Part shown: in pieces, positions 1-64,000 of the stretch | Layout of the letters: every line of letters begins with the position of its first letter | Position numbering within the stretch: position 1 is the first letter of the stretch | Assembly (NCBI GenBank): GCA_034687125.1 | Contig: JAQGBZ010000028.1 | Coordinates: 307,899-371,898 of the forward strand | From: Neelides folsomi | Taxonomy: Eukaryota; Arthropoda; Collembola; Neelipleona; Neelidae | DNA length: 64,000 nucleotides | Reading direction: 5' to 3' | The notes under the pieces: model-generated | Seen by the model: only the letters and a program-made list of their open reading frames with translations | What the model was told of the DNA's origin: nothing | Databases searched by the model: none | Made by a program: the position numbers and the translations under genes

Positions 1-3000
1 AACGACAGGACTTGAGCGTGAAGGGAGGTTGGCACAGTGTGGCTGAAGTTCCCGCAAACACCTACACTTTCAAAGTGGAGGATTTGACCCACAAGAAAGA
101 ATACAAGTTCAGAGTGAAAGCCGTCAACAAATTGGGCGAGTCTGAGCCGGCCAATTACCCCAAGACGGTGTTGGCCAAAGATCCATGGGATGAACCTGGT
201 AAACCTGGCGGAGTTGAGGTCGTGGATTGGGACGCTGACCACATTGATCTCAAGTGGTTAAAGCCGGAGAACGATGGCGGGGCTCCGATTACGGGTTACA
301 TCATCGAATACAAGGAGAAGTTTGGAAAGGAATGGGCCCCTGCGAAAGAAGTCGGTCCAGATGCTCTCAATGCCACGGTGGATGGGCTCAAAGAAGGAAC
401 TCAATACGAGTTCAGGATCAGGGCTGTGAACAAAGCTGGGCCGGGAGAACCTTCCGAAGCCACGAAGCCGGTGATTGCCAAGGCCCGATTTGTGAAGCCT
501 TACATTATTGGAGATGGACTTAAGGGCATCATTGTCAAGAAAGGTCAAATCATTAAGTATGACATTAAATATGGGGGTGAGCCGGAGCCAGAAGTTATTT
601 GGACCAACGATGGGAAGGAAATTAAATCCCAAGGAGACCGAGTCACATTAGAGCAATATGAGAGGAATACGGTCTTAACAGTGAGGAAAGCTGTGAGGTC
701 CGACTCGGGTAAATACAAATTGACTTTGAAGAATGGATCGGGAATGTGCGAGTCCTCGGCCGAAGTTGTGGTGCTTGACAAACCCACAAGACCAAAGGGA
801 CCTTTGAAGGCCGAAGAAGTAAGGGCCGATCATGTGACGCTCAAATGGCAGAAACCGGATGACAACGGAGGATCCGACATCACTGGCTACATCATTGAAA
901 AGATGGACATGGAAACAGGACGTTGGGTTCCGGCTGGAGAGGTAATAATATTAATTCCTAATTAGGTTCAACTGATAATTCCCAATCTACTTTCCCCACA
1001 TTAAATAATATTTATTCAAACTTTATTTTTTAATTCAGGTTGGTCCCAACTGCGAGACATTCAAAGTAGAAGGATTGACCGCGAAGAAGAAGTACAAGTT
1101 CCGCGTGAAGGCTGTGAATAAAGAAGGTGAATCCGAAGCATTGGAAACTGAAGAGCCCATCACTGCCAAGAACCCATATGACGAACCTGGAGCACCAGGC
1201 AAACCTGATATTGTTGATTATGATAATAAAAGTGTTACTTTGAATTGGAAACGACCTGATGAAGACGGAGGACGTCCGATTGAACATTACATCATTGAGA
1301 TGAAAGACAAATTCTCTGCAGATTGGACCGAAGCGCTCGTGACGAAGGACAATGAGTGCAAAGGAGTTGTGGAAGGATTGAAAGAAAATCAAGTTTATCA
1401 GTTCAGAGTAAAAGCGGTGAACAAGGCCGGGGCATCGTTGCCTTCTGAACCCACTGCTAACCACGTTTGCAAACACCGATTTATGAAGCCAAGGATTGAC
1501 CGGAACACTTTCAAGTCAATCACCATTAAAGCAGGCAGAACTCACAAATGGTCCGTGGATGTGAGCGGAGAACCCGCACCTGAATTGACTTGGTCGTGGC
1601 GGGACGAAGTTCCTCTAGGGAACTCAGAAAGGCTCAAGATAGAGAACCGAGACTATCACACCGACTTCGCTATCACAAATGCGAAGAGGGCCGACTCAGG
1701 GAAATATACGCTTAAAGCTCAAAACTCTTCAGGCATCGACACGGAAACCGTGGAATTTGTCGTGTTGGGGAAACCGGGGATGCCGAAAGGGCCGTTGAAG
1801 GTCAGCGACGTTCACAAAGAAGGTTGCAAGCTCACATGGGAAAAGCCCGAAGACGACGGCGGGCTCCCCATCAAGGAATACGAAGTGGAGAAAATGGACA
1901 TGGCCACCAAGCGGTGGGTCAGGGTGGGAAAAGTTCCCGGAGCACGTGCTCCACCGGAATTCGAGGTCACTGGACTTGTGCCGGGTCAAGAATATCAATT
2001 CAGAGTTGTCGCTGTGAATGACGAAGGAGATTCTGAGCCATTGGTGACCAATCTCCCGATCACGGCAAAGAATCCCTTTGATGAACCCGGGAAGCCTGGC
2101 TGCCCAGACATCACTGATTGGGACAATGTATCTGCAGATCTAAAATGGAAAGCTCCAACGTCCGACGGCGGAGCTCCCATTGAAAAATATATCATTGAGA
2201 AGAAGGACCGCTACAAGCCTGAATGGGAAAAATGCGGTGAAGTCCCGGGTGATACTACCACCGGGAAAGTTACGGATTTGAAAGAGCGTGGAGAATATCA
2301 ATTTAGGATCATTGCGGTGAACAAAGCCGGGCCTTCGCCTCCGTCCGACGCAACGAAACCACACATTGCGAAGCATCGGTCACTTAAGCCCCGCATTGAC
2401 CGGACCAATCTCAAACAGACAATTGTGAAGGTTGGAAAACCTTTGAAGTTCGACGTGAACGTCAAAGGTGAACCTGCCCCAACCGTCACGTGGTTGCTCA
2501 AAGACAAAGAAGTGTCTGAGACTGACATTGAAATCACCAATGTGGAATACAATACCAAGTTTGAGGTGAAAGAAGCACGAAGGCAAATGTCTGGTGTGTA
2601 CAAAATCCATGCCAAGAATGAACATGGCGAAGATTCGGCCGAAGTGGAAATTGTGGTGTTGGGAGCTCCAGGAAGACCCAAAGGACCACTCAAAGTATCA
2701 GACGTTACTAAAAACAGCGCCAAGGTGAAATGGGAAAAACCAGAGGATGATGGCGGGAAGCCGATCACTGCTTACGTGGTTGAGAAATTAGATCTCGCCA
2801 CAGGAAGATGGGTGCCAGCGGGACGCGTAGGACCCGATGAAACTTCCTTTGACGTTGGTGGACTTCAAGAAGGCCATCAATACCAATTCAGAGTAAAGGC
2901 CGTGAACGAAGAGGGCGAGTCAGAGCCATTGGAAACTGACAAAGCCACAACTGCCAAGAATCCTTTCGACATCCCAGGAGTTCCTTCTCCACCTGAACCC

Positions 3001-6000
3001 GAAGACTGGGACGTTGACCGAATTGACCTCAAATGGACTCGACCCAAGTCGGACGGCGGTTCTCCAATTACTGGCTACATCATAGAGCGGAAATTGGACC
3101 GATTTGGGAGCGGATGGGAAGAAGTTTTAACCACCAGCGGCCCAGACTGCAAAGGACGCGTTACGGGGCTCACGGAAGGACAGCAATATCAATTCAGAGT
3201 GAAGGCCGTGAACAAAGCTGGACCTGGCGAACCCTCAGAGCCTTCCAAGCCCCACGTGGCCAAAGCTCGCTATCTCAAGCCTCAGATCAATCGGGAGAAA
3301 ATGGGCAAGGTGACAGTAAGGGCAGGACAGATTGTGAAGTTGGATGTGGACGTAAAAGGCGAACCTCCGCCGACGTACACTTGGCTCTTGGCCGGAAAGC
3401 CCATTGAGAGCTCCCCCAACTTCAAGATTGAAAATGAAGATTACGTCACTCGGGTCCAGATGAGAGAGACGAGTCGGAAGGAGAGTGGGAAATACACACT
3501 CGTGGCTGAGAACTCCTCAGGTCGAGACGAGGCCACGGTTGAGATTAACATTTTGGATAAACCCGGAAAGCCCGAAGGTCCGTTGGAAGCTACCGGAATT
3601 CACAAAGAAGGATGCAAATTGAAATGGAGGAAACCAAAGGACGATGGTGGTTTGCCCATAACCGCTTACGTGGTCGAGAAAATGGATTCCCAAACCGGCC
3701 GTTGGGTCCCGGTAGGCCGCGTGGATGGAGAAAAGACGGATATGGACGTGACAGGGTTGGAAGCTGGGCACAAGTACAACTTCAGAGTCAAAGCCCTGAA
3801 CGAAGAAGGCGAATCGGAATATTTAGAGGCGGACACCTCGATCGTTGCCAAGAATCCATTTGACGTCCCGGGAGTTCCGGGGCTCCCAGAAATTACCGAC
3901 TGGGATGAAAAGTCAGTGAAGCTCAAGTGGGATGCTCCGATTAAAGATGGAGGAGCACCAATCACAGGTTTTAACCCAAAAAATAACTTACCCTTCTTCA
4001 TTTCATCTAATGATTGTTAATTATAACATAATTAAATGGATGCTTTTAAAACTTCAATTGTTTGCATTAAATTTAATTGTCACTTAATGAGCTTAATCTT
4101 TTCCAGGCTACATCATTGAAATGATGGACAAATTCAGCGGTAACTTTGTGAAGGCTGCTGAGACGAGCGGACCATCTTGCACTGGAACTGTGACGAAGCT
4201 GGAAGAAGGGAACCGTTACGAATTCCGTGTTCGGGCTGTGAACAAAGCAGGACCCGGCGATCCATCAGAAGCTACTAAACCACATTTGTGCAAACCTCGG
4301 TTCCTCAAACCACGAATCGACCGAACCAACCTCGTTCCGACAATTGTAAAGGCCGGACAACAAGTAACTTTGGACGTGGATGTGCGCGGAGAGCCCCCGC
4401 CGACCGTCACATGGCACTTCAAGGGCGCTGATGTGGTCCAAGATGATTTCACCAAAGTGAACAATGTCGACTACAATACCAAGTTCCTCATGATGAGGGC
4501 AAAGAGAGCTCAGTCCGGAATGTACACAATCAAAGCTGTCAATTCCCAAGGATCCGATGAGGCTGAAATTGAAATCACCGTTTTGGGGAAGCCTGGAAGA
4601 CCCAACGGACCTTTGGATATTTCAAACATCACCAAGAATGGCTGTCTCCTCAAATGGCAGAAGCCGGATGACGATGGTGGTTGTCCAATTGAATGTTATG
4701 AAATTGAGAAAATGGATCCTTTGACAGGTCAATGGATCCCTTGTGGACGTTCTGAGGTAAAATTAATAAATGTATTTTGCATAAATAATTAATTGTAATG
4801 AAGTAATGATATTATACCCATTGAATAGTATTCTAATATAGTTACATGGTAGATAAATATAATTTAATTCCAGATAAATATTATGTAAAATTATTTTTTA
4901 GAATCCCGAATTCAATGTGACTGGCCTTCAAGAGGGCAAACCTTACAAGTTCCGAGTTCGCGCTGTGAACAAAGAAGGCGGTTCAGAAGAACTCGAAGCC
5001 GACAAGTCAATTATTGCCAAGAATCCCTTTGACGAGCCAGGGAAACCCGGAAGACCCAACGCTACCAATTGGGACAAAGACTTTGTTGATTTGGAATGGA
5101 AAGCTCCTTCTTCTGACGGCGGAGCTCCAATTGAGAAATATATTATTCAGATGAGAGACAAAGACACACGAAATTGGGTAGATGCTGCGACTGTACCAGG
5201 AGGGAAAACCAACGGAAAGGTAACGGCAGTCCAAGAAGGACATGAATACGAATTCCGAGTTGTTGCTGTGAACAAAGCTGGACCATCCGAACCCTCAGAT
5301 GCATCCAAGTCGGTAATTGCCAAACCTCGATTCTTAGCTCCATACATTGATCGGAAGAATCTTGGGAAGAAGAAGATCCGCTCAGGGGAGACTTTGAGGA
5401 TTGAGGCTGATGTTCGGGGAGAACCGGCCCCCAAAGTGACATGGATTTTGAAGGGAGAAGCTCTGAAGAACGAGCGAGTGAAAGTGGAGAACGAACCCAA
5501 CAAAACAAACTTTACCTTGACAAAGGCAAAACGAGGAGACAGCGGGCTTTACACCGTCACAGCTGTCAACGATTCTGGAAAAGACTCTGTTGATTTGGAA
5601 CTTGTGGTGGTTGGGAAACCAAGCAAACCCAAAGGTCCTTTGGATGTTTCTGATGTTCGCGGCGACGGGTGTCAACTCAAATGGGAGAAACCGGAAGACG
5701 ACGGCGGTGAGCCGATTGAGTCCTACGTTGTGGAACGAATGGACGTTGCTTCTGGACGTTGGGTTCCGGTCGGGTCGACCAAAATCCCCGAAATGGACGT
5801 CACAGGGCTAAACGAAGGGAAAGAATATTTGTTCAGAGTGAAGGCTGTCAATGCGGAAGGAGAGTCAGAACCACTCGAGACGGACCTTCCAACATTGGCC
5901 AAAAACCCATTCGAAGAACCAGACAAACCTGGGAAACCCGTTGCCAAAGACTGGGACAAACATCATGTGGATCTCAAATGGGCTCCTCCAGCTTCGGACG

Positions 6001-9000
6001 GCGGAGCTCAAATCACGGGTTACATCATTGAGAAAAAGGATGAGTTCAGCACAAAGTGGCAAAAGGCCACAGAGGTCATTGGGGACAAATGCGAGGCTCG
6101 AGTCTCTGACCTCATTGAAGGGATGAAATATCAATTTAGAGTGAAAGCAACGAACAAAGCTGGGTCTTCGAAGCCTTCAGACGCTTCTGATTTGATCAAT
6201 GTGAAGTCTCGTCGTTGCCCGCCCAAAATCGACCGCTCGACCATGAAGGATATGACGGTGAAGGCTGGGCAGACTTTCAAATTGGATGTTCGGGTGAGCG
6301 GAGAACCGCCACCTGCCAAGGTTTGGACTCTTGGAGAGGCTGAAGTGAAAAGCGGAGTTGGAAATGTGACGATTGAGAAGGAAGATTATCGCGTAAAGCT
6401 GACTGTGGCCCAAGCTTCAAGGGCCCACTCTGGAAAATATACATTGATGGCCAGCAACCCAAGCGGAACAGATGAGGCCACTGTGGAAATCACTGTTTTG
6501 GACAAACCAAGCAAACCAATTGGACCTTTGGAAGTCAGCGACGTTCACAAGGAAGGATGTAATTTAAAATGGAAGCCGCCAGCCGACGACGGTGGCACTC
6601 CGATCGAATGTTATTCGGTGGAGAAACTCGACCCAGACACCGGACGATGGATTCCAATTGGACGGACGAAAGAACCCAAAATGGCTGTTTCCAATCTCCA
6701 ACCCGGAGAAGAATACAAATTCCGGGTTTGTGCTGTGAATGCAGAAGGAGAGTCAGAGCCGCTTGAGACGGATCACTCCATCATTGCCAAGAATCCATTT
6801 GATGAGCCAGGAGCTCCTGGAACTCCCGAAGCAACCGACTGGGACAAAGACAGGGTGGACTTGAAATGGGAAACTCCAGCCAATGACGGAGGTTCGCCGA
6901 TCACTGGTTACATTATTGAGAAAAAGGAACCCGGCGGAAAATGGGTCAAAGCTGCAGAGGTAAGTTAAATTTATAGAAACAAAATAATATTTATTTTTAT
7001 CAAAATTAAGTTAAAAACCAATTAGTTTCAATTCTCTAGATGTAGATTGATTTAATTATAATTAAATTTGATTTGATTTTTGAATTAAGGTGAAAGGACC
7101 TGAGACCAAGGGCCGAGTGGATGGGCTCGATGAAGGTCAAACCTACGAGTTCCGAGTGAAAGCCGTGAATGCAGCGGGTCCTGGAGAACCGTCAAAGGCT
7201 AGCAAGCCGGTCGTGACGAAGCCAAGGAAGCTCGCCCCGAAGATTGACCGAAAGAATCTCCACAAAGTGAACGTTCGTGAGGGCGAGCCGTTCTTCTTTG
7301 ACGTTAAAATCGCCGGGGAGCCGCCGCCCTCCGTCTCTTGGACGATTTCCGGGAAAATGGTCCAGGAGAACAGCGAGAGGCGAATTGAAAACGTACCTTA
7401 CAACACCAAGTTTCACATGGATAACCCCAAGAGGGCCGACTCTGGAACTTACAAAATCACTGCGACCAATAAATGGGGAGAAGACCAAGCTGAAGTGGAA
7501 GTCACAGTTGTTTCCAAACCAGGGAAACCTGAAGGTCCACTTGAGGTAAAATTCAAAATCATAAAAATATCGCTAAATAATATTATCATATTTAAATACA
7601 GATTTTAAATAAAAAAAGATTTTAATTATTAATTGTTAATTGAGTAATTGGTTATATGATATTACTATATTGCAATAAATAATATATTGTAAGGAGTTAT
7701 TTACTCTTTAAGTATAGGTATAAAATTTTTACTTATGATTAAATTAGTGAAACCGATAGGTACGTATATTTTATGTTATCTATACATACATACATTTATT
7801 AATAAGAATTTTTCTTTATGTAGGTGAATGACATTAAGAAAGACGGATGTAAATTGAAATGGAAGAAACCCCGAGATGATGGAGGAGTTCCCATTGAAAA
7901 TTATGTGGTTGAGAAGTTTGATCCTGAGTCAGGCATTTGGATCCCCGTTGGGAAAAGCCGCGATCCGGAAATGGACGTTGGCGGTTTGGTTCCAGGACAT
8001 GAATATTCATTCAGAGTTAAGGCTGTGAATAAAGAGGGAGAGTCTTTGCCTTTGGACACTCTTGGTTCCATCATTGCCAAAGATCCATTCTCAGTCCCAG
8101 ACGCCCCAGGTGCTCCAGAACCCACTGATTGGTCACCCAACCACGTAGAGCTCAAATGGGCCGAACCGATTTCCGATGGCGGAGCTCCGATCGAGTCCTA
8201 CATTATTGAGAAAAAGGACAAATATTCGCCAATGTGGGAGAAAGCAGGAGAGTCGATCGGGAAGGAAGGGAAAGGAATTGTCAGAGGGCTTGTGGAAGGC
8301 CAACAATACACATTTAGGATTGTGGCAGTGAACAAAGCAGGAAATTCTGAACCTTCAGAAGCTTCCAAACCCATCATTGCCAAGGCACGATTCCTCGCTC
8401 CGAAGATTGACCGAAGAAATCTGCGTGACATGACCTTGACTGCAGGTTCAACGCTTAAATTTGATGTGGACGTGAGCGGCGAACCTCCACCGAATATCAT
8501 TTGGACTGTGGATGGAAATCCATTGCGTCCCACGAAAATCGTCAATATTGACACGAGCGATTACAATACAAAATTGGCCATTCGACCAGTCAAACGTCTT
8601 GACTCTGGAGTTTACACAATCACAGCTACAAACTCTTCTGGGAAAGATTCGGTGACAGTGAACATTACCGTGACGGACAAACCCGGGAAACCCGAAGGTC
8701 CTTTGAACATTTCAGATGTGCACAAACACGGGTGCAAGCTGAAGTGGAAAAAACCTAAAGATGACGGCGGTTGCCCCATTGAGTATTACGAAGTTGAAAA
8801 GTTGGAACCCGAAACAGGAGTTTGGGTCCCAGCTGGGCGGTCCACCGAACCGCAAATGGACGTCACTGGTCTTGCCCCTGGCGCTGAATACAAATTCCGA
8901 GTAAAGGCCGTGAACAAAGAAGGAGAGTCCGAGCCTTTGACCGCTGACACGACCATTGTGGCCAAGAATCCATTCGATGAACCCGGAAAGCCAGGAAATC

Positions 9001-12000
9001 TTAAAGCCACTGATTGGGACAAAGACCACGTTGATTTGAAATGGACACCACCGGCTACTGACGGCGGCAGCCCCATCACTGCTTACATTGTTGAGAAGAA
9101 AGACAAATACGGAGTTTGGGAAAAGGCAGCGGAAGTTCCCGGCAACGCCACGACTGCAACCGTTGGAGATCTTATTGAAGGTCAACCATACGAGTTCAGA
9201 GTGCGAGCTGTGAATGAGGCCGGACCAGGCGAAGAATCTGATTCAGTCGGCCCAATCATTGCCAAGCCACGAAATTTGGCTCCCAAGATCGATAGGACCA
9301 ATTTAATCCAAATTAAAATCAAAGCCGGGACCAATTTCGGGTGGAACAACGTGAAGGTGACCGGAGAACCGCCACCGGAAATGAAATGGACTTTGAGATC
9401 AAAGGAAGTGAAGGGATCCGACAGAGTGAAAGTTGCATTCGAAGAATACGCTACCAAATTGAACGTCCGCATGGCCACGAGGGCAGACAGCGGAACTTAC
9501 ACTCTCACTGCTTCTAATGTCAATGGAACTGACATTGCCGATGTTGAAGTCATCGTTTTGGACAAACCTGGGCCTCCAAATGGCCCTCTCAAGGTCTCGG
9601 ATGTTACGGCTGAAAGTGCAACTTTGAGTTGGAATCCCCCAAGTGACGACGGCGGCCAACCCATTGACAATTACGTTGTAGAAAAAATGGATGAAGCCAC
9701 TGGCCGTTGGGTCCCAGCGGGAGAAACAGACGGACCTGCCACAACCCTCAATGTCGAAGGGCTCGTTCCCGGGCATAAATACAAATTCCGAGTGAGGGCA
9801 GTGAACAAGCAAGGAAAATCAGAACCGTTGACCACTGGAACAGCCATCGAAGCCAAGAACCCCTACGATGCTCCGGGAAGCCCCAAATCCCCCGAAGTCT
9901 CCGATTACGACTCGGATTGGGCAGAGTTGAAGTGGGGAAAGCCGGACAGCGACGGCGGAAGTCCAATCACGGGATACATCATTGAGAAGAAGGACAAGTT
10001 CAATCCTAATTGGGAGAAATGTGCGGAAGTGGAGGGAGACGTGACAGTGGGGAAAGTGCCGGATCTCCTTGAAGGGAACAAGTACGAGTTCCGAGTGAGG
10101 GCCGTGAACAAAGCAGGGCCGGGAGAACCCAGCGAACCTACCAAAACCCACACTGCCCGTCCCAAGAATATGCCACCCAAAATTGACAGAAATGCCCTTT
10201 CGAACATTAAAATTCGAGCTGGGCAAAACTTTGAGTTTGATGTTCCGGTGGCCGGAGAACCACCACCGAGCAAAGAATGGACTTTGGGATCCTCACCTGT
10301 CATTCCTGAAGAAAGGATCAAATTGACCAATGAGGATTACGCAACCAAATTGAAGGTCGTAAATGCGAAACGATCCGATTCCGGGGTTTACACTCTCACG
10401 GCTAAGAATAAGAATGGCACAGATTCTGCAACGGTAAATATTAACATAATTATTATATTATGTTATAAATTTATTTGTAATTATTTGAATTTAGTTAAGA
10501 TTTAACTAAAATAATATTAAAATGCTGTAGGTGACGGTGACCGTTCTTGATGTTCCATCTCCACCACAAGGTCCATTGAATGCGAGCAACGTAACGAAGA
10601 GCAGCGCGACTTTGAGTTGGAAGCCACCGAAGGACGACGGCGGTTCGGAAATTACTTCCTACATTGTTGAGAAAATGGATCTTGAAAATATGCGTTGGGT
10701 GCCAGCTGGGGAATCCTCGGGGCCGACCCTTCGTGTCGACCATCTCATTGAAGACCACGAGTACAAGTTCAGAGTGAAAGCTGTGAACCGCCAAGGAGAA
10801 TCCGCTCCCTTGACCGGAACTTCCGCCATCACTGCCAAAGATCCATATGCCAAACCAGATAAACCAGGCGTTCCCGATGTGGTCGACTGGGACTCCGACC
10901 ACGTGGACCTCGAATGGTCTCCTCCAAAGAAAGACGGTGGAACTCCGATCGAAAAATACATCATCGAGAAAAGGCCCAAGTTTGGACAATGGGAGAAAGC
11001 GGCGGAGGTTGGTGGTAAGACGTTGAAAGCAACCGTGCCGAATTTGACCGAAGGACAAGAATATGAATTCCGAGTTATCGCTGTCAACAAAGCTGGTCCT
11101 GGAGAGCCTTCAGATGCATCAAAGTCTGTTGTGGCCAAGCCGAGGTTCATGGGACCAAGACTGGATCGAGCCTTCCTGGAAGATCTGGTTGTAAGGGCCG
11201 GGCAGAAAATCGCTTATGCTGTTCCCATCTCTGGGTCCCCATTGCCCAAAGCCACTTGGACCATGGACGGGGAAGGAGTTGAGAAGAAAGTTGGAGCAAG
11301 GGTGGATATGAAATCTACAGATGCAATCACGACACTTGAAATTCTCCATGCCGTGAGAGGAGATTCAGCCAGGTTTACACTCACGCTCGAAAACGACCTT
11401 GGGTCGGTGTCTGGCTCAGCAATGGTAACTGTCATTGACCGCCCTGGCACACCTGTCGGTCCTTTGGACGTTTCGGATGTGAACAAGGAGGGATGTCGTC
11501 TTGCATGGCAACCACCGAAGGACGACGGCGGGTCGCCAATAACTCATTACTTGATTGAGAAAATGGATGTGTCGAGAGGCACTTGGTCCGAGGCGGGAAT
11601 GTCAAACACCACCACGGCCGATGTGACTAAATTGGTCCACAAGAAGGAATATTTGTTCCGCGTGAGGGCCGTGAACACCATTGGGGAGAGCGAAGCTTTG
11701 GAGAGCAAAAAGGGAATCATTGCCAAGAATCCATTCGACGAGCCCGATGCTCCCGGAAGACCCAACATTGTCGATTGGGACTCAACTCGGGTGGAGTTGG
11801 ATTGGAAGCCGCCCAAGAACGACGGCGGAACTCCCATCACCGGCTACATCATTCAAAAGAAGGAGAAGGGAAATCCATTTTGGATGAATGCCGCTCAAAC
11901 TTCTGCTGGTCAAACACATGTAAACGAAATTTTATTATTTGTTTAATTAACATAAATTACATATTTAAAGTAGCCCATTTTAAAGTTTTATTTAATCCTG

Positions 12001-15000
12001 ATTATGATTCAAGGTGACTGTGGAAGATTTGATGGATGGGCAAGAATATGAATTCAGAATTATTGCTGTCAACGCAGCCGGACAAAGTGAACCATCCGAA
12101 CCATCGGATACGGTCCTTTGCCGCCCACGTCGCCTCGCCCCGAAGATCACGAGCCCAATGAACGACATTCGAATCCGAGCAGGACAGATTTTCCACACCG
12201 ACATCAATTACATTGGAGAGCCCGCTCCGGACGTTACCTGGACATTGAAGGGGAAGGAGCTGAAGACGGACGAGAGGAGCACCGTTACGGCCATTGCCAA
12301 CCACACCATTGTCCACACTGTCAATGCTCGCCGATCCGACTCGGGCGAATACACTTTGAGAGTCAAGAACGAACATGGAGCTGACGAGGGCTCGTTCCTT
12401 CTGGTTGTCTTGGACAGACCGGGACCACCGGAAGGTCCTTTGGCTTACGAAGAAGTCACGGCCCAAAGTGTGACTTTGAGTTGGAAGAAACCGAAGGACG
12501 ACGGTGGAAGCGAAATCACTGGTTATTTCATTGAGAAGAGAGATTTAAGCCATGGAGGCGGATGGGTCCCCGCTGTCAACTTCGTCGATCCACGAAACAC
12601 GCATTCTGTTGTGCCAAGATTGACTGAAGGCACCAAATACGAATTCAGAGTTTCGGCTGAGAATCTTCAAGGGCGTTCAGATCCACTTGCCACAGAAAAA
12701 CCAATTATTGCCAAGAACCAATATGGTAAGATTTATTTATTATCACAACAATAAATACGTAGGTATTATAAAAAGTTTTTAAATATAGATTATATTTAAA
12801 AATTGTAATAAACAAGTGTTTAATTTGTATTTACTGGAATATTTATTCAATTTTAGACGTTCCGGGCCGACCTGGTCGACCAGAGCCAATTGACGCAGAC
12901 AAAGATCACATCAAGATGAAATGGAGTCCGCCAATCAGCAACGGCGGTTCTCCAATCATTGGCTACGAAGTTGAGAGACGTGACATGAAGAACCCTCGAT
13001 GGGTGAAAGTGTCCAGAGAACCTGTGAGGAACAACGAGTTCAACGATGACAAAGTCGTGGAAGGTCACCAATACGAATATCGAGTTAGTGCTGTAAATGC
13101 TGCTGGAGCTGGAAAACCCTCAGATGCTTCAAAACCCATCGCAGCCAAACCAATGCGAGAACCACCAAAGCTCCATTTGGACGGCCTAATAGGGAAAAGG
13201 ATCAAAGTCCGGGCAGGGGAACCAATCAATGTGGAAATTCCCCTCTCTGGTGCTCCAACACCAACTATCACATGGCAGAAGGACGGCAAGACGCTGCCGA
13301 CAAGCACAAGAGTTTCCCAAGAAACGGATTCCTCAAGGACCAAATTGCACATTTCCACTTCTGTTCGCCACGATTCTGGGAAATATACAATCACAGCCTC
13401 AAACGACTTCGGATCAGAAAGTGCAGACATTGAGGTGATCGTCGTTGACAAGCCCGGGCCGCCCAAAGGTCCTCTTTCTCCTGATAAGATCACTGGTGAT
13501 TCCGTTTCACTTTCATGGAAGCCTCCAGAGGATGATGGCGGAGCAGAGATCAACGGCTACGTCATTGAGAAGTGCGAAGTGGGGAAGAACGAATGGAAGG
13601 AAGTTACAGGATTTTGCCCCAAACCTGAATTCACCGTCAAAGGTCTTGAAGAGGGAAAACGATACATTTTCAGAGTCAAGGCCGAGAATTTGTACGGATT
13701 GTCGGAGCCTTTGGAAGGAAAGCCAGTTTTGGCTAAAAGTCCATTTGACCCTCCGGAAGCTCCTGCACCTCCAGATATTCTTTCATATTCCCCTACAAGC
13801 GCCAGCTTGACTTGGAAACCTCCGGCTTCGCCCGGCGGCCGCCCGGTCACTGGCTACTTCATCGAAAAACGAGATAGAAGTGGAGATTGGGTGAGAGTTA
13901 ACCAATACCCGACACCCAATACGAGCATGACCGTCCAAGGACTTCATGAAGGAATGAAGTATGACTTTAGAGTTATTGCAGTCAACGAGGCTGGACCAGG
14001 GAAACCTTCCAAGCCTTCGATTCAAATTATTGCTGGAATTCAAAAGTTCGTGCCAGAAGCCCCAGAACCTCCGCGTCCCGACCGTGTCACGCGAGACAGC
14101 GTGACATTGAGTTGGAAACCACCAGCATCCGACGGCGGAGCTCGTATCCGCGGATACATCATTGAGAAGAAAGGAAAAGGTGAGAAGGATTGGACAGAAG
14201 CGAACGATTATCCGCACCCGACCACGTCCATGACCGTTGGAGGATTGAAAGAGGGAGAGGAATATACATTCAGAGTGATGGCAGTAAATGAAGTTGGTCG
14301 ATCCGCCCCTTCGAGACCTTCCCAGGCAGTTGTGGTTGAGGAACAACCAAACAAGCCGAAATTGGACTTGGGAGCCGTGAGGGATGTGACTGTAAGAGCT
14401 GGAGAAGATTTCTCAATCACAGTGCCCTTCATTGCGTTCCCCAAACCCACGGCCTCTTGGTTCGCCAACGATGTCATCATGGAGGAAGGCGGACGGGTTT
14501 TCATTCAAACGGCCGACGACTATGCCTCCATTGTGGTCAAAGACTCAAAGAGATCCGACACGGGTCATTACAAATTGCATGTCAAGAATCCTTCCGGTTT
14601 CGACACTGCTACTTTGAACGTCCGGGTGCTCGACCGTCCTTCACCGCCAGAGAACTTGCGAGCCGAGGAATTTGCCGGCGAAGCTCTGACTCTCGTTTGG
14701 CAACCGCCCAAAGACAATGGAGGAGCCGATATCACCAATTACACCGTGGAAAGGAAAGAACCAAAATCCTCCACTTGGTCGAAGGTCTCTTCCTACGTCA
14801 CTTCAACCTACTGCCGCGTGAGAAACTTAACAGTGGGGAAGGATTACGATTTCCGGGTCGTGGCTGAGAATCAATATGGAACTTCGGATCCGGCCACTAT
14901 GTCAGAACCGGTCAAAGCTCGACATCCATTTGATCCCCCTGGACCTCCAGGAACTCCGCGGTCCATTGAAACCACTGAAGATTCCATTACTTTGTCATGG

Positions 15001-18000
15001 ACCAAACCTAGGAACGATGGTGGTTCTCCAATTCGTGGCTATGTAATTGAGAAACGAATGAAGGGAGAAGACGTCTGGACCAAAGCGAGTCATCAAATCA
15101 TCCCTGACCTCACTTATCGCGTCACCAACTTGCAAGATGGAAAGGAATATGAATTCAGAGTCGCTGCAGTGAACGCTGCTGGACAAGGCCATTGGTCTTC
15201 TAATTCAGACCTCATTAGATGCCAACCCCCACCATGTGCTCCAAAGATCACTTCCGATCTTTCTATTCGGGATATGACGGTTCTTGCAGGAGAAGAATTT
15301 ACCATTACCGTTCCTTTCATTGGATGTCCGCTTCCAAAGGTGGGGTGGACCGTGAATGCTGAAGAAGTTTTGCCTGATGATCGAATTAAATTTGAAAGTA
15401 CCGCTGGGTCGATGAAGTTTATCAATAAATCGGCTAGGAGATCGGATGGTGGTAAATACACGATTCAACTGGTTAACAGCGAGGGATCAGATACGGCTTC
15501 TTGTCGCGTCCTTGTTGTGGACAAACCCGGAGCTCCTCAAGGACCTTTGGATGTGAGCGACATTAGCCCTGAGACTTGTTCTCTTTCTTGGCGGCCACCT
15601 GTGGACGACGGTGGTTCTCCGATCACCAATTACGTTGTGGAGAAATGGGAGTCGTTGACGGGACTTTGGATGAAAGTTTCTTCTTTCGTCAGAGGAACAT
15701 CTTACGATGTCATTGGGCTCGAACCGAACAAAAAGTACAAGTTCCGAGTGCGAGCTGAGAATCAATACGGCGTTTCTCCGCCACTCGAGTCTGACCAACC
15801 CATCACAGCCAAATTCCCATTCAGTGTGCCCGACGCTCCTGGGCAACCCCGAGTCACAGATTGGGATAATTCTTCCGCGAGCCTCTCCTGGGAAAGACCC
15901 TACAACGACGGAGGATCAAAGATTCAAGGTAAATGATCAAATACAGATCAGTACATAGTTACAATACATTTAATATTTAATTAATTAATTTATGTTTATG
16001 TATAATGTTATAATTGTGTTTGATCATTTCAGGCTACAAAATGGAGTTCCGAGATGTTGCAGAAGACAAAGACTGGCGCCAAGCGAACGATTACTTGGTT
16101 AAAGATACGAATACAACTGTTCACAATTTGCTCCAAGGCCATGAATATGAGTTCAGGGTACGGGCGAAGAACGCTGCAGGATTCTCCAAACCTTCACCTC
16201 CTTCTTCTCATTTCAAAATGCGAGGAAAGTTCGGAGTTCCATCTGCTCCTGGACAACCAAAGGTGAACAAAGTGGGACGCGGATATGCAGACATTGAATG
16301 GCAACCGCCCTCTTCCGACGGCGGTTCCAGACTCACTGGATACATTGTGGAACGACGCGAAGTTGGTTCAGGTCTTTGGATCAAATGTCATGAATGGAAT
16401 GTGACCGAGACGACCATGACGATTTCTGGGCTGACTGAAGGTCGCGACTACGAATTCAGAGTATTTGCGGTTAATGCTGCAGGTAAATCTGAACCTTCTC
16501 TCTGCGCCACTCCCGTGAGGATTGAAGAAGTCGCTGGCGGTGAATCGCCCGAATTCGTCCGTCCTCTCATCAACACCTCGGTGGCTAAAGGGAAGCAGCT
16601 CATTTTGGAATGTGAGGCGATGGGGAAACCGCTCCCGACCTCCCGCTGGCTCAAAAACGGCCGGGATGTTCAAATGTCCGTTCGAATCCGCCAGGAAGTG
16701 GACGGGGGAATTTACCGGCTCATCATCACGGACATGCAAGATGGGGACGAGGGAGATTACACATGCCAGGCCTCGAACGCCATGGGCCACACGTATACAT
16801 CAGCAAGGGTGAGGATCGGATCGGCTCCGAGAATCGACCGTTGCCCCACAGACCTCTACTTACCCGAAGGGGAAAATTCCAAGATGAAGATTCACTTCTC
16901 GGGCGACCATCCAATGGAAGTGGTCGTGAAGAAAGACGGGGCTGACTTGGTGGAGAATGTCAGAATTAAAATCACCATTTTCGACGAGTATGTGGTCATT
17001 TTCCTCAAAGAAGTCGTCAAAACAGACGTTGGAAATTATACGGTGAAAGTGTCGAACGAGAGCGGCTCTGCCACTGGGTCATTTACTGTTTATGTGACCG
17101 GGTTGCCTGGACCGCCGCAAGGACCTTTGGAAGTCTCAGATGTGTCCAAACATATGTGCAATTTGGCTTGGCGTCCGCCTGCTTATGACGGCGGCCTTCG
17201 AGTCACTCACTACATTGTGGAAAGAAGGGACATTTCGAGTAATCATTGGGTCACCGTTGCTTCTCAGGTCATTTTTAATTTGAATTAATAATATTTCCCT
17301 CTCATAATACCTAAAAGTTAATTAACACATATAATTGATACATCTATAGTAGGTATATTACTTTTATTTATTGTATCTGTATTAACCTTTTGACATGGTA
17401 GAATATGGATAAAAATATTTTCATTTTATGGGAGTAAAATTAAAATTGTCAATCAAAACTATGACATTTTATACAATAGTTCAATGATTTAATTACTGGC
17501 ATCAACGTGTAACCAGCCCAGAATTTGGAATTTATTCTACTGGCAACACATGTTGCCAGCCCATTTGAAAGGATTAATTAAAAATGAAGCTTTCACTTAA
17601 TTACTTACGTGAAATGTTTTTTTCAGGTGAAGGATTGTGCTTGGACGGTTCAAGGGTTGACTGAAGGTCAAGAGTATTTATTCCGTGTGATGGCTGTGAA
17701 CGAGAACGGGGCTGGGCCTCCGCTAGAAGGCCTCAACCCCATCAAGGCCAAAAGCCCCTTCGACCCACCGTCTCCTCCAGGAGCTCCGAACATCACGGAA
17801 GTGGGAGGAGATTTTGTTCATTTGGAATGGGAGAAACCTCAGAGCGACGGAGGAACTCGTGTGAGCGGCTATTGGGTCGACAAGCGTGAAGTGGGAACTG
17901 TGGCATGGCAGCGAATCAACGCTTCCTTCTGCCTCCCCAATCAACTCAACGTCTCTAACTTGATCGAGGGACGAAGTTACGAGTTCCGTGTGATTGCCCA

Positions 18001-21000
18001 AAACGCTGCTGGATTGTCATCTCCTTCGCCTTCCTCCTCCTGTGTAAAAATCACCGATCCACATGCGGCAACTCCTCCAGAAATCCTCAGCCCGTTGAAG
18101 AACGTCATGGCCGCAGAGGGGAAGAACGCCACGTTCAATTGCAAGATCTCATCCCAACCGCGAGCCACCATCACATGGTACAAGGGAGCAAGGGAGATCA
18201 GCCACGGTGGAAAATATCACATATCCACCGATGGGGATTCTCAAATCCTCACCGTCTACGATGTATTTGGCGAGGATGCGGACGAGTACGTCTGTCGGGC
18301 TGTGAACAAAGCAGGGGCAAAATCAACGAGAGCGGAATTGATCATCATGACAGCTCCAAAGCTCCACGTTCCTCCGCGCTTCCGCGACACGGCCTACTTC
18401 GACAAGGGTGAAAATGTCGTGATCAAAATCCCATTCACTGGAGTCCCACGCCCGCGAATCACTTGGATGCGGGAAGGAGAGACGATCGAGAGCGGTGGTC
18501 ATTACCATGTAGAAAGACAAGAACGTCATGCTGTGCTGACCATCAGAGATGCTTCACGCCTTGACAACGGCCCCTACTCCTTACTGGCCGAGAACGAACT
18601 TGGAATGGACTCGGCCATTTTGAAAATCCAGATCTCAGACCGACCCGAACCCCCACGGTTCCCTGCGGCTGAAATGAACTCCATTGGACCAGACTCCCTC
18701 GTCGTGTCATGGAAACCGCCGTTGTGGGACGGCGGAGCTGCCATTACGAGTTACTTGGTCGAGAAACGCGAACATCCCATGACTTCCTGGATCCGAGTGG
18801 GGAACACAAGACTGACGAGCATCCAAGTCGGAGGGCTTTCGCCTGGCCACTCTTACGAGTTTAGAGTATATGCTGAGAACGTGTACGGGCGGTCGGACGC
18901 CTCAGACGTCACGCCAGTTGCCACTACAAAGGACACTGCCAGGAAAGTCCACAAGAAGCGGGAACACGAAGGTAAAGAGGAAAATTACAAATGGTCATTT
19001 ACTAAATGTCTTATTTTCAGTTGACGAGACTGGCAAGAGGATTCGTGGACGATGCGACGAAAAAGTGAAGGACTATGACCAATATGGTGAGTTCATTTGT
19101 AAAGGAAAAAATAGGAAAAATTCTTTTGATAATCATGCCTCTGAAAAAGATGTTTAATTCAGGATTGTGTAAATTAAAGATTTGAAATTTTAATAAAAAT
19201 TTGTTTTTTTAGTGTTCTCCATTTATTCCAAATATGTTCCTCAACCGGTGGAGATCAAGACCTCGAGCGTTTACGATTATTATGACATCTTGGAAGAAAT
19301 TGGAACCGGGGCCTTTGGAGTCGTCCATCGTTGTCGCGAGAAGAAAACGTCTCTTTCATTTAATCAATTTAACTTAATTTTAAAATTACACTTATCTATT
19401 ACATTTAACTTACAATTAAGTAACTTCTAATTGGGTATAATGTGGAACCTTGAGATAATAACCAAATGTTTAATTTTAGCGGCCACATTTTTGCTGCCAA
19501 GTTCATCCCTGTGTCTCACGCCCTCGAGAAGGAATTGATCAGAAGAGAAATCGACATCATGAACCAACTTCATCATCCCAAACTCATCAACTTACACGAT
19601 GCCTTTGAGGACGACGATGAAATGGTCCTTATTTACGAATTGTAAGAAGTCTTTAAAATGTCTTTTGTATTTAATTTAACAAATTCCTTCATTTTGTATC
19701 TCATTTTAATAAATTGGATCATTTTTTAGCTTGAGTGGCGGTGAACTTTTCGAACGTATCACTGCCGAAGGTTACCAAATGTCCGAAGCTGAAGTTATCA
19801 ACTACATGAGACAAATCTGTGAAGGTGTCAAGCACATGCACGAAAGGAATATCATTCATCTTGGTAAATATATAAATAATACTTTCAAAATGTTCATAAA
19901 ATCATTCTCATACCATTATGATTTTCTATGTTACTATAATCTATTTAAACCTATTTAACTAATTGTGTTGAGGTGATATTATATTTATTTTGAAAATTGG
20001 TTACGATTTTAGATATCAAGCCAGAAAACATCATGTGTCAAACGAAGAGTAGCACAAACGTTAAATTGATCGACTTTGGTCTTGCGACCAGACTGGACCC
20101 CAACGAAGTTGTCAAAATCTCCACAGGCACAGCGGAGTTCGCTGCTCCTGAAATCGTTGAGCGCGAACCTGTCGGTTTTTACACTGACATGTGGGCTGTT
20201 GGCGTCCTTGCCTACGTTCTCCTCTCCGGCCTCTCACCCTTCGCTGGAGAAAATGACATTGAGACCTTGAAGAACGTCAAAGCATGTGACTGGGACTTTG
20301 ATGAAGAAGCATTCACAAACGTTTCTGAAGAAGGAAAAGATTTTATCAGACATCTTCTCGTGAAGAACAAAGAGTATTTCGTTTACTATTTTTCTCAATC
20401 TAATATAATTGTCAATTAAGTACTCGTTAATGTTGTTGGTAGCTGGATATGTGTATTGTATGAAAAACTTAAATAATTTTGTAGGAAGCGAATGACGGCA
20501 CAAGAGTGTTTGGCCCACTCTTGGTTGACTGGTGACCACAGCGGGCGTAAAGTTCCAATTGACGGCGGTCGTTTCCTCGCCCTTCGAGACAGAATACGAG
20601 CCAAATACCCAATGTGGGACGAATGTCTTTTGCCACTCGGACATCTCGCAGAATATTCATCCCTCAGAAAACTCCATGTGGACAAATACAGAATCCATGA
20701 CACTTACTTTGGTAAATATTTACAATTCTTCCTAATTGGGATGACATTTAATGATGAACATTGTTGAATAGATCGAAGACAAGCCGCTCCGAGGTTCGTC
20801 ATCAAACCCAGGAGCACTTTCGCGTATGAAGGCCAAAGTGCGAAATTCACATGTCGCGTGATTGCCATCGCGGCCCCAACCCTCACCTGGTACCACAACA
20901 ACACCGAATTGAAGCAAAGCGTGAAGTTCATGAAGAGATATCAGGTAAATAAAACATTAATTAAAATTTAAGTGAACGTGAATTAATTTTGGTTCTTTTT

Positions 21001-24000
21001 TGTTAGGGCGAAGATTACACTTTCGTGATCAACCGAGTGAAGTTGGAAGACCGGGGTGAATACATCATTAGAGCAGAGAACCATTATGGATATCGAGAAG
21101 AAGTCGTATTCCTCAACGTTCAACGTAAAAACAATATTTAGAAATCAATAATATACTTATTAATTAATTAATTATCACCTACCATTTTTAACATTGCATT
21201 TTTGAACATTGTTGAATCATTTGATGTATTTAGCGATGCCGAAAGAAGCCCCTGCGTACAAACCAGAAGCGGCCCCGCCGCGAAGGAGGAAGCCCTTGGA
21301 GTGGAAGTTGTGGGAGGAGGAGAGGGACTCGGCCCCCCTCTTCACCTTCCACCTTCGACCCAGAGTGGTTCAGTACCACCATCCCTCCTGCAAACTCCTC
21401 TGCTGTCTTTCCGGAAAGCCAACTCCCACTGTGAGGACATTGAGGACAAAGGTCGTGGAGGATGGGGCTAATTGGGGTGTTTGCAGGTGAAATGGTACAA
21501 AGGTACGAGAGAGCTGAGTCGCCACGACTACACGATGACCCATGCGGACGGCGTGGTGGCCCTGGAGATCCTCGACTGCAAGCCAGAAGACTCTGGGAAG
21601 TACCGCTGTGTGGCGAGCAACTCTCTGGGGACCGACGAGACCGTTTGCGTCGTCATAGTCGAAGGTCGCATCTTCTGAAGGGCCCATTACTCTGTACACT
21701 ACAGCCGCTGAATGAAAAATTCCGCCTTTCCCCTCGCTCTCATTTCCTTCGCATTATTGATCAGCCCTGACTTGCATCTCTCTCATTTTTTGCTTTTGAT
21801 TGGCCGCATCTCACCACCACAGATCGTAGACCTCCCTTGCTTTTTTTATTAGCTTAGGCCCTTTTCACTCCATGGCAGGTGGGTCATAAAGTTGAACTCT
21901 GACTCCTCTAGGCGCCTCTCAGTCTCCTGAACAGGCTCAACTCGCTCATAATTTACTCTACTCTGGAGGTAAGTTTTTATTATATTCGAATTCGAACGCT
22001 TTTTGTAAACCACCGCACGCTGACGAGCGCTGGCACACAACCATAAATTATCACAAGGTTCCGAGACACCCTTCAATCTTTTGTGACCTCGTTTGGGTCG
22101 ACCTGGCCTCATGCTAACTCTCATTTAGATCGGAGATACATGCCAGAGACGCAGAAGGAGAAGCCCAAGCCCGCGGCCCAACAACCCCAAAGACCTGCTG
22201 GAGCTGACTACAACACCAAAAAGGTCAGTGGTCAACTTCCGACCATGAAGGTCATATTGGGATTGACAGGCGGCAGCGACGATCACCATTGCAACCAGCC
22301 CGAGCCCGTCAGCAGGGAAAGCCGGCAAATCCCCGAAACCTTATGGAAAGGGGCTTGACGCATCTGGAAGCCCCTCGAGGTCGCGTTCAGGAACAAAGGA
22401 ACTTGAGAGTAAGAAAACAATTTTAATATAAATTCATTATGTAAATAATACCATCGGAGATTAAATATTACTTTGTGACATTAATAAAGTACACTAAATA
22501 TTAAATTATATATTCTACGATAAATTGAAATATGATATTGATGAATTAACCATGATTTGTTTTGATGTGCAATAACAACACTTGTGGACTTGGATGAAAA
22601 TAAATATAATCGATTTGAAATATAAATATCCTTTTATTGCTTGGTTTAATGAATGGAAATATTTAATTATTGGATTTAAACAGTATTTTAAGGAGTTTGC
22701 AACTCATAATTTTGTTCCATTGAATCACAATTAACATTTAATCACAATCATGTATAAAACTATAAAACCTTTTTTACTCAACTAACACTTAAAGATATTA
22801 AACTGTTATTAAAACCACGTTTAAATATATCAACTAATACTTAATTAAATGCCAGTTAAAATTAAAAAAAGTTTGACAATAATAAAATGCATATACGAGT
22901 GAAGGAACGGTCTAATAAATGTCAGCATTTAATTTCTACATTAATTGCATCTTTACTCAATATAAATAATACATCTTGGTATAAATGAGGAGTTTGCATC
23001 TTAATTCATCTAATCACAATTAACAATTAATCACAATTTTGTATAAAAATTATAATCGCTTTTACTCATTAAACACGCGTTATAAATAGTTATAATACTT
23101 TCTAAACTAATGAACAACTCAATTAAAATCCACACTTTATTGGGTAATTAGTTTAAGAGTACGAGTTAAATAAATGACTAATGTGACAAACATTTGTTTA
23201 AAGTTAATAGTAGTTAAAAATAAAAAAGAATGGCAAAGTTCCAGAGTAATAAAAGAATAATACGTCATGTATCTCTCACGTGGCGAGTGAAGAATTCCAA
23301 TGTTGGATCGGAAGGGTCTGACGATGTTTGAAAAGAAATGGATGGGGAAATTGTGCGAACTCAGAGCTTCCGCACCTAATGCACATCCCTGATAAACCAG
23401 AGCGGAAGCTCTCGTCTTCGTTCTATAGCCCGATAACTTTCTGATACAAAACAGAGAGAGAATCTCCAGAGGTTTCATGAGGCCACTACCAATATACCCT
23501 TCATATTGATTCCATTTATTTAACTCATTGTTAATACGTTAACAATGGGTCAAATAACATTCCTATTTAATAATTGGCCAATTAATTAGTACTCTTATGT
23601 TTAACTAATCTAAATTACTGCGACTTCACTATGTTATATCATGTGCTTATCATCTGATTTGGATTTTTATTTTTTTATAATAGAAGATTCATTCCATTAA
23701 CAATTGACGATGAAGTGGTTTAAATATGAATGAGATAAATTTTTATTTAATAATAATTAAGAAAATTAAATCGATGATTTATTATTTATGAGTGAAACTT
23801 TAAATCATTGTATAGTTTGTAAATTCTTTAATATAAATTAATACTTTTATTTGCAAAGAAAAAATTAGATAAATAGGAATTAATTAAAAGTGATTAAATA
23901 TGGTTTAATTTGTTAGTTCCATCAGAAGACGCCCCCATGAGAGCCCCAGAAGTCAAAGTCGGACTGAGCAACGTGTCAGTGAGGGACGGAGAACCGCTCG

Positions 24001-25161
24001 AGCTCACTTGTGAATTCAAAGGAGACCCAGAACCACAGGTCAATTAGTTAATCCAACATGATTGATTCAATTAATGATGAAATTAGTGCTGGCATTGAAT
24101 TATTGAATAAGTTAATAATAAGGATGTGTTGATGGCAGGTGAGTTGGTTGAAGAACGGTGAGGCCCTGAGTTCCTCAGACGTCTTAGCCCTCAAATACCG
24201 TTGTCGCGTGGCAAGCCTCACCATCCCCGAAGTGTTCCCCGAAGACGAGGGAACTTACATCTGCCGAGCTGTGAACTCCATGGGCCAAACTGAAACATCA
24301 GCCACCATCCGCGTCATACGTAACCCCTCAATTGTCATTTAAATCACAATTAAACTCAGTGGACAAATTGTAATCTCTTATAAAATGTCAGCTATGGAGG
24401 CCGGGGCAGGTAAAGGGAAAACCACTGACGTCCCTCCGGTCATCGTCGACCATCTCAGCTCAGCGATCGTGAAGGACGGCGACCCGGTGATTCTCTCCTG
24501 CCGAATCACAGGTCAGGTCATGTCACCCTCCTTCCTTTTCCCAATCTGGTTGTTTACAGGGGCTGCCAAGTTCGACGTGGTCTGGCTCCACAACGACAAG
24601 GAGATCAAGCCCAGCAAGGATTTCCACTACGATGCCTCTGGAGATGTGCGAACCCTCAAAATAGCCGAGATATTCCCTGAAGATGCTGGAGCCTACACGT
24701 GCGAGGCGTTCAATGATGCCGGGGAAGCGTTCTCATCTTGCTCCCTCTTCGTCAATGGTGAATGAACAAAGTTTTAACTAATTTCCTCTCAATTTAATCC
24801 CTCTAATTTAATTCCTCAATTTAATTTCTAATCAAATCCCTCAATGATTGCAGTTCCGGGAGAGGAGGCGAAGGGTCCCTCATTCAAGACATTCCCACGT
24901 TCGAGCACGGTGGTTGAGGGCGGTTCTGCCGAGTTCACCTGCGAGGTGGAGAAAGTGCCGCAGGGCGTGGAGTGGCTGAAAGATGGGAAGCCGCTGAGCG
25001 ACTCCCCGAAGACCCGCGTGGCGGCCTTAAGCAAAACCCGATTTTCCCTCACTCTCTCCTCCTCTACCACGGGCGATGTGGGGCAGTATTCGGTCAGAGT
25101 GAGTGGGAAGAAGGGATCCTCCACCGCTGCCTTCGCCCACAATGTCACGTCTGCCCCTTGA
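1..25161 (+). CDS. bt (unc-22): Twitchin/projectin, giant Ig/Fn3 muscle kinase (5' end outside window)
   Basis: Giant sarcomeric protein of the twitchin/projectin family, associated with thick filaments and carrying a titin-like Ser/Thr kinase. Exons: 1-941, 1039-3967, 4107-4756, 4902-6959, 7090-7545, 7824-10433, 10531-11919, 12014-12725, 12857-15928, 16033-17267, 17627-18971, 19021-19086, 19213-19348, 19480-19641, 19730-19863, 20013-20373, 20485-20711, 20772-20944, 21007-21124, 21234-21430, 21487-21664, 22129-22223, 22270-22408, 23917-24038, 24139-24319, 24410-24511, 24560-24757, 24854-25161. Joined, they stay open for 6,763 residues and end at TGA 25159-25161. About 20 Ig domains precede the kinase, mostly in Fn3-Fn3-Ig super-repeats marked by KPGxPxGPL (Ig to Fn3) and PKIDR (Fn3 to Ig); five Ig domains follow it. 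One stretch (about 13455-14340) has three Fn3 in a row. The first exon is already in coding frame at base 3, so the 5' end lies upstream. Exons are long in the repeat region and short in the kinase region. Family assignment is firm; some exon ends may shift by a few bases. Confidence 0.96.
17268..17626 (+). other. Twitchin intron with twin hairpin motifs
   Basis: A 359-bp AT-rich intron. Two related segments, 17500-17525 and 17542-17566, each begin CTGGCA and end CCAGCCCA. The second forms an 8-bp stem (CTGGCAAC/GTTGCCAG) around a 4-base loop. No coding content is seen. Confidence 0.5.
19213..20711 (+). other. bt (unc-22): Twitchin kinase domain (five exons)
   Basis: Protein kinase domain spread over exons 19213-19348, 19480-19641, 19730-19863, 20013-20373 and 20485-20711. 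The glycine loop is GTGAFG, the ATP lysine lies in FAAKF, the catalytic loop reads HLDIKPEN (Leu in place of the usual Arg of HRD, as known for titin-like kinases), the magnesium motif is DFGLA, and the activation segment ends in FAAPE. All catalytic residues are present, so an active kinase is expected. The catalytic Asp codon is split by the intron 19864-20012. The residues after LAHSWL, up to the first downstream Ig, correspond to the autoinhibitory tail known in this family. The first kinase exon ends at a less usual GTCTCT donor, chosen because it restores KKTGHIFAAKF. Confidence 0.93.
21665..22128 (+). other. Twitchin intron 21665-22128
   Basis: A 464-bp intron between the second post-kinase Ig and the linker exon. 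It is less AT-rich than most introns here. No exon, repeat or RNA gene was recognised. Confidence 0.6.
22409..23916 (+). other. Longest twitchin intron in the window, with a GC-rich island
   Basis: A 1.5-kb intron, mostly very AT-rich. About 23265-23480 is markedly richer in GC and is open on the minus strand for 113 codons (23137-23478), with no recognised domain. The island holds an 11-bp perfect stem, AGAGCTTCCGC at 23363-23373 and its complement at 23402-23412. Origin unknown; see findings. Confidence 0.5.
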
Positions 25162-25374
25162 GCGACCTCTCGCTCCCCGGATTGTTGCTGCTACTACTCA
25201 CCCTCAAGAATAATAATATAATAATAATAAATCCTCCTCCGCTGATCAATCTCTCAACATTTTATTACGAACTGCCACAGATGGGCATTGGGCAACTCGA
25301 CAAATACATAATAGCATATGTAATAAGAATAAATAAAAGTAATGGGTTTCGTAAAACACGGATCAGAAAAGCAT

Positions 25375-26581
25375 TCACTGATCTTCATCATCTTCTTCCT
25401 CCTCGTTCTCGCCGCCATCGTCCTCGGTGGCCTCTCGCGGCCCTTCTTTTTCGTCCTCGTCCTCATCTGCGTCTTCCTCCTCCTCTTCAACTACGACCAC
25501 AGCTTCGTCCTCCTCGCCCTCGTCACTGCTGCTGCAAGAGAGTAAGCGGTTAAGAAACCCCGGAGACCAAACCCTCCTTCCTCACCTTTCTTCCTCCATG
25601 CCATTTTCTCCGTCGAGGTCAGGAACGAGATAGTACTGAAGCGGATTCGGCCACAAGTCATCCTTGATAACCTGTCAATTATACAAAATAATAAAAATCA
25701 TCCCTAATTTTAATTAATTCTTAGATTTTAATAAACTAACAGATTTAAATTAACCAAGAGATTTAATAAACCAACAGATTTAAATATATCCATCATTTCA
25801 ATAAATCCATAATTTAAATAAAATGCTTCAATCCAAATTTGAGCCTAATTGAATAGAGGTTTACCTCAGCGATGTCGTCCGATGAAGGGTCGATATGATC
25901 TGAGAACCATGAGAAGAAGGTCTTGGTTTCCAAGCCTCTCTTCCGACGCATTGAGATGCTCTGTTTCTGCTTCTTCGACAGATCCATCCCCTCCTTCCAT
26001 CCAATCTCAGTGGAGTTGGACCTCGGCTCTAGAGAAACCACGTTGAAGAAAAATGCTCTCCTTTTCCCGCCCTTTTAAACTCACCGACGGAGCCGAGATG
26101 AAATTCCTTGACAAGGACACCATTCTCGAAGAAGGGATTCTCATCAAATGTGAATTTTACACTGGAAAAGGGATAAATAAATTATGGGAATATTTTTTCA
26201 AATCCTTCATTCAACTCACCAATAGCCCGATTTGATGTCCTCGAACTCTTCCACTTCCAACTTCCTCAAGAAGTGAAGACAGTCCTCTTCGTCTTCGTCG
26301 ATGAGGACGGAGATCTGCGGATGGTTCACCATCGCCGTGACCCAAAAATTTGGGATCTTCTCGATGATGGAATTCCGTCGGTCGAAATAGGGCTTTCGGC
26401 TCTTGTTGTACTTTTGCTCCACTTTCAAAATCTCCTCAGATGCTTTTTCGTTCAGAGCGTCGATCTCGTTCTGACAGGAGTCAATTTCCTCCAGGGCCTT
26501 CTGGGTTTCCTCGTCAAACTCCTGGTTGTCGTCGTCGGAGTCGGACTCTTCCACACGCTTTTGCTTCTTCGGGGTCGCCAT
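25375..26581 (-). CDS. Set: SET / I2PP2A, NAP-family histone chaperone
   Basis: Homologue of SET (TAF-I beta, PP2A inhibitor I2PP2A), a nuclear histone chaperone. Exons in coding order: 26581-26220, 26161-26085, 26028-25865, 25671-25586, 25531-25375. The joined frame is 281 codons plus TGA. The N-terminus MATPKKQKR is basic and NLS-like. It is followed by a long helix ([16 protein letters not shown]) that is the dimer helix in this family. The earmuff-domain landmarks are present: [27 protein letters not shown], and the hallmark [12 protein letters not shown]. The last exon encodes an acidic Glu/Asp tail (ending EEEEDDEDQ), as in human SET. The gene converges on twitchin with only 213 bp between stop codons. 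The frame is also open upstream of the chosen ATG (to 26812), so a longer N-terminal form cannot be excluded. Confidence 0.95.
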
Positions 26582-27428
26582 TGTGTTCCTTGGTCCTGTG
26601 GGTGACGACGGTGCGGACGGTGCCGGTATTGGAAGTCCCAAGGCCGTGATGATAGATTCGATAGCTTGCTCTCGCTGGGAGACGCACGGAGGAGGGATAC
26701 CACCAGAACCGCCGCTCACCACCGCTCCTGCGCGACGACGTCTGAAACACCCAATCATGATCCCTCGTTCACACACACCCTCCAATGGCAAATAGGGACA
26801 CAGGGGCTCCACGGCCTTGCCAGTTCACTCGCTCCCCCACAGAAACCCTCCGCGCCCGCCGTCCACCCGCCCCCGGCACTTTCCCGCCCAAAACCAACCC
26901 CAAACCCGCCAACCATGGCCATCACAACGGGTAAAGGGACCGAAGTTGGATGGAAGGGCTCGGAGGGACTGGACGTTTTGGGAAGGTGGAGAAAAAACCT
27001 AAATTATGAGGCCTCAGGACCCACACTTCAACTTCGGCATTTAACGAGACCTGGACCAATAAAAACATGTCTTGTTAATTGATTTGAATCACTCGGACAT
27101 TAATAACGGTTAAATTCATCATTAGGCACATTTAGCTAATAATGTAAAAGTTAAGGTATCAAGGGGGGCTCGAACTAACTTAATGATTGGGAGCCTTCTT
27201 GCCCTGGGTCAAATGGATGTTTATTTGAATCATGAGCATACAACATATAGCACATTTAGGAATTATTGGATGACCCGGATGACCCAAGGGCTCCAGGGTT
27301 TCTTGGTCCGTCTTTTGGAGACTGTGAGAGGGTCGGGATTTGGGGTGGGCGATAATTCTGGGGGCGTCCCTGCGTATTTCAGTCGATAGCTGGGAATGGA
27401 AGCGAGAGGACGGCGTAAGTTCCGCTGA
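26582..27428. promoter_or_regulatory. Divergent promoter region between SET and the RSBN1-like gene
   Basis: 847 bp separate the two start codons, which point away from each other, so this interval probably contains both promoters and 5' UTRs. About 26590-27000 is clearly richer in GC than typical intergenic DNA here. No TATA box or other core element could be assigned with confidence. Open frames here are unsupported by homology. Confidence 0.5.
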
Positions 27429-30400
27429 ATGGAACTTGATGGGATGGCGGGGAGAGGAGTCGAAGGGGCGCCCTTTGACTCCAGACAACTCAAACCGCCC
27501 TTTGACCGACACTTCCACACCCTTCCGGCCCTTCCCTCCCGGAGACCAGACGAGAAAACGGGGGGTCACGAGTTTACGCCCCAGAACATCTTCCCTTTCA
27601 GGGCTCCATGGAATCCCCAGAACGATCTCTTCCCCTCTTTCCAACACGATCATATTCCGCAAATTCAGTTGGGTAAGAATAAAATAATAAAATTGAATTA
27701 ATAAACAATTTATAAATTTTAAATTGGAAAAGGAATTAATGTGAAAATTAGGTATATTTCTTAGGTTTATAAAAGGAGTTTTGGGTCAAATAAATATGGA
27801 TTGTAATATTTACCACATCTCCGAACCAAAACTGACAATGTAGATAAAAGTCAAAAAATAAAAACTATTTTCCCAATTAACAATTAAAATTATATTAAAT
27901 TATTAAGTAAGGGAAATAAAAATAAAACCCACCAAACGAACTAAAAGCTTGGTGCAATGTGCTTTCTTATAATTCCTGGAAATTAATAGATAGATTATAG
28001 TTTGTCTTGTAATTTTGATGAAAATAATTTACAAATATATACAAAAATAGTTTATATTATGGTAAAAATATTGATAAATAAACATTGTGACAAAAGTAAA
28101 TGGAGACTTATATGGAAATAATGTAAAATGTATTAATCATAGGGAAACTTTTTAAAAAGAAGTAAATTTACAATACATGTTAGAAATGTTGAGAACTTCG
28201 TTGAAGTTATATATCCTTTTTAAAAAAAAGTTTCCTACAATTAATATATTACACTATTTCCCAATGAATCTCCATTTACTTTGTTCACACATATAATATT
28301 GACAGGTAAATATTAACTATTTTTTAAATTATTTTAAACTGATCAACTGATAAAATTACAAGACAAAATATAATCATATTAAATTTGCCCAATAAAAGAA
28401 TTAGAAGAAAACACATGTTACAGTCCCCTTAGGTAAAGTACGAACGCTACACTGATGAGAAAAATTAAATTGTTACTCAATACTCTTTTATCAAATTCGA
28501 ACACTTTTAACTTTAGCAATTACATTTTAATTTCAACAAGTATTGAATAGAATTTTCAATATAAAATGCAGTTAAAATTCTCAAAGTTGCTAAAGGAGTA
28601 TTGAGTAACCATTCAATTTTTCTCATCAGCGTTCGTACTTTATCTAAGGGGACAGTACATTACATCAAGTTCATTTGATGTGTTTAATTTTTATCATCCC
28701 CATCCTTAATAATATAATATATTTTTTATTTGAGGAAATATTTGTGATTGTATGTATAGTATTATACCTAGCCTGAGCAAGCATCGAGTAGAGTATACGC
28801 GGTGCTTGGGGATTCCTCATGAGTTCGGCTGCATCCCTGTGGAACAATAATTAGAATGATTATTAAAATTTACACATATAAATTGATTTTTATATTAAAT
28901 AATAATAATTGTATTGGAATGAGTGAAGTGACCCATCCTTTAACCTGCAAACAGCAGAACAATATTAAATAATGAATTTCAATGTTAAACATAACGATAT
29001 AAAAATCAATAGCGGATTGAAATGTGTAAATTGCTATAACTCATTTGAGGCTTGAGTGAAATCGACCAAGAGTAAATTAAAGGTTGATGAATCCAACCGA
29101 CTTCGAAACATGGTCGAGCGAGGGCAGTTTATTATATTAGTTAATGTTAGTTAGGTCAGGTTAACTTGTCAACATAATATGATAAAATGAACCCTAATCC
29201 GACCAAGTTTTCGTCAATGGACTCTGTGGCTGAGGAGGGGGATAGAATTTGACTGAAAATGAAACTTACTGATGAATGTTAAGATTCAGCACTTGGATAT
29301 TATCATTCTCGTCCGCATCGTACCATTTGTGGAACGGCATCTTCACCGGATGTCAAGGGTCGACGAGGTCGAGAAAAGGTCGAGAAGCGGTGATTTGGAG
29401 AGAGCGATTTGGAGAGCGCCAGGAGGCTGAGAAAAATGGCTTGGGTTCTTTAACAAAGGGGAATAGGGAAGGGAATTTTGCACCAAACGTTTCGACTTCG
29501 CCTTATGCATAAATATATATATATGTATGTATATGATGTATGTATTAATAAAGAGTCTACCTACTTCTGGAGATGCAGGGAAATAAAATAGTCCAAAACT
29601 AAATAATACTATTTTACTAAAAACTATATAATGATAATTATGAATGTGGTTTAACATTGTAGGTGGTCTGGACGTGGGAGGTATGAGCGGGCTTTTGGGG
29701 GCCCCTGAATCCCTTGCCCCTTCCGACCTCTACCACCACCAAGGTCATCTTCTTCACCATCACCACCATCAGCAGCATCTCCTCCCCAGCTCCAACCCTC
29801 CAGACTACTCCGGCCGGAACCAACCCCCGCAGCTGATCCAGCAGCCCTTCATCCCGCCACACCAAACCCCAGCCATCCCCAGGGACTTTGAATGGGGAAC
29901 CCTCGATGGGCCCCAGACCCTCGAGGACGATGGGCTGGAGGAAATGGATGACCCGTTAGGGAACCTCATGGCCATAGACGACATGATCCTAGGTCGGGAA
30001 CCCCCGGTCAACAACATGGTGATGCCACCAGTGAGGAACGGCGATTTCTTTACGGCAACTCAGCAACCGAGGATCGAAGAACCTTTGTTCTCTCCGCTCA
30101 ATGAAAATACCTATGATTGGCGTTCCTCGGCCCTCATCCTCCCCATGGTTCAGGACCAACACCAAGGACAGGAACATCGAGAACAACAACACCAGAGACA
30201 AGAACAACAACATGGGCATGACCACCAAGTTGACCAAGGTGAGAATAGTTTCAAATTCTTCAAATCCAATACTCGGAGTTGGTTGAGTGCCATATGAAAC
30301 AAACACACATGCTTCATAATATGATTAAATGTTTAGAATCTTCTCATCTCTTGTTAATGCCATCCCAGATAGAATGTCAATTAGTCGAATATTTAATATT

Positions 30401-33400
30401 AAGGATACAGTTTATTCACGTTGAACATAAACAGAACAAATTTGGATGATTAATTACTTAATTACACTACTCATGAATCTACATACATCCTGTATGGGTA
30501 TTTCAATAAGTAATTTATCGTGATCGTTACTTATAATTATAATTTTATAATATAGAAATAAGTGCAATAACCATCAATATTTAATTAATAAAATAATGAA
30601 CTTTTTAGTATAGGTGCCCCGTTATAGAGAGCGACATGCTGAGGGAATTTAGTATTTATTACCTATATGCTTTACTTGAATACATACTTATTTACTCTAT
30701 ATCCTTTATATTCATTACACTTTATTACCTATAAATATATAATTCTCTAACTAATATTATTGATTAATATTAAAGAAAATAACGAACATTTTTTACGTTT
30801 GTTCCATTTGTGAATAATACTGTTCATAATATATTAATTAATTAACGTTAATAATATGTCGGTTTCAATGAAGAAGGCTGAACAATTTTGAGATTTTATA
30901 CTTTTACATTTAAATTGATCCCAAACAAATGGAGTCATTTGATTGGGATGAAGGGACCAATTGCTTGGTCGCCGGATCTCAAAGGATCAAAAACCGCTAG
31001 ACTTTATCCTTCGGTGAAGGAGAAGATGGGATATCTTACATAATGTATAAATAAAGTCTACACACAAATCAAACAATAATTAATTTATTAATGTAAGAGA
31101 ATAACGGCAATGAGTTACTGCAAGACAAATATGATCAATATGTTAAGTGTTGAAACGTGTGTATGAATAGTTGTTTATGGATTTGAACGACGATTGCAGA
31201 AAGATGTTGTTATCTATTGTAATGGTGCTCAGTCAGCTTGGAAATTAAAAGCAAGTTGACCATTAAGATCACCATATAAATCGGATCAAATTTCTTAAAT
31301 CGTAAGTTGTAGTGAATATTAAATATTCTCACGGTTAATACGAATGTATTTGATAGTGAAAATAGTAAGATAAATATATCCTTGTAAAATGATCAATAAA
31401 ACATTTTTTATCGATAATGATCTCAGACAGACGAAACTGTCCTTCATAGGACCAAAGTGTAGGATCCAACTAAAATTATTCGAAGATTAAAAACCTTGGT
31501 TTCCATTCGATCAAATGTCAACCAATGTTTTATTTCTTCACTTTCAAATATAATTCTCATTCCTTTGGTAGACTTGGTCAGCCCTAGTTGGTTATTGTTT
31601 AAGTGAATATTGAATATAGGAACTAAAGTGGACTTAAGTGTTTAATCACGAATTAATAATTTAAAAGAACCTTTTTAAATCTATTAAATCTTCTACATAT
31701 AATAGATCAACGTGACCCATTGGAATCAGAACCCTATGTAGAAAGCCTTCTAATGTATTTTATAAGATAGGGAAATGTAAAAACGTTACTTCGTCATTAT
31801 TCAACTCATACAAATACATTTCTGACTCATTCATCCCATTGCATTCCGTTAAATTATATAATTTATAGAAAGTTGAGAATGGTTAAAATGTTAAAAAGAC
31901 GCCAGCTTTAATTATCTTTCATATCAGCTTTATTATCGATAATTGTATGATATTTGGTAACAAAGGAGGTTCAATTGGATTAATAATTCCTTTTTGTGGT
32001 CAAGTCGGGATGGCGGGTGTGGTGTTGGAAAAGAAAGAAAACGAGATGGAAGAACAAAGAATAGCGGAAGTGAAAGTTGAGTTGGAGAGCTGCAAAGAGA
32101 AAAGCGATCGGAAGCGAGAAGAGTCAAAGAGAGAATTGGAACGGATTGAAGGTCGAAGGGAGGAAGATCTTCGCAGGGCGGAAACGAAGGGCGAGGACGG
32201 GCGAGTGAGTGAAAGTCGGAGAGAGGAGGAGAAGCGGAGAGAAGAGCGGAAGAGGGAGGAACGACATCGCCATCGCGATCATGACAGATCCAAAGAAGAC
32301 GGGGATCGGAATCGCCTCAATGGGGACAATCAACGACCCAACGAAGGAGACAATGAAAAGAATAAGTACAATCCTGGTAAATAAAACTCTCCAATTAATT
32401 AAATTTAAAGCAAGTTAAATTAATTCATCAAATTAATTTAACTTCCCTTTAAATTAAAAAAAATATTAGACAAGTTTTGTTCAATACGGGATTTAAAATT
32501 AAATGCAAAAGTGATGATAAATTTAATTTCAATTAACGACTTACTTCCACAAAGATAATTTATCCTGGTTTGCATAGAAATAGTAAATAACAAATTGTAA
32601 AATAACAAATATGGGTATTTTTCAATTCAACTAATTTGTATTAAATATGGCAGGTGCAGAGGCCGGATTTGTTCCGCCCCTCCATGAAGCCAATGTGTCA
32701 AAGGTCGAATCGTCACGAAAAAGGTAAGTCTCTTAATTATTCACCCCTTGTAAACACCATACATTTATAATACCATATATTTAAATATTTATAATGTATG
32801 GTATTGAAGAAAGAATTATACATTTGGTTTGATTTCTGCATTTCTTTCTTTCTCCCCCTTCGGCCCTTTTCTCAAATTTCCTTTCTTGACTGTCTTCATG
32901 ACTCTATGACCTATTTGATCCAAAGTTGAGGAAGTGTTTAGTCGGATGGATAGGTATACAATATGTAATTGGAGTTGTCCTCCGATCACATTACACAAAT
33001 GGGCAAATAATATTTAAAATGTTATCACCATAAATTCAAATATCCTCTTTCCATGGAAATAAGAATATAAGCAAATAAGTTTGAGAAAGTGGGAAATGTG
33101 GCGAGGGGCTTTTAATCACACCGGCGCCTTTGGCACAGTCATTCATTTTTCACCGACGACTCGTCATGTACGCCTGTTCCTGTCCCTGTGGCCTGACCAT
33201 CTTTGGGGGCGAGAGAGACCTAGTGCTGTTTGACCCCAACGACACCCCCCTTTCACCCGCCAAGTCTTTTCCCTTGACCCCGAGGAGGATAACAACTGAC
33301 GAGGAAAATGAATTTGACAGGGACGACAAACATCGTCATTCTGATCACTCGAGGAAAGAGACGTCCTCTTCAAAACATCGCTCGTCGAGATCAGACAACT

Positions 33401-36400
33401 CATCACTATCTAAGGATTTTTCTTCATTATCATCCAAGGAGCGCTCATCACGATCTTCTAAGGATCGCTCGTCGCGCTCTTCTAAGGATCGCTCATCGCG
33501 GTCTTCCAAAGATCATCATGGATCCAGTAGCAAAGTAAATTTTAACAATATCACAATATATGTAAATACATAAGCCCTAGAAAACAGCCCTTTGAAAAAA
33601 TCAATCTCTACCCGAATTGTTGTTGGGAATACTATATATGATAAAAATGGTTAATTATTAAATCAGGAGAGTGATCGCCGCCGACGAGATGATCGTCATC
33701 GGAGCGACCGGAAGTTGTCGTCTGGAGGATCTGATCGGATTCGCGATTCTTTTGCGGCTGAACCTGTGTACATCAAAGCCCAAGTCCTTGTGCCTCCGGG
33801 CGACGTTGGAATGCGTAACGTTGGGATTCAAGTTTCCCGGGACCCAATTCGAGAAGAGCGGAAGCGGGACGAGAAGAAGAAGGTGAAGGTGAAGGAATGG
33901 CCCTTTGACCCGTTGTTAGCAACCTTCAAATACCGCGATCTGTTTCGAATCGAAGAGCATCCCAACGGTGGGGCTCTTGTGGCACATGCTCACCAAGATG
34001 ATTTGGATGGATTTTCTCATGAAGAAATGAACCAATTTGTGGCTGAATTCTTCAAAGTAAATTCAATTATTTTTATTTTATCTATTTTAGAAATTATGAT
34101 TCAAATGGTGATGGGTTGTGTGACAAGGAATGTCTTAATGGCAATGTGTGTATATTAATCTTTGTATGGTGTAGTTGGTGTTCCACGAAGATCCCCGGGG
34201 GTTCGCCTACTTTGTTATGGGCATTGTTCATGACTCGGGCAAATTCCTCCCTGACCTCCTCGACCACATGGGTGAAGGCTGGCCGAACCTTGTCGTGAAG
34301 TCAGGAATCCTCGGGAGAAACTCTGACATTGAGACCACCACTTTCGGGAGCTACAAGGACCAGGTGAGAGAAAACATACAAATTATCACAAACCATTGTA
34401 AACCAATACTTTTCCATGAAGGAAAAATACTGTAAAAACAGAAGCCAAATTACTGTAGTACACGTCACAGATATTTAGAAGACTTTTAATAGAGAAATGA
34501 AATATATAATACAATACAAATTGTGTCCATATAAGTATAAATATTTTTTTGTTTTATTCACATTGGCACAATGTCCTTTGGTCTTGTTTTTAATAATAAT
34601 ATAAATATAATAGGCTTGTCATTTGATATAAGCTTTTTCTCGGAAAATTTTTTAACGATGTCTTGTCTTTGAATGTAATTTGACCACTTCAATTTATTTT
34701 TCATCTTATATTACATATTGATTTTCCCATTGAGCAACAATATATAATTTATTTAGTGTTATGTAAATATTTATATATTTATAATAACATTATAAATGTT
34801 TGGATTTAATAAAATTGTTAATTAAACTAAATGAGTAATTAAACTAAATTTGTTTATATTAATTCCTTGAGGAATTAAATCTGGATTTGTGACACGAATG
34901 ATTTTTCAGGTACATCAACATTATGCGAAAGGGACATTCCGGTACGGTCCTCTGCATCAACTGAGTCTAGTTGGAACTGTGCATGAAGAGGCCGGCGGCT
35001 ATTTTCCCACTGTGCTTCAACTCCTTGAGAAAAGTCCGTTCCTCAAAGAGGTTCGTCCCCCACGTGGCTCAATCAAATTAATCAACTATTTAACCAATGA
35101 ATTGTTAAGCCAATTGTTATATGATTGTTTAGGTAATGCCATGGGGTCGGCTTTCCATCTACGACGGCGGAGATCCAAAAGACTCCAACGACGGTCCGAT
35201 TCTGTGGATTCGTCCGGGCGAGCAGCTCATCCCCACTGGGGATAAAGTATCCGTCGCTCCTGGGAAACGAAGAAGGTAAATTACTAATTACCACAAGTAT
35301 CATAATTAATGTTTTTAGGCAATGGCAATTTCAACGTAATGAAATTACAATGGTATAATATTAATTAACATTGAATATATTATATTAATTTAATAATACT
35401 GTTTATTTATGATAATGAATAATGAGCTATTACATTTTGGTCAATTTTGGTGTGGTTAGGATGACGGAAGCGAGAGAAATGATGTTTGAAGATCGAACGA
35501 AGGCTCATGCTGACCACGTGGGTCATGGGATGGAGCGGATGACAAGTGCGGCCGTGGGGCTTCTGAAGGCTGTCCATTGTGGACAACAATACGACCAGAA
35601 CCGGCTGACCAAAGACGTCATTGCGTTTCATGCCTCCGACTTTCCTCATTTGGTCGAGAAGCTTCAATTGGATCTCCATGAACCTCCTATCAGCCAAGTG
35701 AAAATCAACATATCAATATTTGACCCTTTTTCATTTTACTGACCTGACCCAATGATTTCCTTTCCAGTGTGTTCAATGGATTGAAGATGCAAAGTTGAAT
35801 CAATTGAGCCGAGAAGGAATTCGCTATGCAAGAATACCACTCGCCGACAACGACATCTACTTCTTACCCAGAAACATCATTCATCAGTTCAGGACCATTT
35901 CGGCCGTCTCCAGTGTTGGTAAGGATCCAACAGATCCCATAAAGTTCAGGTCAAAATCCCTGACCTTTGACTTGGCCTTTCCAATGTACTAACGGAATCT
36001 TTATTTAGCTTGGCATGTTCGACTGAGTATGTATTACTCTGACACCGTGACCGAGGGAGGCCCACAACCGGCTCCAATGGAAAGCGTGGAAGTGACGCGT
36101 CGACTTCTCCAAATTGAACAAGAAGTGAAGGTGAAGCCGAAGGCAGCTGTGGCCGTCCCCACGCCGCCCAACTATGTCTCTTCGTCAGAGTCGAGCGAGG
36201 AGTTTTCTCTCTCTTCCCCCAAGAAGAAAAAGGGTAAAAAGGGGGACAAGGGGAAGAAGAAGAAAAAGCCCGGGAGGAAGAAGAAAGAGCTCAGCTCTGA
36301 GTCAGATCCGCCCTCTGAACAAGAAGCCCCCAACGATCCCCATTCCTCGGATGGGGAAATGCCAATGTTGGAGAAGGAAAGGACCATCCGTCCGGTCAAG

Positions 36401-36962
36401 AAGCCTGAAGAGCTTCGAAGGTCGGACAAACCTGCCGAGAGGCCCAAAGAGAAGGAAGATGGCGGCGAGGGGAAAGAGGATGGGGGGAAGGGGCGAGCGG
36501 GGAAGAGCAGCAAAAGCCCTTCGCCCATGAAGTCCCCTGCCAGGGTCGGGTCTCCCAAACGTGACAAAGGGAAAGGGTCAGGGAGTCCGAGGAAGGTTCT
36601 GAACATGCCGGCCAAGAAGCCCAAGCTGGATCCTGCAGAGGAGCAGAAACAAAGGGAAGCCGCGAGGCGGGAAAAGCTCAGAGCTATAGCTGAAAAGGGC
36701 CAAGCGAGACCTGGAGGAATTTTCGGACCGGGTGAGAAGAACGGAGGAGTCAGAGAAGGCCAACCGCCCCGGACAGCTCCCAATCTTCTCTCTACCATCA
36801 TGAAGAACATGGACTCCACGCTTGGGAGGACAAAGGATGCATTCTCATGTAAGACCATTATTTTAACAAGAAGTTAATTGCTCATTTAATTTATTATAAT
36901 AATCATACAATTTTGATGGAAGAGTAGAATTTTAATTCAAGATATTTAATTATTTTACAGAA
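27429..36962 (+). CDS. Rsbn1: RSBN1/DPY-21-like (KDM9) JmjC-type lysine demethylase
   Basis: Homologue of round spermatid basic protein 1 and C. elegans DPY-21, nuclear proteins with a JmjC-like domain that demethylates H4K20me2. Coding exons: 27429-27672, 29663-30238, 32005-32376, 32654-32723, about 33216-33534, 33667-34056, 34175-34363, 34910-35050, 35133-35275, 35460-35697, 35768-35918, 36009-36848, 36961-36962; 1,224 codons plus stop. The N-terminal half is low complexity: Gln/Pro/His-rich, then Arg/Glu-rich, then Ser/Lys/Asp/Arg repeats. The conserved core (33.7-36.0 kb) has [49 protein letters not shown] and [21 protein letters not shown] (His at 35506, Asp at 35512) and FHASDF probably supply the iron ligands. 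The C-terminal exon is Lys/Ser-rich. The first exon was joined because its phase (G|GT) fits; the 33216 acceptor is the weakest boundary. The stop codon is split by the last intron (T|AA). Confidence 0.9.
27955..28417. repeat. Long imperfect inverted repeat (fold-back element)
   Basis: The two halves are imperfect reverse complements around a centre near 28190. Matching landmarks: TTTGTCTTGTAATTTT on the left pairs with AAAATTACAAGACAAA on the right, AAGTAAATGGAGA with TCTCCATTTACTT, and GGGAAACTTTTTAAAAAG with CTTTTTAAAAAAAAGTTTCC. Total length is about 460 bp with no coding content. This looks like a non-autonomous fold-back DNA element; no target-site duplication was identified. Confidence 0.7.
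28421..28655. mobile_element. 235-bp palindromic MITE with TA target duplication
   Basis: Near-identical terminal inverted repeats of about 60 bp face each other. The left end starts CAGTCCCCTTAGGTAAAG, and the right end is the complement of CTGTCCCCTTAGATAAAG. The element is flanked by TA on both sides (28419-28420 and 28656-28657). TA duplication with short CAGT-type ends is typical of Tc1/mariner-related MITEs. There is no open frame. It lies three bases downstream of the fold-back element. Confidence 0.8.
28671..29340 (-). CDS. Probable small nested gene, unknown function
   Basis: Not recognised. Reading the minus strand, an ATG at 29340 opens [13 protein letters not shown] and ends at a good GTAAGT donor (exon 29340-29270). 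A second exon starts at 28836 after a polypyrimidine-AG acceptor and encodes [21 protein letters not shown]. Between them, 28944-28933 looks like a 12-nt microexon: TTTGCAG acceptor, GTCACT donor, and it adds LKDG in frame. All three phases fit, giving up to 82 residues and a TGA at 28673-28671. The AT-rich last 30 codons look less coding-like, so a further splice near 28785 (AG|GTATAA) is possible. It lies inside intron 1 of the RSBN1-like gene on the opposite strand. The protein may be a small acidic helix-forming one; no domain was identified. Confidence 0.4.
30239..32004 (+). other. Intron 2 of the RSBN1-like gene
   Basis: A 1.77-kb AT-rich intron between the His/Gln-rich exon and the Arg/Glu-rich exon. 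No exon, RNA gene or clear repeat was seen. Confidence 0.6.
33432..33516 (+). repeat. 24-nt in-frame repeats encoding SSKDRSSR octads
   Basis: Within an exon of the RSBN1-like gene, a 24-nt unit encoding the octad SSK(E/D)RSSR is repeated about three and a half times. The DNA copies differ mainly at third positions, so the protein repeat is retained while the DNA drifts. This is an SR-like disordered segment. Confidence 0.75.
34364..34909 (+). other. RSBN1-like intron 34364-34909
   Basis: A 546-bp AT-rich intron between the exon ending SYKDQ and the exon starting VHQHYAKG. Nothing else was seen in it. Confidence 0.7.
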
Positions 36963-39470
36963 ACATGAAGTAGGAGCTGGCGAGTTTTATTCTCTCATCC
37001 CCCCTTTACCCTTTTGGGGACCTAAAGTACAATTACATCAACATTTACGTTTTAAGGTATAAAATACAACTATTAGAAACATAGGAGGTAGTCAAAACAT
37101 ATTTAGCATTTCTTTAACACAATCAACCGACGAAAGAGAAATCTTCAACAACAAAAAATACAGGAAATTACCAAATTAAAAAGTACGTTTACTTACAACT
37201 ATTAAATAATCTACAATTAAATATATAAGCTTTCACACACAATTGTGTAATCTCTTCTGAAAAGTGTTTGGGATTCATCTCCCATTCAGTTTCTAATTAA
37301 ATTTAAGCAAGGTAACTAATAATATTATTAAATTTATGTCAATTTAGAGTCCAGAAATATTTCTAATAATGTTAATGGAAATTATTATGATGCATGCTCA
37401 TCAAATCACTTGCTTTTTACTGTCTTAATTGGAAATTGTCAAATTAATATTTAACGTTATTTGTAGCTTTACCTTTTTAACTTGTATACTCAATCCTGTA
37501 AAACAAATTTGGTCTGAAATTGGAAAATTTAAATGGAGAATATATTAGTAATACATATTATTAATGACAAGTGAAACCTTTATATCTACATAGGTATGTA
37601 TGAATATTAAATCAATATATAATTATACCTTATATCAATATCAATATACATGTATACTTGTACATTTTAAATACATGTCTAAATATTATATATCTATAAT
37701 TCTATGAAATGTATATCTAATTATTAATAATGAATGTTAAACAATATATATATATATATATTTGATTTATAAAGTTGTGAATAATTGTAAGAGAACTAAA
37801 AATGAAACTTTGACCTTTTTTAATTTATTTATCTCATAATTTTTTCTCATTTTTAAAAATTCCTTTTTCTCAGTTTTTATATACATTTTAGTGAATTTAG
37901 TTTTAATTTACAAAAAAGAAATGTCATAAATTAGAAGTTTATTTCAAGCATTGTGACCCTTGTTCAAATTTGTTCAATGGAGGGAGTTCAAATCTATTTT
38001 TATGTGTCAAGTATACATTTGGTCAATGCTGTTCATTTTCTCTTTGTGTCAATCCAAGGCTCATGGAGACTTTTTCCATGTAAAATCCACAAGGTCCATT
38101 CAGGACTTTGGGGAAATTGAAATGAGTTTCATAACTTTTAAGTAATCAAAATATTACTTGTTAAAAATATTAACGAATTGCAATATTAGTTTTTTTATTT
38201 TTAATTAGTGGTAAGATGTATCATACAATGTGTATTTTGTATTGATATATTATCACTTCATGTTTCGGGAGAGAAAAAATCTTCTTTTTTCATTAATATA
38301 AATCTTCTTTTTAATATTAAATACAATTGTAGGATTACTAGTTGAAGTAATTTATTTATAAATGAACGTTGTTAACAAATGGGGAAGTGTATTGGAATAT
38401 TTTGATTCCATTTGAGTCCTTGTTTGATTTTCGGAGTGAGAGAATTTCCGTTTTTTAGCTTTAATCCTTTAGGTCAAAACTCAACTTCTCATCAACTTAT
38501 CTTTTTAAACTTACAACTTACCAAATAAATCAAGCAAATATATAAACTACGTAAATTGTTAAACCATACCATTATTTATATATGATAAATCCTCTTTAAT
38601 AAATATCTACATTGTTGGGTCATTCAAAGCTGCTTCAATTCATTTAACCATTCTTTCATTCATAGTATAATTATAATGATTTAAGTAAAATGTATTTTAT
38701 TTACTGGCATCATATGCTTGGATGAATGCGTGTATGAAAGTAAGGATATAATCAAATAATCATTAAGCATGAGCATGAAAGTAAGGATAATCGAAATTAC
38801 ATAATTCTCACATCATTTATTGTCATTAAAAGCGGTTCAAAGGTTAATTATTTGGACAATTGGTGTTTACTGCTTACATTATACAGCATATAATTATAGT
38901 ATAGTATTAATATAAGTTAAATAACTTGAACCATTTCGTACGTACGTACCCCCCAAAGTATTGTAGTAGCAAAGTTCCTCAATCGGCATATCGATATTAT
39001 GTGATGTAATGTAATGTAATGTCATAGTTAAGAAATTGGATATAGTTAATTTGTTGATTTACGGGTATTATAATGGAATGTAAATATAATTTAAATATTT
39101 AAGTTATATATATATGTATCTTAATGAATAACAATTTGAATTGTTGAGGAACGTCTTCGAAAACTTTAGAAATAGAGTGGAAAGATGTTTTGATGAAAGA
39201 GGCATTTTGAACATTAACTTTATAAGGAAATGGGTGTATGCAACATTTAACTACGAATAGAATGACTCACTCAACATGAAAGCTAATTGAACTTTATAAA
39301 TTAGTGTAATAGTTAAATGAGTTGAATTAAATATTCTAACAAATTAAATCTCTTTAATATTTTAATGCACTGCATAGAGAGAAAAGAGGTAATAATATGA
39401 ATAGTGTAGTTACAATGTTATGTATTAAATACTTATATGCAATTACCATTGTCTTCTGTATATACATATA

Positions 39471-39998
39471 CAGTCAACGACATTAGTTTCAACACCTTAT
39501 ATCATTGTAACAGATTTATGTTGAAATCCCGAAACTTTACTCCAAAAAGGAATTGCGAAAAATCTTCGTTCATCACACACGGGAAGAAAAACCCAAGCCT
39601 ACTCCAAAGATCTTAAGAATCGGACGGGTATTACAATTATACTAAACAACGAGATTCCTGTTAAATCCCCTGACATGAGCCCAATGGACTTCTTCGGTTT
39701 TGGATTTTTAAAACAGCGCCTGCGGAAGAGAAAAGCGAAGACGTTGAACGGAGTTTGGAAAGTTTTACGAGAGGAATGGAAGACTGTCGACATCACCCGG
39801 ACAAAAGGAGTCTTTGCAGCATGAAAGAAACGGTGTGAAACCGTAATCGAAATGAAGGGGAATCATATTGAAAATTTAAAACGAATTCATTCACGCAAAT
39901 TATGATTAAAACGCTTATAAATTGAATTACCATTAAAAAAGTTATTAACTTAAATCTGTGACAATGATATAGGGTGTGAAAAATAATGTCGTTGACTG
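39471..39998 (+). mobile_element. Internally deleted Tc1/mariner element
   Basis: Inverted terminal repeats of about 45 bp: the left end starts CAGTCAACGACATTAG, and the right end is the complement of CAGTCAACGACATTAT. TA flanks both sides (39469-39470 and 39999-40000). The plus strand between them encodes the C-terminal part of a mariner-family transposase: SPDMSPMDFFGF (the region of the third catalytic acidic residue), then FLKQRLRKRKAKTLNG, WKVLREEW and, after an in-frame stop, a degraded KKRCETVIEMKGNHIENL. The N-terminal DNA-binding region and the first catalytic residues are missing, so the 528-bp element is non-autonomous. Confidence 0.85.
39620..39900 (+). pseudogene. Mariner-type transposase C-terminal fragment
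   Basis: Remnant of a transposase gene inside the 528-bp element. It is recognisable from about NNEIPVKSPDMSPMDFF onward. An in-frame TGA after TKGVFAA interrupts it before the typical C-terminal tail, which is still readable (KKRCETVIEMKGNHIENLKR). It has no start codon and no upstream catalytic residues, and is not expected to be functional. Confidence 0.75.
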
Positions 39999-40775
39999 TA
40001 TGTTATATGCATGTATTCAGATTGACATTTTTCATTATTTAAATCTGTAAAGTAATTATCAATTTTGGCATAATGCAATTGATATATTTATAGTATAGGT
40101 ATGTAAGGTATATTATTGTATATATCTTGAACATTCTTAATTCTTCTTGAGAGAAATTTTTAATTATCATTTATAAAATTATAAATATGGTACAACATTA
40201 GTGAAAATAGTGATAATTAAATATTTCATGCATTATTTAGTATATGGTTCATAAAGTCAGTGCATCTGTGAGTACATGTTTGGATAGCATTTATACATTC
40301 ATAACCATATTATATTGTTACAAAATGCTTAAAATGATATTCAATTAATAATCATATTAATAATAGTCAGATCCAAATTCATTTAGTTTGAGAGGTTGGC
40401 AAATCTATTCCTTTTAATACACGTGGAATTAACAACTGACATTTCATTTTTCACAATAAAATATTGCGGCAATGAAATTTCATTTGTGGCTCACATGTAT
40501 TCTTAAGATTCTTTATTTAGAAATTGGGAAGTCAAATAGGGCCCATTTTCCTCAGAAGCTGTAAGATGATGATCCAATTAAGTTAATTTTACACTTTTTG
40601 ATTTTTTAAAATATTAATATTTAGCCAATATTTAGCCAATTTTTATTTCTCCCAAAGGTTTCGTTTGTGAAAGCCGTAAATGTATTTAATTAGTAAAGTT
40701 GGACCAATTTCAAATCCTTTACATATTGGTACTCTTCTATGAATTGAATTCGACTATTTCCCTCCTTCGGGGGTT

Positions 40776-43700
40776 TTAAAGACGAGAAGCGACAGCCGCC
40801 ACCAGGGCAGCACCTCGACCACTTCCGTCCTCAGATAACATCAATTTGAACTACAAAGTAAATACATGTAAATACATTTCAAATAAGAGAAAATTCCAAA
40901 TGTTTCCGACCTCGATCCCTTCGTCCACGAGCTCGCCGATGCTCTTGGTCATAAGATTGTGAAAATGCGGGTGAAAGCGATAGACCGAACCATCAACTGC
41001 CACAACTACGTTCTTCACTCCCATCTGATTATTAAAGAATTTCACCATTGGTTCATTTTTAAATATATTTAAATAATTGCATTAAAATTATTTACTTAAT
41101 TTCTGTTTAGTTAATATAATTAAAGCTCCGTAATGTTAAATCAGACTTACTTTATTAAGAAGACATGCAACTCCAGCAGAAGCGAGTCCAGCAGCTCTTT
41201 GAGAAACCATTTGACAAATATATCGAACGTCCACCAAATCTTGTTGGGAATATTCCAACTCCAATGATTTCAACACTTTTTCACAATTCTCAAACTCCCC
41301 CTCATTGTCCCTGAAGAAAATCATTCAATATTCAGACTTTTATGGTTGGTTTAAAGTTAATTGTAATTACATTTCCATTTCCGAGATGAACTTTGTCTCG
41401 AAGGCATGGGATTCCTGAATTTTCTTGGAAAGTTTTCCCCCAAAAAGCCCATTTGATTGGGTCAGGGAGACAATGAGCATCCGGACCACTTCTCCAAGGT
41501 AAAGTCCAGAAATCATTTTCTCAAATCTTTACAGAAAAACATAATCGGAACAATGTATGGATATTGGTTATAATGTAAGTTTGTAGTATTAGTTAATAAG
41601 TTCTTGTGCATAATTTACAGTTGTTTTCCAGGGTTAATCGACATTTGGTCAATTTGCCTATCAATGTCGGTCCTCACAAACTCAATCGACCCATCGTCTC
41701 CAAAAGCTCCCCATTCTGTGTTGATGACCACCTGAATACATCTTATTACATTAATGAATTAATTGGAAAGGAGGGCGTTAATTAAAATATTTGAAAGTTG
41801 GTCGGTGGAAACAAGGGGCGGTAAATATGTATGGGATAATTTCGGTCCTTGTGAGAACTTATATTTCCATACATCAACAAAAGAAAGATAAAAAGTAAAA
41901 TAGATGTCAAGAACCGGCCGTTGACCTCATTTGGCTCGTTGAAGTCCCCGTCCCAAAGTCCGACGTTCTCGAGCTTCTCCACATAGCACGCATTGGTTCC
42001 GGTTCCTTCAAGAAACCTTTTTATAAATAAAAATAAACTGCCAATTTCAACATTAAGAGCAAAAGCAGGCAACAAACAAGGTTGCAAAAATACATCTTGA
42101 CATCAAAGTCAATATTTTCAAAAATCAAATGCAGACAAAAAGCTCAAGCGTAATAAAATAAAACATTCAAGCAAAGATATAATAAAAAATGAGTGGGACG
42201 ACGATGGTTTTTTGTCTTTGTTCAAATCGAGCAAATTTCTTTATTAATGTAAGTTATGTTGAGATAAAAAAGTTAAAATAAGTTAAATGGGCACAGTGGT
42301 GAGAAATAGGAAAGAAAACTTCCGGTCTAAAAGCTTTGTTTCTCGTGGATTGGATCATTGAAACAAAGGTTTGGTTCGAATCTCCTCTATTTTCCCAATA
42401 TTATGAGGAGAGTGAAAAATGAAAAATAATTAAATTCATCAATCTTGTGAAAATTTCGTTAATTTGTTTAAATCTTTAAAGATCTTTTGGTTAATTCTTT
42501 TTTTTTGAGAAAGGAGACGGGATAAATCATGGACTAGCTAAATATAATTTACCTTAAGATTTAATTAAGAATTGGAAAAGACTTAATGAATGGGTTATAA
42601 TTATAAATTATAAAAAATTAAAAGATAATTATAATAAAAATATTTACTAAATGAGAACAATGTTTTTTAAAAAAGTATTTCTTTGCTTCTCTTCGCCCAC
42701 CTCAACTTTCCAATCCGCGTGTGGAATTTGGGGAAAACATCCCAACATTTTCCCTCAATTTTCCACCTAATGGCAAGATGGGCCGACACGAGAGCGGATG
42801 TTCTCAAACAAAGCAACCGACCCAAAGAACAATCAAGTTTGGGAAATTTCATTCCAATTCATTAAACCTCTATTTAGATTCAATTGACTCCGTGTAAGCC
42901 AAAGTACTCCCACCATCCCCAGCAACTCTCCTCCATTATTCTCATAAGCCAACGGCTTCTTCACTCATTTATCATTAAATCATTATTAGAGGAAAAGTTG
43001 ATTTAAACCATGAATTAATTCAACTTTCCGCTTCAAATTCAAAAAAGATAAGCTGCATATGTTTAACTATATTAAAAAAAGTAGCATTGTGATAGCTGAT
43101 AAACTTATTTTATACCTAGCTTAAATTTTGTCCTATTGCATTTAAATGTAAGGGGTGGTGAAAATGGGATCAAAGTGGAAAAAGAGAATAAATAGTTGAA
43201 CTACTTCACATGAACTACTCCTCGAACCGATGAAGGAACAAAGGAAATTAAAAACTCATCTTCACATGCTCCCAACACACTTCAATTCCACTTGAGAATA
43301 AAAGCCATGGAAAGAAGGCAAAGCAGAGAGGGCAAAGGAGATTGGAAAAATATTTAAATCTTGGTGGATCAATTTTTACCAACGATGAGTCCAATGCGGG
43401 AGTTTGGCAGCCGCCATGCACAAGACATCAGCGTCCCTGTCGTGTCATTCAGGAGGGCGCAAACGTCGATCTCGACGTCCTAATTTGTACAAACACATTT
43501 CACTTTCCCATTCCCATGCCCCGTTCCCTGACCCGCATTCCCCCATTTCCTCACATTCGGAAACATTCCCTCGGCCCATTAGTAGAAAAACCCTCAAAGC
43601 AAAGGAAAATGGATTTTCAAAGTTTCGATGGGCCAAATGGTTGTGAACAATGTCACCACCTGACTCAATTGATCAAAATAATTCCAAATAATTCAATTAT

Positions 43701-46527
43701 CTGGCATGTAATCGCCGCCATGACTTTAAAAATAAAACGCAATTTGAAGACTTGAACTAAACTTAAACTTGAAAGTTAAAATACTGTTGATTGTGGATTG
43801 ATTAACAGCTTTAATAACATACTGATACTTGTATTTTAAATGTTATAAACTATGGTAAATACTATATAATAAATAGGAAGATAAATACTATATAATAATG
43901 GGGAGGATATTACTTTCGATAAAATGGTGTTTATCAAATAATAATATTATCAGGTAATATCTTAATCTTTTAATATGATTCTATTGAAATTCCTCTTGAA
44001 ATTGCAATTATCAGTCCCTAATGTACGTAGTAGATATGTGTGACTATTCACGTGTTACTTACCTACATATGATTGGAATGTAAAATACACTTGTATTAAA
44101 TAGTGCATTTTTATAAACAATCCATGCGTCCACAAATAGTTAAATTTATAAAAGATTTCATTGGAAATTTAAACCGGAAAATCCTAATTTAATTAATGTA
44201 ACTAATTATAATTAACTAGTTATGTGCATAGTTATTTTAACTCAAATTCTGAGAAGTAATTCTAATCGAAAATACCTACGTAGTGGTTATTATTAATATA
44301 CTTATATTACAAATACAATTGGAATTTACTTATGATTACCATAACTTATGTTAATATGTACAGCGTGAAATTATGAGAAATCTAAAAAAACATAGTTACA
44401 TTTAGAATAGGTAACCCTATACATAAAGTACATATAAAATACATAAAATAGACATATTAATACTATTTAATTATAATAATATGTTACTAATTGTAGTACG
44501 AGTGCAAACGGAAATTGATACTTTCCTAATGAATTTTGATCAGCTCTCTGGTCCCAATTACCAGGTTAATTTAAAGATGCACCTGAACCCCTGTGAATCA
44601 TGCACGTTCCTTCAATTGCGTATTATTTTTAAAATGGCAAGGTAAAAGCAAAATCAAAATAATGAGAACCGAGACAAACGCCGGCCCTTGCGTTTTGATC
44701 GTTGAAGGCGCAGGCCACCAAAGTCCCCGTAGTGTCGTTCAGGAGCGCGATTTGGCCCAACGTAAAATCCTAAACTCACATTGGAACGCGTTTTTCAATT
44801 CCCCACTTACCCCTCGTGCCCTGATGGCGTCTTCAAGCAGTTTGACGACGTCTTTGCCCTCCACATCCGAGCAATTGAATCCCTTGGTCCATGTGACCAA
44901 AGTCCCTCTGGTCAGCCCTTCTTGCCTGCATGGGAAGGAGAAGGTGAAGCCCAAGGACAATTTACAACTCTCCACTCCATGTTTCTTCACAAATTTCGAA
45001 AGGCATTCGGCAATGTGATCAAATAACTATTTAAGCAAAAACACATATACCATATACATATAATAATTATACCATCCATAACAACACATAGTTCTGTATT
45101 TAGGTAATTTAACACTGGTATGTTTTAATTCTTTTAATTCGGTTATATAAGCAACGTCATAATGTCTACCATAGATAGGATATACATATAATATAGTTAT
45201 ATAAATAATAAACCCGGTGTAAGGAACTTACCGCACTCCCCGGTCCAGTCATGATATCGGCTGGAATGACAAAAATCTCCGATATGTCTCCAGCCGTATT
45301 CCCCAAATCGACGAGGAGAACCCGAAAATTTGTCCCGCCAAGGTCCAAAGCAAGGAATTTCCCGCGTTCTGTCAATTAGGCAAAAGCTTAAATATCTTTT
45401 GTTTGCAATTTAATGGCTAAAGGAGATCCGGCAAAACTCTGCATCATCATGTTCCTCAATTTAACGATCCCTCAAGTTGAAGTATGCAAGAATGTAATAT
45501 TTATATTTATATTGGAGAGAAATGTGAGTGTTATTTAGACATTATTTCCAGCTTGGAACTTCCAACTATTTATTTCCACGCACATTGGTATCAAATGACT
45601 CATCGAGGTCGTAAAAACCATGAACTGTTCTTATGTAAACTTCCAGACAATTTTGATGGTCCATTGGGAATAAAAATATGTGGAACATTTTTAGTTGTCA
45701 TCTTAATGTTGGACATAATGAGGTTAAACCAAAGGAGCTGTTGAGAGGAACTCCATTGGAAGCATTTATTTATTCTTCATGACTCTCTTCATGTCCAATG
45801 GGAATCTTCTCAATCGGGCGTGTGAACGAAAAAACCATTTGATGGCGTCTGGAAGCATTAAAGAGGTTATAGGGGTCAAGAGGGACAACACACGCGTCGA
45901 AACCACAAATCCCTTTATTTATACACCAAAAGAGGAAAAAATGATGCTGAAAGAATGTTTTTATTCCGACGTGGCAAACCACAAGGATTATACAACCATA
46001 GATCAAACCAAAGTTGCTCCAAACTACTTAAATGCCAATCCGCTCAACCATTGGGAAGGGATAGGAAAAAAGAGTCCAAGAAAGACTCCTAAGAGTTTAA
46101 TTACAACTTCTGACCAGTTCATTCTGAGATCATAAAACCATTAGGAAATGAAATGTTAATGAGAATGGTCGTTCAACCATCGTTGGTCTTTACATAATAA
46201 CTTCAAAGGATTTCCCTAATCACTAAATGATCATTTGATGAATTTAATTAAACATCATTTCATGACTTTACTTAAACAATGATTTGATGAATTTGATAAT
46301 GATTTTGCGTGTTTAATTAAATAACGATTTCATGGATTTAATTGAAGATTCTTCTTACCTTCCCCATTTGGAAGTTTTCTTACATAAGTTGGGAAGCATT
46401 TGACGACTGCTTGAGCATTTGTGGATTTTCCTAATCCTTTTTCCAGGTCTCGACGGAGAATTTGGCAAACTTTGGCGGCATTTTGCTGGGTGAGCTCGAG
46501 GATGTGGCACTCTTCCTTCACCTTCAT
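40776..46527 (-). CDS. Hex: Hexokinase with duplicated alternative exon 4
   Basis: Single-domain hexokinase (ATP:hexose 6-phosphotransferase), the first step of cytosolic glycolysis. Coding order: 46527-46359, 45368-45232, 45026-44811, exon 4a 44769-44670 or exon 4b 43479-43380, 42005-41926, 41731-41619, 41526-41371, 41310-41151, 41024-40911, 40850-40776. Using one exon 4 gives 439 residues, normal for an animal 50-kDa hexokinase. Landmarks: [11 protein letters not shown] (phosphate loop), [11 protein letters not shown] and TKGF (glucose site), LLNDTTGTL (catalytic Asp), [22 protein letters not shown], and the C-terminal adenosine site [14 protein letters not shown] and [12 protein letters not shown]. 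The start was set at the first ATG of the N-terminal exon ([12 protein letters not shown]); an additional upstream exon cannot be excluded. Splicing in both exon 4 copies would add 100 nt and break the frame, so they should be mutually exclusive. Confidence 0.95.
42006..43379 (-). other. Hexokinase intron between exons 4b and 5
   Basis: 1.37-kb AT-rich intron. No exon-like segment with homology was found. A T-loop-like GGTTCGAATC near 42372 was examined as a tRNA and rejected. Confidence 0.6.
43380..43479 (-). other. Hex: Hexokinase exon 4b (alternative)
   Basis: 100-nt exon with an AAATTAG acceptor and GTAAAA donor, phase 0 in and phase 1 out. It encodes [20 protein letters not shown] followed by [14 protein letters not shown]. 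This closely resembles the standard hexokinase sequence at the catalytic Asp and the following GLIVGTG turn, so it is the conventional-looking copy. It lies 1.2 kb downstream of exon 4a in gene order. Confidence 0.9.
43480..44669 (-). other. Hexokinase interval between exons 4a and 4b
   Basis: 1.19-kb AT-rich spacer separating the two alternative exons. It contains a short direct repeat (ATAAATACTATATAAT at about 43865 and 43890). No docking-type paired sequence was identified by eye. Confidence 0.55.
44670..44769 (-). other. Hex: Hexokinase exon 4a (alternative)
   Basis: 100-nt exon with the same length and phases as exon 4b. It encodes [17 protein letters not shown], then [17 protein letters not shown]. 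The catalytic NDTTGTL core is kept, but the flanks differ (QIA versus [17 protein letters not shown] versus [13 protein letters not shown]). The acceptor is good (GAGTTTAG); the donor is weak (G|GTTCTC). Expression is unproven, but the frame shows no decay. Confidence 0.8.
45369..46358 (-). other. Hexokinase intron 1, with degenerate tandem repeats
   Basis: 990-bp intron. From about 46225 to 46345, next to exon 1, there are four or five degenerate copies of a roughly 25-28 bp unit with a core like GATTTGATGAATTTAATTAAA. A 118-codon open frame on the plus strand (45779-46135) matches nothing recognised. Confidence 0.5.
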
Positions 46528-47899
46528 AAAAGTAATTTAATCATATAATGGGGTTATATTTGATTGAGAATGGGCTGTGTGTTTTGCCAGAGGTTTGAGG
46601 CATTTGAGCATTCGGTGAGTGATTGGTGACCTGCGAGCTTCCAAGTGGAGGTCATCCCTCCATGGAGATCAATGGGGAGGAACGAGTTTGGAGCTCCCTG
46701 AGAGAATTTGGCAAGATTCTGGTGTGCTGGATGAAACCAAAAACTCGTTTGGTAAAATTTGGCAAGAACATAAATCGGGAGTCGTTAAAAAGAGCCTTTT
46801 ATAAAAATGAAGTTGGGGGTTGGAAGTGGTTCCTAAAAGTGATCCGTGGGCAACGCGGGCCGCCGGTCTGCTCAAGGACGCCTCTCCTATAAATCCAAAG
46901 GCGAATGTGGATTCGCAAACCGGTCGGGTTTTTATATCAAATCAACTTCTGAGTCTCACGATGACATCGGCCCAACCACTCCACATATCCATAAGAAACA
47001 TGCCCAAATCTATGCTAAATTAAACCCAAGCTCAACAAAGACTCCGTTTTCCCAATCACCAGCTCAGGGAGTGACTCATCCGCCCTCACACTCAAAGACA
47101 CTCAAAGACAGCCAAAGACAACCAAGAAGACATTCGAAGACAAGAGACGTGGAAGGGATGAAATGTCAAGAGGAATTCAAATGAGATTCATTGGGAATAA
47201 AAACTGGCTCCTATAAAAACTGACCTCAGCAACGAGTGTGAGAGTTGACGAACCAAGTTTTATTTAATCCGCTCACACAATATCGGCCCATCTCATTAAG
47301 CCGAGGAATTGGAGAGCTTTCCCTCCGCGACCCCTCGACCCCTCACATGGAGGAAATGCAAACCCACCCAGTTGACGGAAATGAACCGACTTTTCCCACA
47401 TTATCCATTATCCCCTCCATCGCAATTAGATTCAAAATGGCTCAAAAATTGGAGCCAATTCCCACTTGCCAGCGCAAATATGGCCCTCGACTTTCACAAA
47501 TACAATTCAAATCCAAAAAGGAACAAAATGATAAATGAGGGACACAAAACAGAAGTGAACAAAAGATTTCCCAAATTCCTTATCAAAACTTGTAATTTAA
47601 TAAAAGGAACCCAAATAGTCAAGACCAAAATAAAAATAAATAAGATATTTACTTCTTCAAAACATCAATGTCTTTGAATGGCAAATTGATGTTTTGAATC
47701 AATTAAAATTTCCTATACCAATCATCAATTTTGCTCTGATCAATCTTATCATCCCAAATCTGTTGATAATTATAAACGCTTTTGTATGCACATAGCAAAC
47801 GGGGTTTCCTATATACAATTTTATTTTAATAAGAAAGCTTTAGGTTATTCTGGGCCCGATTTCCAATTCATGTTCCTCTCAGACCCTGTGATTGCACTA

Positions 47900-48013
47900 G
47901 GTACCTATATATATATATACACGGTGGGCCCGAGTTAACACTCTTTTTTACTTATTTATGATTTTAAAAAAGAGTGTTGGGGCCAACCATATATATACGC
48001 TTATTTAGGTACA
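47900..48013. repeat. Short fold-back repeat
   Basis: Inverted repeat of about 114 bp. The inner arms pair AACACTCTTTTTTA with TAAAAAAGAGTGTT, the middle arms pair GGTGGGCCC with GGGGCCAACC, and the outer arms pair GTACCTA with TAGGTAC across AT-rich runs. It is probably a small MITE-like element; no target duplication could be fixed. Confidence 0.6.
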
Positions 48014-49357
48014 TAAAATTTTATCTTAGTCATTAGCGCATATTCACGAGGCCTCGGAAGTTCTCAGCCTGCCATGTGCAATATATATATATATATATAA
48101 AGTACCTACAAAGATAATTTGAGGTGTTTTGATGCCAAATCCTAAGTTCATCTCTCAATCCTCAACTCGTGGATCAATTAAATTGGATAAATGGACAAGG
48201 ACCATCGTATCAGTTAGTGACTTGTATTGAGTGATTGTCTATTTGGTATTTGGTCCTTGGGCAAATAAAAGGTTCAATTAAATCAACATTTAGTTAATCC
48301 CCAAATGAGCCATATAAGTAGTTTTAGTCATTGAATGTGTATGGAATAAGTAAAGTAGGTGGGACATAAAAGGACAGTCTAAATGGTTTTAAATACCATA
48401 AATTTGCAAACATATGGACAATACAAAATATCATTAGAATATTTCCTTTACGTACTTTGACTCAAATATAGATCAAACCGCTGGCGTGACATATAGACAA
48501 ATTCTTGCCGGAATTTGACCGGCCAAGTTTTAAATATGAAAAAAAGTGTAAATTTATGAGGACCTGTTTAGAGACCGAAGGAGCCATGCGGAATAAGTTG
48601 ATGGATGTTGAAGTGGCGCGATCAGCTGGAATCCCTGGACATGAATGACTGAATAATGTCTGAAACTAAAACTCCCCTTACAAAACCCTGCTGTCTGCGG
48701 ATCTAACATTAAGTAGGTATCATTTATTAAATAAATCATCATAATCATTCCAACTAATCAAACTGACCAAGTCCATTATGTCAATCCGATCTATTATTTA
48801 TTTTCTTACTAATTTAATTGCCATTCATCATTTATCATTTCAATTAATTTATTTAAAGTTTCTCAGAATTTTCGTCATTCCGTTGTGAAACATCGTTTAT
48901 GTATTTTTAGGCATCATTTCACACTTGATTATTTGATTAATGTTTCATAAAATATTGAAATTGAAACTATCCAGATTTACTATATATATATTTTTTAAAA
49001 ATTTAAGTATTTTTAACGTATTTATGCCTATTAGCCTTAATATTTACATTGGGTTAATAATTATAAATCCAATTGAGGCTAAATTGGGATGGTCAATTAC
49101 GCATTGGATTTTTAACTCAAAGACACATTATTTAAGTGTTATTCATCTTTTCTGCGTCTTTTACGTCTTCGTACACATCTATATTTTTCGTTCACCATTC
49201 GATCAGAGTTATTATTATTTAATTACTATAAATATTAAAACTTTCAAACGACTGCATGTATCGATTATATTTATGTATGGTATATGGATCTATTAATATA
49301 GAAATATACAGAAAGTTAAGAACGAATAATAGGTTTAAAATAGCTCAAGACGCCCCA

Positions 49358-49378
49358 GAACAATGAGACTCATTGTTC
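49358..49378. promoter_or_regulatory. SOX-dimer-like palindrome upstream of E93
   Basis: A perfect inverted repeat, GAACAATGAG-A-CTCATTGTTC. It contains two head-to-head AACAATG SOX motifs separated by five bases, an arrangement described for SoxE dimers. It lies about 320 bp upstream of the proposed E93 start codon. Its function is inferred only from sequence. Confidence 0.35.
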
Positions 49379-49490
49379 GTGTTGGATCATGTTGAATATG
49401 TAAAATCGTGGTGGTTAGAACATTGGTAGGATTGATTGATTTTCCTAATTGTGAGTCTTAAAACTAGGGCTGAAGTTATCGGTGAGTGAT

Positions 49491-49514
49491 AGGTCAGCAA
49501 GGTGGTTGTGACCT
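49491..49514. promoter_or_regulatory. Paired nuclear-receptor half-sites near the E93 start
   Basis: AGGTCA (49491-49496) and its complement TGACCT (49509-49514) form an inverted pair with a 12-base spacer, about 180 bp upstream of the proposed E93 ATG. E93 is known to be ecdysone-induced in insects. The spacing is not the classical IR1 of an ecdysone response element, so this is a candidate only. Confidence 0.3.
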
Positions 49515-49694
49515 CTTGGCTGAGGGAAGACTCTCGCTTTCTCAACGTTTCCCCAGTGGTGGTCGGGAGTTTCCGGGGGAGGAGGGGTCGACCTCTCCTT
49601 CATGTCACCCACCACTCAGTTCCCGGCCAGCCTCTGTGGAGAAGCCGGTCCTCACACACTCGCATGGACCACGGCCGTCCACGGACACCCAACC

Positions 49695-52600
49695 ATGTCT
49701 AATGGTCAGTACTCTTAATTTTACTTTATAATTTACCACGTTGGGCTCCACATGCATATTTTGATCAGATTAGGATTGGATCTGCGTACAAGGGCCATTA
49801 GGTCTCCGGAAAGTCTTTCTCCGGTTGTCGGGAGAACGAGGGAGGTTTTAATTGGGAAGAGTGGATTAAATGAAGCGTGTTTGTGTGCGTGGCGGGCATC
49901 GATCCGTTCCCGGGAGTGTTGGTGTGTGGGATGGGAGTGGAGGCTCGAGGGTCGTAAAAATAACGGCCCACGAATCCTGTCTTCCAATTTTTCGCGTGTG
50001 ACCGGATAAAAAAGGGAAAAAATGGTCTAATCCGGTTTTTGGGTCTCTTTTTTGGGGTTCGACGACCTGGGTGGGAAAGCTTTGTTGACCTCCTGCTGGA
50101 CCGACAGAGAGATGGTATTTTCCTTCGACAATGAGTCTTGGGGTCTTGCGAGGATGTTCCAGGACCAGGGGACAAGCGGGGGCCGGGGGGAGAGAGGAGC
50201 GGAGATGAGGCAACAGGTTGTCTCCAGTTGGCAACAAGTGTGAGGATGACGTAGAAGTCTCTGGCAAGATGTCCGAGGTCCTCAAGCAGAAGATCAAGAG
50301 GGACTTGAGTCGATGGTCCCGAAACCTCCTCCTGACCGTGGGTAAGTCGGGGTCACGGCCGTCCCATCCGCCCCCACGACGACTCTCCCTCTCTCCTTCG
50401 ATGTCTGTCTCTCTTGTCTTTCAGCCCCCCGGATGTCAACCCGGCCCGCAGTGCCCACTCCGAAATTAAATAATTCCCCTTTGCTGTCAGGATGCACTTT
50501 GTAGGAACATGAACACAATGGTGTAGTTAATTGCGTAATTGTAGTTAGCTAATGGGGGTTATTCCGGACATACCAAGGACTCCCCGTTGGAGGAGTCGGG
50601 GAAGACGGGGAACTTGACCTTGGCCTCAACCTTCCTCTTCTTCTTAGGCCTGGAGAACGTCGGGAGAGAACTGGTAGGGGAGGAAGAATGGGATAGAGCT
50701 TACACTTGGGGCCGGCCCCCGCCCAGCCGTCCAAACAACCCGCCAGAGCAGCCGGAAGACCCGCCCGCCACCCGGTCCCCGTCCCCGCCCCCCTCGCCGC
50801 CCTCTGGCGGGGAGGAGGAGGCAAAAAACCCGCCGCCGCCGCCTCAGTTCCTCGACCACCTCGTGCATCTGCTCCCTTATTGGTACTTCTTGAGCCGTAG
50901 CCCCTCGTTCCCGCCCCAGGATCTCACCCACGGCGAGGTCAACCCCGCCTTCATCGACGCCCTCGACGCTCAACGTCTCAACTCCCTCATCTTCTTCGAG
51001 TCCCTCAAGGCCTTGCAAGCTCAGGTGAGTCCCGGGGAAAGGTCCGCCTCGGCTGACCTCTCATTTTCAAAGGCCGACTCCGGGTCGTCCCTTCTCCCCA
51101 ATTTCCAGGGGGTTGAGAAGGGCCAGAAAAGGGGGCCCTTTGGGGAAATGCCGCTCCCAACGACGCTCAATCTCAGTTCGCGCGAGGACTACGACGAGGA
51201 CGAGCCGCTGGACTTGACAAGGAAAACAAGGTGATTTCTCATCTCCTTTTCCTCGCTCCATTAAAAGTGTGCATGAGACATGTTGTTGATGGAACCTCGA
51301 GATTGACCACACACGAATGGTAAAATATTGATTGGACTTTGATCGCAAAAGAGGATTTAAGTTTAATCGACCCATTAGGGAACTTCCATCTCTGGGAGGA
51401 ATCCTCCCAGGAATCTTCGTATTGCCCCACTTTAATCCCAAAATGAACAGAATTTAAAAGAAGAGTTGTTCTGGTGGACCTCTGGCTTGCCATTTAATTG
51501 CTTGTGTGAAGAAATGGCAGTTAATTAAATGAGATAAAAAGTAGTTTGCTCCTCCTCTCTTGGACTCCGTTGAAGATTTAAAGGATTAAGAGCCTCATTA
51601 ATGGAATCCCCTTTTTTGAAGTCGAGAGGTGGGTTTGGACGAGGAGCGCCAATGGAGCAGCACGGAAGTCTCTAGCAGTCGATGCCTCCCGGAAATACCC
51701 GTGACGAGACCAAAGGCAGCACGACCCAATCAGCGTTCCGGTCGCGGGTACACGACAGAGGAGCTAGAAGCCGCTCTAAGGGACATCCAAAGTGGGAAAC
51801 TTGGAACGAGGTCAGGAACAACTTTTAAACCCAATTATATGCTCCCTTGTCAATCCCATTAATTCTTTTATTCCTCTTTCATTCCATCCCAGTTTTTAAC
51901 TCATTGAGGAAAGAGAGTTAGATGAATCCAATGGTTTTTATTTCAATTTGAAGGAGGGCGGCTGTGATTTACGGAATTCCTCGGTCCACGCTTCGAAACA
52001 AAGTGTACAAACTGGGGAAGGAGCGAGGACGGAAGGAGGAAGTTGGAGATGGGCGGAAGGAAGTTCTCAAGCAGTGGCTCCAGACCAAGTTGGCCCGGGC
52101 CGAAGAGGCCGCCAAGAGCGAAGAGGAAGCGAGCAGTGATAACTCCGACGACTCATCCCGGAGGGACGTGATACTCAAGATCCCCTCCCTGGTCAACAAC
52201 AAGTCTAGTCTATCCCGATTGATCTCGAGGAAGAAGCTCAAGAGGAGAAACATTCAGCCACCCGCTTTCATTTCAAGGTAATTCCAGTTAATCAATCATA
52301 TCTCAATCAAAGACAAATTTATAAAACTCGTATCTTACAATCCTTAAAAACTAACGTCAATCATCGTCAATCGCCAATCAATCATCAATTTATAGGATTG
52401 TAAATTACAAGTATTTATTTATTTAAGCATAAAGAGGCATAAATTTAAATAATGAGAATGGGAAATGCCTATGGGAGGAAAAATTGTCAAATTCAATTGA
52501 TGAAAAATTGAATGTCAACATTTTTTGTTGTTTTCACTTTGGCGGGATTTGACGAGTGTTTTGTTGCAGGGTTGGGCGGAGCGAAGCATCGGCGACGGCC

Positions 52601-53052
52601 ACTGGCGAGGAATTCGACGACGAGAAGCAGCGTTTGATTGGAGAAGAAGGTGTGGGGGCGGGGCCTTCCTCGGCGTCTTCTAATAACTCGGAGGGGAAGA
52701 AAAGCCGCCCGAAGCGCGGGAAATATCGTAACTACGATCGGGACGCGTTGTTAAAAGCCGTCCGGGCTGTTCAAAACGGGGAAATGAGCGTCCACAGAGC
52801 CGGTGAGGAACGCGGAGTTAATTTCGGAGTTGTAATGATTATATTGCAGGGAGCTTTTACGGGGTGCCTCACTCGACGCTCGAATACAAGGTCAAAGAAC
52901 GACATTTGCTCCGTCGACCCAAGCGCAAAAGCCCGCAACGGAAGTCGAGCCCCGACTCGTCCTTGAGCGGGTCGGAGGTCCGCGGCGTGGTCGGATTCCT
53001 CGCCCCGCCCAGCCCGGCCGACTCCGACCTCCTCGACCTGACCAAGAAGTAA
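49695..53052 (+). CDS. Eip93F: E93 / Mblk-1, transcription factor with two pipsqueak motifs
   Basis: Homologue of E93 (Eip93F, Mblk-1; LCoR-related), an ecdysone-pathway transcription factor that specifies adult development in insects. Proposed exons: 49695-49704, 50228-50341, 50648-51230, 51622-51810, 51954-52277, 52570-52802, 52850-53052; 551 residues. The N-terminal WSRNLLLTVGLENVGREL is created by splicing exons 2 and 3. A Pro-rich segment, LLPYWYFLSRSPSFPPQDL, and the CtBP-type motif EPLDLTRK follow. The first psq motif (GYTTEELEAALRDIQSG... YGIPRSTLRNKV) spans exons 4 and 5. The second (NYDRDALLKAVRAVQNG... YGVPHSTLEYKV) spans exons 6 and 7. The protein ends DLLDLTKK, a second PLDLS-like motif. 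The 10-nt first coding exon (MSN) is tentative; translation might instead begin at ATG 50269. An 84-nt in-frame segment of exon 3 has intron-like ends. Confidence 0.9.
49705..50647 (+). other. E93 5' introns and intervening exon
   Basis: Two proposed introns, 49705-50227 and 50342-50647, flank coding exon 50228-50341. Both are less AT-rich than introns elsewhere in the window. No additional exon was recognised in either. Confidence 0.45.
51731..52024 (+). other. Eip93F: First pipsqueak (psq) DNA-binding motif of E93
   Basis: Begins RGYTTEELEAALRDIQSGKLG, is interrupted by the intron 51811-51953, and continues RRAAVIYGIPRSTLRNKV. This is the helix-turn-helix psq pattern, with the intron falling in the same place as in the second motif (before the recognition helix). 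Adjacent KLGKERGRK adds basic charge. Confidence 0.85.
52704..52918 (+). other. Eip93F: Second pipsqueak (psq) DNA-binding motif of E93
   Basis: KRGKYRNYDRDALLKAVRAV then QNGEMSVHRA, interrupted by a 47-bp intron (52803-52849), then GSFYGVPHSTLEYKVKERH. The joined motif matches the psq helix-turn-helix. A basic RRPKRKSPQRK stretch follows. Confidence 0.88.
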
Positions 53053-55003
53053 ATCTCGGAACGAAGTCTGAACGCATGAGCTGAAACTATTTCACACTGA
53101 TCCTCAGCGGCCGACGACCCTCGCGTGAACTTTTGACAATCGAAGGGATCAAACGGCGACTCCGCCTCTCTTTAAATCTCTTGTGATACGCACAGATATA
53201 TATCGATGATAAAAACAACTCATTTTTTACAATTTTACTCCACTGCTTTAAAAAACACGAGCTCTTAAAACCCCGTTATTTACAAATATACTGAGATATT
53301 GAGGTTGAATATAAAAATGAGATTTAGGTCTGTAGGAAAATTATAAATGTTAATTTACAACTCATTAATTAATTAAACATCCGTTTGTTTCAATTTGTGA
53401 ACAAATGAAGGGAGTTTGAAATATTCCAAACATTGGACGGCTAATTCCATTTAAACAATTCCAAAATGAAACTATGCGTCTATCTGTACAATTAAAGGCC
53501 AATCCTAGCTCACGTACATGCCTACATGTATATATTAAGTATGTATATGTATGTATTGAACATACTTTCTTTATATTCGACGGCGCTAATAAAATATATT
53601 AATTTTTTAATTGTAATTTTACACAATATATACTCTATCTTTATAACGGTTACTGCCTATCTAAATATACTATGAAGAGTAAAAAGCTTATTTTATGTGT
53701 ATTTTATACAGACGTATGTTCAACTTATATGCATATAATTTGTATAAAATATCAATTTTTACTAAATGTACGATCTATCGATTTATTATAATATTATATG
53801 GAGTTTATATACATATATTATATACAATGTGATTGTATGTAAAAACGCTTCAAGGATTTCTCAAAAACAAATACTGCTACAATTAAATCATTTACTTGTC
53901 AATTGAGTTTAAACATGATGTGATGAAGAGATGTTAAAAAGATAATATATATATTTAGGATTAGATGAAGATGACGGTGTATGTGTTATTAATTAATTTT
54001 TTCTTTCTCCACTCCTCCGAGGAATTAAATTTGTTGGAGATTTCCTTCGTTGTTTGTCATCGAGTCTGATGATGGTAAATGACGCACGGTATACTTTGGA
54101 GTACCGAGTGACCTGTCAGTGATACAAATTGTATCCCAATTTAATCATTCTAGTTTTTAAACAACTTTAACCCCGTTTGTGAGTTTATTCATATATTGAA
54201 TACTCTAAAATCTCCATTAGAATGCCCCGCGTTCTATTCGCACAATTGAAAAAATACCTCGCGTTCTAATAGAGACCCGCGCTCTATTCGTAAATCTAAT
54301 ATTCTACAATTAATTTTTACAATTTCCTTTGGAATACTTAACTATTTCATGTTTAAATTTTGCAAAATATGAATGATTTTCATTTAAATATTTTTATAGA
54401 GTCTATTTCATTTAATTTATCAATGCTCACACCTCAAAAAGATGCGAGTTTTATTATAATGACCCGCGCACTAATTGAGACTTGCGTTCTAATAGAGACC
54501 CGCGTTCTAATGGAGATTTTAGAGTATATATCTTATATTAAACTGCGTACGTAAGTATCTAACATACATATATACATATTATATGGTTCGAACATAGCAT
54601 AACTTTATATATATATATTTAATATATGAGACATGTATATCATTGTTACTTTGAGATAAATGATTTTGAATAAATCAAATTTATATTTACATTTCCTTTA
54701 ATTAAATAAGAATTTTAATTGTGGATTAAAAATGAAATACTTGGCATATAAAAGTTAGTAATTTTACTTTTTATCTCTTTTATAAAAATAAATTGTCTCA
54801 CATTTCCCATTTAGGTAGAAACTATAATATGCGAAATGGACTTGCTTTTCTCCAAATCTTATAATATTGAATTTCGTTTGGTTGATTTAATTTAATTTTT
54901 TGAGCAGAAAAAGAAAACCATTTTAATTGGATTTCTCCAGTAAGGTTAGCCAATAATGTCTTAAACTACTTGAAATCCTCAATTACAATTAATATTTAAT
55001 TAG
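53053..55003. other. Intergenic region between E93 and PQBP1
   Basis: Nearly 2 kb, AT-rich, including the E93 3' UTR. The acceptor-like sequence directly before the PQBP1 ATG suggests that an untranslated PQBP1 exon also lies here. The only recognisable structure is the inverted-repeat element at 54201-54526. Confidence 0.6.
54201..54526. mobile_element. Inverted-repeat MITE with internal GC-rich subrepeats
   Basis: The ends read TA-CTCTAAAATCTCCATTAG and its exact complement, with TA at both edges (54201-54202, 54525-54526). Inside each arm are several copies of a CGCGTTCTAATAGAGACC-like unit, which stand out against AT-rich surroundings. The centre is AT-rich without a convincing gene. TA target duplication suggests a Tc1/mariner/pogo-type non-autonomous element. 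Confidence 0.75.
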
Positions 55004-56188
55004 ATGCCGTTGCCACCGGCTCTTGCAGCCAAATTGCAGAAACGAGGACTCCTTCAACCGAGCAATCCAAATGAAGGTACCACAATCACAATCCCAAATC
55101 ATTTAATAATTTTTATATTCATTAAGACCAAATTTAGTATGTATTTAATCATTTGCTAAAATTGTCTCTTTCCAAAAGGGTTCGAGGAAATCATCGCGGA
55201 AAATTATGATGACCCAGAGATGGAAATTCCCCCTCCAGCGGCTCCTTCTGACAAGCCCGAACCTGGAAAACCCATCGTTTGGACAAAATTTCACCGACTT
55301 GGGCACTTCGGATGTCCAAACAAACACAATGTGTATCACAAATGTTCTCAATATTGCGTCACTCGATGGGGAAGAGGCAAAACAGCCGCTGATCCTATTT
55401 ACAATACCAAGCGACTCAACCATCTCAAAAGATATAAACTTCCTTCTGGCTGGGTTGAGATGTATGACCCTGGAACGTAAGGGGAAAAATGGAAATAATT
55501 CATTTCATTATTAAATATTAATTTAAAAAGATTGTTTAATTAATATGTTCCAGGGGTCGATATTATTACTGGAATGTTACCAACGATCAAGTTTCCTGGT
55601 TGAGCCCTTCGCATCCAAAGTCAATTGTCTCCCGACCAGCCTCTGAACTCCGGATGAAGATCTTCAACGAAATGGCTGATCGAGAAGCGAGGGAAATTGA
55701 AGGAACGAGTCGAGAACGGGATCGGGAACGGAGTTCGAAAATAGTTCACCGGGACCGAGACCGCGACTACGACGATCGTGACAGAGATCGAGACCGGGAT
55801 TATCGAAGAGATCGGGACCGAGACCGAGATAGATACAGAGATCGCGATAGGGGCAGGGACAGACCGGACAGAGATAGGCCTTCGAGAAAACGACACGTTG
55901 ACGATTTGGACCCAATGGACCCGGCTGCTTATTCAGACATACCAAGGTAAATTATTTCATAACTCAAATTCATAAATAACTAATAATTCATAATGATTAA
56001 ATTCAAAATGACTACATTTAATCTCGTTTGTTTTATTTAGAGGAAAATGGTCGGATGGACTTGCCAATCCAACAGATGCAAAAACTGGGGTTGATGCAAC
56101 AGCTACAGGCCCATTGTTCCAAAGCAGACCTTATCCAAATCCCGGGGCCATTTTAAGAGCAAATGCCGAAGCAAAGGGAAATAAATAA
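55004..56188 (+). CDS. PQBP1: PQBP1, polyglutamine-binding protein 1 (splicing factor)
   Basis: Homologue of polyglutamine-binding protein 1, a nuclear U5 snRNP-associated splicing protein. Exons: 55004-55076, 55179-55476, 55554-55946, 56041-56188; 303 residues (human about 265). It starts [17 protein letters not shown], the conserved N-terminus. The WW domain spans exons 2-3 ([19 protein letters not shown] ... VSWLSP). A long Arg/Asp-rich low-complexity tract follows ([16 protein letters not shown]), as in other PQBP1 proteins. The conserved C-terminus, [20 protein letters not shown], is the segment known to bind U5-15kD. A TTTAATTAG acceptor directly precedes the ATG, so at least one untranslated exon lies upstream. 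All junction phases agree. The gene converges on antizyme. Confidence 0.95.
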
Positions 56189-56645
56189 ATTTTTATTGTT
56201 GCAAATGTGTTATTATGATGTAAATGATTAAAATGATTTTATCTACATGCTTCAGATTATGTATGCTGTATAGATGAATACTACTTGTTTAATTGATGTT
56301 GATTTGTAAGAATAAATTTCTATTTGAATTATCAGTGCGTGTGGTGAATTATTTTATATGCACAAATCAAATAATGAATTTTGTTTATGTTATATGAATT
56401 TTATTAGAGAAATCCTGTCACTTCACAAGAGAATTAATGTTTTAAGTAGTTTAATATCTTATCAAGAACCAAAATGCATCGAACCCATATTTGAACTTAA
56501 TTGCTATATGAAAGATCCAAGTACATCCAAGTACATTTTGAAACATTGTACTCCAACACAAAAGCAACAAATTCACGATTGAAGTAGCAAATAGGAATAA
56601 GTGTATATGATAGAAATGCGCGTTTGAATATATATGTATAGATCT

Positions 56646-56808
56646 ATATATATACCACCCGAGTATGTGTTGGCCAAATGAGTTTGTTCGTCTACCTACC
56701 TTCCTTTCCTATTCTTTAAAGATTCACTAGTAAAGAGATGAAATGAGAGGAAGGTAGGCGAGCCAACTCATTTGGCCAACACATAATTGCTCGGGTAGTA
56801 TATATATA
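56646..56808. mobile_element. Palindromic 163-bp element (MITE-like)
   Basis: Two arms of about 55 bp are near-complementary: TATATACCACCCGAG, then GTGTTGGCCAAATGAGTT and CTACCTACCTTCC on the left, with GGAAGGTAGG, AACTCATTTGGCCAACAC and CTCGGGTAGTATATATA on the right. The short loop is AT-rich. Flanking TA-rich sequence prevents a clear target-duplication call. There is no coding capacity. Confidence 0.7.
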
Positions 56809-57033
56809 ATATTTGCATAATGTCTATTATATAAGTATTTCGAAAGTACGTGTGTATATATAATTAATAGAATGACATTTTAACAATTAAAAACGGGATT
56901 AGAAATGACTATAGCTTGAATTTGTCCAATTCACGATTCCCGCTAACAAATTTTAATAAAATAAAACTATATTTAAGAATTAGTAAAAATACGAGGAAAA
57001 TTAATGGCAAAAGAGAGCATATAAAATATAATG

Positions 57034-57036
<3 letters not shown>

Positions 57037-57064
<28 letters not shown>
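57037..57064. repeat. AT dinucleotide repeat
   Basis: Uninterrupted TA run of about 28 bp. Similar shorter runs occur near 37744-37760 and 48079-48100. Confidence 0.8.
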
Positions 57065-57069
<5 letters not shown>

Positions 57070-57377
57070 TATATCCAAGGAGTATTGTAACATAAGACCA
57101 AATCCTAAAATAATTTAAAGAAATACACATAGTTATTATAAATAGTAGTTAAACACGATTCAACGAATTGATGAACAAAAGGGAGTTGAAAGCCAACTGT
57201 CGATGTACGAGGTTGAAATTGTCTACGAAGGTTCATGTTGTTGGGCGATGTGTAATTTTTACTCTCAATGTGACCGAATCTATGGGGGGCTGATTTAGTG
57301 ATTAATTTAACATTGTGTGTGAATGTCTATCCGAAAACCCACATTACGAGAGATATTTTCTACGGGTCGAAATTTCT

Positions 57378-58080
57378 TCATATCTTGTAGACCATGTAGA
57401 CGTGATCGGTGTCGGCTGGCAGGGTTAGTTCGTTCCCTGGCGGAACCACGTAGAACCCAAGAAACATGAATGTACGAATGAGGATCTCTAAAAACATAAT
57501 TTACCCAAATTAGAAATAATAATAATTAATTAAGAACATTAATATCAATTAAGTTAAATTCTCATTAATTTCTTAGATCAGACTTGAATGAAAAAGTTAA
57601 GTGACCTCGATCGGATCTGTCCTTGAGGAAGCAGACGATGGCGTTGTCGCATTGCAAGACCTCTTCGGCGTATTCCAAGAGGGCCACGAAGGCCTCCTTG
57701 GAGGAATCGGGCAAACACCCATTGGGGACCTCAATGTACAAGTTGTTCTTGAGGAGGATCGTGTCCCAACTGAGGACCGTCTGTGGAGTTAACGGGTAGC
57801 GGAACGTCAACTTCAAAGGCTGCTCTTTATTCCATTCATTGTCCTAAACAAATCAATCCATGAACAACAAGGTCATGATAAAGGTCAATTAATTGTGGAC
57901 TCACGAGAATGAAATTGTAGGGGAAGTTTGATACAGAGATTTCTTTGTTGTTCCCCACTGTCTCTGTATTGGGTTGTGGGATCGGCGGACCGTCTTGGGC
58001 GTGAGGGACATCAGGACCACCACCGAGGCCCTGCGCCAAGAGTCACGGAGAACCCCAAAAGTTGTCGCGAACTTTTCCCA
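57378..58080 (-). CDS. OAZ: Ornithine decarboxylase antizyme with +1 programmed frameshift (first exon not included)
   Basis: Antizyme binds ornithine decarboxylase, sends it to the 26S proteasome and blocks polyamine uptake. Exons in order: 58080-57905, 57843-57606, 57487-57378. In frame 0 the first of these ends LGAGPRWWS then TGA (58013-58011), matching the conserved end of antizyme ORF1. After a +1 shift over the U of UGA, frame 1 begins DVPHAQDG and stays open for 151 residues to TGA 57380-57378. Family landmarks: WDTILLKNNLYIEVPNG, SKEAFVALLEYAEE, IVCFLKDRSDR and RTFMFLGFYVVPPGN. The exon at 58080 begins mid-codon, so the ORF1 start lies on an unresolved upstream exon (candidate at 60296-60495). 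Confidence 0.93.
57999..58020 (-). promoter_or_regulatory. OAZ: +1 programmed frameshift site of antizyme (TCC-TGA-T)
   Basis: Frame 0 reads TGG TGG TCC TGA TGT CCC TCA; the shift reads TCC then GAT GTC CCT CAC. The UCC-UGA-U core and the following CCCUCAC are the conserved antizyme signal, which responds to polyamines. The UGA is at 58013-58011. A 3' stimulatory structure was not assigned. Confidence 0.92.
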
Positions 58081-58660
58081 CTGCAAACAAAATAATCAAA
58101 CTCATTAAATTCCCAATCTTAAATATATGCGAATAATTGTTGTACTGAATGGAACAGGATGCCGAGAGGTAATCGATATATGTGGATATTCGATGAGATC
58201 ATTAAGGAATGCCCATGTATTTATTGTTTAAATGTGTATGTATATACCAATTGAGTATAAAACATTCAGTCATACAAATTCCAAATTATGTAAAACATGT
58301 TCTTGAAAGGATGGGCGAGATTTGTATTTTTCATGCCCATTGGCGTAATTGGTAGATTGATGGGAGCGAAACGAATTCAGGCGGAAGTCGGTGAGATGAA
58401 AATAAACCGAAGAATGTGTCTCAAGGACAAAATTGCATAGAAAGAACCTTTAACATTCTCAAAGATGCGCAGTTGCGAAATTCCACCAAACTTTCCCCAA
58501 AACACTTTTTCTTCATTAGCCCTCAGAACCTGGGAAGGATCCATAGAATGGAAATCATATGGATTTCATTTCTGCATAAATATCTAAATGTTAATAAACA
58601 TTAATTTACATATGTATATGCATGGTGTAGATGTATATGGCGAGGGGACGCATATATGTA

Positions 58661-58680
58661 AGTACAGTACAGTACAGTAC
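58661..58680. repeat. (AGTAC)x4 microsatellite
   Basis: Four exact copies of a pentanucleotide in AT-rich intergenic DNA. Confidence 0.85.
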
Positions 58681-59458
58681 ATACATATATGTACAAATAT
58701 GTATTGGAATTCGATGATAAGGACAGGGCTGCGAATTGAAAGTGTGTGCAGGAAAAGAATGAACGAGTTTCTCTTTATATACCAAAATTGAATGAGAATT
58801 AAAATGATTGGACTACGTGGTTAAATGGAATGACAAATGTACAAATAAGTTAACTATTTTTATCTCCCTAAATACGCAGCAAATATGCCCATTCTCTTGC
58901 TTAATTATTATATTTAAATAGAAATGGGTGCAAAATGAGATCATGGATATATGAAACACAATTTGTGAACTTTTAAATATTTGATGGTCAGCATACTTCC
59001 ATATTTCACCACATCATTCCCAGTCCCTTTTGAGCAAGAGAAGAACCAAATTCCTTTCATTGGATGACTCGCAGAGATATGAATTCATAAATGATTTAAA
59101 TAGAGAATCAAATATTAAACCATCCAACACGACCCAATGAGCTATTCCATACAATAAAATAACAATTTTCAATTTAAGATTGAGTTTGAGACAAATGTTG
59201 ATATAATAATGTCCTCAATGTGTTGTTAAGAATTGACTTTTCCTAATCGCATTTTTTCTTTTAAGTGCAAATAAAACAACTTGGAGAAACTCTTTTTAAC
59301 TCAATGATATATAATATTTATAAAGGTTCATAAATGGTGCAGCACCATAATAAGTTTAAATAGGTATTTGAGATAACCATGATTATATAGGCATTCTTCT
59401 GAGCTACTTACAGTTTCTTCAAACCATCACTAGTCATGTTATGAGTAAGGAGAGATTA

Positions 59459-59495
59459 ATACCTAGTATATATAAACCATATATATACTAGGTAT
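59459..59495. repeat. Perfect palindrome with 16-bp arms
   Basis: Arms ATACCTAGTATATATA and TATATATACTAGGTAT flank a five-base loop, AACCA. The arms are exact complements. This is AT-rich DNA and may be only a simple-sequence palindrome. Confidence 0.7.
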
Positions 59496-60295
59496 ATATG
59501 TATATATATAGCTAACTGGATATAAATAAAAATAAATAAATAACTCTTCGTAAGGAATAATTTTTCCATGAGTATTTATCATTTCATTCCATGTTCCACT
59601 TAAATAACTTTGTTCGGATTTAAACAAAATATGATACGTTGGAATAGGAGAATAAGCCAAGCTCACAGCGTTACTAAAGAATTGATTGAAAAAGCCCTTG
59701 AGAAAAACGGCGAACCAGAAGAACCTTTGACTTTAAAAAGGACTTGATGAGAGCTGGGTTCGTGAAGAATAATGAATATATACATAATACATACACTATT
59801 AATAGCATGGAACTCCTCAACCTTCTCGTATCATAATTTACATAAATATATAACTTGGCATAGACAAAAGTATTATAAATAAAAGACAACCAAAAACTTT
59901 TCTCTCCTCGACATCAAACTTCAAGGCATATCGATTTTACAAATTGAACAAAGTAAAATCAATACAAGTTACATAATTTGGATGCAAGTTACATAATTTC
60001 AATACAGCTTGCATAATTTCAATGCAAAGCCTATTAACATGGGATTAAAATGAAGGTATAGAGAGTTGTGTGCTGGTCATCTCCTTTACATTTAACCGTC
60101 CCTTAACTTTGGAGGGGACTAATTTAATTTTTTAAATTTTGAAAATGGAGGAGCGATGAGGTTAATGATGAGGTTTTTATTCGAAAAAGAATTGATGTCA
60201 AGAGGTGGTTGGAATTTGGGTAGTGAAGGAACTGGCCCCCAATGGTGATAGGAATGATGAAGGGGGACTTTAAATTAATTGTGATTACCTATTAC

Positions 60296-60495
60296 TGGAA
60301 AACTGGGACAAGGCTGGCATTTTTCTGCAGAGTGATGACAAGAGGGGTGGAGTGGAGTCGAACACGTCCGTCGGAACAATGAAGGAGATTTCGGAGTTTG
60401 TCGAGAGACCTTTGAGCCAAGATGGAGTCACGTGATCCAAACCAGCTCTCCTTCAACTCCACTTCCCCAAACCAAACCCAAAGCCTTTTTATCAA
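60296..60495 (-). CDS. Candidate upstream antizyme exon (uncertain)
   Basis: A 200-nt segment, GC-richer than its surroundings, is open on the minus strand and includes RDSILAQRSLDKLRNLLHC. It ends CCA|GTAATA. That phase (two bases) exactly fits the single base needed by the antizyme exon at 58080, giving PVFH then GKSSRQLLG. It has no ATG in frame (the open frame begins at TTG after a TAA), so another exon would be needed upstream. A plus-strand exon reading (SDDKRGGVESNTSVG) is an alternative. Confidence 0.28.
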
Positions 60496-62023
60496 TTAAC
60501 TCAACAAAGAAATATTATATAACGATATTTACTAAACCTTGTTTAAACTTTTAAAATAAACAATTGCTAAAATAAACCTCCAACATAAACTTCCGCATTT
60601 ATAAAGGTTTAATAAAGACAATTGTGCTTTCTTAATAAATATTTAAACTATTTATTTTTATATCTGCCCTCTTCATTGATTTTTAAAATCGATAGTTGAA
60701 ATGAAAAATTGACGAATTGTTTTGGATCGCAAAATGAATGAGAATTAACGCTAATAATCAGCTATGGTATTAATGGCATTCTCAGCTTTATTAAATAACT
60801 AGCTTACAATAAATGATAAATCATTTATGGAAGCTCATGCCTTGAATGTCATTTAATTATAAGCATAAAAGTATAATATAGTAGTTATGTTATCTACTTA
60901 TGTATCCAATATATGTAATTATGTATGGATAATAGGTGGTAAATATGATGTAGATGGGAATTATTGAACATTATGATTAGTATTTTTATATCAATTAGAA
61001 AGTGACTTTACTTTTCTCAAGACAGACGAGATAGACAGAAGTGGATTTAAAGAATAGAAAAGCTAAATCGTAACAACAAGTAATAATCATATTTGTATTA
61101 TATAATAATATATCTTTTATGAATCGCCATCGACCTCACGCTCTTACAAAAGTATTTGTTTTTTTCAGCATATAAATTTCATACTTTTCTCTTGCATAAG
61201 ATCCATTCAATTCACATCTCTATAAAGTATAAATCTTTGATATTTCTCCGTTTCACTAAATATAATATCTCTAATTTAATCATAATCATAGTTTATAAAT
61301 ATCGAGATGATCGATAACATAATTGTTTATTATTTCCTAGTATCATTTTTAAATGCAATCACCAACTTGTAAAGTTCCTCCAATTACAAATTCTCTATTT
61401 CATTATATGAAGAATAATACATTTTCATGATATCTACGCTCAATTACACCATAATTACACCTCCCATGTTAACCTTTGACATATTTAAAGAGTAATTTTA
61501 TATCGCTTTGTCTGTGTAATATGCACTTTGTACATCTTCATCTTCGCCCAATTCATAAACTACGTTACATTTACTTATTTCATAAATTGTTAAACAATTA
61601 CTCTATTCCTTAGACACATTATTTTTACGTCTATACAAGTCTTTGTCATTTATCAACTCAACTAAATGTTTACTTAATAGAAAGAAACAAGGAGGATTAA
61701 TAAATAACCATATTTATGTTCATTATCATTTAAATGTTAAACTAACATTGTAAGACATTAATTCCTATTTCATAATTTAAACTTATTTAATTTGCATTTT
61801 ACATTTTACAAAATGTACATTATATAATTATTTACATTATTTCTTGTAGAAAAGTATCTGTTGTATAGAATTCATTATCGCATGTAGAGAAACCCTAAGT
61901 ATGAAGAAAGGAAATGAATATTATCAACAAATGATTAATAGAAAAGAGGTTTAAAGATAAATATTTAAATATTCTTAATTAAGGGGAATTGATTTTTCAT
62001 AATTGGTCGTTTTGAGTGAGAAT

Positions 62024-63918
62024 TCAATTCATCCATTGTCGGCATGTGAGGGCTCCACAAAGACATGGTATTTTGTGTTGGTCGTCCTCAACTTCAAACT
62101 TGTAGTCGTAGGCGAGTTCTTCACCACGAGAGATTCGCCGATTCGCGAAGATGATAATTCGGAAATCCCGGTCAACTTCAACGGTTTCAGCCACGCAATT
62201 GGGTAAACTAATTGAATAAAATTTATTAATGTAATCAATTCAACATCATTCACCATCCAATAAATTAAAAATTAAACCAACAAATACTCAAACAAGGATT
62301 AAAGGTTTACCAGGAATGATTGATGTAACGCGCTAAACCTCCACACAGAGTCGCATCAATTACACGGTTTTCGTCAACTCTGAACATGTAAATCCCACGA
62401 TTCTATTCATCAAATAAAATATTTTAATCATTATAAATATTCACTTACAATGAATGGGCAATAAAACTTAATGTTTGAATCATAAATTTTCTCACTTGAG
62501 CTTCATATTTCTTTTCTCTCAAATCACAAAGTTCGGATCTGATTATTTCTCCAATGTATTCAATCACCATCGTGTGCTTTTCAATATCTCTAGCTGCATA
62601 AAGTCCCAACCCTTGAATCTTCGACCTGGAAAATGATATTAAATCAATATTAGTCAAATACAAATAAAATTTGTATTAAATACCTAAATAGCATCTAATT
62701 TGATTTATAATTGATACTATGAAGAGGTTTAAAATATACCTGGCAAGGAAAACGTTGTTTCTCCATTCCTGCTTCATTTTCTTGTATTGAGATGACTTGG
62801 AGTGGACAAATTGCTTTGAATAAGGACAAGCAGCTTCAGTGGTTTGACATCCAGACGGTGTCGCCAATGATCTTACAGACGAAACAGTCCTTTGGGTATG
62901 CGGTCGCTTAAAATGTTGCCTCAGATGTTGCTCAGACCGGGCACAGCCAGTTGGGTTAATGGCCAATGGAAGCTCCAACAATGGATTCCTTCCGTATTTG
63001 AAATGATAGTCCGTGAGGGTCTCAATTCCAGGAAGCGACTCCAACACTTTCACAATGGTCGGTTCGGTTAAACCGAACAAATCCTCGCCGGAGATGAATT
63101 TAGGAAAGACTTTGACACTGTTGGAGATTGCACGGAGTTTCACAATTTGATCTAAAACTTGGTGCCAGGCGGATTGGGCAGTTTCTCCTTTCAGCACCAA
63201 TTCTTTGAATCCTTCTTCGTTGACTGTAATTCGGAATTCAGGGCGACCGTCAGCCTCATGAATAGAACAAATGTATTGGCATCTTTTGTTAATTCGTCTC
63301 ATGCTCCAATAAAATCTCACCTGTAAATAGAAAATACAAAAAAATGAAAATTAGAAAAAATTATTGATTGGAATTGATTGATTAATTTGAACAGAATAAA
63401 AGAAATAAATATTAGTAAAACTCACGATTTTGTATCCAATTGGGTAAATGTAATTTGGAGTATGGAAGGCATGGAGTTGGCTGGGAAGCAATTGACCCAC
63501 AGATAAGAAAATGAGTGACCCAACGCGGAGGAGATGATTTTGATCCGCATGGTGCATAACAGCAGCCACTTGACGGCTTTCGTCCCTCTGAACATAAACG
63601 CGTCGAATGGCAGCCAAAGTGTTCAGCTCGTTGTCTTTCTCTCCTTTGGGGACATGCTGGGCGCAGTAAACGGTCTTGTTCTTGTAAAACACGCACTTCT
63701 CCTTCATCGCACATCCAAGATGGAAAACGGAGGAACAACGAACTTTGAAACATTTCACCGTCGCCCCCTTCAATTTACAATGGACGCAGGTGAGAAGAAG
63801 ACTTTGCTTCAATGCTACTTCCATGTTCACCAAAGCCCCTGCTTCCGTCTCGTATACATCATCAGACCAAAGGGCGCAGTTCAAATGAACCCATTTGTCA
63901 ACATCAAAATTTACCAAT
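62024..63918 (-). CDS. trr: KMT2C/D-type (Trr, MLL3/4) H3K4 methyltransferase, C-terminal part
   Basis: C-terminal 492 residues of a COMPASS-family histone H3K4 methyltransferase. Exons in order: 63918-63426, 63320-62740, 62625-62496, 62402-62311, 62207-62024. Domains: most of an extended PHD ([13 protein letters not shown] ... [13 protein letters not shown] ... VFHLGCAM), FYRN ([15 protein letters not shown]) directly followed by FYRC ([14 protein letters not shown]), a WDR5-binding Win motif (GCARSEQH), and the SET domain ([36 protein letters not shown]). The post-SET is [13 protein letters not shown] and is complete. The ePHD lying next to FYRN-FYRC, and the GCARSE form of Win, indicate the MLL3/4/Trr branch rather than MLL1/2/Trx. 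The first ePHD cysteines and everything upstream lie beyond the window. All exon phases agree. Confidence 0.95.
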
Positions 63919-64000
63919 CTGCAAATTATAAAGTTCATTTAATACTCAATTAAAAGATGGTTGGAAACCAAACTTTAATATTATATAATTTTAAATTTAA

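Follow-up and report, generated by a model that had tools for sequence, protein, structure and literature searches.

Can one hexokinase gene give rise to two enzymes by exchanging the exon that carries its catalytic aspartate? This question is raised by a stretch of 64,000 nucleotides, here called the window (contig C28, positions 307899-371898, of a draft genome assembly of 75.1 Mb in 840 contigs), in which a hexokinase gene lies on the minus strand between positions 46527 and 40776. The gene has ten coding positions and a product of 439 amino acids, and its exon 4 is present in two versions, 4a and 4b (Table 1). Our results show that 4a and 4b are adjacent homologous exons that can be interchanged in frame, and that the presence of both, or of neither, breaks the frame. 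The initial annotation had placed them at 44769-44670 and 43479-43380, 100 nt each, entered in phase 0 and left in phase 1, and these limits proved exact to the base. The junctions that it had proposed (44811/44769 and 44670/42005 for 4a, 44811/43479 and 43380/42005 for 4b) are in frame throughout, and each choice gives a protein of 439 amino acids. It had also argued that a full-length product can contain just one of the two exons, and indeed double inclusion stops the reading frame early, at codon 219 inside 4b.

Table 1. Features of the hexokinase gene in window positions; a slash marks the exon-intron junction
Feature	Position	Strand	Length (nt)	Description	Basis
Exon 1	46359..46527	-	169	ATG at 46527	Translation, splice sites, Pfam PF00349 match
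Exon 2	45232..45368	-	137	Motif-bearing	Translation, splice sites, PF00349
Exon 3	44811..45026	-	216	Phase 0 end; donor GGG/GTAAGT	Including PF00349
Intron 3	44770..44810	-	41	Contains donor-like AAT/GTGAGT, GT from 44779, ten bases upstream of exon 4a	
Exon 4a	44670..44769	-	100	Phase 0 to 1; acceptor GTTTAG, weak donor TCG/GTTCTC	
T-rich stretch	44630..44663	-		+7 to +40 past 4a donor	
GGG-run cluster	43480..43579	-	100	Directly upstream of exon 4b	
Exon 4b	43380..43479	-	100	Phase 0 to 1; acceptor AATTAG, donor TTG/GTAAAA	
Exon 5	41926..42005	-	80	Phase 1 start; completes GTGTNACY; donor GAG/GTCAAC	
Exon 6	41619..41731	-	113		Including PF03727
Exon 7	41371..41526	-	156		Including PF03727
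Exon 8	41151..41310	-	160		Including PF03727
Exon 9	40911..41024	-	114		Including PF03727
Exon 10	40776..40850	-	75	Includes TAA stop	PF03727 extends to 40791

Both Pfam domains, PF00349 and PF03727, score above their cut-offs (24.3 and 24 bits) in either version of the protein, with 225.2 and 268.5 bits for the 4a form and 235.1 and 274.0 bits for the 4b form, which leaves the 4a form 15.4 bits below the other. Whole-genome searches with these families, in which the best candidates were scored, gave hexokinase matches at two places, the present gene and contig C188. Neither copy of exon 4 appears among these matches because each is short and straddles the border of the two models. Upstream of the gene, at 47895-48015, we noticed by eye an inverted-repeat segment between TA-rich ends (AACACTCTTTTTT ... 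AAAAAAGAGTGTT), which is possibly a small mobile element.

Exons 4a and 4b share 52 of their 100 nucleotides and 16 of their 33 amino acids, and 11 of these 16 common residues are encoded by different codons. The 17 residues that differ spare the Asn-Asp pair; they lie ahead of the motif, in the residues that follow it and at the entry to the GTG turn, where 4a has GVCL and 4b has GLIV. The translations bear out both features pointed to by the initial annotation, the common catalytic core with its Asp and the GVCLG versus GLIVG difference, and NDTTGTL is kept in both exons, each with the catalytic Asp in the NDT motif. In an alignment starting with query residue 3 at residue 648 of HK1, query residue 12 is matched to HK1 residue 657, which we take to be the catalytic Asp (the catalytic base). 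Any effect of the 4a/4b differences on the handling of hexose or nucleotide is a matter of speculation. In a profile scan of 272 kb, window included, that covered 543,394 six-frame segments of 33 residues, 4b came first (41.9) and 4a second (40.4), followed at 16.3 by a half-exon of the second hexokinase, whose peptide is in the profile, over a background of at most 1.0. Since the two exons take the top two places among 543,394 segments, their resemblance is not due to chance. No third copy of exon 4 was found in the 272 kb scanned.

Has 4a been maintained as coding sequence? A second measure of its quality was obtained with a 33-column profile that left out 4a and 4b and was built from 42 bacterial hexokinases and the two halves of HK1 (PDB 4f9o, presumably the human enzyme); the 42 members were those with exact motif spacing among 71 reading frames extracted from 72 bacterial loci, and the others were dropped. 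Animal-type hexokinases encoded by Omnitrophota and other bacterial genomes are at most 42% identical to the window gene, an observation that may bear on hexokinase origins. On this profile 4a scored 36.1 bits, 4b 36.8 bits and the C188 gene 58.3 bits; the profile members themselves scored 72 to 97 bits, and random stop-free 33-mers had a mean of -49 and a best score of -2.1. Both window exons are about equally distant from the bacterial and HK1 norm. Neutral drift was simulated starting from 4b. The frame stayed open and the score reached that of 4a in a fraction of 0.089 of the runs at 6 expected substitutions, 0.041 of 4000 runs at 8, and 0.0055 at 15; at 35 and at 50, none of 4000 runs did so. 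From the better-scoring C188 start the corresponding fractions were 0.21 at 15 substitutions, 0.08 at 20 and 0.02 at 27. The decay simulation was done for 4a only; 4b has a similar profile score. With 48 of 100 sites different between the two exons, a lack of constraint on 4a ever since the duplication is unlikely, and as 4a matches 4b on the profile, it has probably been under coding constraint through most of its history. In our view this profile and simulation work makes a good case for long-term selection of 4a as hexokinase coding sequence.

The initial annotation had read the undecayed frames as a sign of selection on both copies, and had suggested that dN/dS be compared between them. 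The profile, the decay simulation and a pN of 0.38, lower than the pS of 0.79, speak for long-term constraint on 4a, the synonymous differences being saturated. However, in a three-branch codon model neutrality was rejected on neither exon branch (likelihood-ratio statistic of 1.34 for 4a and 1.61 for 4b), and was rejected only for C188 (5.50). This branch test has low power because the synonymous sites are saturated.

The splice sites were judged against a set of 30 donors, namely that of 4a, 19 others from the two hexokinase genes and 10 from repeat-anchored introns of another gene of the window; the 29 controls were anchored by homology and read by eye from translations, some of the C188 junctions being best readings, and an eleventh junction of that other gene was excluded as ambiguous. 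The gene in question, at 12-20644, is a giant one made up of Ig/fibronectin-III repeats, with a kinase-like reading frame after them; by eye it looks titin/twitchin-like. A collection of short introns gathered ab initio from the 272 kb for learning the donor pattern turned out to be noise, and was replaced by these homology-anchored donors. With 3 of 9 matches to the consensus CAGGTAAGT, the 4a donor has the fewest of the 30, the other 29 having at least 4, a weakness that the initial annotation does not mention. Its weight-matrix score of -1.2 bits is the second lowest, and 58.7% of the 6,379 GTs of the window score at least as high. The 4b donor, at 4.05 bits, is the ninth lowest and is equalled by 6.1% of the window GTs; judged by their sequence, the splice sites of 4b appear acceptable. 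Two other possible 4a donors just upstream (GTTTGT and GTCTCG) were rejected by eye, for a phase clash with exon 5 or a new stop. The claim that both exons are used alternatively therefore stands in part: only one of them fits in a full-length product, but the 4a donor is no better than a typical GT of the window, and because of this poor donor the present use of 4a is uncertain.

4a nevertheless has its acceptor AG and its donor GT exactly at the homologous positions, the acceptor being a plain one after the short intron 3. The lowest-scoring donor of the 30 is GAG/GTTCCC in the C188 gene, at the site equivalent to the exon 5/6 junction of the window gene, as judged by homology; it has an AG ahead of the junction, which the 4a donor lacks. 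Since this donor is anchored by homology, donors of such a weak kind appear to be used. Three further features, all noticed post hoc, are leads for regulation and not tests of it. The donor-like site in intron 3 scores 4.76 bits against -1.2 for the 4a donor; the T-rich stretch past the 4a donor is 59% T, more than at any other of the 20 donors listed; and the 100 nt upstream of 4b contain 8 GGG runs, a number of at least 8 being found in 0.16% of 100-nt windows. The GGG cluster is possibly a splicing control element.

Our preferred interpretation, to which we give an even chance, is that 4a and 4b form a regulated, mutually exclusive exon pair through which one hexokinase gene makes two enzymes. 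We favour it over the possibility that 4a is a dying relic, a formerly working alternative exon that has lately lost its donor while 4b is included in all transcripts. This second reading, which we regard as rather unlikely although it is the most serious competitor, would explain why the 4a donor is indistinguishable from a random GT and why the codon model gives just 1.34 on the 4a branch. The simulations allow it if the loss is recent: for a 4a that started at the quality of 4b, fewer than about 8 neutral substitutions ago, and for one that started at that of the second hexokinase, about 20 or slightly more. However, 4a retains an intact frame, acceptor, donor GT, phase and core residues, and the paralogue has an intron with a GTTCCC donor that is anchored by homology.

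We propose that the mutually exclusive pair originated when the 100-nt exon with the catalytic Asn-Asp was duplicated in tandem long ago, and that exon 3 would be joined either to 4b, probably by default, or to 4a, as a conditional form, either of which would then be joined to exon 5. With its very weak donor and the T-rich stretch after it, 4a would need an activator, which may be of the TIA-1 type. The GGG cluster ahead of 4b may help to set the choice. Computed messages with both exons stop at codon 219, 691 nt upstream of the last junction, and those without either exon stop at codon 220 in exon 6, 488 nt upstream of it. Both would presumably be removed by nonsense-mediated decay, and the use of one or the other would be enforced in this way. 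Frame incongruity with nonsense-mediated decay is among the possible enforcement routes for mutually exclusive exons given in PMC7969005. Two other enforcers were discarded. The 1190 nt that separate the exons speak against steric hindrance. As for an RNA stem across 4b, the intron pairing around this exon was equalled by none of 21 mononucleotide shuffles of the whole intron, but local dinucleotide shuffles were as good in 24 of 1000 cases for the duplex and in 73 of 200 for the whole fold; pairing between the flanks of 4a showed no significant structure (323 of 500 shuffles were as good).

What could be the roles of the two forms? Since NDTTGTL is retained in both, we infer no loss of catalysis for either, and any difference between the two enzymes may instead concern their stability, their regulation or their kinetics. 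Tentatively, and with less confidence than for the exon pair itself, we suggest that 4b could provide the housekeeping enzyme and 4a a condition-activated form, for instance in dormancy or in a particular tissue, with other kinetics or product inhibition, under the same promoter and with the same remaining 406 residues.

Instead of a second enzyme, 4a might provide a switch: if its donor fails, or if 4a is joined to 4b, a truncated or decay-targeted message would result and the output of hexokinase would fall. The very short intron between exons 3 and 4a (41 nt) fits this idea, as do the 13 residues and the stop that would be added by reading through an unused 4a donor and the stop at codon 219 in the double-inclusion message. 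We nevertheless find it improbable, since a pure switch has no need of conserved hexokinase coding, yet the core residues of 4a have been kept through synonymous change. That the second exon 4 is an assembly or haplotype artefact is hardly credible, draft genome of 840 contigs though this is, since at just 52% identity 4a and 4b are not haplotypes, and the 1190 nt between them have a single match in the genome, their own locus (simple repeats and very common words skipped).

The mutually exclusive pair can also be placed in relation to the second hexokinase of the genome, whose Pfam matches lie at C188:38261-40412. Its protein is 46% identical to that of the window gene and has the same NDTTGTL core; its introns in the catalytic region sit elsewhere, and one copy only of the catalytic segment was found in the 8 kb scanned. 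Over the exon 4 peptide, 16 residues are shared by 4a and 4b, 16 by 4a and C188, and 18 by 4b and C188, which suggests a similar age for the exon duplication and the gene duplication. No relative was found in a first scan of genome contigs, nor in a scan of viral contigs. The genome is that of an invertebrate animal, as indicated by a mitochondrial contig whose COX1 has 11 in-frame TGA codons and is flanked by what look by eye like nad2, cox2 and atp6, in an arthropod-like arrangement. In the C188 gene, homology points to a 9-nt exon on the minus strand at 39570-39578 (GATCAAATG) that is seemingly needed for the LATGSNACY loop. The turn ahead of SNACY is ATG instead of GTG, and this paralogue may therefore have altered kinetics or be degenerate.

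The hexokinase reaction commits glucose to metabolism, and variants of the enzyme in animals usually come from separate genes. If a splice swap around the catalytic Asp is confirmed, it would be a compact natural experiment: the two enzymes would be the same except in a segment of 33 residues, where 17 positions differ, and would reveal the sites around the catalytic centre by which kinetics or inhibition are tuned. Hexokinase would also join the central metabolic enzymes under the control of mutually exclusive exons.

How does this arrangement compare with known systems? In vertebrates, exon 6 of GCK (c.580-679) is 100 nt long and runs from codon 194 in phase 0 to codon 227 in phase 1, boundaries that fit both 4a and 4b; a literature search gave no match for them. 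Since length and phases agree, the exon that was duplicated would be an ancient one in animals, and to our knowledge this 100-nt exon is single copy in the vertebrate GCK and hexokinase genes. Exons 9 and 10 of PKM are of the same kind: PKM, too, is a glycolytic kinase, and each of its isoforms (PKM1/PKM2) carries one exon of a mutually exclusive pair; enzyme and fold are different, and in PKM the splicing is proven and alters regulation, whereas the 4a/4b pair is predicted. In OGDH, another central metabolic enzyme, PMC7969005 describes an ancient exon duplication with mutually exclusive use of exons 4a and 4b; the likeness lies in the duplicated exons, the difference in the enzyme. For ketohexokinase, PMC11332825 describes KHK-A and KHK-C, alternative splice products of a single gene that exclude each other in most cells and differ in their kinetics; these are also two sugar-kinase isozymes of one gene, but of the pfkB family and not of the hexokinase family. 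The initial annotation knew of no hexokinase with mutually exclusive catalytic exons, and none is apparent in the titles and abstract openings of the literature matches listed. Mutually exclusive exons are thus known in metabolic enzymes such as PKM and OGDH, and a hexokinase with them would be new to us.
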